From positions 868,001 to 932,000 of the forward strand of contig CM073203.1 in assembly GCA_037042915.1 (NCBI GenBank): a stretch of DNA of 64,000 nucleotides, written 5' to 3'. Source of the DNA: Auricularia sp. M13. Lineage: Eukaryota; Basidiomycota; Agaricomycetes; Auriculariales; Auriculariaceae. Shown here piece by piece: positions 1-64,000 of this stretch. A program made the translations under genes and the position numbers. How positions within the stretch are numbered: position 1 is the stretch's first letter; each line of letters starts with the position of its first letter. Below the pieces are notes generated by a model. The model saw only the letters and a program-made list of their open reading frames with translations. It did not search any database and had not been told where the DNA came from.

Positions 1-1202
1 AGGCACTGCGCGACTGCCTCGTCCAGCGGGTCGGTCTGGTGCTTGAGCGTGAGCTCGGTGGCGGACTTGCATGCGCGCTGGACGAAGCCGAGGAGCTCGG
101 AGGTTTGCGTGAGCTCGAATGTCAGCGACCGCAGCGCGGGCATGCGGAAGACGTCGGCGCCAAATTTGAAACCACAGGCACAGGAGTCGTCCAGGACGTA
201 CAGGTCAGAGAGGCGGTCGAAGGCGATGGTTCCTGTGGGGAACGGCACGGTCTCTGTGGAGAAAACCGTGCTGAGCTTGAGCTGGTGTACGTGCGGCATG
301 GCGCGGAGAAGGGTCCAGAAGTCGGCGGGCACATAGCTCGCGTACATGATAGTCGCCCTCCGCAGGTTTGCGAACGTCAAGCCCGGGGTGGCGTGCAGCG
401 TGATGCCGACAAGAACGATGCTGGACAGGAGCGGCGCCGAGGGCACCTCTACGACGGGCGTGAGTTCAGGCATTTCGCCGACGGCGCCGGAAAGCTGGAT
501 ATGAAGATGCTCGAGCAGAGGCATGTGGGACCTGAAGCAGCCGAGGATGGATGAAGTGTTCTCCTCGTCCGGTTCATCCATAAGGAGCATGACGCGCCGC
601 CAGCGCGCGGCGAGTTTGACCAGCAGCTTGGGCAAGCTCGGCCAGGCGTCGATCCAATTGCAGGACACGCCGAGGAACTGCACTTCGAGAGGCAGCTTGC
701 CGCTCCGCTCTAGCAAGAGTAGCATATACGCCTCGTGGGCCTCCATCTCGGCTTTGTTCTCCTCTGCACATATGGCTTCCCATATGTTGAACGATATGCC
801 CACGAACGTCCACAGGCGCGGCGACGCCAGCGCCGCGCGGCGCCAATTCCGGCAGACCGCGGCGAGCTGGAAGGGGGCCATGGCGCGCGCGAACGTGTCC
901 TCGGGCCAGCCATCCTCCTCGAGTATTGGCTCATCTGACGTTGGGCCGTATCCATCCACGACACGGGCGAATATTTCCGAGAGCACGTCCAAGGGCAGCC
1001 GCCGGACGAGCGACATCCGAGGCAAGGCCTTCTCGAACACGGCGTCACGCTGAGCCAGGGCGAGGTCCAGAGCAGACTTTGCGGCCTTGCGGGTCTCGAT
1101 GGCCTCTGCAAGCGCTGCGTCCGCCCGTCCGAGCGTGTTGCGCGCAGCCTCGACCTGGTCGTTCAGCCATCTGCGCGTCCTCTCTGGTGCATACAGTTTC
1201 AT
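1..1202 (-). CDS. F-box/LRR-like protein, C-terminus cut by the window edge
   Basis: One uninterrupted frame runs from an ATG at 1202 off the left edge (400 codons, no stop). After an N-terminal coiled-coil-like helix (residues ~8-45) comes an F-box-type segment, roughly residues 45-100, containing RRLPLDVLSEIFARVV and later QLAAVCRNWRRAALASPRLW. Irregular leucine-rich repeats follow (LPLEVQFLGVS, LPKLLVKLA, LEHLHIQLSG, LRSLTFELT). This is the usual layout of the very large basidiomycete F-box family, in which the F-box binds Skp1 in SCF ubiquitin ligases and the repeats pick the substrate; the substrate is unknown. An alternative start at 1263 (MHNNCSKK) could splice in through a 58-nt intron with good GTAAGC and CTAAC signals. 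The class is confident, the start less so. Confidence 0.82.
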   Translation of the reverse strand, partial: MKLYAPERTRRWLNDQVEAARNTLGRADAALAEAIETRKAAKSALDLALAQRDAVFEKALPRMSLVRRLPLDVLSEIFARVVDGYGPTSDEPILEEDGWPEDTFARAMAPFQLAAVCRNWRRAALASPRLWTFVGISFNIWEAICAEENKAEMEAHEAYMLLLLERSGKLPLEVQFLGVSCNWIDAWPSLPKLLVKLAARWRRVMLLMDEPDEENTSSILGCFRSHMPLLEHLHIQLSGAVGEMPELTPVVEVPSAPLLSSIVLVGITLHATPGLTFANLRRATIMYASYVPADFWTLLRAMPHVHQLKLSTVFSTETVPFPTGTIAFDRLSDLYVLDDSCACGFKFGADVFRMPALRSLTFELTQTSELLGFVQRACKSATELTLKHQTDPLDEAVAQC

Positions 1203-1263
1203 GAGCGTTTAGTAAAGCGCTCGATGCCAGGTCGCTTACCTTCTTGCTGCAATTGTTGTGCAT

Positions 1264-1689
1264 GGATGCTTTGGGCGGTCAGTGTCATTTTCTGGGTGGT
1301 GGTGGGAGGTGGTGATGGTTTGGGTTTTAGCAGCACACCATCGGTTCTTGCCGGGCAATCGAGTTTCTCAAGATTAGATCAGGATTAGATCAGATCGGAG
1401 TATATCCAGTGAGTCAATACGACTCTGTAACTGAGGGTGTTTCCCACGACTTGAAGCGTCGGAAAGTGTTCACTACACAATAAAGCGTCCGAAATAACTA
1501 TAACAGCACTTAAGTGTCGGATCGGTCTGAGAAATCGGGTAGTAATCGGGGCCCACAACGTCAGGGAGCCCAGCCTCGTCCCGCTGTTCAAGGTCGACGA
1601 CTGATTTACGCTCAACGACACGGACTCTGAGTGCACCGTAAGTCCATGCTGTATTGCAGGTGTCAAGCTCACGTTGTTCATGTAGACCG
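1264..1689. other. Intergenic, no supported gene
   Basis: Short open frames exist here on both strands but none has codon structure or a recognisable domain. Part of it may be the further decayed 5' portion of the dehydrogenase relic just downstream, but I could not align it. Confidence 0.5.
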
Positions 1690-2172
1690 CCATCAAGCGC
1701 GTTCTCGTCTTCCCTGCCCAGTGCCCACGTCGCGCCGATCGACATCAAGTGCGGGCCTTCCTGAGACTCCAACGCATACGGTGAGCTCTCAGGCCACAGT
1801 ATGAGGCCAAGCTGACCTGCGTCTGCGACGCAGACGCCTTCCATGGCTCGTGGAACCGCGAGTCCCCGATTCCAATACCAAGTTAAAGCCAAGGTCCAGG
1901 TGTCACCATCCTCTGACGCTGACCCATATACAAAACCGTCACGGTCCCAGGACGCATTAAAGCCCTCAGCGGCGCATGGAAGCCGAGCGCGCCGGTGACC
2001 AGCAAGGCCAGATTCGTCGACCTGCTGTCAGGTGGAACCCGGACGTGTGCCCCAAGCAGTGCTTCAGACCGACCGGCCTCGCGTGGTCGCCCGACTTCTG
2101 CCGCCTTTACGTCTCCAGCGATGCGAGCGGGGGTGATCACCGTCCTGACGCGCCGCGGATCCTAAGCTCGTA
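1690..2172 (+). pseudogene. Decayed PQQ-type L-sorbosone dehydrogenase-like gene fragment
   Basis: Three blocks in different + frames match, in the right order, the C-terminal part of fungal sorbosone/pyrroloquinoline-quinone sugar dehydrogenases: AHVAPIDIK near 1725, AFHGSWNR near 1835, then a run near 2035-2130 with PDVCPKQCFRPTGLAWSP followed by LYVSSDASG. The blocks are separated by a TGA, a TAA and frameshifts, so no intact protein can be made. Intact enzymes oxidise sugars outside the cell. No start, signal peptide or upstream half was found. The motif order makes chance unlikely, but the family name rests on remembered motifs only. Confidence 0.6.
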
Positions 2173-2740
2173 ATAATAGTCGTGGTAACGGAAACGCGTT
2201 GAGCTTCGATTCAATCGTCTGCCTTTCCTTCCGAAGGTCGTCCCGTCCTTCTAGGTAATGCAAAATACCATCGTTTAATCGCCAGCGTCGGGAGAGCGAA
2301 ACCGTTCGGCCCCAGATTGAGCTTTCAACGGAACACGCTGGCAGAAAGCAGCAAGCGTCAAAGACCAGGAGTCCGACAAGACAGAGTCATTTTGAGAGTC
2401 ATGCGAATCGGCAGTCTCGAACGAAGAAGTTGTCGAAGACTAGCGATGCAGTACCAGCTCCTCGTATCGTAGAATACAGTCGCCAGGCCGAGCTCTGCAC
2501 CTTTTCCCTTATCGTGTGGGCTAAGCGCTCTGGTAGTGTGAGATGAATGGATAGCGCGTTTGAGGCAACGGCCAAACAGTTCTCCAGTGGAGGATTGCAC
2601 CCACTGCCAGCAGCCGAAGCGCGCAGGCTGGGACCTCATGTTGAGGGTGTGGCAGCGGGAGATAAGATTGGAGTACCTAATAAGGCATGTTGCGGTCGCG
2701 TGCTCAGTAGATTGGAACGCGCAAGCCCTGTAGGCGGGGG
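2173..2740. other. Intergenic, upstream of the subtilisin gene
   Basis: No coding region recognised. It contains the presumed promoter of the protease gene at its right end and otherwise only short unsupported frames. Confidence 0.5.
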
Positions 2741-2748
2741 TATATAAG
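2741..2748 (+). promoter_or_regulatory. TATA box of the subtilisin gene
   Basis: TATATAAG lies 90 bp before the ATG at 2831, leaving about 60 bp of 5' UTR after a start site ~30 bp downstream. It is set in a GC-rich context, which makes it stand out. Confidence 0.6.
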
Positions 2749-2830
2749 GGGCGGAGTCGGACGAGCTGGGGAGCTTCACACCTTTACTTCCGACCAACCC
2801 CCCAGTCCCAGTGTAAAGGTGGCCAGAAAC

Positions 2831-4484
2831 ATGATCTCGCGACTGCTCACGACCGCGCTTGTCTCGCTCGGCGTTGCGGCTGGCCCGCTCTCGACGTCCT
2901 CCACGGGCCCGTCGCTGCGGCGCTCGCCCACGCTGACGCTGGCGCCGGTGTTCCTCCCGCAGGCCGAGGTGGCCCACAACGCCATCAACGACTCGTACAT
3001 CGTCATCCTCAAGCCCGGCTCCGCCCTCGACGACCACGTCGCCCAGGTCCAGACCGCCCACGCCCGCAGCGCCATGGCCAGCGGCGGCGGCATCCGCCAC
3101 GTCTACGACAGCCACCTCAAGGGCTACGCCGGCTCCTTTTCCACCGACACCATCGAGCAGCTCAGGGCCATGCCCGAGGTCGCATACATCGAGCAGGACC
3201 AGCGCGTCTACGCCGTCGACGTGAGTCCCGCCGACTTTAGGGGGGGACGACGCCCCGGGCTTATCGTTCCGTTAGATCCAGACGCAGCGCTCGTCGCCGT
3301 GGGGCCTCGCCCGCATCTCCCACCGCAAGAAGCTGTCGCTCGGCACCTTCAACAAGTACGCCTACGACACAGACGGCGGCCAGGGCGTCGACGTCTATGT
3401 CATTGACACCGGGTCCGTCCCATCTATCTCCGTCCGTCTTATATCCATGCCCCTAACCCCTCCTTTAGAGTCAACATCAAGCACGTCGAGTTCGAGGGCC
3501 GCGCCTCCTGGGGCAAGACCATCCCCCGCGACGCCTCCGACGTCGACAACAACGGCCACGGTATGTTGCCCTGGCCCGAGTCATATCACATATTGACCCG
3601 CGAGGACCGCACCAGGCACCCACTGCGCCGGAACCATCGCCTCCCGGAAATACGGCGTTGCAAAGGCTGCCAATGTTATTGCCGTCAAGGTCCTCGGCGA
3701 CAATGGCTCCGGCTCCATGTCCGACGTCGTCGCTGGCGTCACCTGGGCTGCTGACTCTGCTGCGAAGAAGATGAAGGAGGCTCGTTCCGAGTATGCCCGC
3801 ACCGGCAAGACCGCCCACAAGGGTTCCGTCGGCAACATGTCGCTCGGTGGCGGCAAGTCGCGTGCGCTCGACGATGCCGTCAACGCCGCTGTCGACGGAG
3901 GCTTCCACATGGCTGTGGCTGCCGGCAACGACAACCGCGATGCGTGCAGCTACTCCCCGGCCGCCGCCGAGAAGGCCGTGACCGTCGGCGCCAGCACTGT
4001 CGCTGACGAGCGCGCCTACTTCAGCAACTACGGCGAATGCGTCGACATCTTCGCGCCCGGCCTTAACATCCTGTCCACCTGGATCGGCTCCGATGACGCG
4101 ACCAACAGCATCTCCGGCACCTCCATGGCGTCCCCGCACACCGCCGGCCTGCTCGCCTACCTGCTGTCGCTGTACCCCAACGAGCGCTTCAACCCCGAGC
4201 TCGAGGTCGAGACCGACTTTTCGCCGGAGCGCTTCGGCATGAAGGTCATGAGCGACATGCAGGAGACGCTCCCCGGCTGGCTTTCGAACGTGCTCCATCT
4301 CTTCCGCCGCATTGCCGGGCCCATTGCCGCGCCGGTCACCGCGCCCGTCCCCGGCGGCCCGTCGACCATCACGCCCGCGCAGCTGAAGAAGGCGCTCATC
4401 GCGCTGGGCACGCGCGACGCGCTGTCGGACCTGCCGGCCAAGACGCCCAACATCCTCATCTTCAACAACGTCACGTCCTCGTAA
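2831..4484 (+). CDS. Subtilisin-like serine protease, S8 family (cerevisin/proteinase K type)
   Basis: Four exons: 2831-3220, 3282-3412, 3469-3560 and 3616-4484, total 493 aa. A short signal-like N-terminus is followed by an I9 propeptide/inhibitor domain (DSYIVILKPG to MPEVAYIEQDQRVYAVD, residues ~55-130) and the peptidase domain. The triad is visible: Asp ~172 in VYVIDTG, His ~204 in NNGHGTHCAG (split by intron 3) and Ser ~374 in SGTSMASPHTAG, with the oxyanion Asn in AAGND. The C-terminal tail (ITPAQLKKALIALGT) resembles the fungal vacuolar protease B/cerevisin group, so vacuolar or secreted proteolysis is likely. Intron 1 has two in-frame acceptors six bases apart (AG at 3275 or 3281). 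Confidence 0.95.
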
Positions 4485-4980
4485 ATGCGAGAGCCGTTGT
4501 ATGTAGACGTCTGGGCTTCAGTTTTAATGACGTATCTGTCGAGTCTGCCGTTGTACACATTGTAGCATCATCCCCGCACCTACACCACCTCCCCGTCACG
4601 TCACGCTTGCATGCCTTGGATCAGATGAACAGTCGCCCGCTTCATTGTTTCTGTCTCATTCGTCCGTCGCTGTGCAATACAATCGCTATCACCCATACTT
4701 TTCTCGAGCGCGAAGCGTGTCGGGGAGATGAGGACTCGGAGGACGGTTCACACTCGAGCCTTTCACAAGTCAGTTAACCCCCGTTAATGGGCGTTGGCAG
4801 AAGTCGATCAGAGAAATAACCGATGCCGCGGAGAATGCTCGATATGACTTCTTCAACCCTCCTGCAGCCAGCGACTAGAATTATCATCTTGCCCGGTGGG
4901 CACCTTTCGCAAGTGCGACGGCAGCGCCCGGCGTTCATTGCGGCTTGTCTTTGCACCACAACCAGCCACTTGCTCTGCAC
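4485..4980. other. Intergenic between the protease and kinase-like gene A
   Basis: No gene recognised. The last ~70 bases before gene A (CGGCAGCGCCCGG through CCACTTGCT) are similar to the sequences just upstream of kinase-like genes B and C, so the duplicated unit included the proximal promoter. Confidence 0.6.
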
Positions 4981-6433
4981 ATGTCCGAGACGGAAGAGAG
5001 GTCCACCGATTTGTCTGAGCTCATGGTAAGCTCGACCGCGTCGTCATATCAATCTGACAATACGTAAGGTTTGGCCGACCTCTTTAGCTCAGTGGAGGCA
5101 ATATCCCCCCTGCGAGTCGCCCGAGACTGAATACAACTTGCAATTCTGGTCCCAAATGGCTGAGGACTTTGCGCTGCAAGGGGTAAGGCTATACGAGTCC
5201 TACATCGAAGCGCGTCTTCCCTTCCTGCGTATCCCTCCGGAGGATTCGTACGAGCAGCTGCGCATGCCGCCCGATACTTACGAAACGGAGCCTGGGAGCT
5301 ACCTATCCAGTCGCAATCTGCAGCAAAAGGTGTGTATGAGTATCAGCTATCTATTAACACGTGTTTCACGTGCTTTATCCTTCCTTCATCCAGTCTGCAT
5401 CGGTTTATCCAGGAGTTCTGAGAGATGGCAGCGATGTTTTCGTGCGGGTTGTTTCCAAAGGGGCTCCGTCTTCGCGCCAGCTGGAGATCTTGCGATATCT
5501 TGCGCAGGAGAGGCTGCAATCGCAGCCGCACAATCACGCCATTCCGATCGTCCAGGAGCTCGTATTTCGGGACTGGGTCTTCGTGGTGATGCCCCGAATG
5601 AGCGCCGCATCGCTCAGCGATAGGACGATTACTACCGGCAGGAACTGGTTTACGACGATATCGCAAGTTCTGGAATGTGTTGTTCAGATGCTCGAAGTGA
5701 GTTTATCACCTGATCAACGCATTTGCTTAACTGAAGACAGACTCCTCCGCTCCGTACAAGGGATTTGCGTTTCTGCATGACCACTTGATCGCTCATCAGG
5801 TTCGTATGCGGTATACCTGCCCCGGTTGCGCGGATGTGCGGTCATGCAACCCGTCCAGGACATTTCAGATGCGAACATCGTCGTCAACCACTTGGGATAT
5901 CGAGACTATGGATTCCTGAGCCGCTTTCCGTGCCGCTACTACATCATCGATTTCGAGGTCGCCGTCCAGGTCCCCCACGACTCCGAGCGCAAAGTCGTCG
6001 GGCCGCCCCTGAAGGACTTCACGCCGTCTCGTCTTGCTCCGGAGGTCGACACGCACTCGCAAGGACGAGCCCACTGCCCGTTCCGCGCGGACGTCTGGCA
6101 GCTCGGCTTGCTGCTGTTCAGGGCGTTTCCTGCAAGTCCTTCGCTCTGAAGATCCGCTACAATACTCACAAGTCCTTACAGACGCATTCGGAACACATTG
6201 CTCGCCTCGCGCGGAGGATGCTTGCGCGCGATCCTGAAGCGCGTCCCAGCATGCGCGAGGCGTGTCACACGATGTGCAATATCAGAGGAAGTCTCTCAGA
6301 CGATGAGCTCGCGTCGCCCGTCTTGCACAACTTTGTCGTCGACACGGCCAAGGCTGATGAGGTCTCTGCGATGTTGGACACTTTCCTACAAGGAGGATCA
6401 ATCGGGGTTCGGACGTGGAAAGACTATGAATAA
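4981..6433 (+). CDS. Kinase-like protein, tandem copy A
   Basis: Six exons: 4981-5025, 5069-5329, 5394-5696, 5761-5799, 5859-6131 and 6182-6433, total 390 aa. It has a kinase-fold signature: FLHDHLIAHQDISDAN stands for the HRD catalytic loop, YYIIDFE for the DFG motif, and CPFRADVWQLGLLLFRAF for helix F. HRD is HQD and DFG is DFE, so catalysis is doubtful. Basidiomycetes have large families of such degenerate kinases. Intron 5 (6132-6181) starts GCAAGT, a GC-AG intron, whereas B and C have GT there. Exon sizes match copy B exactly. Function unknown. Confidence 0.85.
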
Positions 6434-6775
6434 CCGTGTTGACGCTCTTCCGTCGTCTCGGCGTAAGGCAACAAGGCATACAGGTATTTGCTAGGCTCCT
6501 TTGCAGGCTTTACCATGTGTTCGATGTAAACAGGTACTGGCAGTTACTTGTTCTTATCAATGGAGCAGTTCTGTGAGGTGAACGTGGTGTATCGATGTCG
6601 AACTTGTACATAGGGATGGTCAGATAATATAGAGGAAATGAAGTCGTGCGTCACGACGATTAATGTCCGCCGCAGAGGATCATCTGACCGCCGAACACTC
6701 GGAACTGCGGCAGCGCCCGTCGACGTTCATCGCGGCTTGTCCTTGCACCACATTGAACTCAGCCACTTACTACGC

Positions 6776-8201
6776 ATGTCCGATCCGGAAGAGAGGACCG
6801 TCAATATCTCTGAGCTCATGGTATACGGTCTTCCGCATCGTGTTTGCGATCTGACAATGCTTCAGGTCTGGCCTACCTCCCTGGCTCAGTGGAGACAATA
6901 TCCGCCCGCCGAAACACCCGAAACTGAGTACAACCTGCAATTCTGGTCGCAGATGGCCCCAGACTTTGCGTTGCAGGGCGTCAGGCTCTATAGGACAAAG
7001 CTTGAAGTGCGCTTCCCCTTCCTGCGCCTTCCCCCGATGGACGCATACGACGATCTCAGACTCCCTCCTGATGTCTATGAGACGGAACCTGGCAGTTATG
7101 TGTCCGAGCGCAACATGCAGCAAAAGGTGCAACCCGTTTTGTTCTTGCGTATAGCACCCGCTCATGATTTCGGTACAGTCGCCCTCGGTTTATCCAGGAG
7201 TCCTTCGGGACGGTAGCGACGTGATGGTTCGGGTTGTCTCAAAGGGATCTCCGCCTTCTCGTCAGTTGGAGATCCTACGATACCTCTGCGAGGAGAAAGC
7301 CCGCGGAGACGCGCGCAATCATGCTATTCCGATTGTCCAAGAGCTGGTCTTTCAGGATTGGGTGTTCGTCGTGATGCCTCGAATGGACCTCTGCCCTCTT
7401 GCTGATGATTCAATCACCTCCGGGGATAAATGGTTTGCTACCGTGTCTGAAACTCTGGAATGTATTTCCCAGACCCTCGAAGTGAGTTTAACGCTGCATG
7501 CTGCCTAACGGCTGATATACAACAATGCCAGGGATTCGAATTTCTACATGACCACTTGATAGCCCATCAGGTTCGTCTTTGTGTTCCTCAGTTGTGCAAA
7601 TACGTGGCATGGGCTCTAATGCTGTTCAGGATATTGCAATCAGTAACTTTGTCATCAACCATCTGGGCGATAAGCGTCACGGTTACCTGAGCCGCTTTCC
7701 CTGCCGCTACTACATCATCGACTTCGAGCTCGGAATCCAGTTTGCGCCTGAAACCGATCCCGATGAACGCAGAGTGGTTGGGCCACCGCTGGAGAACTTC
7801 GCACCAACACGATTGGCTCCCGAGGTCGATTCTGTCAGAGCGCACTGCCCATTCCGCGCAGACGTATGGCAGTATGGGATGGTGCTGTTCAGGTCATTTC
7901 CGGTATGTCACCTGATTCGGGCGTGGCCTACCGCCCTTATGCTTCTCAGACAATGTCGGAACACATTTGTCGCCTCGCGCGTAGCATGCTTGCTCGCGAT
8001 CCCGAAGCTCGTCCATCGATGCGCGAGGCCTGTGAAACCATCCGCAATTTGAAGAACGCGATGTCAGATGAGGAATTGGCGTCGCCCGTCTTCCATAACT
8101 TCATCGTTGACTGGGCTGAGGACGATAAGGTCCCGGCCTTGCTGGAAACATTTCTACAGGGTGGCCCGCTGGGGGTTCAGAAATGTATACAACTCAGATA
8201 G
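6776..8201 (+). CDS. Kinase-like protein, tandem copy B
   Basis: Six exons: 6776-6820, 6866-7126, 7179-7481, 7532-7570, 7630-7902 and 7950-8201, total 390 aa. Every exon has the same length as in copy A and all introns are at the same places with GT-AG ends. The catalytic-loop Asp and the Asn (DIAISNFVINH) are kept, but HRD is HQD and DFG is DFE (YYIIDFELGIQF). The N-terminal third (PTSLAQWRQYPP, ETEYNLQFWSQM) is the best conserved part among copies and is not a kinase motif known to me. All three copies are on the same strand with 340-950 bp spacers. Confidence 0.85.
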
Positions 8202-9143
8202 CATTCTCGTTGAAGCCTTAAACAATCTCCGTTGACAAAGCGTTAATGAATCCTAACTGTTAACGTGGTCATCACAACCGGGACGAGTGAATTCATGAGG
8301 TATCTTGGAATTTCGAGGAATCTTGCCATTTATGGCTTGCCTTGTGCAAGGTCTAGCCTTGGTCCATCGATAAGGGCGTCAGTACCTACCCCGCAGGCAC
8401 GTGAGGCTATTGTGCTGGGGATAAGAGCTTCACCACCACGTTTGCTTCTTCCCGGTGATTTGTTCGACAACGGCGTTTACTTGATGCGCGACTTCCTGAG
8501 CAGAGGGCCCGTACCCTCCCCTCCGACCGCGTCGTCATGTCAATCTGACAATACGTAAGGTTTGGCCGACCTCTTTAGCTCAGTGGAGGCAATATCCCCC
8601 CTGCGAGTCGCCCGAGACTGAATACAACCTGCAATTCTGGTCCCAAATGACCGAGGAGTTTGCGCTGCAAGGGGTAAGGCTACATGAGTCCTACATCGAA
8701 GCACCTTCCCTTCCTACGTATTCCTCCGGAGGATTCGTACGGACGTCCGAGTAGGGTGTGCGTGCTGGGCAACTCCTTCTTCTGGTCAGCTATGGCAAAC
8801 TTTAACAAAAATTGGTGAGAAACCACCAGAGATGGAGGCTCTTCCTTACCTAGATGATCAACCGCACGAGTGTACCAAGTAGCTTAGTAGAAAGATCCGC
8901 GGTTGGCTTCGAAGTGTTGAACGTAGTGTATCAATCTCGGGATCGTATGGTGGCCATTGAGTAAGACAGACTATTTTGCTGCTACTTTGTGGTGATGAAG
9001 TTTAATGCAGTCTCGACGATTGTCGAAATATTATCGACCTGAGAGTAATCAGTATCAACTGACCGCCGAACTCTCGGAAGCGCGGCAGCGTCCGGCATTC
9101 AACGTAACTTGACTTTCCACCACGACCTAGCCACTTGCTACAC
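8202..9143. other. Intergenic between kinase-like copies B and C
   Basis: Apart from the copy-A fragment (8522-8740) no gene is seen. The end (~9060-9143) is similar to the regions upstream of A and B. Confidence 0.6.
8522..8740 (+). pseudogene. Truncated recent copy of kinase-like gene A (intron 1 and exon 2 part)
   Basis: This stretch is nearly identical to 5031-5248, from within intron 1 (GACCGCGTCGTCAT) through the intron-2-less exon 2 coding sequence up to GGAGGATTCGTACG, where similarity stops abruptly. A small deletion near 8705 breaks the frame. It sits between copies B and C and is closer to A than B or C are, so it is a later partial duplication. Confidence 0.85.
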
Positions 9144-10566
9144 ATGTCCGATACGGACGCGAAGACTACGGTTGAGCCTCAACTCATGGTAAGACTCTGT
9201 CGCGGTCTATTTACTCTACTTATATCGTGGTTAGGTGTGGCCGACCTCTCTGGCGGAGTGGAGGCGATATCCTCCCTGCGAGTCGCCCGAAACTGAATAC
9301 AACGTGCAATTCTGGGCACAAATGACTTCCGAATTTGCCTTGCAAGGCGTCAGACTGTACCGGTCTAAGATTGAATTGCGCATCCCCATGTTACGCCTAC
9401 CGCCACTGGATGCATACGATGACCTCAAGCTCCCGCCCGATACTTACGAAACGCAGCCTGGCAGCTATGCATCAGACCGTAACATGCAGCAAAAGGCAAA
9501 TTTCCCTTTTATACGTGCCTTGGCCTTGCTCATCCTACGACGCAGTCCGCATCGATTTATCCGGGAGTTCTTGCAGATGGGACAGACGTGATCGTACGAA
9601 TCGTCTCCAAGGGCTCCCCGCCCTCACGCCAACTGGAAATTTTGCGATACCTCGCTCGGGAGCAGGCTCTCTCGGACATGCGCAACCACGTCATTCCTAT
9701 TGTCCAGGAACTCTTCTTTCAGGACTGGGTCTTCGTAGTGATGCCTCGGCTGAGTCCTTCGCCACTCAGCAGCAGAGCATCCTCCACTGGGAGATTCTGG
9801 TTCACAAATATATCTGAAATCCTGGAATGCATCATTCAACTTCTTGAAGTGAGTCTGGCGTGTTGAACTGAGTCGTTGCATGCTAACATTTTTCGGCGGC
9901 AGGGATTCGCGTTTCTGCACGACCACTTGATCGCTCATCAGGTTTGCCTGTGTTCATCTTCTGTATTCGAGCGCCGTGATAAATCCCGCACGTACGCAGG
10001 ATATCTCAGATGCTAACATCGTCATTAACCACTTGGGAGACTGCGAGCATGGCTTCTTGAGCCGCTTTCCCTGCCGCTACTACATAATCGATTTCGAGAT
10101 CGCCGTTCAGTTCACACCAGACACCGATCCCGCGCAGCGCAAGGTGGTTGGACCACCGATAGACAACTTTGCGGCAGCTCGACGCGCTCCAGAGATCGAT
10201 CTCGAGTTAGACGGGCGGCCGCACTGCCCGTTTCGCGCAGATGTATGGCAATTCGGCATGATGATATTCAGGGCGTTCCCAGTAAGCCTGTCCCTAAACC
10301 CGAGACATCAGGCTGATTTATGACGATAGACGCAATCAGAACGCATTTCTCGCCTGGCGCGCAGCATGCTTTCCCCCGATCCGGAAGCGCGTATCTCAAT
10401 GCGTGACGCGTATGAGACGATGAGTGGTACGAGGCGAACTATGTCGGACGAGGAACTTGGGTCACCCGTCAGCCATAACTTTGTAGTTGAGTGGGCAAAG
10501 GCCGACGAGGTTCCTGCCATGCTGGAAACCTTCTTACAGGGAGGCACGATCGGTGTTAGGACGTAA
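9144..10566 (+). CDS. Kinase-like protein, tandem copy C
   Basis: Six exons: 9144-9188, 9235-9495, 9546-9848, 9903-9941, 10000-10281 and 10330-10566, total 388 aa. It is collinear with A and B; exon 5 is three codons longer (IDLELDGRPHCPF) and exon 6 ends five codons earlier. It has HQD in the catalytic loop and DFE (YYIIDFEIAVQF), like its paralogs. Intron 2 begins GCAAAT right after CAGCAAAAG where A and B have GTGTGT and GTGCAA, so it is a probable GC-AG intron. Confidence 0.83.
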
Positions 10567-11533
10567 ATCCAACACGAACTATACGCATTGTACAGTAGCG
10601 AACGATCCCCGGAGGTACAACAAAACATGTGTACTGCTGGTTGAGACCGAAAGCCTAGTTAGGATGGGTCGAGGGGCATGCCCGAAGGCCCTGGTATCTG
10701 AAGACATCTGAACCTTGCGCTTCCAAATTGTCAAGACCCTCGGTCCAGCCCAGGTCCAGTGATACTGGGCGTCAGAAGGCCCTGTCAGAGAACTGAGCCT
10801 GGCACGTGGGGGCACACCTGAGGCGTGAGGCCTCGAGGCCGAGGCACTGCTCCACCACCTCCCTCCACCACGTTCGGTTCTACCTCCGGTGGACCGATCC
10901 ACATGGGAAGCGCAGCAATAAAACGCGAGATCTTCCAGAGAATGCATACGAACCTCTCTTCAACCAGTCGCTGCACCTCCCACCGCCGAGCCAGTGTATC
11001 ATGTCATATAGCGTGCGTCGAGCGGCTGGATAGTCCGTGGCATCGTTAACGCGAATTCTGACAGATTGGAGACATGGTCAGATACCAGGAGAAATCCACA
11101 GACCCGGTGTCTATCGGGAGAGTCTGTCGGGACATTTCGGCCACTACAGTTGTACGTGCTACGTTGCATTGCTGGCGGAAGAACTGTCGTCTCATCAATA
11201 TGACTGACTTGCCCAGACGGTTGACGGCCAATCCACCTATCTCATCGCAGCTGAATTCAGCAACGGTAAGGAATGTCACCTTTATTCCATTTACTGCTCG
11301 TGAGTCCGACGGACTAGCATTTTATTCGCCTTTCTAAAGGAAACCGAATGCATTAGTGCTGGGAAGAAGACCGACAAGGCCACGCTCCCACCGCCGAATG
11401 TCAGCGCCAAGAATTAGCTCTGTACAATTTATGTAGCCTTTGCAGTTGATCGTGATCAAGTTCGAACGACGTCGGCTGCATTCGTCCAGGCTCATCGGCA
11501 AGGGTCATTGCAATATGCTTAACTCGGCAAGTA

Positions 11534-11823
11534 GGTCGCACTGGGCCCGGAATAGTGTGGTGGTTGTGATTTGTTAGAAATTATTCCTTTGGCTTTCCGC
11601 AAGAATGCAAGGCAATAGTTTGAGGGTGGTCGTTGACAAATCTCAGGTCCACCATTCATACTATTCACACGTTCAAGACATATTGTACGTGATTTTGTAG
11701 TGAGTGGCACTGAGATTTGTATTGTGCCACATTCAATAGAATGTCTTTCATTCTTGCAGAAAATCATGCTGGCAATCTCTAACAATTTGCGTCCACCACA
11801 CAATTCCGGACCCAGTGTCGACC
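11534..11823. mobile_element. Foldback (MITE-like) element 1, ~290 bp
   Basis: The ends are inverted: CACTGGGCCCGGAATAGTGT on the left and the reverse complement of CACTGGGTCCGGAATTGTGT on the right. Pairing continues inward through GTGTGGTGG, TTGTTAGA, GCAAGAATG and ACAAATCTCAG with scattered mismatches to a small centre near 11680. No coding capacity. The target duplication is unclear because GGTCG also belongs to the repeat. Confidence 0.65.
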
Positions 11824-12110
11824 AGGAGTTCCTCCAAATGGGACGTGCTCATTGTGGCAGCATTTTTGGCCGGGTCCGCTCGAACTGTGGTCCGCTTCAT
11901 GCGCTTACGCTTCGAAACGTCAGGTGAATAGTCTAAGTGATTATTGTGTTCTCGAGCGCTGGGCCCGCGATTCTATCACATTGTTTGCACTTCGATCAAG
12001 TCAGGCACGAGGAAGTCGACCATCATTTGGCTTGCGAGACTCACGGTGTGTCTACCTCCCCCAGGAGAATCTCCGGTTGATGCGCAAGAACACTGTTGCG
12101 CGTCTGCCAC

Positions 12111-12306
12111 ATCAGCAAAACTGGGGAACACTGCCACCGAAAGAAGCACGTTTTCGGCCAATCAGAACGCGCTCGGACTGCTCTGCGAGCTCGTCAACTT
12201 TTACCGGGAGGGGTAAAAGTCTGAGAGCTCGGTGAGCAGTCCGAACACAACCTGATTGGCTAAAGACGTGCTTCTTTCGGTGGCAGTGTTTTCCTGTTTT
12301 CACGAT
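12111..12306. mobile_element. Foldback (MITE-like) element 2 or hairpin, ~196 bp
   Basis: Two arms of about 95 nt pair almost end to end around a ~5-nt loop near 12207-12211 (ACTTTTACC / GGTAAAAGT). Long perfect blocks are CACTGCCACCGAAAGAAGCACGT, CCAATCAG and CGGACTGCTC. The structure could be a miniature transposon or the template of a long RNA hairpin. It has no open frame of note. Confidence 0.7.
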
Positions 12307-13536
12307 GCAGGACGGGATCCAAGTAGGCGTTGTCATGTCGTTTGCCTCGACATATAAGTACAGTAGGACATGGTGCCCTCATTCCAATGCAGAGACGCTG
12401 TTGGAAGACCTTGCGCGTGTCGCACAGACGCCGCATGCCTGAGATCCAATGCACGTCCTTGAGCAACAGTGTTTGGCGTGTCAAGCTGACAGTGCAACAA
12501 ATCCACCAACCCCCAGGCACTTGACTGGTTGGACATTTGCCCCAGATCATATGACATGTGGTCCAGTTCGCCGGTAGAACAGAAAAGGTTGACAAGTCCC
12601 AGTTTTAAAGGAAGGGTCCCAGAATCCGATCGTGAATGAACGAGGATGTCCATCGCCAATTGCATGCCAAGTCTTTCTGGTGGCACCTATATAGTTAGAT
12701 ATTATACAGTGAGTTGTGGTTACTATGTGAAAGCAAACGCCCTGTATCTCGGAACATGAGCACGAGCATATCCTCCGCCGCACACATCGACTCACCTTCA
12801 TTGTGAGCGGGCGCGGTCGTGATGTGAGGGCACAGCAGCCTGAGCAGCACGGGCGAGTAAAACTTCGCGTGGGACGACCTCCTGCCAGTCGTAGAGTGGA
12901 CAATGGGCTACTGACAGCAACAGAGCAACTGTTCAACACACTTTCTTCGCGGCATTCTCCGCCTGCGAGCGTTATCGATAGCCTGAGCCAGGTACACCAT
13001 TTACAGAACGAAAAGTCACGCACAATTTTCCGGTTGAGCTCAGCCGTGTTCTCCATCAACTGCATTCACGCGCGTCGTCGTGAGCAAACGCGCATGGTGA
13101 CCTGTAAAGCACGTACCGCTGTACGCGTTGTCAGCAACTATGGTGTATACATGAGATGGCGCGCACCTTTTCCGCGTGCTATTTTATCCTTCGGTTGGAA
13201 GTAGAACCTGGTCATCGCCATAGTCAGTGAGCACGCGGCATTCCAAGACAGACACTGCGAGCAGACGCACAGCACAGCAAGCCCATACACCGTCACGCCA
13301 AACAACCCGGCCACCAATCCTTTATGCAGGAGCTCCGTTGGCCGCAGTGGTGCTCGTCGCGCAGGTGGCATGGCGCAATGACGAAGAAGGGCGCGACCCG
13401 CGATCGGCAATTAGCCGCTCGTTACTGTACAATTTGCAGTACAAGAGCGCTCGCAATTGCAAGCAAAAAGATCACTGCTGTATGCCACAAGATTAGGAAA
13501 ATAACAGTAGGGTATACATAACGTATCTACGACGCG

Positions 13537-16500
13537 TCACACGCGCCAAGTCACAAACCAGTCCCACTCGCGCTCGACAGTTGCCAGCATGTAGTCTGCA
13601 ACCGTCCCACCACCGTCTTCATCATCCTCGGCAGCCCCAGCTTGCTCCTGCCCATGCTCCTGCATATCATCGCCATCCCCATGGCCACCGGGCTTCCCCT
13701 CCGTGTTCGCGGCCACAGAAGACTTAGCGCGGCTGGCACTCGCCTTCTCCGCCCCGAAATCCTCCTCGTCCTCTCCAACACGCCACATTTCCTCCTGCAT
13801 CGCAACCCTGCGCGCTCGTGCGTCCGCATCGTCCTCCTCGCGCTCAAGGGCGCCGCTCAGCTCGCCCTCCTCCTCGAGCAGCACGCGTCGCCAGTCGAAG
13901 CCGCCCTGCTGGATGACGAGGTCGTCCAGCGCGCGCTTCTGGTTGGCCTTGCGCAGCATCGCCTCCTCCACCGTGTGCGCCGAGATGAAGCGGTAGATGT
14001 GCACGTCGCGGATTTGCCCAATGCGATGAGCGCTAGCGGAAAGGTGGATGAGCCCACGGATGAGCAGCACGTAGGGGGGTATACGTACCGGTCCTCGCAT
14101 TGCTTGTCCATCTGCGGGTTGAAGTCGCTGTCGTAGAAGATGACTGTATCTGCGCCAGTAAGACTGGGTGACCCCCAACATCAGCACAAGTACGGCGCAA
14201 AAAGTGGATAGACATACTTGATCCCAACGCCGCCACTCCGCGAGCTCGCAATGAACGCAAAGACCTTAGCGTCCGAATTGAATCGCTCCGTGATATACTG
14301 CCTGTCCTCGATCTTCGTGGCACCGTCGAGCCGGAGGTATCGCCAGCCATGCAAGTTGAGGAAGGCCTCGAGGATGTCCAGCACGCGCGTCATCTGCGTG
14401 AAGATGAGCACGCGGTGCCCGCCGTCGTGCCGCTCGCGAAGAAGCGAATGCAGTTCCTGCAGCTTCCCGCAGTCATACTGCAGCAGCGACGGCTCGGGGA
14501 AGGCGACCGCGCGAACTGACGAGGCAACATGCAACGGCGCGTCGAAGGACAGGTCGGGGGCAACGGTGATGGAATCGCCCAAGACGAATCGGCTGAAGTT
14601 GTCCGCGACGACAGGCGGAACGGCGCACGTGAACCGCTCGACCAACGGTGCCAGGTCCTGTGCGCGCTGGGCGAACGAGCGCACCATGGCCGGAGCAATC
14701 ATCCCGGTCGTCATGAAATTTCTGCGGGTCTGCACATCGTCCATATGCTCGAGGGGCCAGAGTCGCGGCGGGAGACGGACGGTCTGCAGCAATTCGCATC
14801 CAAGGACGGGTACCGGCTGGCACTTCAGGCCGTTGACGTACGCCAGGTGCTTGCGGGCAGCAATATGCTCGCTGTGTTTGCGCCATTCCTCGTGCTTGCG
14901 GAAGCCTGCAATCGTCCGCGTATCGCGCGGGGGTTCCGGGTCGAGCTCGTCATCGGAATCGCAGAGCAAATGCGACGCCTCGAGCTCACGACGCGCACGC
15001 ACCGCCACAATCGACTGCTGCAGCGGCTCCTCGCCCACGAACCGCAACCCAAGCAAGTCCAGGTCCAGCTGTTCGCTTTCGTCCCGCTCAGCAAGGAACC
15101 GCCGTCTGACCAACAGTTCACTGATCTCAAAATCCGCGAGGGCGGAGCGCGTCATGACGAACGGCGAGACGATGGGCCGGACCTCGAACAAATCGGGATG
15201 GTTGCACACCTTCCGGAGCTGCATGAGGACGTTCGCGATCTTCTGGTACACGCCGGATTCGAGCGCCTCGCGAGTCTGCGCGCGCGCCATGAACTCGTCG
15301 TACAGCAGTCGCTGCCGCTTCGAGAGCTTACACAGCACCAGGTGCTCGAACTTCTGCGGCAGCTCACGCTCGACGTCTGCCTTCAGCCGGCGTAGAAGAT
15401 ATGGGCGCAAGACGGTATGGAGCTTGTGTACGCGCTCTTTGGTTTCTTGGTCCATCGCGGTACCCTGCTCGATGGCCTTTTCCAGAGGATCTATACAGCG
15501 TGGATATAAGCTCACTGATCGCAGTCCGCGGCGTAGAGGTTATGCGCACTTGCAAACCAATCTCCAAACTCCTTCAGGTTCGCAAAGTTGCTGCCCGACA
15601 TCAAGAACTGGAGCAAACTCCACAGCTCAGTGAGGTTATTCTGCAGCGGCGTCCCGGTGAGCAAAAGTCGCCGTCGACTGCGGTACCCCAGCAAAGTGTT
15701 CCACCGCTGGCTCTTGAAGTTCTTGATCATATGTGCCTCGTCGAGCACCATGTAGTACCACGCCTTGCGCTTAAACAGCAGCGCATCGCGACTGGCGAGC
15801 GCGTAGCTGGTGACGCAGACGTTGAACGAGTACGGGCTCGTCCAGCCCATACGCAGCTTCTTGCGGCGCTCCGTGCTGCCGTGGTACGCAAGGATCTTGA
15901 ACCCCGGGAGAAACTTCTTGAACTCCATCTCCCAGTTGAGCAGCACAGACGTCGGCACGATGACAAGATGCGGGCCCCAAATGCCCCGGTCGCACGCGAG
16001 ATGCGCGAGCAGCGCAATCGTCTGAATCGTCTTCCTGTACAGCCGTGAGCGACGTCACGTGAGATTGAACCCAAGCAGAAAATGTACACACCCAAGACCC
16101 ATCTCGTCAGCCAAAATGCCGTTCAAATTCTGTGTGTGGAGACTCGCAAGCCACTCAAGCCCAGACTGCTGGTACGGTCGCAGGTTTCCCCGCAGGAGCA
16201 GTGGCGCGGTAACCTTGGAGTTGGGATCCCAATCGACCGGCGCAACCGCGAAGTCGCGCAAATACTCCGGAATATCGAGCTCGTCGTCGTCGTCTTCAAC
16301 CTCCTCGACAACTGTCTCAAGTTGAGAAGGAGCGACCGTCTCAGGTTGAGATGGTGCCTGCGCCCCCAGGTCTGCTGAAGGCTGCGTGTCAGCCTCCTGG
16401 ATCACGTTCAGGTCGCTCTCTTTGCCACTTTCCACTGGAGGAACGGGCTCGCCGGCCAACGAGGCGGAAGTCGCGCGGGAATGCTCCGTGGTCGGGACCG

Positions 16501-19145
16501 ACGACTCGGTAGGAACGGCAGACTCTCCCACTGGAAGATCTTGAGCATCGCCGGCAATTGGTGACTTGTCGCGCGAAACGAGTGCAGAAACTGGAGGTGA
16601 AGCCGGCTGTGAAGCTCGAGGCAAACCCGATGCGTTGGTTGCAAGCTCAGGAACAGCGCACGCAGAATCTTGCTGGGCTGCATCGTCCAGGGCCAGCACA
16701 GAGGGGCAATCGTCGGGCGGTTGCGCAGGTGACCTGGCGTCCCGAATGGGCATCTCGTGGTCAGGCGGCTGCGTTGGACTTGTTGGATGCGGCGAGACGT
16801 CTCGAGTAGTCGATAGCTCTTCTACAGACGGTTCGCGTGTCCGTGGGCCGGAGTCTTCCTCATCTTCATCGTCATCCTCGTCGACCAGCTCCAGAGAGAC
16901 GTGGTCCTCAACAAGCGCCATCTCGTCGTCGTCGTCATCATCGTCCTCGCCGTCGTCGGAAACATGCGAGTCGCCCACAAGAAACGACAGGCCAACGTCC
17001 TCCTGGTCGCCAGCTTCATCACCAAACTCGGTCGACCGTTGAGTAGAACCTGAGCTGCTGGTCCGGGTCTCGTCCTCATCTTCGTCCTCATCGTCTTCTC
17101 CGTCGTCGGTGTCCTCATCCTCGTCGCCTTCGCCGTGGAGAGACGCCGCGACGCTGGCGGACCGCGATCTGTGCACCAGGTCCTCGGCCTGCGCCTCGAG
17201 CCGACTCCCGGATTGCGCCAGGATCTCGTCGAGATGGAGCTTGCCTCTGCGCGCCTCCTCCTCGAGCAACTTTGCATTCTTCCTCTCGCGAATATGCTTT
17301 AAGGGGGCAAAAAAATCAGCTCGAATGCGCCACGCAGAAGCAGGACACGCACAAAGACCGCTTTCCGCCACTCATTGGTAACGTCCCGAATCGTATCCTT
17401 CGCCAGCTTCCTCAACCGCCGCTCTTCAATGCGGCGGCGCTGATCGTCCGTCCCAAGGAGCTTCGCAAAATGCGCGGTGATCAACTTCGCAACGCGCCCG
17501 GCGCCGGCCTGCGCCTCGCCACCGCGCAACCTCTTCGCCCCACCCTGCGCCTCGACCTCCGCGACCACCGCGCGCCACGGCGTCCACACGTCCGGGTCCG
17601 GCGGCGCCTCGAGCCCGCGGCCGCCGGTGTCCGGCGGCAAGCGCCCCGCCCTGCGAAACGCGTCGATTTTCCTGCGCACCTCCGCCTCCTCGCGCTCCCA
17701 CTCCTCCAGCGTCCGGCCCTCGGGCGGACCGTCCTCGCCGAGGTCGTAGTACGATTCCGACAGAGCGCGCAGCGAACGGCCGTGCTTGGGCAAGGGTGGA
17801 ATCTGCGCGGGGTGCGAGTATGGCACGCGCTGGACGAGCCGCACGCGTTTGATGTGCTTGAAGGGCGACGGAGGTGGGGACGCTTCGGGTGCGGTTGCAG
17901 GGGACGGGGAGCGCTTTCGCTTTCGAGATGGCGTTGATTTCGGTGGCGGCAGCTCTGACGCGGTGGGTACCATTTCGGGGGATGGCGAGCGTTTTCGCTT
18001 TCGGGGTGATGTGGCCTTGGGCGTCGGGACTTCTGGCACGGCGAAGGTGGCACGACGAGCGCGTTTGGATGGACGTTCGGCATCCACGTCGTTCGCGACA
18101 GGCGCAGGGGGCGGCTCGCCGACATCGCCTGCCGAGGCAGACGGCCCAAGCCTCGAAGACGATCTCCGCGGGACGTCCGTAGCCAGCAAATGGCGAGAAG
18201 GGCGTCCAGGACCGCGTTTCAGTGGTGGTGGTGGCTTCTCCAGAATAAGGGATGGGCGCTGGGAGCTGGTTTTCACCAGGGGAGGATCTGCACCTGCATC
18301 CTTCTCCTTCTCTGGTGCATTGTTCTTTGCTTTGCCCTTGTTGAGCACGAGTTTCAACGGGCGCGCTGCAAGAATAATTGAACACGCGCGGGAATGCAGG
18401 TGAGCCGGGATAACGTACCGCGTGACTGCTGCACGGGTGGGTCCTCCTCCTCAGACTCTACATCTTCACTCTCTGGCGGAGAGGGCGTAGGAGCTGCGGG
18501 TGCAGGCGTCTTCTTTATCTTCAGGACCAACGGCGAAGGCGAAGGTTTGGCAGAATGGGCAGTCGACTTGCGCGACGGGGTGGGCGTTGGCGTTTGCAAC
18601 GGCGTGCGGATGAGTGCTGACAGCGATTCCCTGCGCTCTATAGCGGCGCTGCGTGTTTTGCGCGTTGCAGGGGTGGGATTGGACTTTGCCAATAGATCGT
18701 ATCGCGCGCGGAACTGCTCGGCGGGCATTGTGTCAGAGGCACAATAGAAAAGAACAAGCGCATAAAGCACGCACATCGAGGAACACCTGGCTGTTGTCCT
18801 CCTTGGCCACCTGCGCGCCCGTCTGAGCCTAATCCGCGAGCCAGCTGCGACGGGCGACGCACCTTGGGATCGTAGTTCACCAGGCTGACGAATTTCTCCA
18901 GATGAAACAGCTCTCTAACCTGCGCAAAGGTAAGCAATCTGCAGTAGCCTGGTGGTCAAAACACTCACCATATCGTCGTGCGAGTCCTTGATTTCCTCGA
19001 GCCTGGCCTGGCGCGCCATAATCATCTCGGTTTTGCGCGCCGCGACACGCTCCTCGATGCTCGCTTCAGGCACGCGCGGGCGCGCTGGCAGCCGCAGCTT
19101 GATGCCAGAGGCCTTGACGCGCTTCTTGCTGCTGCCCTTGGCCAT
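13537..19145 (-). CDS. SWR1: SWR1 chromatin-remodelling ATPase
   Basis: Ten exons: 18969-19145, 18863-18919, 18775-18810, 18419-18716, 17353-18365, 16092-17296, 15550-16034, 14218-15490, 14089-14163 and 13537-14032, total 1704 aa in one frame. Order: basic N-terminus, HSA-type segment (~residues 440-540), very acidic linker ([12 protein letters not shown] and similar), SNF2 N-lobe with DEMGLGKT (Lys ~930) and LDEAH (~1027), the long insertion typical of SWR1/INO80, then the C-lobe with SGGVGINLTGADTV and QCEDRAHRIGQ. SWR1 exchanges H2A for H2A.Z. The [18 protein letters not shown] segment points to SWR1 rather than INO80. The exon 4 start is ambiguous by one codon. Confidence 0.95.
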
Positions 19146-19717
19146 CGGGTGCGTCCAACAGACTCGGCTGTGCGGTCGTCCAACGCCCGCGGCGGTTCTC
19201 GGCGTCCACGCGACGCCACGAGCTCGTTATTGCACTAACGGATAGGCGCTGGCGACAGTAGCACGGCTGGCGCTGAATCGGGGGTCTAGCAGGTCGCCGT
19301 CGAGTGACGGTCGGGCAAGAGCGCGCGGGTCGGCCATTTCGCGAGCTGTCGGCGGAGTGTTGTCTGTCGCCGGCTTGGTCTTGCTAACTCGCCGCTGACG
19401 AGCAATTCCGAAAGTGAAAACAAGTCCAACATTCGCAGGAGAACAATCCAAGATGCATTATTATTATAGGTGTGACGAGAATGTGCGAGTGCTAACGATA
19501 CAATATCCACAGACTTCGAGATCGGCGTCCAAGTCCAACGTTCCGAAGTCAACCATTACGACGAAGAACGAAACTAACAATAAGAGTAACGCGCTATGAA
19601 ACAGCGCGGAATAACGATTCCAGACAAGCATAGGCTTGCCTTGCTGCAGGGCATTCAGGACGCGAAGCTGCATATGAGTCAGTACGCACCCTGATTCATG
19701 AGCGCACTCGACGTACC
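19146..19717. other. Spacer between SWR1 and the Q/P-rich gene
   Basis: Holds the 3' end of the upstream gene and the promoter of SWR1, both on the minus strand. No further gene seen. Confidence 0.6.
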
Positions 19718-22700
19718 CTAAGGTTTCAGCAACCTATTGAGCGCCTCTCTGGTTCCGTCTATACCCCAGCCCGTCTGGCCCTGCGACAGCTGGCTGGTGC
19801 TGGCCGCAGCTCTTGGCCTCCCGAAATCTTCGATCTCTTTGAACAGGTCCAGGACGAACTTGCTTTTCGGCGGGGAGGTCCCAACGCTCTTGCTCGAGGA
19901 CGCGGTGGGCGCGGGATCTTGTCGTTGATGAGGCTCTGGTGTCGGATCGGGCGTGACCATGCCTCTCGGTGTCGGCGCTTCGTCGAGAATTCGGATTTCC
20001 TCCTCCTCCTGCTCGTCCATCGGCAACGCCGATTGAGCGCTAGGCCCGGGGTCTCCTACCGCGGAGGACGGTGAAGACTGGGAAGGCACATGCGATGTTG
20101 ACGGGCCCGCCGCGGCCGCCTGAGCAGGGTCATGCGTCGCCTCCGCGATGGTCGCCACTGCAGGCCGAAACGTAATCCTGACCCTCGCAAACTGCCTCAT
20201 CGCGCCCGACATCTCCAGCACCCTCATCATATTCTCCTGTATCTTCCCGCGCCTCTCCGGATCCAACTGCCGCTGCGCCGCCCACGCAGTGTAGTACGGC
20301 TCGAGCCACTTCGCCGCAGCGACGTCCGACATCTTGTCCAGCTCGTCGATGAAGGGAACGGGCGTGGAAGCGTCGAGCGGACCCGCCGCACACGCATCGA
20401 AGAACGGGAAAAGCGTGCGCTCCGTATCTGACAGCGCTGGCGCTGGCGCGGATGCGGCGGAGTCCTCGGCCGGGAGCTGCGACCCAGCCGTCTGCGGCGG
20501 CGACGGCAGCTCCTCGAACCGCGGCGCGGGCGAGGGCGGCGGAGGCTGCGTCGCGCCAGCGAGGACAAGTTGGCCTGGCTGATGCCCTTGATTCAGCGTC
20601 GGCACGCGCTCGCCCTCGGGTTGCTGGGTGGTCAGAGCGGGCCGCCGAGCCTGCGCGAAAGCAAGCAGCCGAGAAAGCTCGCGTTTCTTGATGCTCAGCG
20701 CTCCCTGCGCCCGCGCCTGATCCCCGCGCATCGTGTACTCGTCCTGGTGCCATGCGCAGCACTTGATCATCCAGCGCAAATACTTCTCCTGCTCGGCCGG
20801 CGAAAGTTGTGCGTACTGCTCGTCGTTCAGTGCACGTAACAGGGTGCAAAACTGGGCCGGCGGGTGTGTGTCCCAGCAAACGTGTGGCGGAGCGATCGTC
20901 TCGGGGTTCGGGCCAGCATTGCCTGGAGCAGGGACAAGCGCCTGCGATGGAACGGGCTGCGGTTGAGCGACTTGCTGTGACCGAGCAACGGGGTGGTGGG
21001 CGATGGCCTGCTCGTGGACGGCGGGTTGCGTTCGTGAAGCCGCCACGGGCTGGATGGCCTGAGAGGCGAGTTGCTGCTGCTCAGCGAGGGCAGGACCGGC
21101 GAAACGCATGACCGGCAGCATATCCTGCGCGGACTGCGACTCTCGGCGCTGAGCAGGTGGCGCCTGCTGCTGCTGCGTGGCGAGCGCGTAGCCTGCATGT
21201 TGCGGAGGCTGACCCGTTCTCGGCGAGGCCTGCGTGGGCCGAGGTGCTTGATGCGCATACGGCTGCGGCGCGGACGCAAGCATATGTGCGACTGGTCCCT
21301 GGAACGGCTGAGCCGCCTCTTGCGGGGCCGACGGTCGTCGGGCTGCCTGCGACACCCCGTTCGGCGCGTAGTAGCTGGGTTGGGCCGGACGCGGCGCAGA
21401 GGGCGGCCGCCCATGCGCACGTGCGACTTGCCCCTGGAACGGCTGAGCCGCCTGTTGCGGGCCAGGTGGTCGCTGAACTGACTGCTGAATCCCGTTCGGC
21501 GCATAGTAGCTGGGCTCGGCCGGACGCGGCGCAGAGGGCGGTCGTCCAGCCTGCTGCATCGCGTTCGCATGCGCGACTGAATGCTGGAACGGCTGAGCCA
21601 GCTCTTGCGGGCCTGACGATCTCTGGACTGCCTGCGAAATCGCACTCTGCGAGTAATGACTGGGCTCGGCCGGACGAGGCGCGGAGGGCGGTCGTCCAGC
21701 CTGCTGCATCGTGTTCGCATGCGCGACTTGTCCCTGGTATGGCTTCACGACCTCTTGTGAGCCAGGCAATCGCTGGACTGCCTGCGGAATCCCGTTCGAC
21801 GCGTAATAATAACTGGGCTCAGCCGGACGCGGCGCAGAGGACGGTCGTCCGACCTGCGCGTGCGCGACCTGTCCCTGTCCCTGACTCGGAGGCCGCGGAC
21901 CATACTGGCCATTCTGGTGGACGTGCGTAACCCCTGCGAATCGTCGTTCCTGCGCGGCGTATTGCTGTTGCTGAGGGGCGGCGGCGCGGTGTTGCTCCGC
22001 GTATGCGCCGCCTTGTCCCGCGGGGGGTCGTGTCTGCTGACTCGCGTACCCGCTTGGACCGGGCGCAGGGGGCGGATAAGGCACGGATTGCCGCAGCTGC
22101 AGGATTTGCTGTTGTTGCTGGTACGAGAGCTGCTGATTCAGCTGCGGGCTTGGGCCGTGACCGTGTGCGCTTTGACCGTTGGCGCTTTGACCGTTGAAAG
22201 CGGGACGCTGCTGAGCGAAGTACTGCTGCTGCTGCTGAGGGACTTGCTGCTGCGGGTGCAGCTGGTGACGATGAGCTACCGGCTGACCCTGGAATGCGAT
22301 CGCGTTGGGATGAGGACCTTGAAGGACCTGCGATTGCGCAATTTGCTGAGAAGGCTGATAAACCGGAGCATGTGCTTGGGTGCCCCTTTGCTGTGTAGAA
22401 ACCGTAATTCGGGGCGCAACCCTCGTTTGTGCCCCGGACTGCGAAACTACATGAGAATGCAACTTCCGACAGTTGTACATCGACTCACCTGGATGGCGGG
22501 TGCATAAAATGCGGCAAGCTGCTCCTGAGTATACGGCGGGACAACATTCTGGCTCTGTGGAGGATATGCTTGGTGACTTGGGGCTGGCCGGGTAGGTTGA
22601 GCCTGGCGAGGCCGTCAGTGGTAAAACTTGATAACGGTCCATACGAAAGTGACGAACCGGTGGAGGGACAAAATCGCGATCGCGAACGAGATGCGGAAGA

Positions 22701-24389
22701 GATGTCGATACGGCCTGGCGAGCAGGTTGTGCTTCTGGTTGTTGCCATCCCTGCACAGTCCGTGCAAGGGCCTGCTGATTTTGGGCCCACGAGTCATCGA
22801 AATTTTGTTGAGGGAGGTAGCCACGAGGAGGCGCTGCGAGTTGGACCGTTCCGCGTACAGGAGCCTGTTGGACAGGCTGATATTGCTGATGGACGTTGGC
22901 GGCGGGCGGGCCTGGCGGCTGCTGTCGAGCAACGTTGGAAAGACTCTGTAACGTGCTTCCTGAGCCAACGACTGCTGGTGGGCCTTGGGCCTATTGAATA
23001 ACATAAAAATCGAAAGAAAAAATCCTGCTAGACTGAAAGTTTACCTGTTGAGCCGGGATGACTTGTGATGGTGAAAAGTGCTGATGGGCACCAGACTGGC
23101 CATTCGGATTGTAGGCTGCTGGGCCAGAAAGAGCGGAAACATTACGATTTGAAGGATGATATGGGGTCTCAGGTTGTTCAGATGCTAAGAAGTCCGTCAG
23201 CTTTCCGTCTAGAAAGAAATTTCTTCGAGGAGAACTGACGCTGCGCAGTAACATGATGAGGCACTGGCGGCCGTGCCCCTTCCTGGGCAGAAAGAGGGCC
23301 CGAGGAATAGCTTGAGGTAGCGTTGGACCTTCGTCGCTCGTGCTCGCCTTGCGGTCCCCGATGGACAGGTCTGGTGTGGGTCGTGCCTGGCGAGGACTCC
23401 GGGGTCGGGAACAAGGCCGCCCCTGACGTCACCGAGGTCGTCGGCGACACCAACGACTCCCGCCGCGAGGGCGCCACCCCCGATTGAGCCCCTGTGCCCT
23501 GAAGAGCATGTGGCCGAGCTTGGACCACGGACTCCGCGATTGTCCGCGGATGTTCGGATGTTCGGACCGAAGGGTTAGCGTCGTCTTGAAGAGATGTGGC
23601 TGTGGCCGGCCGAGATGATGGTGAGACATCGACCGCCGAGAACGTCTCCGCCGTTTCCAACGAATTTGGAGGGGACACCCGTCTCCTCTTAGGCGGCGAC
23701 GAGGAACTGAAGTTGTCTCGCCACGAGACCCATTTGGAGATAGACGCCGCGGGGACGTTGAAGTCGGATGCCCAGCTGTTGATAGCGGCCGGCGAGACAG
23801 ATGTTCCCATCGAAAGAACCTGATACAGTTGTGGCAAAACCGAGCGCAGCTCGGGAAACGCTGTTTGAACCTTCGTGAGCACGTGCACGACAGTCCAGTG
23901 ACCACGCACCGTGTGCAGCAACTTCTTGCTCGCTGTGGCGATCAAGGAGCTCGGACCAGCCCGTTTCCGAGAGCTTGCGGCGAACGCCCCTCACGCTGCT
24001 CGTCGTCTCCGTTGGCGAGTCGACGTTCATCTCATCCGTGGTTTCCTCTTTGTTCTTAGGATTCTCCATTACGTCCGCTGTGCATCGCGTCAGCACAGCT
24101 CTGACACACACATATACATATGTTAATCATTACCGCGGACTGTCGCCTCGGGCATTCTTCTCTTTACAGCAGGGCCCTGAGGTGCAGTGGCGACGCCAGC
24201 CACGTCCTGACTCATGTGGCTGGCGCCATCGGACAGCGGTAAACTCGCGCTAGCGGCGGCTGCCTGCGTCGGCGCCGCCGCCGTTGAGTCCGATGTCATG
24301 GAGCTAGCGCGCGAAATTTGACGCGCCTCTGGACCGCGGGGACGATGCTTGTCGCCGAGGATACCGCGGCGGGCAAACGCTCTTGACAT
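19718..24389 (-). CDS. Large Q/P-rich low-complexity protein with internal repeats
   Basis: Seven exons proposed: 24134-24389, 23923-24077, 23240-23870, 23045-23184, 22712-22990, 22489-22602 and 19718-22438, about 1431 aa. The splice between the second and third exon is the weak point (several donors possible at 23920-24000). The N-terminal part has a small folded-looking segment (AAINSWASDFNVPAAS); then come long Q/P/A-rich stretches, four repeats of 45-51 aa built on GRPPSAPRPAEPSYY (DNA ~21270-21870), a possible domain with CWDTHPPAQFCTLLRAL and KYLRWMIKCCAWHQ, and an acidic C-terminus. The composition suggests a nuclear transcription or chromatin cofactor, but that is inference; I recognise no family. 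Confidence 0.72.
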
Positions 24390-24947
24390 GAAATTGGTGG
24401 GGGCGGTGGGCGGTGGGCAACTCAGGAAATAAATACGAACAAATTGAGTGGAGTTTATATACCTCGCCAGGGACGGCGCAGACCCCAGACAGCGCAGAAA
24501 ATGGGGGGCAAAGTTGGCCGGTTTTTTCGATCAACGATCAGGTGTGCCTGGGCGGCGGGGCGGAAGAATGTAAGCTGACGCGGCGTGGACCCCGGGAGCG
24601 GCACAGCTTGCCGTTCTTATAAGGAGGGGCATCTCGCGGCTGTTTGTTGGGGCATCCTTGGCCTTCGCCCGCTCTCTCCTCATCGTTCGCCACAGTCTCC
24701 GCGGCGACGCAGGCGACGCGTAACAGGGCTCGGTTAATAGGACGTTCAGGGAGCAGAGGCGCGCCTCGAGGCAGGTTACGTTGCTTGGCCTTCGAAGAAG
24801 CTCCAACCCTCCGCCCACACCACGCAGCCTCTTGTCTCGTGACTCTCCTCTGACTCGAGAACGACGGAAAGACCAGTTTCGACCGCTCTGTGCGCCGTAT
24901 GGTCTCTGCCAGTCACTCTCAGGCTCGACTGTCTTCTTCATGTCGCA

Positions 24948-25411
24948 GTAAGTAAGCTCGATTGGACACTCTCGCTGACGTTTCAGGCACACTCCGCAGC
25001 ACCAACTCCACAACATTGGCTGGACATGCATCCAAGAATGAGCTCTGTGGACCCCAGGACCATTGAGAGCGATCAATTGGGGACAACACTCTACAACGGC
25101 CGCCAATGGACATACATTTGCCACAATAATAAAGCCCTGCTTGCCTCAACGTCATATCTAGCGAAACCAGCACACAACAGTGTGGTATCGTTGGGCGCGC
25201 CACTCCACCCACTCACTTCTACACGGCATACCAGCACACGGAGTCTACCAAACACATCAGTCGCGACGAGACTCTGGTTCAACTAGTGGCTATCCACCCC
25301 CGCAGGCTTGATGCCCAAGGGCAGCCAAGCTTGTTCAGCCAAATTTCATCAGTTCCTCAGTCCAATAGGAGTGCCATCAAGACAATGAGGATGAAGAGGG
25401 ACAGCGATTAG
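24948..25411 (+). CDS. Small spliced gene, 110-aa hypothetical protein
   Basis: A strong 39-nt intron (GTAAGT at 24948, CTGAC, TTTCAG ending 24986) lies in the presumed 5' UTR. The coding exons are 25026-25181 and 25235-25411, joined in frame by a 53-nt intron, giving 110 aa from MHPRMSSVDPRT to RMKRDSD. Upstream frames entering the first exon hit stops, so the start at 25026 is preferred; a short AUG-led frame from 24940 would be an upstream ORF. A TATA-like CTTATAAGG is at ~24614. No domain recognised. Support is only the splice signals and frame continuity. Confidence 0.45.
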
Positions 25412-26460
25412 AGCGGAGCTTCAAAGCCTCTTGTCTTCGCCTTTCACCCGGCTCCGAGGAACAAAATCTTCCATACGGCCTTCCAGCCTGGATATAATGC
25501 AGTGCCGAATTCACGTCACTATGACAGAACACATGCCAAGTTTTTCGTGCCACTACTAGTAGGACAATTCGGGCTGAAGGAACGATCTCTCTCCTCTATG
25601 ACTCTTCTCGAATTGCAAGTGCAAGCTCTCGGTTCGCCGCTATTCATAACCTTCCCTTGCTCGTCGCTTGCAGTCGCGATCCCGCATGAGCCGTATGGCC
25701 ACATTCAATACATATCCCAACCAACGTCCTCCTGTTCATATCGGAAGAGTGAGAAGAGCAGCCGCAAGCATGATATGCACGGCGATCGGTCCCCAGGCGG
25801 TCATTTTCATAAAGGCATGTTATTCCCGTGCAAACCCTACGGAGCAATGAGGCCCAAAGGTTGATCATCGGACATACGCGCGCCACCTGAAAATAGTAGT
25901 GAGACAACGCTGCCTCCTCAAACAGAATGCAAGAAAACTCGAAAGTAGCGCCGAGTGGATGTTCTGAAACCTTCAAACGGTTATCATGAAGCTCGCGTGA
26001 TCGTTTGCGCATAGGTCACTGTCCGTGTCTGCGCAATGTTCAAAAGGAGAGCATAGTGCAGAAAATTGGTTGCGCAGGCTTTGCGCGAACCTCCGAGAGG
26101 CGGCGCGGCGATACAGTCGTTGCGCGGAGTAACGTGTATCGTGGCACTGGCAGACGGACTGCCAGCGCCGAGGCTCAGGGTGCGCCTCGGAAGACGGCTT
26201 GGGGATGCGCGCACCCCCGGGGAGGTGAGACGCGCGGCACACGCGTAGAAGGGCCCGCTCGAGCGCGGCCAATGCTGAGCAACGTGCACCTCGACAGCTG
26301 CAGCCTCGGAAGGCGGGACGTGGACTGTGCAAAAGATTCAGCACGGGGCGTACGCAGACTGCTCCTACGAGGGAGAACAGCGTCGCCCGTCTGCCAGCGA
26401 GACAAGAGCCACCCGGGAGAAGCCGAGCCCGCAAGCTCTCTGGCTTTCCATCGCATTGGC
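25412..26460. other. Intergenic, no supported gene
   Basis: On the minus strand near 25830-25700 a hydrophobic frame (MKMTAWGPIAVHIMLAAALL) is stopped after 24 codons and reads on as GRWLGYVLNVAIRLMRD past the TGA, which may be a relic of a membrane protein. Otherwise nothing. Confidence 0.4.
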
Positions 26461-26959
26461 ATGGCCTTGATCGAAGTGCGTCCGTCCCGTCCCCCCATCC
26501 GCGTGCAGCCAGGGCTGAGGGCGATGTGCATCCTGCAGGTCATCGCGAACGACCGTCTGGGCCGCAAAGGTGCGTCGTCCTGCCCTGCACCGCGTCCTCG
26601 CTGACTCTGCTTGTCTTCTCTGCCTACCTGCCGCCTTCGCCTCTACGATGCCCATCCTCGCCCGCGCGCACCTCTCCACGCTCGCCCGGCGCCACTTCAC
26701 CTGCTCGCCCCGCTGCATCCTTTCCTCACGCAGTGCGGGTCAAGTGCTCGCCCGAGGACACAGTGGGCGACCTGAAGAAGCTCATCGCCGCCCAGACGGG
26801 CACCGACGCGTCCAAGATCCAGCTCAAGAAATGGTACACAACGCCTTCCAGTTATCTAACATATCTCACGTGACTCGGTGCAGGTACACGATCTACAAGG
26901 ACCACATCACGCTGGCCGACTACGAGATCCACGACGGGATGAGCCTCGAGATGTACTAA
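26461..26959 (+). CDS. HUB1: Hub1/UBL5 ubiquitin-like splicing modifier
   Basis: Four exons: 26461-26475, 26539-26569, 26734-26833 and 26884-26959. The exact product is 73 aa, the length of Hub1/UBL5. It reads [62 protein letters not shown] and ends in a single Tyr, against the usual double Tyr. Hub1 binds the HIND motif of Snu66 non-covalently and tunes 5' splice-site choice in the spliceosome. The 15-nt first exon is set by the in-frame joining of ATCGAA to GTCATCGCG; intron 2 (164 nt) is unusually long for this window. Confidence 0.93.
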
Positions 26960-27240
26960 GTCTAGACAGCGCGACACTGTAACCGTCCATGCCGGCGGGG
27001 CAACTGCAATACAGGGGACTAAATACTATCGTACTCGCGCGCAGGCGTACTATAAACACGGGGCAGGCTACAGGATACGAGAGCGAGAACGGGGGAGGGG
27101 ATGTGCAATGCAAGTTAGTTAATTGGGTGGGTGGGGGGAATCTACTGTCCAGAGTAGTCGCGCCGTCATGACATGGTCCAGTCATAAAAATCGCATCATG
27201 CTTTCATTCCGCATTTTTGTCGTCAGTGTCGGTGTCGGCA

Positions 27241-28088
27241 TCAGGCGTCGTCGCCGTCGCCGTCGCTCTCGACGCGGTGCAGCGCGGCGTCGTAGAGCGC
27301 GATGGCGCCGTTGAGCCGCGTCTTGCCCGCGGCGTACATCTGCGCGCCGCCGACGGGCAGCCGCCGCGCGGACACGCCCGGCTTGCGCAGCGCCCCGCGC
27401 AGGAAGACGAGCACCGCGGCGAGCAGCGACGCCGCCGCGCCCTGCACGTCCGGGTGCACCGCCGCGCGCGACGCCTGGTACGCGATCTTCTCCAGCTGCT
27501 CCAGCGCGTCGTCCTGCCGCGTCGTCACCTGCAGTAGTGGCAGTTAGCGCCGGCGTCGACAAGCAAGCGAAGGGGACGACGGGACGCACGGTGTAGATGA
27601 GCGCGAGCGCGTTGAGCGCCGCGACGACGGGCTCGGCGGTCATGACCTGCACGGGAAGGCGTCGAGTTAGCACGACTGAACCTACGTCACCGAATCCGCC
27701 CCTGAGGGCCGCACTACAGTACAGTATGCGCGGACACCCAGGGACGGGGACTCACATCATCGGCGTCGCCGTCCTCCGCGAGCGCGGCGACGACGAGCGG
27801 GCGCAGGCGCTCGACGAACGCCGCGGCGCGCGACGCCGGGCCGGGCTTGTGGCGCGCGGTGCCGACGAGCGCGCGCTCGGGCGCGCCGCCCGCCGCGCGC
27901 ACGTCCGGCGGCGCGAGCACGCGCACCGTCGGCGGCACGTACGCCGGCAGCGCGCCCGCCAGCTCGCGCGTCGCGGCCGCCAGGGCCTCCGCCGGGTCGA
28001 GCTCCGACGCTGCGCTCGTGCTCCGTGAGTGCTGGGGGGTCGGTGTGCGGCTATGGCTGTGGGTGTGCTCGGACATGGCGATAGTCAT
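27241..28088 (-). CDS. Conserved-looking hypothetical protein, 225 aa
   Basis: Three exons: 27756-28088, 27590-27646 and 27241-27528; a second in-frame ATG at 28076 would give 221 aa. The N-terminus is Ser/His/Thr-rich and probably disordered. From about residue 30 the protein is Ala-rich and mostly helical (EALAAATRELAGALPAYV, RAAAFVERLRPLVVAAL, PVVAALNALALIYT, ASLLAAVLVFLRGALRK). No membrane segment is clear and I recognise no family. GC content is very high. It is convergent with HUB1, with 281 bp between stops. Confidence 0.7.
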
Positions 28089-28563
28089 AAGCGAGAGGGT
28101 GTACAGATGCAGGGGAAAGTACAAGGACAAGGACAAGGACAGCTTCTGACAACTTAACACCGCCCGACCCCGCACCCTACCCTGCCCCGGTGCACACGCG
28201 CCTCAGTCCCGTCCAGTCTGCCTCTGCTCCCGCGCCCTATGCGCTCGGAATCCGCGAGGCCCTGCCTCACACACAGCGCACAGCGACTTTAGCCCCGAAA
28301 CGCGTTCCAGGCGTGTCCAGCCACACCGAGAGCGAGCGCTTACTCAACTCAACCTCCCCGTACTGTGTAGTTTTAAGCTTTGTCTATATAAGAAAAATAG
28401 GGGGGCGCAGAACCCAAGTGCACCCAAAAATTGTAACAGCAACAACAGTACAGTAACTACTGTGCCAGAATGTCAAGACTGCAAGGGATTCGGAACAACC
28501 ATCGAGGGCGGGTCTATTTCTTCCCGCCGTACCGCGCCTGGAGGAGGTGGGTGCGTGTGCTGG
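28089..28563. other. Spacer between RER1 and the 225-aa gene
   Basis: Contains the 3' side of RER1 and the promoter region of the 225-aa gene. A TATATAAG-like motif occurs at ~28384. No gene seen. Confidence 0.55.
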
Positions 28564-29655
28564 TCAGTGCCTGGGCTGGTGGGTGTTCGCGCTGGCACCG
28601 TAACTCGCCTTGCCAAAGTCCCACGGCACGTACTTGTACCGGATCATGTGCCTGCAGGGAGCGTCAGCATGAGTGGAATGCGAACGAAAGTGGAGGAAGA
28701 ATCGGGGGTGAGTGCGATGGAAGATGAGCGAATGTTCGGGATAATACGAATGGACGCCGGAGGATGGAAGAAGATAAGAAAACGGATGAAGCAGACAAAA
28801 AGACTGACTGTATCTGCCTGCGCATGGTGAGCGCGAAGAGGACGAAGAAGTAGACGACGAGGATCGGCCAGTACACCGGCACGTCGAACGCGGAGAACAT
28901 CGACGCGCCCAGCGCGATGAGCGTCGCGTGCGTGCACGACAGCCAGAACTGCCACTCGGGCAGCCGCCGGATGAACGGCCGGAATTCGTCGTCCTGCGAA
29001 GGCAAAATGGGCGGTCAGCGTCAGCGGCGGCCAAGGGGGAAGTGAAGCAGCGAGCGGGTGGCGGGCGAATGGGCAGCAAGTAGGAGTGGGCGCTTGGGAA
29101 GGGACACTAGACGGGGTAATGGACGAATGGCAGCGGATGGCCTGAACGCACCTTGGAAGAGGGCAGCTGCATCTCCTCCGCCTCGCCGCCGCCCTCCTCA
29201 ATCTCGTCCGCAGCGAGGTCCGCCTCGAGCGACGGGTCGAACTTGGGCTGCAGGAACGCCAGCAGCAGGTTGAGCAGGTATATCGCGTGTGCGTCTGCCA
29301 TCCCAATCAGCGCGCGCCCATGTTCAGTCCATAGCTAGAGCTGAAGCTGAACTCACAGCATACTAAGAGCACCCCAACCAAGCGTGAGCAAACCCTCCAT
29401 ATGCCAAAGGACGACGTACCAATATACCACTAATACACTCGCCGTCAGCAGCGCAGCGCAAGAGCAAAACAGCCAACGCACCCCCTGCGCGAGCACAATG
29501 CGCAACAAGAACAGCGCAACAAGTCCGCCGGTGGCGAGCCAGCGCCGCGCGACGTGCGGCGCCCAGCGGTCCAGGATCTGCTGGTACCGCCGCTTCGCCA
29601 GCGTGTACTGCGCCAGCGGGTCGCGCGCGAGCGACGGGCCTTCTTCGTTCATCAT
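28564..29655 (-). CDS. RER1: RER1, Golgi-to-ER retrieval receptor
   Basis: Six exons, two of them tiny: 29482-29655, 29420-29429 (10 nt), 29357-29362 (6 nt), 29152-29294, 28809-28993 and 28564-28651, total 201 aa. The micro-exons supply WYIVCY of the conserved membrane stretch [25 protein letters not shown]; without them the frame breaks. Other hallmarks are [47 protein letters not shown] and [20 protein letters not shown]. Rer1 is a four-span protein of early Golgi membranes that returns ER membrane proteins via COPI vesicles. Introns 4 and 5 (158 and 157 nt) are long for the window. Confidence 0.95.
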
Positions 29656-29938
29656 TTTTATGTCGGTCGTGAAGGATGCGGCGGGGTGGGCGTGAAGAAG
29701 GTTCGCAGCGGCAACTTGGAGTTGGATGGCACGGACGTGTCACCGACTTGGCAATGGGATGTCCGGGAAGCTCAGTGGGACGGGCGGACTTTGAATGGGT
29801 TTGTTCGACTCGAACGTGCGACTCTGGACTCGATGCAGAGAAGCACGATGCGTAGGATAAAAGCACATTGGTGGTACGAGTACAACATTTGAAAAAATGG
29901 ATACAGTTTATAGTGCACAGTGGCTGCGGTCCGTCGGT

Positions 29939-30811
29939 TCATATGATGTACACGTCCTCCTTGTGCAGCTCGTATTCGTCCAGGGCCTTGAAGTATGCGA
30001 TGCGCTTGCGTTTCTCCTCCTGAAAGGCGACCGGTATTCAGGAATGCCATTACTATACTATGATCAAAGCAGGCGAGCGACGAACCTCCGGGTCCACGAC
30101 TACTTCGTCATCGCTCTCGGCCGCAGGAGCATTGACATGCATCCCGACAGCAGGAGAATCCGGGCGCTTCTTGCGGTGCTGGCGTGCTGTCTTAGACTTG
30201 GACTTGGACTTGTGCAGGGCGGACGACGAGGACTCGGTGTTCGCCGCGGGGATATTGGCGTCTTTCTGGCGAAGCACAGCGCGCGAGGACGACGCAGACT
30301 TGGAAGCAGGACGACTCGCGATAGGCTTGTCTTGCTGAAGGATGGCTGAAGCTGCTGAAGAAGAAGAAGAAGGCACTGGCAGATGACGAGCTGGACGAGG
30401 CGTCTCCGCACGGAAAATGGAAGACGACCGCGACGAAGGCCGCGCAGCATAATCATCGCCAGCGTCACAATACACGCTTGCAGGACGCGGGATCGGACCA
30501 CGTTGAGCAATTGACGCGGCTGAAGAGGAATTCGAAGCAGGAGGGCGCATTTCAGAGTTGAATTCAAGTTGCCGGCACAAGCGCCGGCGCCGTTCAGCGG
30601 CGAGGAAGCCAAAGGGGTCGTCACGGCCCTCAGCTACACGAGATGGGGGTTTGAGAGCAGCAGAGCTAGAGGCGCGGGCAAGGCTGGGTCTGAGCGGGGA
30701 GCTAGGGGGCAGCGAGCTGGGCGGCAGCGCGTCTCCAGCAGCGCGCAGCCGGGCGCGCCACGCGTCCATGTCAGGCCCGCGTTCAGGTGCTTTTGGCCTG
30801 GGGGACTGCAT
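29939..30811 (-). CDS. Basic, Ser-rich protein of 268 aa with DPFGFLAAERR motif
   Basis: Two exons: 30086-30811 and 29939-30019. From the ATG at 30811: DMDAWRARLRAAGDALP, then DDPFGFLAAERRRR, a long Ser/Ala/Pro-rich middle, a basic stretch KSKSKSKTARQHRKKR and acidic SDDEVVVDPE, closing with the helical end EEKRKRIAYFKALDEYEL. The DPFGF..AERR motif and a C-terminal YF..LDEYEL helix recur, as I recall, in uncharacterised basidiomycete proteins. Nuclear location is plausible from the basic runs, but function is unknown. Confidence 0.72.
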
Positions 30812-31531
30812 TCGACGACGGCGACATTCGATGGGCAAGGCGCGGCCGCCGGCCGTAGACTTGACGGCGGGTCCGCCGGATCCGACTTTTCTTCTCCGAG
30901 TCAACCTCCCTCCGAGAGCCTTACTGCCGCCGTTTCGCGGACCGTATCTCTACCCGCATATTACCACTTGCTACGCCGCGCTCAGGGGCTAGTCTGATTC
31001 GCAAATCGCAGGCATATACGCACAGAATGTTGAATATTTGTGGCGCTATGGGTCGAACGCATTCAGGCCGTTCGTGTGCTCGCTTCAGTTGGACTTTCGG
31101 CGTCCATTGCGTCTGTTATAATTAGGGCTCCCATCGAAAGCTGGACTCCGGGCGGTAAGACAGGAATACACTCTGGATCCAGATGCGCTGCTCGGCGGTT
31201 ATCCAGGAGGGAGGAGGCCTGAGGCAACGCCTCCATCTTTATTGGCGCCCGCAGCTTGCTCGTAGCTCAGCGGTCGTTCTGTGGGTCAACTTCCCGGAGT
31301 CCCCGACTTCCTATCATACCGCGCGGTCTTCGTACCGCAGCATTTCCGGCCAGGGCTCGTTGATATATACTGAACTTGCCACGTCCCATGCTTACCCGAC
31401 GGACCCTACGGGTCCCGTCGCTGACGAGCTTCCTACCATATGTACCGGCGGTGCCGACACAGAGCTTTAAGCGCTACACGTTCCCGCGGTCGTTAGGCCA
31501 TCTCTCCCTTCACCTTTGAAGTCTACCACCC
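30812..31531. other. Intergenic between divergent genes
   Basis: Promoter space for the 268-aa gene (minus) and the membrane protein at 31532 (plus). No coding region supported. Confidence 0.55.
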
Positions 31532-32878
31532 ATGCCAGTGGCGCCTGGCCGTTCTCATAGTCTTTCGCCGGCAATCGTCATCGCGCACCTCACGCTCCTT
31601 GCGTTACTATCCGGTTCGTATAACTTGTTCAACTTTGCTACAAGCCCCATCACGGCATTACTCACAACCTCGAAAGGCTTCGGGCAATTTCATCTTGGAG
31701 CACAAGGGCGACTAATCAAAGTGCTGGCAAACGATACGCTCATCCAGTTCTCGGACAGCCAGCAGTGGGCGGGTCCGCTCACCTTCGACTGGATGGCGGG
31801 TGCCGACACTCCCGGCGTGGGCGGGCCAAACTCGTCGGTCTGCGCCATGGGCGACATCTCTCGCTATGCGACTGCCGAGGGAGCATCCTTCCGCTTCTCA
31901 TTTCGAGGTCTGCCACTTCTTCAGCCCGTATCATTCAGTCTGACTGACTCGGACGCCCGGGGGACAGGGGTGTCTGCGCAGTTAGTATTGTCTTCGCGGC
32001 CTGATCATTCGGCGTTCAGCGTGGACTACGACGGTCGAACGTTCTCGGGGGATACGTATTCCCAAGTGGTCGGCTGCGGTGCCGCTTGGACAAGTCCTGT
32101 TGGATCGGCCGTTGAAGACCATACCATAACGTGCACCAATCACCCAGTCGACGAAAGGGTATATCTGGAGGTGCTGAGTATACTGTGAGTAAATCGCAGG
32201 CCCCGTACTTTCGCCTCTCTCTCACATTCTGGTAGGTATGACGACGGGAGTGATCTTCCATCAACCACAGAGTCCGAGCCTACTACCTCAGCAGCCCCGT
32301 TGCCGCAGAGCGGTCGCGCGAGCTCAACAAAACCTGCTGATGGGAATGGACGTGCCCCTAATGCGCCGAATCTCAGTCATACCACGCATGTGACGAGGAT
32401 AGGTGGCGGCGGCGACCCATCTTCAGGAGAGCTTGGTGCGGCATCTCGGACGGCGACGGGAAGCTCACCGTCAGACACCGTGACAGGCTCCATTCCACCT
32501 CAACCCAGCGCCATATCATCCTCAGTCACTTCCCGCGGCATTGCTGGCATCGCTGTCGGCGCGGGGCTGGGCTCTGGCATCTTGCTGTGCGCGTGTGTCT
32601 GGCTCAGGCGACAATATGGCTCAGGTCGCGCTCGCAGAATGGTCAAACCATTGGACGTTCCCCCTGTGCTCATGGTTGAAGCCGAGCTCGACAAGCCCAC
32701 TGCGAATCCATCGCCGCAGCGCGACAGCTCGTCCCCCAGAACCTCCCGTTTAGCAGAGGAGGACATAAATCGCATCGCAGCGCGGATGCACGCGCTGTTC
32801 AGCGATCAGCGCATCCGACATTGGAGGACTGGAAATCCGCGTCCGGATAGTCCTGAGACGGAGTTACCGCCGTATTAA
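31532..32878 (+). CDS. Single-pass membrane protein, extracellular beta-type domain (paralog 1)
   Basis: Three exons: 31532-31907, 31968-32184 and 32236-32878, total 411 aa. An N-terminal hydrophobic stretch (VIAHLTLLALLSGSY) is followed by an extracellular domain with GGPNSSVCAMGDISRY, SRPDHSAFSVDYDGRTFSGDTYSQ and ITCTNHP. Then come a Ser/Thr/Pro-rich stalk, one membrane span (GIAGIAVGAGLGSGILLCACVW) with a basic stop RRQYGSGRARR, and a cytosolic tail ending ETELPPY. The layout suits a cell-surface or wall sensor. The first intron is 60 nt and open in frame, so unspliced mRNA would add 20 residues; the paralog at 57.3-58.7 kb has an intron at the same point, which supports splicing. Confidence 0.82.
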
Positions 32879-34287
32879 AACTTGATTCGGACTCGGAACT
32901 CAAGGTGCATCTGACAGTCTGACTGTCACTGTAATAATACGTACGTACGTCTATCAGCTCCCGTGGCAATAGGGGATTACTCAACTCTGACGTCCGTAAA
33001 GCACGTTATAGCGATGTCCTTTTTCACAGAAGCTAATAGTATGTGGTTTCTTCTGGGGAGTTGGCTGGCGGAGGCGAAGATCGGTGCGATAGACACGCCT
33101 CTTGCTGGTGCACCCATTCGCTGTACCACCTCATGAGCCTGGGAGTGCCGTTCCAACTCTTGTGATGGCGTGCGAGGGCTGGCCGAGGTTGGCCTGCCCG
33201 CAGTACGATTCGGTCAAGCGCGACGCTAATCGACGAGCAGACGAAATGGGAGTCATGAAGCAGAGAGAGCTGCGTGCACTTTACCTTGTAGAAAGACAGG
33301 CCCTTGCCTATATGTGGCTGATGGGAGAGAGCCTGTTAGACGGCGTCGGATAGCTGACAAGCCTGTGAGCCTGACGTACAGTCACTGCTGGGAACCATGA
33401 TTTTTCCGAGCTCATGGAATAGGTCAAATTTTGCAAGGCTTGGAAAACTCTGTTCAAGATTCCACATTTTGCGAAGCCACAACCATTTGGGCCCTTACCG
33501 ATGGCAAAAGTTCACAATTTCCGAAACTCGGAGAATTGACCCAGATTGTCCGAATCAGGCACAACATTGGATTTTGCGAACCGTAAAAGCCGCCTGAGCC
33601 GGAATTTTGCGAACACAAACATCCTGTTATGTCCGTCGCCGGGAAAATCCCGCGGGCTTCTCCGAGTTTCGGAAAATTTGAACTTCTGCCATCAGTAAGG
33701 GCCCAAATGGTTGTGGCTTCGCAAAATGTGGAATCTTGGACAGAGTTTTCCAAGCCTTGCAAAATTTGACCTATTCCATGAGCTCGGAAAAATCATGGTT
33801 TCCAGCAGTGAGTCGGCTTCGAATCTATACGCACAATTTCATATTTACCTCTATGAGAAATTCAGTAGGCTCACATGCATGTACCGTATCGCATTCAGGG
33901 AGCCCAGTAATCGCAGAGTTTCCGGATGTATCCGATTGGGACAGCTGTTACCACGTGCTGAGTGCGACGCTAGCAAACACACCATCACAACGCGCCGCTT
34001 TGTCTTCGTCCGCTTCCTGAGCTCCTCCTTCGAAAGCGTCGCCCGCTCCTCTGACAACGTCGAAGTGCCTGTGCACCATGACTGTGCCTGTACAGCGCAC
34101 AAGCCGCTGAACCGCTGCTCACGCCATGCCGCCAGCGCGAAAATGCTTTGCTCTATTCTGTGGTTTCTGCCTGGCACATGACTTGTTCCTTCCTGGAAGC
34201 CAGAAAACGGCCGCGAACCGGGATTTTGCAACTGATCTCATTGGGTAAGCATTGAATACAACGTCGAATCCTTTCCACGAATTCATT
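32879..34287. other. Intergenic with foldback element 3
   Basis: Besides the inverted-repeat element at 33382-33811 no gene is supported. Confidence 0.55.
33382..33811. mobile_element. Foldback (MITE-like) element 3, 430 bp
   Basis: Arms of ~155 bp (33382-33536 and 33657-33811) are near-perfect reverse complements. Ends are TCACTGCTGG and CCAGCAGTGA. Shared blocks include AACCATGATTTTTCCGAGC, GAATAGGTCAAATTTTGCAA and CATTTTGCGAAGCCACAACC. The 120-bp centre is unique. No open frame of its own. No clear target duplication was found next to the ends. Confidence 0.8.
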
Positions 34288-35470
34288 TCAGGCAGCAGAA
34301 GCAGTGGGCGGCACGGAAGCCGCGACAGCAGCAGCGACCGCCTTCGCCGCGTCCTCGTCGCTGACCTCCTTGCCGAGCAGCCACCCGGCAGCCTTCACGA
34401 GGTCGATTTCGGCCTTCTTCGACGCGGAGAGCGTGGGCATCATGCCCGAATGACCGTGCGGCACACCTGGGTAGACGTCGAGGCGGGTCTTGACGCCGTG
34501 CTCCCTCAGGACGCGTTCGTAGATGAGCCCGTCATCGCGCAGCGGGTCCTGGCCGGCGACATGGAAGTACACGGGCGGCAGGCCGACGTGCGCGTTCGGG
34601 TCGTTGAACGGCGAGAACTTGGGCGACCTGAAGTCGAACTTGTTGACACGCGCGACGTAGTCCATCGTGGCCTGGTCGATGACGAGCGCATTCGCGTTCT
34701 GCGCGCGGCTGAGGTACGCGTCCTTGTACTTGGCGGGCACAATCGACTCGTCGAGCACGTACGGCACGATAAGCGCGACGCCAGTAAGCTTCGCGCCCGC
34801 GCCGTGCGAGAGGTGACGCTGCGCTGCGACGGCCGCGAGGTTCGCGCCGGCGCTGATACCGCCGAGCACGAAGCCCGCGCCAAGGTCGGCGCCGAGCGAG
34901 GCGGCATTCGCAGGCTGCGCGAGCCACTGCAACGTGTCCCATACGTCGTCCGCCGCTGCAGGGAATGGGTGCTCAGGCGCGAAGCGATAGGTGGGCGCGA
35001 CGACCACCGCGCCCGTCGCGGCGGCGATCGCACGTGCCTGCGGCGCGATGTGCAGCGGGTCGCCCAGCACAAAGCCGCCGCCGTGGTAGAACACCACGAG
35101 AGGCGCGTCCTTGGGTGCGCTGCTCGGCTTGAAGACGCGCGCGCGCACCGTCCGGCCGTCCCCCACGGGGATCTCCAGCGTCGTCTCCGTCGGCGTGTCT
35201 GGCGGCGTAATCGGCGGTAGTTTCGCCAGAAAGACGGCGGCTTCCTCGAGACTGTTCACCGGCAGGCCCGTCAAGGGCCAGCCGATCGTGGCCCCAGATT
35301 TGATCAGCTAGCGAGGGGTTCAGTCCACGGGAGCCCTGTCTATATGCATACATGCCTCAGCGAGCTCAGGGCTGCATGCGGCGTGAGTGCCCGACGATAC
35401 AATCGATGAATGCAGCTCACTCGGTCTCTCCCAGCTTCAGAATGGCTTCGCGCGTTTCGTAGGTCGTCAT
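34288..35470 (-). CDS. HSL-type alpha/beta hydrolase, copy A
   Basis: Three exons: 35421-35470, 35356-35371 (16 nt) and 34288-35307, total 361 aa. Family marks: oxyanion motif FYHGGGFVLGDP, nucleophile elbow GGISAGANLA, acid in AGQDPLRDD and His in GVPHGHS. Such esterases cleave short acyl or acetyl esters. The substrate cannot be told. No signal peptide. Intron 2 has a GC donor (GCATGT) where copy C has GTACGC. It is the first of three related genes interrupted by a transposon. Confidence 0.9.
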
Positions 35471-35878
35471 GTCAGTTGAACGTCGAGTACTTAGTAATCG
35501 ATGGCCACAGATTACGGCCTTTATATGGGTTCCTTCGCAGGCTGCTTATAAACCTAACCCGGTTCTTTTCGGGTATGATGGCCGCTGCCAAGCACATCTA
35601 CGAGCTCTATCCAACGGCTGCCGTGGCGCTTGCGTGTCGCGGCATCTGGTCGCATCCGTGCCATGGCAAGATCGCTATACAGCCAAATCAGAGTCAAGAG
35701 GGGCTATGAACTTGATTCATGGGCACGCCCTGCTAGACTGCATTGAAATATTCAACAGCGTGTGAAGGACATTTGGGGTGCTGCAGTACATATAGCTGCT
35801 CAGCCGACTTGGAACCCGCGCCTCGCTCGCTTCCTTTCAACCATCGAGCTCGGCGTCAGAATCTGGACCAACTACAAT

Positions 35879-36639
35879 TCAATTGACCCTCGGGAGCGAG
35901 GAAGGCGGTACGGCCGCAGCGGCAGTGGTCAGCGCCTTAGCTGCATCCTCGCCCGTTATTTGCTTTCCCAGTAACCATCCAGCACCTTTTATCAGGTCCT
36001 GGTGCGCCTTTGTCGCGCTCTGGAGCCCCGGGATCATGTACAGGTGACGGTGGGGAACTCCAGGATAGACGTCGAGACGCGTCTTGACGCCGTGGTCGCG
36101 TAACGCGCGCTCATAAACGAGCGCGTCGTCGCGCAATGGATCCTGGCCCGCCACCTGGATGTACGTCGGCGGCTTACTCACGTGCGGCCTCTCTGCGGCG
36201 AACGGAGAGAACAGCGGCGACGCGATGTCGATCTGGGCCTGGCGATGCACGAAGTCCATCGCCTTGCGGTCGACGCTGAGCGCGTCGGCGTTCTGCTCGC
36301 GGCTGAAGTACAGCGGCCTGTATTTCTCCGGCACGAGCGCGGGCTCCAGGAGGTACGGCACGACGAGCAGAAGGCCTGTCAACGGTACCTCCTTGTGCGC
36401 GGCGCTGTTGACGTAGCGCTGTGCCGAGGCCGCCGCGAGGTTCCCAGCCTTGCGGGCCCGAGTTGAGAAGCTTTCGGTGGTGATAAGCAACGCATTGAAA
36501 TTTTCATAGTCTGGATGCCATACCTCCGTCACCTCTGGACTGTGTCGTTCGTCAGCTACGTATTGAATTTCCATAAGAGGCCAACTCACTCGGTCTCAGC
36601 GAGTTTCGCGACTTCTTCGTAGGTATCGTAATTCGGCAT
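35879..36639 (-). pseudogene. HSL-type hydrolase copy B, internally deleted
   Basis: Exon 1 (36590-36639, MPNYDTYEEVAKLAETE) and the 16-nt exon 2 are kept, but what follows is ~70 nt of unrelated sequence joined to the middle of the hydrolase domain. The HGGG oxyanion motif is gone and the nucleophile region reads TRARKAGNLAAASAQ where copy A has GGISAGANLAAVAAQ, so Ser is lost. The C-terminal half (AGQDPLRDD, PGVPHRHLYM) is intact in frame to a stop at 35879. The protein cannot be an esterase. Confidence 0.85.
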
Positions 36640-37025
36640 GATTATTCGCAGGCTGGAACTCTCTGCACGCAGCCTCTTATCTCGACACCATTCGTAGCGC
36701 TGATTCAGCATATCCCGCAAGCAACACTGGCAGAACTTTCAAACATGGGCAGAGGTGCCAATCGCGCGCGCTGTCAATGCCAATGGGTGGTTGTCCTGTC
36801 ATGTCTCAGCTTACATATTCAGCATCTATCCCATCTTCCAGCACGACGGATAAGGTCCGGCATACTGTTCCTGTGCTAATAAATCATCGTATTTGTGCCT
36901 AAGCATCACGCCGTGGGATTCAAAGGTTTAAATTCGTGGAAAATCGGACATCGTTCCGTACAGCAAGCGTTGAAGCACGAGAAAAAATCTGAGGATGTTC
37001 TGTCATACATTAGGTACTCGGTATA
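36640..37025. other. Spacer between hydrolase pseudogene and transposon
   Basis: No gene seen. The left TA of the transposon target site is at 37024-37025. Confidence 0.6.
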
Positions 37026-37049
37026 CTGTACCTTTTCGACCGGTTGTTC
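37026..37049 (+). repeat. Left terminal inverted repeat of the transposon
   Basis: Starts CTGTACCTTTTCGACC next to TA at 37024. It pairs with 42244-42267. Confidence 0.88.
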
Positions 37050-37081
37050 GTGGACACATGTGTACTATTGTTAGTGATGGC

Positions 37082-37816
37082 GTGCAGAGTAGGGTGCTGT
37101 TGAAAACTGTTTGTTAATAACAATGTTATTAACAAAGTGTTATTAACACGTTAATAACATGGGGCCCCGGTAGGGCCTTGTTAAAAACAAATCTGACAGC
37201 TATGTTCATAACGATAGACCCCACGGCCGATTTCTGCGGTTTGACGCGGCGAGGTGGTGCCTACCATACGAGGTATCCTAAGCGAGCAGCCAGCCAATCC
37301 GGTGGCGAGTTGGCTCGCTTACGGCGTCCGGATCAGCTGTTCCGACGTAGTTCACTTTTTTCGGACGGGGTCTACTGTATCGTTATGAACATAGCTGGAA
37401 CACATCAAATTGCTGAGCCCCTGGCACATTCGGGGACAGATATATAACCTCACATGAACCTGAGTGTTTCAACATGTGCTCAAGGTCCTGTTTTGTAATC
37501 TCAGAAGGTATGAAGATCAAGGCTAAGGCTCTCAGATACGAGTGTGTGATGACTAATCAGACCTCTCAGGCTTGGCCAAGGCTCCCCAAACCATTTACAC
37601 GAGGTGTGGACACCACTAGAGCTTGTGGCATCTCTTTCATGCAGTACTACTCAACAGGAACACTTAAAAAGGGTCAGTAATTGGCTCCCAGAGCTTCATT
37701 AGTTATATTATGTAAGTTTGTTATTAACAGTGTTTTTAACACTGTGTTAATAACAGGTTTTGTTTAAAACATGTTAAAAACTCGCGGGGAGTTTTTAACA
37801 GCACCCTAGTGCAGAG
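37082..37816. mobile_element. Nested hAT-like non-autonomous element (719 bp) with 8-bp target duplication
   Basis: The element is 37090-37808, flanked by GTGCAGAG at 37082-37089 and 37809-37816. Ends are TAGGGTGCTGTTGAAAAC and the reverse complement of TAGGGTGCTGTTAAAAAC. Both subterminal regions carry many TTATTAACA/TTAATAACA repeats, as in hAT elements. There is no transposase frame inside. An 8-bp duplication and short TIR beginning TAGGG fit the hAT superfamily. Confidence 0.85.
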
Positions 37817-38027
37817 TCGTTCATCGACTGCCGTTAGGCGTTACGATGTTCAAGTTGTTCATCATCGGCAAATTCCGGATCCGCGGCGATCCCTTGTGCG
37901 CCGCACGCGTGGTGCGCTTTTCCAAATCCAACTCGTGGTTCACCTCTGGCTCATGGCCCCACCACGTTGAAGCACACCATGGAACATTTTCAAGCACCGC
38001 TCGAGTTGCATCTTTTCCCCATCCACC

Positions 38028-41000
38028 ATGCAGAGCTCCTCGGTCGGAGAGCCTATCGACACCGACACTTTAGCTGATGTCGACAACAGCTTGCAGCGTC
38101 ATTGGAACACCATCCCCCTCGACTTCCAGTCTCTTATCCCGCCAGTTTCACTCCCAATTTATGCTTTGCTCCACAACATGACTCTGCCACCAGTCCTGAC
38201 CAAGGAACCATCAACGACGCCGCAAATACTCTTCTCTGAGTCCGCTGCTGTCGAGCTATCACAAGAATGGCTGCTATCCATCCCTATCCCACCTATGGGT
38301 TACATCAGGACCCTCGCCAACATGGTCCTCGCTGCCAAGACTTGCCCACCATCAATCCGTCACCCACAGCTCAATATCTGCCTACCAACATGGGTCCCGA
38401 GCTGGTGGCTGCTCATCCATGATGCGAGTGCTGCCCAACAGCTTTGGACCGCCTCCGAGTCATGGTTTACTACAGTTCTCAGACGCAACCCACCGAATGA
38501 CGACGAGTTGCAGGACTTGGTTCAGCGGGCTCAAACTTCCCTCAGGTCAATTCCTTGGGGAGAGAATGTCACCGTGGATCGTGCTAGCATTGTGGCATTC
38601 GAAGCCGGCCACTTGCTCGCAGACGGTCTGCTGGGGAACGATGTCCTTGACTGCCTCTTCAATCTCCTTTCCCGACGTCTTGCCGCACTCAACACATCGG
38701 ATATCCTGATCCTACATACGACCATGTCCCAGTATTTGATGAAGCTTTCGGCAAGCGCGGAGCAGCAGAGATATCCTACAGTGCATGGTTATCACGCACT
38801 GCGTCAGATCGGGCAGAAGTTCGTTGCACGACATACAGCAGTGGTGTTGATCCCATATTTTCTTCCACACGCGAAGCACTGGGCAGTGCTGCGAATCGAA
38901 CATGGACGCGATGACCTGGTTTCCATCTCATATGGCGATTCTAGCCAGCTGAGAATGCCTGCCGCGGTCAAAGACGCCATCACCGCATGGATCGAACTTC
39001 TTGGTCTACGTTTGGAGGGTGTATTCAACGACTTACCACATGGGATACAGGACGACACATTCTCCTGTGGTATTGCGGCTTTGAACACTGTTGAAGTTGT
39101 AGCATTTGGTGCGCCAAAGTTCTCCCATAACAAGCGCGATATCTTTCGAGTTGCAAAATACCTCGAGCTCGTGGAATGGATTTTCAACCTGGTACGAGCG
39201 TCATGATTTGCTTCACCAAACAGCTTCTTACCGCAGTCCCAGGACTGTATGTCGCAGCTTCCACTGTCATTATGGGGCGACATCGTTCTTGAAGCCTCCG
39301 ATGAAGCACATCAGGACCCATCGCCTGTCGCAGCCACTGTGACCACAGCAAAACCAGTGCCACCTGCTCCGTTGAGACGGCAACAGCCTGTGCGTCCACT
39401 AACGCAGTCTACACTCACATTCAAGAAGCTCTCTGCGGAAGAGAAGGCAGAAAAGCGGCAGGCAGCGAGCGAATCAGCCCTGGCTCGCAAGGAAGAGATT
39501 GCGCTCGAAAGGGAGGCCCGCGAAGTGCGAAATGAGCAGGCTCGTGCACAGCGTCGGGCAGAAGAGCAGGAACTCGGGCGCATGCGTGCAGCACGATTTC
39601 GCCAACGTCAGGTTGCAAAGGGTATTGCAAATGGGACGCGAACCGAGGATGGTAAAGCTATCGTATGTCACTCTTGTCTACTGAATTGCCCGGACCAAAC
39701 CTGACCAGCTGGCAGAGGAAACCGCGAAAGCCAAAGCGTGCGGCCACCTGTGACACCGAGACGCCCGAGCCGCTAGCCAGCAGTCGCACACCGTCGACCA
39801 CCGAACCACGCATCTCAGATGTTCTGCCAACGCCCGCAGCGCCCGTCACACCATTCCAACCAATGCACGTTCTTTCACGTAACATTGCGGAGGACAGTCG
39901 GCCGTTCAGGGCGGCCAAGATCGTCTACAAGGGCAAGACAAAGCCACAGGGCCGTAAGCGCAAGCACGAGCAGCGGCCGGCGAAGTACATACACTGGAAA
40001 AACCCCATGATCTGGCGGCAGATCGAAATGGCCGCTAGCCGCGCAGGCTTTGCGATGCGGCCTGCCGACATTGTGCGCGAGGCCCGGAAGCTCGACCCAG
40101 CACTCTTTTCGCAGCTGAAGGAGCAGACGGTCGGCCGGTGGATCGAGCGTCCCAAGTTTGGCCAGCCACACTGGAAGCCGAAGGTGCTCGGGCAGGTAGA
40201 ACGTGGTAATAGATCGGGCGGCCAGTCTACACGCGTTGGTGTTCTGGTAAGCCAGGCACAGTCTTCATGAAAGCAAGAACTCACATCGTTGCAGTCTTCC
40301 CATCCCGATGCGGTCCAGGTCATCAAGCGTCGCTTGCATGACCTCCGTGCCAGTGGAACTGCTTTGACGATGTCAACCATCCGTGGCATAATCCAAGGCA
40401 TATTGACGCACCTTGCCCCGGAAGTCTTCGAGACCGTGTCGAAGTCAGGGCACAAGTTCACATGCTCCGACGCGTTTGTCTATGATCTTGTACACTCGCT
40501 GGGCTTCTCCCCTCGGCGCCCGACCCGAGCGGCGCAGAAGATGCCTGCGGATGCTGATGAACAAGGGTGGAAGATGCGCATGCGTGGTCTATACCTTTCG
40601 AACAAGCATTTCATCCCGGGGGCGCTGTGGGTCAACCAGGACCAAACACAGATGCGCTATGCGTTTGGTGCTGATTGCACTTGGTCGGAGACTGGCGCGA
40701 AGCAGGTCAGCGTTCTGGGCCAGGAAGAGAAGCGAGCATTCACCTTGAATGTCGGCATCTCGCTCAGCGGCGAGCTCCTACCCTTCCAGGCGATATTCTC
40801 TGGCAAAACAGACAGGTCGCTGCCCCGAAACGTTGCTCCGGGATACGAACGCTGCCAGGAGCTCGGCTTTCTTTTCCAACCAGCCAAGACGGATACGTAC
40901 TGGTCGACACAGGAGACGATGCGCGACTATGTTGATAAGATCCTGGCGCCGTACTTTGAACGCCAGCGTGTCGCATTAAACCTCCCTCCACATCAGCGCG

Positions 41001-41906
41001 CGATCTGGATGCTCGACTGCTGGTCAGTGCATCGGTCACAGCCATTCCGGGCGTGGATGAAGGCAAATCACCCACGCATTTTCATGCTGTTCGTCCCCGC
41101 GGGCTGCACGTCAATCTACCAGCCGTGCGACGTTGGCATGCAGCGAGTGTTGAAGCACGCCATGAAGCGCGCTTGTCACCTGGACGTTGTTAAGGAAACA
41201 ACAGAGGCCCTGGAACGAGGTGTCGCACCTGAAGCTGTCACGGCGGACACAACGCTGGGGACCCTTCGCGATCGCTCGGTCAACTGGATGCTGAAGGCGT
41301 GGGATGTCTGCAACGACAAGGAACTCATAAAAAAGGTGCGCTAGTGCTTGCCATATGATATAAATACTCACAGGCATCCAGGCCTGGGAGCGCACGGTTG
41401 TGCGAGGCAAAGGCTTCACCGCAGAGGACCTGACAAACCGATCGTCAATAGAAGAAATGCTCAATATCGAGACGACGCACCCTGAATTCTGGGCTGAGCT
41501 GACAGGCTCCACCGCGGCTGACGATGCTGAAGGTGCAGGCGAGCCCGATCCAACGGATGACGACGAGGACGGAGACGATACCGCAGTGCCTTCTGCGGAG
41601 ATTGCTGCACAGGTCATGGGCGAGAGCGTTAACGACGATTATTGGCGCGTTGAAGATGACGGTACCTTGCAGCCAAACACGGTTATGGAGTGCATCGACT
41701 CCGAAGCACTGGCCGATGAAGAGGATGACGGCGATATTGATATGGAGGACGCGCCGAGCGACGGCGGCGACGGTGATGCAACCGACTCTGATTTCGAGCC
41801 GTCAGCCTCGGGTAGCAAAGCTAACAGCAACCCAGTGCGCCGCACCTCGTCCAGGCTTGTCCACCGCAAGGGCTGGTACAAAGACTTCCACCGCTGGGCA
41901 CTGTAA
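38028..41906 (+). CDS. Ulp1 protease - DDD transposase fusion protein
   Basis: Five exons, all introns phase 0: 38028-39191, 39258-39662, 39716-40246, 40295-41335 and 41382-41906, total 1221 aa. Residues ~210-385 are a Ulp1/C48 cysteine protease domain with an intact set His284 (HAKHWAV), Asp304 (SYGDS), Gln341 and Cys347 (TFSCG). A charged coiled coil follows (EEKAEKRQAASESALARKEE), then a basic, DNA-binding-like region with two helix-turn-helix-like parts, and a DDE_1/pogo-type catalytic domain with Asp816 (WVNQDQT), Asp941 (MLDCWSVHRS) and Asp979 (YQPCDVGMQ), 37 residues between the last two. The tail is acidic. The protease may remove SUMO or ubiquitin-like tags, or mature the transposase; that is inference. 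Confidence 0.88.
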
Positions 41907-42243
41907 AGCCCGGCATTCCTTGTTATCTATCCAATTATCTGTATCATGCAATGGACTGTACATACCTCTATGAGCTGATGAATTGGCACAATCCGGGCTG
42001 CCCTTGAGGTAGGCAACTGGTGTGCGCAAATGCAGCAGTGGATGGGGCCTAGGAGAGCCGCGATAAGGGCAAGGGTGGGCGGAGCGGAACAGCGACGGAA
42101 GCGGAGTTGATAAGATCGCCCGGTGTCATCTTATCGCCGCGAAGCGGCCCGAAAAATCAGTAACGCACGAAGTTCAGACCCTCGCGTTATGCGTTATAAA
42201 AATGTATTTGTTCGGTTCATTGGCCAGCGTTATGCGTTACGCT

Positions 42244-42267
42244 GAACAATAGGTCGAAAAGGTACAG
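42244..42267 (-). repeat. Right terminal inverted repeat of the transposon
   Basis: Ends GGTCGAAAAGGTACAG followed by TA at 42268. Inner neighbour is AGCGTTATGCGTTACGC, part of the subterminal repeats. Confidence 0.88.
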
Positions 42268-42269
42268 TA

Positions 42270-42613
42270 GCTTCCTTTTGGCGGAGTTTCCAGAGTCTGC
42301 AGGACAGACACGGCCATCACGTGACGACGCGACACAAACATATCATAATAGCACTCCGCTCGCCTTCACACCTATCATCGACAAAAGCGCCTGCATGCTA
42401 GCGCATGCACTGGTGCAGGCAAAGATGCAAGTTGTGCGCATCATGCTAGGCGACCATCATAGCGCACCGTTACTCAGCGTATTGTCCCTACTATCGCCTA
42501 TTATCGCACCAGCCTTCAATCCTACTCGTCTACGGCCTGGCAGAGTTTTGGGGAATCAATATACCCGTGTCTTATCAGTAAGTATAACACGTCGAATCGT
42601 TATCATGGTCATC
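42270..42613. other. Spacer between transposon and hydrolase copy C
   Basis: No gene or repeat recognised. Confidence 0.55.
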
Positions 42614-43803
42614 TTAGTTAACACTGGGCGCCGTTCGAGGCGGTATGGACGCCGCAGCTGTCGTCACAGCCTTGGCCGCGTCCTCGTCTCCCACTTCCTT
42701 GCCCAACAACCACGCAGCGCCTTTGACGAGGTCGATGTGAGCCTTCTGCGACTGCTTCAGCATCGGAAACATATACGCATGGCCGTGCGGCACGCCGGGG
42801 TAGACGTCCAACCGGGTCTTGACGCCGTGGTCGCGCAGCACCCGCTCGTACACCAGGCCGTCGTCGCGCAGCGGGTCCTGGCCGGCGACTTGGATGTACA
42901 CGGGTGGCATGCCGACGTGCGGCTGCGGCGCGTTGAATGGCGAGAACAGCGGTGACTTGTGGTCGAACTTGACGGTTCGCTCGACGAAGTCCATCGCCTT
43001 CTTGTCGATGATGAGCGCCTGGGCGTTCTGCTCGCGGCTGAAGAACACGTCCTTGTACTTCTCGGGCACAAGCTCGGGCTCGAGCACATAGGGCACGATG
43101 AGCAGCACGCCCGTGAGCCGCTTGCCCTCCGGCTCGGCGACGAAGCGCTGTGCCGCCGCGGCCGTCAGGCACGCACCGGCGCTGAGCCCGCCGACAACTA
43201 GGCCCGCGCCGATATCTGCGCCGAGAGTTGCAGCGTTCTCCGGCTGCGCGAGCCACGTCAGCGCGTCCCACACATCCTCCTGCGCCGCGGGGAACGGGTG
43301 CGCGGGCGCGAGGCGGTAGCTCGGCGCGACGACGACTGCGCCAGTAGCCTCTGCGATCGACTTGCCCGCCAGCGCGACGTGCGTTGGGTCGCCCAGTACG
43401 AATCCGCCGCCGTGCACTAGGATCACCAGAGGGTGTGGCCCGGCGGTGGGTCGCGATGACCGATACACGCGCGCCCAGGCGAGCCGTCCGTCGCGCATCG
43501 GGATATCCAGAGGCTCATCTGTGGCAGTTGTTGGCGGGCTCGGGCGCGGTAGCTTTGCGTATATCGCAGCGCTCTCTTCCAGGCTGCCGCCTGCCCCAGT
43601 CGTGGCTGCTTTCTGGCCAGCTTTGAGAAACTGAACGTACAGGATGCTTGGTCATGTGTAATTGGCCCCTTTATTAACAGATTGCGTACCTCTGCCAACT
43701 CTGGGCTGCAACTGCGTTAGCTGCCCTTGCCCACGAACGCGTTTTGGACTCACTCTGTGTCGCTCAGCTTGGCAATGGCCTCCCGCGTTTCGTAGGCGGA
43801 CAT
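42614..43803 (-). CDS. HSL-type alpha/beta hydrolase, copy C
   Basis: Three exons: 43754-43803, 43690-43705 (16 nt) and 42614-43630, total 360 aa. Same structure as copy A. HGGGFVLGDP, nucleophile GGLSAGACL, AGQDPLRDD and GVPHGHAYM are all present, so it should be active. All introns are GT-AG. It is closest to copy B in its C-terminal half (VYIQVAGQDP, RDHGVKTRLDVYPG), which places B and C as sisters split by the transposon insertion. Substrate unknown. Confidence 0.9.
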
Positions 43804-46625
43804 GGCGCTGGTCGTGAAGTTGAGCTTCTGGGCTGTTAATCACTTCCGTCCTGGGCCTTTCCTCACCCGACGCGGACCACATGACTAAGAAGCACTGATT
43901 CCCCACAGTACCCCTATAGATAAGCATTCGCCTCCGGACCGATTAGATTAGATAAAGACATGACAGGGTCAGGGCACAAGCTGTCCGACCTTGTCAGACG
44001 GTACAAGTCCCATATATTTGCTGGTTGGTCATGCTGAGGCTCAGGCGGCTCGCTGGAAGTCACATGGAAGGCCGGAGAGAGAAGAGTTCCGACTGATAAA
44101 CGGCGCTAGCGGACCTTCTGAACGGTGTGTGGCCCCTCGCTGTTGGCTCCTGAACTTGAATTGCGACTCAAGCTCAGAACATACGGCTTATGGAGTGACT
44201 AAGCTCGGTGCAGGTACTTACGACTGATTATCCGGGACCGTGGACGTCGATCTTGAGCCGTGACCGTGCTTCTGGGTCGCAGACTTCATGCATGGCGGTA
44301 AACATTTGCGACGCTGGAGCGGCTGGAACAATCTAAATTTTCAGTTAAGGTGATGCATACTGAGATCTTTGGGAATTCAAGTTCAACTCGATCGTCTTTG
44401 TCTGCCGCGCCAAGCTTCCTAAAGAAATTGGGGTTTCGACGAACAAGATCGTTTGACTCCCTCAAGCTCTTAGCGGACACCACAAAGGCAACCGGATTTC
44501 ACACGGCGAATTAAAGCGGAACATAAGTAGAAGACGTTTTGCAGAGCGGGTCGAAGATCGTCTGCAGTATTTTAGAGCTGTATACTAGTGCATAGGGGAA
44601 CGACTACGTAGGAAATTACTGTATCTGTGTTTGAGGAGGATGGCTGCGAGATCCGCAGTCGTCGATCCCCAAGAGAATGCAGTGCAACATCCCTGAGTTC
44701 GAACTGAACCTGTTTTCGATGAAATTAGCCCAGGGCACCAAGGAAAAAGGCAAGGGGGGGGGGGCAGAAAAAGTATATAATCAAAGATGGTTTCCTTTCC
44801 TCTTGCATTTACAGAGCACTCGAGAGCCAAACATGCGCCTAGGATCTGATGAGTTCCTAGATTCAATTCGTCAACCAATGATCCCGTGTCTATTCCTGTG
44901 CCGCAGCCTCAGTTCTGAGCCAAGGAAGCACTTCTCGATAGCTACTCGGGACGTGATACGGCCAAATTGAATGAGATGTGGAACAGAGCGAGCATGTTGC
45001 ATTGTTACAGTGCGACTCGCCAATGACAGTCTCAGTCTGTCGGCTTATTTGGAGCAGGGGTGAGTGCTGCCGCTCGATCGGCGTTCGAGGCATTGGAAAC
45101 ATTGGAAACAGATCAGTGATCACCTCGCCGCCAACTACTGTTGGACGGCCCCGCGGCTGTTGCGTGTGGCGCCCGAAGTGTGGTGATTTTGTCGTCCCGC
45201 GTTACTGACTGCTCTGCCCGGAACCAGGCCGCACGAGTTTAAGGACGTGGAGCAAGCTGGGGAGCTATCGATTAAGCGGCGGCTCAATGATTCGCTCACG
45301 AGAATGCTCACGTTGTTTATGCCGCTGCTTCGACTTCGCATGTGTGAGACAACAGCTGTCCGGCCACGGGTGACAGGACCGAACACAATGCCTAAAGGAA
45401 GATACTACTGCTGCTACGCCTTTGTCATTGGGCTGTGCCCCACCTTCGTACGCATGCTCGCTGCGCGCGAAATGCACGGTAGCGCCAAAGGGACACCCTG
45501 TCAAGCAATTACAGCATCGCAACCCACGCACCGCTACCGCATGTCCCGGTGATGTGTTGTGTGTAGCGGAAGAATATCAGTGGGTGGTGCGGCGGGACCT
45601 CGTGGAATTTTATACTCCCGATTTACCAAAGGGGAGCCGACCCTGAAGACCGGGGGCAGCAATTCCGTCTCATCGGATACTATCTTGTGCTGCGGGGAGG
45701 CGAAACTGCCCGCAAGGATGTCTGTATTGTGCCACAGTTGCCGTCTTAGGCGAGCTCCGGGCGTGGGTGCTCTCTGCTTGTGCGGGATCAATAGGCTTTG
45801 CTGTCAGCTGTCCAAGTGTCAAAGAAGCGTTGCCTTGCTTTGTGATACAACAGCGGAACTCGCGACTCGGCGCGAGAACAAGGGATTGTCCCCCTTGGTT
45901 GCGCTAGGACGCGAACTAGGGGAGGCTGCAGGTGTGCTGGACGCGGAAGCAACTGGTTCTTGGCGTCTTTTGCACAGATTTCGCGCCGCCTGACGATGGC
46001 GCATGCGGTTACCGCGGCCCGGATGCAATTTGCGCTATGAGACTTCTGCCAGCATCGTGCACGCGCTTGTGCAACGTGCCGATTATGGACCAGGCCGGAG
46101 ATTTTCTTATGTCATCGTTCCCTGCCCTCCCGAGCTGACCACAGGCAGCTGCCGTTGCTCGTCGTATCGCAAGGCCCTGCGGTCATTCGAGATGCCCTGT
46201 CACCGGGCCTGGGTTGGGAAGCTGGCATCTGATTATGTCGGATCTGATACAAATGCCGCAATCCGTCTCGGATGTACCGGAGATCGCAGCCGGCGGCCAT
46301 CCACCCCTCTGACCTGGCTGAAATTCTTAATTTCAACTTGGAAAAATTGTCACAGGCTAGACCTGTGCAGTTATCGAGACCATCAAGGGTAAGGGGTGGG
46401 ATATTTGAATCATTGGTAAGTTTGACAGGCGGCGAAGTCCGACGATACAGGGTTTCCGTCTTTCTCTCTTGACCATCATCAGCGCCTCCCAATCCGACAC
46501 GTAGGACACCCGTCCGTTCGCCCCTCCGGATTGTGTCTTCAGCAAAAGTATGCATCACAACGTTGCTCCAGCCTGCGTTGACTTGAATTAGAATCAAGAA
46601 CCCTTTCAGCTGCGAGATAGCGCGC
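43804..46625. other. 2.8-kb stretch with no supported gene
   Basis: It holds an 11-base G run (44754-44764) next to a TATATAA (44774-44780), and many short frames without domains. A 273-codon minus-strand frame (46112-46933) overlaps the first exon of the TFIIIC-like gene and is not believed. No inverted repeat or tRNA was recognised. Confidence 0.45.
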
Positions 46626-49600
46626 ATGGAGGCTTTAGTCAAGCATTGCGTGAACGAAATCGCGCACGATGGGGATCTAGGTACGCGTTCCACTACTTCC
46701 CGTTCCGGCTTGTTGTAGGCCCATCGGGCACTGGGCGGGACGGCGATGGGGTCGCTGGCAAGATGTTTTAGTAGGCTGTTTGCTTCCGCTGTCACTTGGA
46801 CACAAACGGAAGTTAGCCGAATGCCGTGCCTTCCTTCCCGCATCATGACTTCTTTGGAACATCGCTGACGCCGGTTGCAGGGTCCACCATCCCGCGCGTT
46901 GGCTCGTTCATTAACGAATTTTACGAGCGCCATCCGCCACCGTCAGACGAGGACCGGGCATCGTTTCAAGCGTTATTCGAGGTCCTGACCAAGGAACCCC
47001 ATGTTGTGATTGGCCTCGCACCTTCTGCAGCTACCGAAGTCGTCGTCGGCATCCCGGAAAAGGCGAAGAAATACTCTCTGCAGCACAAGAAGCCTGCTTC
47101 TTCAGCCGGGACGCCAGCTGCCGCAGATGCCACTGCCACTCCGGAAACCGAAGCAAGTCCTTCGAAGATTGCCAACGGACCTGCTACCGATGTCGCTGAG
47201 ACGCTCTCGATACTGCAAGTCTCGCCAAACATGTCAGCTATCGACCTGGTGGCAGCCCATGGCGACCGTCTCCGAATTGCCGTCGACGCGGAGTATGCTT
47301 GTTACATATTGACAGCCATGCCTAACCGCGTACGTCCTGCTGCCCCGTGGGGTCGCACTGAAGATCGGGGCGAGGACTAACGCATCCACGTGGACAGAGC
47401 ATGCCCAGGACAAATCCGCGCATGTACACGTGCCTGCAGTTCATCTCCCGCGCGCGACTGAACGGACTGAGTGCTGACGGCCTCTCGCTTGCCACCGGTT
47501 ACGACCAGAAGATCTGCTACCACCACATTCGGCATCTTGTCTCCCTTGACATCGTGTGCGTGCATCTTGTGGCATTGCCGGTGGCCGTGCTTGCGCTGTG
47601 TCTGACGTATTTATTCTCTTCAGCTTCAAGGTTCGCAAGAACGATCTAACGAGGGTCGACTACTGCATCCACCGCGACTATAGGCAACTCGTCCCGCAAG
47701 GCTGGGTCGTCCGCAGCGGCAAGGACAAGGGGGAGGTCAACCAAAGCATGGCCACGCGCGACTCTGGCGCGGACGACGCCGATTTCGAGTCGGGCTCGGA
47801 GCGTCTTGATCCAAAGCAGCACACATCTACGGCCCTCCTGCGCGAGCGAGTAAGGACCTTGCTGAAGGATGTCCAGGTCGCCACCCCGTATACCCAGCTC
47901 TTCGCGGCTGCTGTACGTAGTCCCCGCACCCGTTTGGCCAGGTGGTTGACTGTTACCATTTCAGGGTTACAGCAAAGCCGCCGTTCGCTTTGCCGATGGG
48001 AGCGATTGGGAATTCTTTTGCGGAGTTGTCGAGGACATGGTAGCAGAAGGCCTACTCGTCAAAGCCCTGAAGAAGGCCAACGGTGGTGGTCCAGTCCTCT
48101 GCATTCGTCTGCCAAACGATGAGCCGCCGGATCCCGTCGCCGCCAGCATGAAGCCGTCGCGTATGCGCCCCCGCAAGAGCACCCAGAACAATGGTACCGG
48201 GACAGCTACCATGGACGAAGACGCGGACAGCGGCATGGAAGGCGTTCAAGCAACGTCGGGCCCTTCTGGATTGGGCAAACGAAACGCAGAAGATGCACCG
48301 AACGGCGAACCTCCGATGAAGCGCAAGCGTGGGCGCCCGCGCAAGGAGGAAGTCGAAGCTCGCGCCGCTGCGGCTGCCGCAGAGTCTGTAAGTCATTTTC
48401 ATGGATCATCCGGGTGGTCGAAAGCTGATGATATACGCAGCGAGTGGCCAAACGACCTTCGCCTCGCGAGCCGACGCCACCATGGGCTGCCAAGCGAAAG
48501 GCTGGTGTGCGCTTACCCTCGCCGCCTTGGGTTCCGAAGCGCATCCCTACGCCACCCTGGTCGGACGCCGACAAGCCTGGCCGCCCTGTGACTCCGCCAC
48601 CGCCGCCTGAAAAGGTGCTTGATGAAAGATATAATCGATTCAAGTGCTGATGGTATGAAAACAGTACACCCCTGTTACACTGGCTACATTGGATCATGTA
48701 AGAGGCTTATGTCCGTGCGTCTACGCTTTTGTACTGACACTTCTCGCAGCAGGCTCAACTTGATATCGCTCTTGGACTCATCAAGGAGCTGGAACAGCGT
48801 AATGAAGTGCTACACGCCTCGTCACAGCTTCTCACGGCCAAGGATATGTATTCGCTCCTGCCTGGGCACCTCCCGAACCCAGCTGTTCTCGACGCCCTCA
48901 ACTGCATGATGATGATTCACACGGCTACTCTTCCGCGCGTGCACATCGGTCCGACGGCTCTGTACCCGGCTATCATTGAAGCGTTGAGCGACCACTCTCA
49001 CAGCTCAGACCCTCGAGCGTGGAATAAAGTCTTGAAGATGCAGGAAAGGGTATGTGTTGTATCGATGCGCGAGCATTTTTAATCAATCCGCGCAGGTCAA
49101 TTTGTTCGCTTTGCATCGCTTCATCGTTCCAGTCAACCTGAAAGGTCGTTGGACCTGCGCATGCGTGGACTTTAAGGGCACAAAGATATCCATCTACGAC
49201 AGCATGCCCAAGCCCCAAGAAACCATGCAGATGACGACGATACGCGTAAGATGCGTCTCTGTTGTTTTTTTAAATACCTACTCAAAATGCCCCAGGCACT
49301 AAGTACTTGGTTAGACCACGAAGCCAAAGCCAGAAACCATCCGCCGCCCGATTGGAAAGTGTGGAAGGCTGACTCTGCGCCTCGGGTGCGTCACACCTAT
49401 ACGCCCATTTTCACGCTGTCGAGCATTGGTTTTCTGATCCTAGATGCCCGTGCTCCAGGACGTCATTAAATCCGAGTCGACAGCGGACTCGGGTTTCTAT
49501 ACGTGGCTCTTTGCGCGTAACCTGGTCATGCAAGAGCGCATTGATATGAACTTCCACATGGAGGTCGCGGGTGAGCGTATATGGCTCATCGTCGATGCCT

Positions 49601-50010
49601 GTCAAAGCTTGCAACGGGGTCCCGCCCCTGATGGCGCAACGCGGGCGTTGGCTCTGCCGGCACCCCCTCCTCGTGCCTCCCCACGTCCACCGCAGGTAGC
49701 TCCGCCTTCGCCAACTGCATCACGGCCGCCTCATGACGGCAGGCGACCATCACAGGTTGCAGCAGCAGGTCACGCTAGGAATCTTTCGCAAGGCTCAGCG
49801 TCACGTCCTGCTCACGAGAACGGCGTGCGGGCCATCGAAGGTCCACGTCCTCCGCAGACTCAACCTACTCCGCACGCTCCTCCCGAGCAACATCAAGCTC
49901 CTCCACGGGCATCTCCCGAACAGCAGCGGCGGATGTCAATGTCGCAGATCAGCTCGACCTCATCTTCGTTCAAGGAGAATCACACGGCGCACCCATCCCC
50001 GGCGCCATAG
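46626..50010 (+). CDS. TFIIIC B-block - AT-hook - degenerate Ulp1 fusion protein
   Basis: Eleven exons: 46626-46680, 46881-47329, 47398-47555, 47624-47912, 47965-48387, 48441-48614, 48665-48697, 48750-49049, 49096-49245, 49296-49385 and 49444-50010, total 895 aa. The N-terminus matches TFIIIC subunit 1: MEALVKHCVNEIAHDG, VGSFINEFYERHPP, GDRLRIAVDAEYACYILTA and the B-block winged helix SLATGYDQKICYHHIRHLVSLDIVFK. An AT hook KRKRGRPRKEE follows. From ~residue 545 comes a Ulp1-like region: FIVPVNLKGRWTCACVDFKG, SIYDSMPKP and TADSGFYTWLFARNL. The Ulp1 His (HW) is Arg and the Cys (DCG) is Ser, so it is probably inactive; Asp is kept. Normal TFIIIC subunit 1 is much longer and lacks this domain. 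Confidence 0.75.
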
Positions 50011-50186
50011 GTCTATACCTCCTGCGTCACCTCAACCGTGGCTCCCCTTCCATGCATCAGCTTCACGAATTCAAGTCATGTTTTTCTAGTTCCCAGGCTT
50101 CAAGGCATGCAATATATGTATCATGTTGGACCAGTAATCCGCGCGCCGTCAAATCGAACCACAAATCGAACCACCGTACATGAGTG

Positions 50187-50690
50187 TCAGTGAATCTCGG
50201 CTTTGTGGAAGACATTTGGGACTTCAGGTACCCAACTATCGCGCTTCTCGCAGAAGAATTCGCCTTTAGGAGGCAGGGCGGCTCGACCTTCCTTATCGAA
50301 CGTTCCCGTGAAGATGTATCGCCATTTATCCTTCGCCGCCTCGCCGTATTCGAGAATAGGGCCTCCGCAATTGCTACAGAACTCGCGGTGTAGCAGTGAC
50401 CCCGAGCCATTGTCGGCCTCGTGGTGTTTGAGCGCGTGCGAATCGGAGGTGAACTCGAAGGATCCAATTGGGACTTTGGTAGTCACCCCGAACGGACCGC
50501 CAGTGAACTTCTGAAGGATGTGAGTTACTGATCAAGCTCAAGTCTGAAGGATATGATAGTGAATCGCTAGAACCTTGCAGTTGTCACAGTGGCAGAGGCT
50601 AGTGCGTGCTTCCTCCGGCGAAGACAAGGTGACCTTGTAGCGCAATTGGCTACAGTAGCACCCTCCAGTGTACACAGAATTAGAGGACAT
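50187..50690 (-). CDS. GFA / CENP-V-like zinc protein
   Basis: Two exons: 50574-50690 and 50187-50510, total 146 aa. It carries the family's zinc-binding cysteines: GGCYCSQLRY, SLCHCDNC and later REFCSNCGGPI. Known members include glutathione-dependent formaldehyde-activating enzyme, though most fungal relatives have no tested function. A TATATAA-type box lies ~85 bp upstream (50773-50780). Convergent with the TFIIIC-like gene, 176 bp between stops. Confidence 0.88.
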
Positions 50691-50847
50691 GGTGAGAGTT
50701 GTGGATAGAGTGGTGGGGAAAGCTCCAAGAGCGTCAACTGTCGAAGGATCTGACGTCACCCGCCGCCTTGTAGTATATAAGCATGCGGTCCTTGTGTCCG
50801 GCTCGAGTACAGGATTGAAGTACTGTACATTGCGCCTGAGGAGACGG

Positions 50848-51405
50848 TCACGCCTGCGCCTGAGACTTCATGAAATTCACCACGGCATTGCTATCCATAA
50901 ACTCCTTCTCGCGAACGATCTTGTAGGCGCCGCTCGCGTCCTTTTGAACTTGGAAAACATTCATGTACTCGTTTGTGAAAATCTTGCCGCTCTTTGTCGT
51001 TCCTTTGGAGCTCATCTGTCACCCTCATAAGTGCGAAATTAGTATGAAGAAGTTAGATTGAAGGCATACATGCAGAGTGACGTGACCAGGACCCTCGAAA
51101 ACTTCGTGGATGGTTATCTGAAAGTACTTATGCATCAGCAGGCTGCGAGATTCAGAATAGTGGAACCTGATCACCTCCAGCTTCCCGGGATCAAACAGGG
51201 TAGCAAAGCCCGCACTGAAAGTCCTGAACCATGCTTCCTTGTCTTTCGGCGCACTACCCAAGACTGAAGGGAGCATGATGTGCTCGAATGACACGTCGCT
51301 GATCGCCCCGACCATCTTGTCGATGTCGCCCTGCTCTGCGCCACTGAGCCAGTCGAGGATGGGCTGAAGCTGAGGAGAAGGCTGGGATGGAGCGGAATGG
51401 ACCAT
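50848..51405 (-). CDS. SnoaL/NTF2-like small protein, copy 1
   Basis: Three exons: 51175-51405, 51070-51117 and 50848-51015, total 148 aa. The size and order (QLQPILDWLSGAEQGDIDKMVGAISDV helix; HEVFEGPGHVTLH strand; EYMNVFQVQKDASGAYKIVREKEFMDS) fit the SnoaL-like NTF2 fold, whose members bind small hydrophobic ligands or act as isomerases. No catalytic residue can be assigned. It is a tandem duplicate of the next gene with identical exon 1 and 2 lengths. Confidence 0.82.
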
Positions 51406-51663
51406 TTCCGTTCGATGGATTGTCCTCGTCGATAATCGCTGACTTTGGAAGCCTCATCGATTTTGTACTCAGTCGTGACCTGACTAATATGCAGAGCCTA
51501 CTAATCAAGCTGAGTTTACACTATGACTAATAGTCATGAAGCAGGAAGGTTGCCACCGGGATTCCTTTGGAAGGATTCCCTGTTAGCAAAGTTTGCATAG
51601 GAGAGTACCGGCCACTGTATGTTTGGGTCGAATACACAGAATATAAGTACAACGCAAAGGCAA
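51406..51663. other. Spacer between the NTF2-like copies
   Basis: 258 bp holding the promoter of copy 1 and the 3' end of copy 2. Nothing else is seen. Confidence 0.5.
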
Positions 51664-52212
51664 TTACGCCTGAGACTTCTGCCAATTCACCATCGCATTG
51701 CTGTCCATGAACTCCTTGACGCGAACAATCTTAAAAATGCCGCTAGCGTCCTTTTGAACTTGGAAAACGGCCATGTACTCGTTTCTGAAGGTCTGGCCGC
51801 TCTTCATCCGTCCTTCAGAACTCATCTATCATCCCCGTTAGTTCTACGCCAATCATGAGAGATGGAATTGTGAGACAGACGTGAAGAGTGACATGGCCAG
51901 GTCCCTCGAAAACTTCGTGGATGGTCACCTAGCACGCCGTATCAGCAGGCCGCGAGTTTTGAAGGGGTGGGAACCACTCACCTCAAAATTCCCGGGGTGG
52001 AAAAGAGTAGCAAATCCCGCCTCGAATGTTTTCAACCAAGCTTCCTTGCTTTTCGGCTCGCTGCCTAAGACTGAAGGGAGGACAATGTGCTCGTATGAAT
52101 CGTCGCTCATCGCCACCGACATTTTCTCGATGTTGACCTGCTCTGCGCCAGTGAGCCAGTCGAGGATGGGCTGGAGCTGAGGGGAGGGCTGGGATGGAGC
52201 AAAGTGGACCAT
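51664..52212 (-). CDS. SnoaL/NTF2-like small protein, copy 2
   Basis: Three exons: 51982-52212, 51881-51928 and 51664-51825, total 146 aa. The first exon is 231 nt and the second 48 nt, exactly as in copy 1. Differences cluster in the third exon (SSEGRMKSGQTFRNEYMAV) and in intron sequence, so the duplication is not very recent. Both copies keep PSVLGS.PK.KEAW..TF.AGFATLF. Confidence 0.82.
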
Positions 52213-52747
52213 TTCTTTTCGACGCGACAGGTCAAGAGTTGCTGACGAGTGACTCAGGCACCGGTACAGAATGTATCATCTTATACCCAGCCTGCGTAAG
52301 CTGACTAAGCGCCTGAGTGACTAATATGTGACCAATCAATATCCAGATCCGAGGTGCGCTCAAGCTAGCCATGCCTACTTCCACTCAATACCCCCAAGAC
52401 AGGATGGTTGCCACGGTGCTACCTGGCGACGTATCAACGTATAGGCCGATGAGATGGGCGTTATACATTGCAGGACCGAATATGCGGTAGAAATACATAC
52501 ATGCTGTGGTACCTACGATAGCCAACAATGTAAAGCACTATAGCGCTGACGGTGGGGGTTTGGTGTGTGCGTGTATACTAACCAGTACCTGGTGTCAACA
52601 ATAGACCCATCTAGGAAATGCAACTTGGTAGAGGAGGAAATGAGAGATTCAAGAAAAAAATTGTGCTGGCGGCCTCGCGCATGGACGCGCGATGAACAGA
52701 GAACGAAATAGCCGCAAGAAAACAAACGGCAGTGGACCAGCACCAGA
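52213..52747. other. Intergenic between NTF2-like copy 2 and the histidine kinase
   Basis: No gene recognised. Confidence 0.5.
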
Positions 52748-55700
52748 TTAGCTACTCTTTGACCCGGAATCGGCATTGTCTGAATGGCCAGGGGCAATAG
52801 TCCGCTGCGAGTCCGAGGCTTCGGCACGGCGCTGGAGTGCCCATCCAAGAGCGTCTTTGAGGTCTCTGTGATCAAAACAAAGTGACGAACGTCAGCTTCT
52901 GGAGTATAGTGGCAAATGTAGGAAGCCTCGTACTTGAGCATGATAGGCTTCGTCAATATCCTATCGGCGCCCGCATCCAGATAGCTAGTCTGATCCTCCA
53001 TCAAAGCATTCCCTGGGCGAGTCAGCCCTAATTGATTTCTGCTACTTAGGAAGGCCCACCTGTACAACCGATGACCAGGTCGTCACGACCCGCTTCTCGT
53101 AGCCGCCGCACTGCTTCCTCGCCTACCCGTGCTGCAGTTAGCGCTGCTCAACGGAAGCCAATGAAGCGAACTTACCGCTCATATGAGGCATGAAGTTATC
53201 TAACGTGATAAGGTCGTAGCGTCGCTTCTTTTCTAGTAGCAGGTCGAGACACTCCTGGCCGTCGACGGCAGTTTCAACCACGCAGCCTTGCTTGCTCAAC
53301 ATCCTGTAAACGACATAAGCGCATGTTCTCCAGCACGGTGCAACGGCGGGCTCACCGGCTCATCAACGACCGCGTCAACTCGTCATCGTCGACCACCAAG
53401 ACCGTTAGCGGGTTATCGGGTGGGCACACCGCGCCGCCACTGCCCTGCTGGCGCCTCGGTCTAGATTGCAGGCTACTGGTCAATATCGGTGCGGGTGAAT
53501 GTCGCACGTCGTAGGACGAGGATACCGACCCGGACGAGGACGGCTCGGGCGGAGGCGGACGTTGCGCCGTCGCAAGAGGGTTGTTGGCAGGGTCCGTATA
53601 CGGCGCGATGCCCAGCGTGTCCTTTTCTGCCTTCATGGGCTTTGCAGTAGGCTTCGCCTCGGGTTTGCTCAGCGGCGGCGTGGGAAGCGGCGAACTGTTG
53701 CGTGCGAGCTGGATCTCTTGCGGGCTGGCCACCGGGAAGGCCAACTCGACCCAGAACGTTGCGCCGTGACCTCGTCGCGATTGGACACCCTGCACACGGT
53801 CAAATCAGCACGCGGACAACCATGCACTTCAACACGTACCAAACGACCGCCAGTAAGCGTAACGATTTGCCGTATGATAGCCAAACCCAGCCCAGTGCCT
53901 TTTCCGTTTGTCCTGCCCACCGCCGTTTGAACAAACGGTTGGAACAGCCGATTCTCGACAAGGTCTGACGGACGGACTGTGCACACATATCATAGTCAGC
54001 TGGGTGTCTGAAAAGTCAATTGTGCTGCACTCACTGCCGGGTCCGCTATCCGACACTTCTATCCTGAACCGCACGGTAGGGACCTGCACCTCGCGCGCAT
54101 GCTGGCTCCCACGCTGGCTCGGATCCGACGCGACGTTCTTTAGCTCGTTGGCGTCGTGGTTGTCGTGCGAGTGCTTGCTGGCCTTCTCGTTAGAGGGGTG
54201 GTTACTGGCAGACGGCCTGGCGGTCAAGCTTTGCTGCTGTGGCAGCTGATATTCCAGCAACTTGGTCTTCAGCGCGACCTCGCCGCCACCTTCCGGCGTG
54301 AACTTGACGGCATTGCTCGCCAGGTTGGTCAAGACCTGGCGCAGCCGTATCTCGTCGCCGACGACCCACAGCCCTTCAGGTACAGTGGGATCTGCCAGTT
54401 CGTCGATCTTCTTGTCAAGCTCCAGGCGCAATTCCAGCCGTTTCGCGTGCGAGGCAATGCTGACGGGGCCCATGATGCTGTTGATCGCGCGGTGTAGAGG
54501 GAACGGCCGAGGGTTGCTGTCGAAACGACCGGAGTCCATGCCTGGTGAAATCAGCGCGCGCGGAGCGGCGGTGGGAGCGACATACGCTCAAGGTCCAGGA
54601 CATCATTGAGCACCTGGAAACAAGATATAAGCGGTCTACGAGCGACCAGCCAGTTGACGTCTGCCTACCTGCTGCATCATGTACAAGCTTGCCTCCAGCG
54701 CATGAATCTCGACGTTTTGATGTTCCTCGTAAACCGTGAATGCCTTGTTCTCTTGCAGGTTCTGAAAGGCGAGCACTGTACTCAAGTTAACCCACGCATC
54801 CCCAACGTAATGCACGCGATGATACGCACGTGCAGTATTGAGCGGCACGCGGACTTCGTGGAAGATGTACGACGCGAAACGTCGTTTTGCAAGGCTGGCC
54901 TTGGACTCGGCTATCTGCGCCTTCTGTTGCGCGCGATACGCAACCTTCAGTTGCGAATTTAGCATGAACATCCGCCGCTCAGTCTGCAGATAAAGATATT
55001 AAGAGGTGGGGTTTGGAACATATCTGATTTAAGCGCTTACCTTTTCGCGCGACCAGTGCAAGCCTTGTATAAAGATCCAGTAAAGGATCTGGCAACAACA
55101 GCATCAGCAGCAGTGTGCCTTGGGGACAAAACTAGCTTACGAAGCCGACGACGTTGCGGACGAAGACGTCCTCCACCGGCAAGACTATCCCTGACCATAG
55201 CCCGACAATGACGAACGACATGATGGCGTTGTACAGGCGGTGGGAGATGACGAACATCATCAGCGTTGGGACCGCCGTATTGTAGTACACTATTGGCAGG
55301 TCAGCACGTAGTAGACTTTTACTGTCGCGGTGAGCGTACTCATGGCCAGGAAGTCCTAAGCAAATGGTCAGGACAAATGGATGTGGCATGCGAAGGTAAG
55401 CACCTTGCGACCGCAATGGCGCAGCGGAGTGCGGAAGAAATTGCACTCGCGCATCTGTATGACCTCCGTGAGACCACAATACCAGGTAGCCAGACATAGC
55501 CAAATCTGAAAAAGGTTTGGATGGTGGCGAGGCATGTTGTAGACGATCATGAACGGAAGCGGCAGCGTGAAGAAACTTAGGCCGCCGTACTGAGACATAG
55601 CAGTCAGGCAGCGTCGTCCAACGACCGCACAAGTGATACGCACATAGACAATCTGAAGATACCTTTATGTCAGAAGAAAATTTGTGCAGGTGATTGATAC

Positions 55701-56457
55701 ACGAACCTTTTCGTAAAGAGAGACTGAGTGATTGAAAATAAGATATAAGATCCAATTTATGTAAAGGTAGAGGGCGGCTGCGCTGCAAAAGTCCGGCGTC
55801 AGGGAAGGCCCTGAACAAAACGGACGGACTCACAAAGCAAGTTTCTTGTTTGAATACCAGACCTGCTTCTGGTATTCTTGCTCCTTGGCCTCATCCTCGA
55901 ACTTGGGATTGAAAAAGTCCACAAGATAGGGCCACAGCACGTGACGGGTGAATCCCAGGACGCCGGTCGTGTCAGGTGGAGGTTCTGCCTCCCATTGCAT
56001 ACCGTTGATACGATGCATGGAGCCCGCGATCTCGCTTTCGCTCTGGCGCGTCGTCGTGCCTTTCTCGGAACCCGAACGGTGAGCGTCCTCGTCGCCAGTA
56101 ACGACGACTTCGTCCAGTACCCAGTCGCTGTCCTCTTTCTCGCGGTCAAGCTGGGCCTGGCTGGCGAGGAAAGTCGTGAAGGACGCGCCGCTGTCGCTGG
56201 CGTCTCTGCCCAGGCCGTCCGACGGCGAGCCGGTGGACGCTTGCACCCATCTGCGCATTATTCGCCCGAACCCTGCAGAAATTTCAAGACCAACTTCAGC
56301 GGTATTTCGAATTGTCATAAGATAATGAGTTCTTACAAGACTTCCAATTCTCGCGCGGGCTAGGGCGCTCAAACTGCAGCCGTCGCCGGCGTCCGTTGCG
56401 ATTGCCCGCATTCTGGGCGTGAAGGGGGAGCTCGGACGAGTTTTCTGGCTGGGCCAT
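52748..56457 (-). CDS. Membrane-bound hybrid histidine kinase
   Basis: Seventeen exons in one frame, 950 aa: 56337-56457, 55834-56272, 55707-55782, 55404-55652, 55340-55355, 55141-55289, 55041-55088, 54830-54983, 54669-54775, 54586-54613, 54035-54541, 53840-53976, 53356-53789, 53176-53303, 53060-53122, 52934-53012 and 52748-52865. A soluble N-terminus precedes several membrane spans (residues ~175-350), then the H box IFHEVRVPLNTALLA (His ~408), N box LRQVLTNLASNAVKFTP, G boxes SDSGPG and GKGTGLGLAI, a disordered linker and a receiver domain (VLVVDDDEL, Asp ~857 in LDNFMPHMSG, Lys in TKPI). It passes phosphate to its own receiver, then presumably to a Ypd1-type carrier. No sensor ligand is evident. 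One exon is 16 nt. Confidence 0.9.
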
Positions 56458-57294
56458 CGTGAAGTCAAAGGGCGTGGTGGACGCCGGGAGCAACGCCGCC
56501 GAAGGCACAGCGCGCCGACGAGTCGAGAGGGCACTCGGAAGGAGGAAGGGTAGGTGAGCAAGCACCGGGTCCAACCGACGGCGACAAGGCCGTTGACACG
56601 AATGTGCTGGAGTCTCCCCGAACCTGTGTAGCCTGCAGTAGGAGGGCTACTGAAGATCTCAGGAAGACACGTTCTTCTGAGCTTTGGAGGTCTCGCTCGT
56701 CGGGTGACCCTGCAGTCGCCAGTTGGGATTAACCAGCGCTCAACTCTGGCCCTGGCACTGTCTCCTGCCTCTATAGTCCATATGACGCAAGTCTCACTCG
56801 TAAACTGAATTCTGTCGATGCTACAGCGCTTAGACTGGAAGGAAACGGCCCGAGAGAGTTGTCCGTTCCATTCCCGAGCGATCGTAGTCTCCACGGAAGG
56901 AGCAACGGTGGACCTGCACCAGAGCAGAAACACGCGTCCAAGTGGTGTTTCGTTGCAGGGGACATTGCATAGCCTGAGAGCGGTCAATTAACCGTGTTTC
57001 ATTACAGGATTCACCTCAGTGGCTGCAGACTCGCCGCGGAGCAAGCGGATCCTCGGAAGTCGGGCCGCTTTGCAGAGTCGCTTGCGATCTTTGCGATTGC
57101 CTCCAAATTCTTGCAGCACTCCGCACTCTCCACAAAGTGGAGAGAAAAATCAAGAATCAGGAACCTTCCCACTTGGGACAACGGAAGAGGATGTCAAATG
57201 CCAATCACCAACAGAGCGTCGTCATTGGCTCGTGACGTGTAGACACCACTGTTCCCGCTCATAAGAATCCCTAAAGCCTAAACTAGGTACGTCT
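56458..57294. other. Intergenic, no supported gene
   Basis: Upstream of the histidine kinase and downstream of membrane paralog 2. An open frame continuous with kinase exon 2 runs through part of it but is better explained by the intron at 56273-56336. Confidence 0.5.
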
Positions 57295-58716
57295 TCAAGT
57301 CGCAGAAGACGTAGTAAAATACGGTGGTAGAGTAGTGGTGTGCCCTCCTGAGTTCAATGTGCTCGAGGAGTCTGTTCGCCGGTGCCGCTCGTGCACGTCG
57401 ATCATGTCGTGCATTCGCAGCGCGATGCGGTCGATATCCTCGTCCGCCAACCGCATGGAGGCATGAGTGGCACTGGCTGAAAGCGGCTGAATGGGGCTTC
57501 CACTGGCCGCAGATTTGTCCCTCCACGGAGATGCGACGGTATCCGCGGAAATCGACGTCGACGCGCTTAGGGACTGTGCTGGCATCGTCAGTGGATGCAC
57601 CGCAGTCTGGCGCTGCCGTCGTATTTGCCGCCTCCTCCACATTGTGAGCAACAGCAACAGCAAAAGAATGCCCAGAGCAGTGCTGACGCCGATCGCAACG
57701 ACGGTTGGCCCGCTCCTACGCTGGGACGCAGACGACTCCTGCGACGCCGGGGGCGGAGGGATGGTACCGGTTGGGGAAATCTGCGTGATAGTCAAAATTG
57801 TGACAGTTCTCCCGCCGGGCCCGCGCGTCTCCGACAGGTTCTCGATGTCCGTCGCGTTCCCGCCGGCGCTGGGAACATTTGGGTGCACGGCGATACTGCT
57901 GACACTCGTCGACTGTGCAGACACAGATGTCTTCGAATCTATAGACACAGGTGTCTTCGACTGTGAAGACACAGCTGGCGAGTTAGCGATGCTTTTCGAG
58001 GTTGTGGGCTTGGGAGCAGGCGGCGCTGGCGGCGGCGGTAGATCACTCCCATCGTCAAACCTGCGCCCCGCTAAGTCAAGTAGAGAAGAATCGCCGTACC
58101 GAGGAGCATGCCAGCTGCTCACCGTACGCTCAATATTTCCAGGTAAAGTCTACCTCCCGTGGGATGATTGGTGCAGGTAACAGTATGCTCTCCAATGACC
58201 GACGCGCGGGGGCTGCTCCAGGCGACACCGCAACCGACGACCTGAGAGTATGTATCGCCGGAGAATGTCTGTCCGTCAAAGTCCACGGTGAACGGTGAAT
58301 GATCGGGCCTGGACGTGAGCACCAGCTGAGCTGAGATGCCTGTCAGAGTGAATCACATTCGAGTCGTCGCAAAATTAGTGGAAAGCTCTATAAAATAGGC
58401 GCTGCAAAGGCTTGCCTCGGAAACGGAAGCTGAATGAGTCGCCCTCGAAGGTTGTATAGCGCGAACTGTCTCCCATCGCACAGACCGACGAGTTGGGCCC
58501 CCCTAGTCCGCTTCCATCACCATTGAGCTTCGCAGGCACCCAGCTCCCCGAGAATTGAATGGCTCCAGAGGTATCACTGGCCGAGACGGTGGTGACATGT
58601 CCATGGGCAGGCGGGGGAAGAGCAATACAATAGCCTGACAGCTTCCAGTCAGTATCATACGGCAACTGCGATGGGCAGGGAACGAACAAAGGAATGTGAG
58701 CTGCAGGATCCGCCAT
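57295..58716 (-). CDS. Single-pass membrane protein (paralog 2)
   Basis: Three exons: 58416-58716, 58123-58339 and 57295-58060, 427 aa from the ATG at 58716. Collinear with the gene at 31532: the middle exon is 217 nt in both, and GGPNSSVCAMGDSSRY, SRPDHSPFTVDFDGQTFSGDTYSQVVGCG and TCTNHP are shared. A Ser/Thr-rich stalk precedes the membrane span VAIGVSTALGILLLLLLL and stop WRRRQIRRQR. The cytosolic helix LADEDIDRIALRMHDM matches paralog 1. Intron 1 (58340-58415) starts GCAAGC. The start is uncertain: an upstream ATG at 58754 in another frame gives a more signal-like leader (LQLTFLCSFPA) that would need an extra intron. Confidence 0.75.
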
Positions 58717-59795
58717 GGCGCTGGTTTTCTCGCACTGGTAGGGCGACGACCCATGAAGGGAGCGAAGGGGAACCGATTGAGGTGTTAGGCATCTGTGCCG
58801 GCGGGTGGTACCTATTGCTATACTGATACCTGCTCACAGGTTTTCGGAGCCGTGAGAAGTGGACGCACGGTGTAAATCGCTAAGCGGAGGGACATGAGCT
58901 AGGATATTTTTCCTTGCTGGACTCCGCGGAAAACACTGACCACGTTGTCTAAGCACCATCCGGCGGGGACTCATATGTGCACAACATTCACTGTTCGAGG
59001 TGGAGCGGCCACCAAGATAGTCGCTCAAGCATTACTGGACCCGGGGACTGTTCAGGTCTCAGGGTGTAGCCACGGTTCCGCTTCGATGACAGATTCCCCG
59101 AGCTGGGTGCAATGCCTTTCAGCCGAGGGAGAACAGGGAGCGCTGGTCCGTAGGATTCTATCGGGCAGCGGCTCGACCTACAAGAAACACATCAGGCACA
59201 GTGAAGAAAGCACGAAGGCAATACAATAATCCTGAGGGAAAGCGACATTCTGTTGCGCCTGGTAGTGCTACGACTTCGCCGAGTTCACTTGAGGCTCTTT
59301 GATTCTTCGGAGTCAGATGGCCCGTCATTCGCTTTTCTATTCACAATGACCGGTGACTGGTTGATCATGTTTTGTCAGAGCACCTGGACGCGTTGAATAA
59401 AAGACATATACAGAGACCTCCGCTCCGTCTAAGTCTTCAAGGCCCCGCGCGATATCTGTAACAGCCTACAGAGGGGTTGACATGTGGTGCGTATTCACGA
59501 GGTCGATAGATTCATAAAGGCGGTCGAACCTTGGTCGCGATTAGATTTGCCAGTGCGGAGGTGTGGAATTATGACGGACAAACAGGATTCTAAATCGAGC
59601 CTTCAGGCTGCCATGCATTCATGCGCCATTGGTAGTACCGTCGGCGATATTTGTATTGCTCATGCAAATTGGTATATGCGTAGACAAGTCCTTCCCGGTT
59701 GTATGAACAGCTTTAGTTGCATCATTCCGCACGCTCCAGAGTCCCAGATATCTTGCCACAATGGACCGAGCCCTTAGTCTCGTCCACCAGCACAG
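58717..59795. other. Intergenic, no supported gene
   Basis: Short frames only. No repeat or RNA gene recognised. Confidence 0.5.
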
Positions 59796-61295
59796 CTAGG
59801 CAAAGCTGACGTTGTGCGTCCTGCCTCTTTCCTCCTTGATGTCCACGCTCGAGCGGTCGTCGCGATGGACCTGTTGATCCACCTGGATCTGGATCTTGAC
59901 CATCTCCACGTCCGACTTGGCCTGTCCTTCCGTGCCGTTGATTGAGCGAGTCATGTAAGTCGACGCCGGTGGGCGAGGCATCTTGGAAAAGATCCCGACG
60001 CGAGTGCGGGAGCCAGACCTCGATCTGTCCCGTGTGTGGGACGAACCGTGGTCGGATGAGTGGATGGCTTCAATGCGTTCACCAAGCGACGTGACTATGT
60101 AAAAGTCAGTATCCGCCCATTGAAGAGCTCCCTAATAAGAAAGCGTACTAATGCGCTGAGACAGAATGGACGTCATGGCACCGTAGAAGACGACCATGAT
60201 GGCCTGCACGTTTAGGTCCTGGAACTACTGAGTTTCTAACTCGGCGACCTCGACTGCATAACTTACTGGCATGAGCAGGAATATCAGGTTAAGAATATGG
60301 ATGACGACCATGAGGAAGAAGAAGCCGAGACCGCTGGAAGAAATGTCAGCCCTTTAGCTTCGTCACAAGCACAAAGAATCGGCGCACTCTGACAGTAAGA
60401 TGAAGGAAATGCCGTTAATGCCCGCCTTGATATTCAGTATGAGCTTGTACGTTCCCAGGCCACAAGCAAGAATATCGTAAAGCTGCTGTTAAATTAGCTG
60501 GGCTACTCATCGTTAGGATAGACCGCACGAACCATGTTGACAACGGCGAAAGGCCACTTGAGTGCGAATACGTTGTCCGTTCCTGATGCTCCCAGGCAGC
60601 CACCATTGTTGTATACGGGGACTTGCATGAACGCCGACGGGTAGGAGAAGATGACAAGGGGAATCAGGGCGATGCTCATGATGATTAGAACGGTCTGAAA
60701 ACCGAGTGAGCACTGCGAGCCCCCGCAACGGAAAGACGCTGTAATGCGTACCCGATTCCTGTGCCAGATAGCCCAAGTACGCCACAGGAAGGTGAGCGCC
60801 GACGCGGTTGCAACAGTCGCACGGAAGAATGGAGCGCTAAAGCCGGGGACTGGTAAGTTCGTGTGACATGGAGGCGGCTCAGGTACTTACAGAGCCACGA
60901 TAGATCTGCATGACGCTGGCGTAAAGTTCTTGCCGAAGAACACTACGGTAGTGGAGATCATGTACGCGACGCCGAGGTAACTGTGCGACTTTCATGAGAC
61001 TGTGCGCGGCGGGAATGACCAAACGAAGGAACGCACCGCGCCGCGATGAAGAGACCGCAAGCAACCGATATACGCGGCCAGCTTTGACGGCGATACAGCC
61101 GGTATTCGCTGCAGACAAAGTCAGCTTTTGACCTGACAACGGAAGACAACGAACTCACCTGGGCAGGGTGATGATCCAGTCGTATGCGAATATGCATACG
61201 CTCATGAGCCGCATGCCAACCTGCAGGAAATGAGCTAGCGGAACACCGAAGATGCCCATGTGCAGTAGTACCTGGGGAGTGAGTTTCATGGACAT
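59796..61295 (-). CDS. DUF6533-like seven-helix-type membrane protein
   Basis: Ten exons: 61272-61295, 61159-61220, 61037-61108, 60891-60980, 60752-60836, 60533-60694, 60394-60482, 60267-60333, 60149-60224 and 59796-60094, total 341 aa. The N-terminal CIFAYDWIITLPSEYRLYRR is the DUF6533 signature of basidiomycete membrane proteins. Hydrophobic spans follow (YLGVAYMISTTVVFF, LIIMSIALIPLVIFSY, FFFLMVVIHILNLIFLL) with a Cys-containing loop between, and a charged cytosolic tail of ~110 residues (HSSDHGSSHTRDRSRSGSRTR). Function unknown. Intron 8 is only 42 nt. The exon 7 acceptor is ambiguous by one codon. Confidence 0.8.
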
Positions 61296-63062
61296 CCTGG
61301 GGTCAGTCCTGGAGAGAGGGAGTAGTTGGTCTGTCCAGCATGCGACCTGCGAGGCTGCACCTTATAACGAACTGATGCAGCGGCGAGCCTTAGCGCCGAA
61401 ATTGACTTTAAAGGTAAATAGCGTATTGCCATTTTCCGCGCTAGAACGTCAGGATCCCATCAGTGAAAGTCCTAGGGCCATAAGCATCGCATGTACACAG
61501 ATGTTGTGCCTCGGCCACTCCAGCGAGTACCGTCCATGTCGTCTTGGAACCTGCGATACGGCCGCTATATGCCTGTGAATCTCTGTGAATACGCAAGTTG
61601 GTGAGTTGGCCAGGTTGTGATTGACCGTAGTTCGGGCCTCGACAAGATATAGATGAGCGCTCGAGCCATCGTTGTCAGGCGAGCGAGTACGGTTATCTCG
61701 CGATGCGGCCCGTAAAAGCGGCGGTAAAAGCGGCGCAATTTCACTGCCGCGTGGGGGCCGGGGGACCATTAAGAGGGGCTATACCATCTCGGTCTGATGG
61801 AACCAAATTGCAGAGCCAAGTTCGACGCAACAAGATCTGCAGACAAAAAGTGCCTTCAAGTCGTATAGCGAAGGCCTGTATAAATGCTGAACAGCAGGCG
61901 TTGCGAATGCAAGCGTATCGTTCCTGAAGACCTGAACACTGAAGATTTGACACAACCACGTTCGAGCCGCGCAGAATACCATTTAGGCTGGTGAAAGTAT
62001 ACTGGCTCGTTCCAAGATTAGCAGTGGTCGCCGGTCACTGGTGAGGTCTGGGCATATTCCTCCTGTCGAGCAGCGCTTGGCGCCGTCGGGTGCCGCATTG
62101 CTATGCTAGTAACGTGGGGTACGGCAGGGCGTCCGACCATCGCTTTCTAGTTAGTGTTGACTGCGCCCTTCAGCACCATGATCCCTGAGTGCAGGCAATA
62201 TGACTATTGGAGATCTGTGCATGCCCTGTGGCGAGGTCAAGTGCGATGAGTCTCGCGCATCTCGGAGGGACGCTGTCCGCCGCGGTGAGCTCAACCAGCC
62301 GAGGTCCTGAGCAGGAGGGCGAGCACCACACGACCCTGCACGAGAGCGCCGGCGTGATGACTGGCCCTGGGATGATCGCGTCTTGAGCGTAGCTCTGGCA
62401 CGGTGCTTAATATGCAGGCGCTGTGGAAGATCGAAGAGAAAGAAAGAAGGACTCGGCGTTCTGCGGCTTCGCGCGCGGCAGGCCCTGCAGCAGCGCAATC
62501 CGACATACTAATCTCCTATCCGATTCGACGCAGTTCAGTAATTTCTCTTCCCCGAAACCTCGGCCAACACAATCATGAAGGCTGAATTACAAGAGCGAAG
62601 TATCAGCGTCCAAGTTTCGATGCGATCGAAAGACGGGGCGCGCGGCTGCGTTTCTGTTCAGCGCTGAGCACTGAGCGCTGATCATGATAGTCGGGGATAT
62701 GGCACGGGGTGGCAAAGAATGTAGAGCCCCGACGCCCGAGCGGGCGCGCGGCTGACCTCTGGGCGCAAGTCGGGCGACGAAACTCTCGTCAAATAGAGAA
62801 AACGAAGATCATTCTGTAGAGTAGCATTATTCTAGTCACGGCCTGCCGCCCGCAGCAAGGGCGCGGGCAGTTTCAGGGCATCCGTGTCCTTCAACTGTAC
62901 AACAGCAACAGCCCCATTCACGATGGTGGTATCTGTGGGTTCAGTAATTCCAACAGTGCCGTCACGCCCGGAGAACGAAGTCGTGGGCCAAGCAAGAGTG
63001 GCGTGACGTCGCGAAAAGAAGAAATGCACCACCGGGCGCGTTCGAGGTCGAGTTGTAACGCT
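61296..63062. other. Intergenic, no supported gene
   Basis: 1.8 kb with only short frames. It separates two membrane-protein genes on the same strand. Confidence 0.5.
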
Positions 63063-64000
63063 TCAGCGTATTTTACCCAACTCCAAATCGCCCAAATCGA
63101 CGTCATGCTCGCTCGCGATGTACAATTCACCATCGCGGTCGGGCCGCGCGGCGTTGGCGTCATCCTCGTCCTTCTTGGGTGCCTCGTCGAGCCGGAACGG
63201 GTTCCACGGCGCGCTCCATGGTGTCTGCGGGCTCTCGTCCGCCGGGCTGTCCTCGAAGTCGACGGTGGTGAGGTCGTAGTCGTCGAAGTCGTACGGCTGC
63301 GGGTAGCCGAGCGAGTCGAGCGCTGCGCGCTTCGGGGACGGCGTGGACGACATCGTGCGGCGGCGCTTGGGGGGCGTTCCCATGTTCAGCGTGGGCCCAC
63401 TGGGGGAGGCCGCCGCGGCGCGCATCGTGGAGAGCTCGGCCTCGAACACACTCGGGCCGACGTCGAGCGAGGTCGCGACAATCGTGCGTCGGGTGAGGAC
63501 GCCGCGCAGGTTGAGCGCAAGACGCGAAGCGAGCAGGCTGAACATGGAGCGCTGCAGACTGCGTATACAACAGTATATGATCAGCCATTGCCTCGGTTCA
63601 GATAGAAGAAAACTCACGTCACCAAGGTCAGCTTGAGGTCAGGAGGGGCGAGCGCGAATACGAAAAGGTTGGCGACGGATACGCAGAAAAGAACGCCGAA
63701 GTACATGAATCCTACGCGACTTATCAGTATTCTGCGGCTGCTAAGCGTGGCGACACGTACCATCCTGGTACATGATGCGAAACAAATCCGTGGTAACGTT
63801 CTCTTGGACTGCGAGAAGGTCAGACAGGTATACGACGTGCAGCCGATGCAGCAGGCTCACAGTATGGAATGAGTTTGGCCAGTGTGAGTATAACGACAGC
63901 TAGCAACGCAAACTTGAGTTATCTGAGGCCTTCGTAATAATTCACTCACTTGAATCAAAGAGGATGGTGCTGCCCCATACTGCTTCCACGACGTTGACCT
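63063..64000 (-). CDS. DUF6533-like membrane protein, N-terminus beyond the window
   Basis: C-terminal exons: 63950-64000 (partial), 63861-63912, 63761-63808, 63618-63711 and 63063-63558. Hydrophobic segments FALLAVVILTLAKLIPYF and FMYFGVLFCVSVANLFVFAL flank DLFRIMYQDG, and SMFSLLASRLALNLRG opens the cytosolic tail. This is the layout of the last two membrane spans of basidiomycete DUF6533-type proteins. The ~150-aa tail has a basic patch PPKRRRTMSSTPSPKR and an acidic end. The phase of the edge exon is not settled. Confidence 0.7.

Follow-up and report, generated by a model that had tools for sequence, protein, structure and literature searches.

A DDE_1-type transposon of Auricularia with a putative Ulp1-like protease fused to its transposase

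The element, its gene and a second copy

The window, a stretch of 64,000 nucleotides from Auricularia sp. M13 (assembly GCA_037042915.1, contig CM073203.1), contains a complete transposon at positions 37024..42269 of the forward strand (5,246 bp, including one TA per end). The left terminal inverted repeat (TIR) has a 16-bp core, CTGTACCTTTTCGACC (37026..37041, forward strand; TA just before it), and the right core (42252..42267, reverse strand; TA just after it) is its perfect inverted copy. An earlier note on this DNA had described a complete element with a perfect 16-bp TIR core and TA on each side, and these coordinates confirm it. TIRs plus TA at both ends are present in all six elements examined, and the genome also holds short TIR-only elements, seen as 25 inward-facing exact TIR pairs of less than 1 kb. 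Past transposition is indicated by a second copy (C10), which is 99.3% identical to the window copy and lies between unrelated flanks. The duplication of TA can only be inferred, since a genome search with the joined flanks found no empty site of the window copy or of C10; it matched the copies' own flanks and, at 77% over 83 bases, part of the C10 left flank.

The window copy carries a nested insertion of about 0.72 kb (37090..37808, no strand assigned; 718-719 bp, starting at 37090 or 37091), located within the element between the left TIR and the start codon. It is flanked by a target duplication of 8-9 bp, gtgcagag(t), contains a 201-bp repeat at about 37197-37397, and is without counterpart in C10, which measures 4,518 bp in its absence.

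Between the TIRs lies a single predicted gene of five exons, all on the forward strand, encoding a protein of 1,228 amino acids; the introns (45, 53, 48 and 46 nt) are all GT-AG and in phase 0. Exon 1 (38028..39191) encodes the amino-terminal region and a C48/Ulp1-like protease domain (residues ~200-388), and exon 2 (39237..39662) a basic and charged linker that is also present in relatives lacking C48. Exon 3 (39716..40246) is conserved and helix-turn-helix-like by eye, has no Pfam match, and includes a Gly-Gly pair at residues 698-699. Exon 4 (40295..41335) begins with a below-cut-off match to HTH_33 followed by the DDE_1 catalytic domain, and exon 5 (41382..41906) encodes an acidic carboxy-terminal tail with the stop codon. 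From amino to carboxy terminus the order is thus C48/Ulp1-like domain, charged linker, region of weak helix-turn-helix match and DDE_1 catalytic domain. The observation that a protease and a transposase are encoded by one gene inside a TIR element therefore holds in the predicted gene model.

The earlier suggestion that the copy may be active is weakened. All frames of the window copy are open, but an insertion of about 0.7 kb separates its start codon from the left TIR, and C10 has a frameshift in exon 2, just after the protease, its transposase exons still being open. Neither of the two near-identical copies is clearly complete.

Protease and transposase domains

Counted in the five-exon model, the catalytic residues fall at exactly the numbers given in the earlier note. 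In the protease these are His284 in an HW motif (38877..38879), Asp304 in a DS motif (38937..38939), Gln341 at the oxyanion-hole position (39048..39050) and Cys347, the nucleophile position, in an SCG motif (39066..39068), all on the forward strand. The four residues are invariant in all four aligned C48 sequences, in an order and context that fit Peptidase C48, and they are also present in a fifth lineage (L037), there across a frameshift. The window domain itself just misses the Pfam cut-off for Peptidase_C48 (PF02902): the exon-1 frame scores 16.8 bits and the trimmed domain 20.1, against a cut-off of 20.7. A relative, L038, scores 36.3 bits; of the four C48 sequences that were aligned, two reach E 1 or better and the other two do not.

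A profile built from the C48 domains of four family members, the window's included, matches among solved structures XopD (E 7.7e-7) and yeast ULP1 (E 8.5e-5), both SUMO-type proteases, and more weakly the deubiquitinases ChlaDub2 and OtDUB (E 0.16-0.26). When L038 is left out, XopD stays (9.1e-5), ULP1 is no longer among the matches, and the profile matches four other C48 domains of the genome, all of them above the Pfam cut-off. A single-sequence structure prediction of exon 1 gave an unusable model (mean pLDDT 35). The assignment of the window domain is made through its family, because members carry it in the L038 score and in the profile matches to XopD and ULP1, and together these support a putative Ulp1-like (C48) cysteine protease at the amino terminus.

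The catalytic triad of the transposase consists of Asp823 (40640..40642), Asp948 (41015..41017) and Asp986 (41129..41131), on the forward strand, with 37 residues between the second and the third (DD37D). The exon-4 frame matches Pfam DDE_1 above the cut-off of 22 (38.9 bits), as the note had anticipated, and all six aligned family members match this domain. The claim of a protease and a transposase in one polypeptide, C48 followed by DD37D in a complete TIR element, is thereby upheld and is strengthened by the relatives described below.

The label 'pogo-type' stands only in part, as none of the DNA-binding domains of pogo could be detected. The catalytic domain is DDE_1; the NCBIfam model transpos_IS630 also matches it weakly, with an E of 2.2e-5 and a score of 24.1 bits that is far under the cut-off of 100. 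However, none of the five amino-terminal domains listed for pogo in the section of PMC7386202 on this superfamily (CENP-B_N, HTH_ABP1_N, HTH_Tnp_Tc5, BrkDBD and HTH_psq) matched window exon frames 1-5 or six aligned exon-4 proteins up to E 1, or six aligned exon-3-region proteins up to E 10; the expected HTH_Tnp_Tc5 match is therefore missing from the exon frames. HTH_33 is matched in one of the six aligned exon-4 proteins (E 0.0019, below the cut-off). That section describes elements that resemble ours in their DDE_1 domain, DDxD triad, TIRs of at most 40 bp, TA ends and length of 1.2-5.2 kb, which copies of the window family fit without nested DNA; it also notes a family, Mover, that likewise lacks a detectable amino-terminal domain. 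The transposases described there are of 300-977 amino acids and no protease is mentioned, whereas the window protein has 1,228 and carries C48, with no match to those pogo amino-terminal domains (PMC7386202). A single-sequence structure prediction of exon 4 had a mean pLDDT of 39, and a PDB search with the transposase profile returned only microcephalin (E 0.4-0.47). A search of viral contigs for related transposases yielded 34 pattern-matching stretches, none of which was confirmed. These features are best explained by a cut-and-paste DNA transposon of autonomous type that has a DDE_1-type transposase and probably belongs to the IS630/Tc1/mariner-pogo supergroup.

Relatives, selection and other protease-bearing elements

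Four further diverged lineages of the 52-Mb genome share this domain order and these catalytic residues and have related TIRs; paired TIRs were found in L034, L036, L037 and L038. The aligned protease domains are only 21-37% identical to that of the window. In L034 a stop-free single frame of 741 amino acids spans the protease and the part preceding the catalytic exon; in L037 the frameshift lies inside the protease, between the His and the Asp. For the three relatives that lack C48 (L039-L041), no convincing TIR pair was found.

Between the window copy and C10 the coding differences comprise 22 synonymous and five nonsynonymous changes (pN/pS ~0.07, one-sided p 4e-10), and exon 1 alone has seven and two (pN/pS ~0.09, one-sided p 0.001). 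The scarcity of nonsynonymous changes shows that both the protease half and the transposase half have been under purifying selection in the past.

C48 domains are also carried by two other repeated gene families of the same genome. For at least 20 of the 37 C48 loci, a same-strand match to a KDZ transposase lies 2.0-2.5 kb to the 5' side (69 of the 154 KDZ matches in the genome were used), and in a third group C48 lies 5' of an unnamed multi-copy protein. These KDZ elements resemble ours in having C48 near a transposase, but differ in transposase superfamily and in placing C48 on the 3' side rather than amino-terminally within the transposase; no KDZ domain was found in the window element among the matches listed. 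C48 profiles of the DDE_1 family score 20-67 bits against third-group loci, about 1 bit against the sole unfragmented KDZ-linked C48 tested and at most 10.8 bits against other stretches from outside the third group, where introns break the stretches and lower the scores. KDZ-linked C48 is accordingly not favoured as the source of the protease, with the proviso that the low-scoring stretches are intron-broken. Of the three types, the DDE_1 and the unnamed one are the closer in their protease domains; a C48 tree of ten rows had no starred branch. A C48 match stronger than the window's is taken to be the host's own Ulp1, and PF11976, which does not separate SUMO from ubiquitin, detects ubiquitin-like genes in the genome.

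The earlier note had called a Ulp1 domain in one polypeptide with a pogo/DDE_1-like transposase unusual. Ginger1 DNA transposons are described as joining, in a single polypeptide, a DDE transposase to a protease of the Ulp1 or OTU type (PMC2836005), so that a Ulp1-transposase fusion is already known. In Ginger1, however, the transposase is Gypsy-integrase-like, the protease is carboxy-terminal and the Ulp1 form is listed from Hydra (PMC2836005), whereas in the window C48 is amino-terminal on DDE_1. This arrangement was not found among the open-licence papers covered by the search: titles and beginnings of abstracts, among the matches listed, pointed to no fusion of C48 with a transposase of the DDE_1, pogo or Tc1/mariner type, and term searches of four fungal transposon papers (PMC12730594, PMC12810828, PMC10799480 and PMC9674265) returned no mention of Ulp1. 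Kaonashi/KIU VANDAL and other plant Mutator-like elements share a conserved Ulp1 domain, which in the VANDAL elements is located in a VANC-type gene rather than on an IS630/Tc1/pogo-type transposase, and VANC proteins are reported to counter silencing (PMC13317346). The oomycete elements CryptonF and CryptonS also have a Ulp1-like C48 peptidase, but they are tyrosine-recombinase elements and the CryptonS peptidase is an additional protein (PMC3212892).

Possible roles of the protease

That diverged relatives keep both active sites suggests that the element may use its protease to aid its own movement or to evade silencing. We consider it probable, though far from assured, that the Ulp1-like domain fused to this DD37D transposase acts by deSUMOylation. 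The transposase part would bind the TIRs and so bring the protease to the element, where it could strip off SUMO or another modifier related to ubiquitin. The protein so relieved might be the transposase itself, or else proteins of silencing and repair that act where the element leaves or inserts; either removal would favour transposition. The short TIR-only elements may be mobilised by transposases of the same family.

Ubiquitin or NEDD8 is unlikely to be the substrate instead of SUMO, with the protease for example shielding the transposase from degradation: the weak matches to ChlaDub2 and OtDUB would agree with this, but XopD and yeast ULP1 are the better profile matches. Self-maturation is also improbable. 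C48 enzymes cut after Gly-Gly, and a pair homologous to residues 698-699 is present in all five C48-bearing lineages and in none of the three C48-less relatives (spliced models), so that the protease might cleave the fusion there and free itself from the catalytic part. The conserved pair is nevertheless unremarkable because the exon-3 region has other conserved positions, a cut there would sever the putative DNA-binding region, and no ubiquitin-like domain is seen before it, exon 3 having no Pfam match. We give slightly less credence still to separate products, in which the transposase would start at a downstream ATG and a transcript retaining intron 1 would yield a protein that ends at an in-frame stop, seen in the window copy four codons past the splice site of exon 1. 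The C10 frameshift right after the protease, with open transposase exons, fits this idea, yet the only gap between the domains is a 45-nt intron, L034 reads through without a stop, and the window Met that follows the protease has no match at that place in L034. A passive captured passenger is very improbable, for although captured gene fragments are common in transposons (PMC13317346) and L037 is frameshifted in its protease, the catalytic residues are kept in five of five lineages despite 21-37% identity and exon 1 has a pN/pS of only ~0.09.

Beyond the proposed deSUMOylating role in the window element, a broader reading can be offered tentatively, and we regard it as rather unlikely as a whole. 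The Ulp1-type protease may have become an accessory that fungal DNA transposons have in common, here on three unrelated element types (amino-terminal on DDE_1, 3' of KDZ and 5' of the unnamed protein), a de-SUMOylation module that counters silencing, as if passed between families.

Transposons in plants, in animals and in oomycetes repeatedly carry a Ulp1-type protease. IS630/Tc1/mariner-pogo is one of the best-studied cut-and-paste groups, and here the role of the protease becomes directly testable: it is predicted in the same protein as the transposase, is conserved in diverged lineages and has been under selection. Silencing based on SUMO may commonly obstruct fungal elements, provided that others have a protease of this kind for the same purpose.

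Domain architecture of the element

The TIR element occupies positions 37024-42269 of the window (C11:868001-932000 in the searched genome of 52.1 Mb and 14 contigs). The abundance of KDZ elements and the shortness of the introns suggest that this genome is basidiomycete, in line with the earlier note. The ends of the element are TACTGTACCTTTTCGACC and the perfect inverted repeat of this sequence, each consisting of TA and the 16-bp TIR core. Its gene lies on the forward strand and encodes 1,228 amino acids in five exons, separated by four phase-0 GT-AG introns of 45-53 nt. The protease residues are H284, D304, Q341 and C347, and the transposase triad is D823, D948 and D986, the last two separated by 37 residues; the residue numbers of the earlier note are exact when checked on this five-exon model. 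Its prediction of a DDE-type transposase is borne out by the exon-4 frame, which matches Pfam DDE_1 at 38.9 bits (cut-off 22), as do all six aligned family members, the window among them. A match to IS630 transposases in NCBIfam is weak (24.1 bits, E 2.2e-5, cut-off 100), and an HTH_33 match at the start of exon 4 (E 0.0019, below cut-off) occurs only in the window among the six members.

The earlier claim of a C48 (Ulp1-like) protease holds by way of family members and profiles, although the window domain alone falls under the Pfam cut-off of 20.7 bits (16.8, or 20.1 when trimmed). At E 1 or better the Pfam model matches two of the four aligned C48 sequences and misses the other two. We assign the window protease to C48 because other members of the family support it: L038, a diverged relative in the same genome, scores 36.3 bits, and a profile of the window, L034 and L036 recovers L037, L038 and four further C48 domains of the genome (E <=1.1e-6; best shuffled control listed, 2.2 bits), the four further loci scoring 32-37 bits, above the Pfam cut-off. 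Against the PDB, a profile of the window, L034, L036 and L038 finds XopD (7.7e-7) and yeast ULP1 (8.5e-5); without L038, XopD is kept at 9.1e-5 and ULP1 is absent from the list. The H, D, Q and C residues do not vary across the four aligned sequences and are also visible in L037.

Fusion of protease and transposase, and relatives in the genome

One of the main rivals to the mechanism proposed below is that protease and transposase are made as separate products. When the window protein is aligned, with splicing, to L034, L036, L037 and L038, each of them shows the protease first, then the linker, then the transposase, and L034 holds a 741-aa stop-free frame from the protease through the linker as far as the catalytic exon. 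In L037 a frameshift separates the His from the Asp of the protease, which counts against an intact fusion there. The first spliced models required frameshifts in L034 (one), L037 (two) and L038 (one); when introns were kept short and frameshifts penalised more heavily, one remains, in L037 only, some introns of these models being doubtful and the L034 model beginning only at residue 64. Judged by identity to the window, the protease half is more diverged (25-35% for L034, L036 and L038; 21-37% in a first alignment version) than the transposase half, where the catalytic exons of the four relatives are 44-60% identical (L037 46%, L038 44%). L035, a near-identical sibling of L034, has its N-terminal part (L042) about 29 kb away. 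This family copy (C4:3746870-3789766) has two TIRs 42.9 kb apart, counting exact TIR matches only, and its protease exon is split by the stretch of about 29 kb, within which a KDZ match lies.

Three relatives (L039, L040 and L041) have the linker and transposase in common with the C48-bearing members and a different N-terminal region, in which no C48 was found. In a nine-row transposase tree, midpoint-rooted and with long branches flagged by the program, a fully supported branch divides them from the C48-bearing rows, and the protease therefore belongs to a single branch of the transposase family. A Gly-Gly at residues 698-699 (40217-40222) is present in all five C48-bearing lineages and in none of the three C48-less relatives; self-processing of the fused protein at this conserved pair is another main rival reading.

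Pfam finds 47 C48 matches at 37 loci in the genome. At least 20 of these loci share their strand with a KDZ transposase match and follow it at a distance of 2.0-2.5 kb on the 3' side (for example C10:3313604-3316832), and one, L038, adjoins a DDE_1 match, in a comparison that covered 69 of 154 KDZ and 32 of 38 DDE_1 matches. L038 stands alone because the other proteases of its family are missing from the Pfam-based list. In a third group C48 adjoins a large protein (L056, 214-4552, reverse strand; L057, 3177-5786, forward strand). The 684-aa frame of the C9 member (L056) matches nothing in NCBIfam and nothing in Pfam above cut-off; its relatives occupy seven loci in the genome, six of them near a listed C48 match. 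Four third-group C48 domains are the nearest to that of the DDE_1-fused family among 13 C48 stretches scored. Copy number and architecture suggest that these loci are transposons. A stronger C48 match in the genome, at 74.8 bits, we take to be the host's own Ulp1.

Selection, mobility and integrity

Across 4,461 aligned bases a second copy (C10:772789-777306) is 99.3% identical to the window copy (29 mismatches, one gap). The flanks of the two copies are unrelated; the element has therefore moved. On either side of the insertion site of the window copy lie two reading frames, similar by eye (35879-36595 and 42614-43651, both reverse strand), which from a motif we presume to be hydrolase-like. 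The coding sequences of the window and C10 copies show 22 synonymous and 5 nonsynonymous differences (about 875 and 2,806 sites, respectively; pN/pS about 0.07), distributed as 7 and 2 in exon 1, 1 and 0 in exon 2, 6 and 3 in exon 3, and 8 and 0 in exons 4 and 5 combined. A one-sided binomial test, which takes the mutation rate as equal at all sites, gives a p value of 4e-10 for all coding sequence; exon 1 taken alone gives 0.001, and exons 4 and 5 together give 8e-6. Between L034 and L035 the synonymous and nonsynonymous counts are 4 and 2 in the catalytic exon and 5 and 1 in the last, with zero changes in the protease across 513 shared bases.

The TIR pattern, with at most one mismatch, occurs 56 times forward and 54 times reverse in the genome (20 and 6 for a reversed control pattern). 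The 77 exact matches form 32 inward-facing pairs, 25 of them shorter than 1 kb, five of 4.3-5.2 kb and two longer, which is the picture expected of transposase-encoding elements plus non-autonomous derivatives. The 25 short pairs range in length from 125 to 449 bp, with 16 pairs at either 154 or 164 bp, and are probably non-autonomous; we infer that transposases of this C48-DDE_1 family mobilised them. Size classes of the short elements lie around 154, 164, 383 and 449 bp.

The earlier suggestion that the frames are intact and the copy may be active stands in part: the window copy keeps its reading frames open, but between its left TIR and its start codon sits an inserted stretch of about 0.72 kb (37090/37091-37808) with an 8-9-bp duplication. 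This insertion is absent from the C10 copy, where exon 2 has lost one base and the frame between protease and transposase is broken; on sequence alone, therefore, neither copy qualifies as intact. The inserted stretch (37090-37808) is a two-level nest, a 718-719-bp repeat with the 8-9-bp duplication and TAGGGTGCTGTT-like ends enclosing a 201-bp repeat, each with many copies in the genome; the outer repeat is presumably hAT-like.

Proteases in other mobile elements and a possible role for the protease

Ginger1 is described as carrying Ulp1 or OTU fused at the transposase C-terminus (PMC2836005), VANDAL elements of plants as having Ulp1 in a VANC-type gene (PMC13317346), some Cryptons as containing C48 (PMC3212892) and Polintons as containing a Ulp1-like cysteine protease (PMC10175614). 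A structural survey of pogo elements reports transposases of 300-977 aa with five types of DNA-binding domain (PMC7386202), and the term 'protease' was not found in that survey or in a Tc1/mariner phylogeny (PMC7325037). Among the open-licence papers searched, none of those listed pointed to a DDE_1 or Tc1/mariner transposase joined to C48.

Specificity of the protease for ubiquitin is also a main rival to the mechanism proposed here. The genome has ubiquitin-like genes as well as the presumed host Ulp1; of their 20 matches some stand in tandem, as in polyubiquitin, and a match does not tell SUMO and ubiquitin apart. Architecture, conservation, selection and past movement of the element are established at the level of its sequence. 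In the mechanism that we propose, the transposase part would deliver the Ulp1-type protease to DNA that carries the TIRs. Once there, the protease may strip SUMO, or a modifier related to it, from the transposase itself or from factors of silencing or repair.
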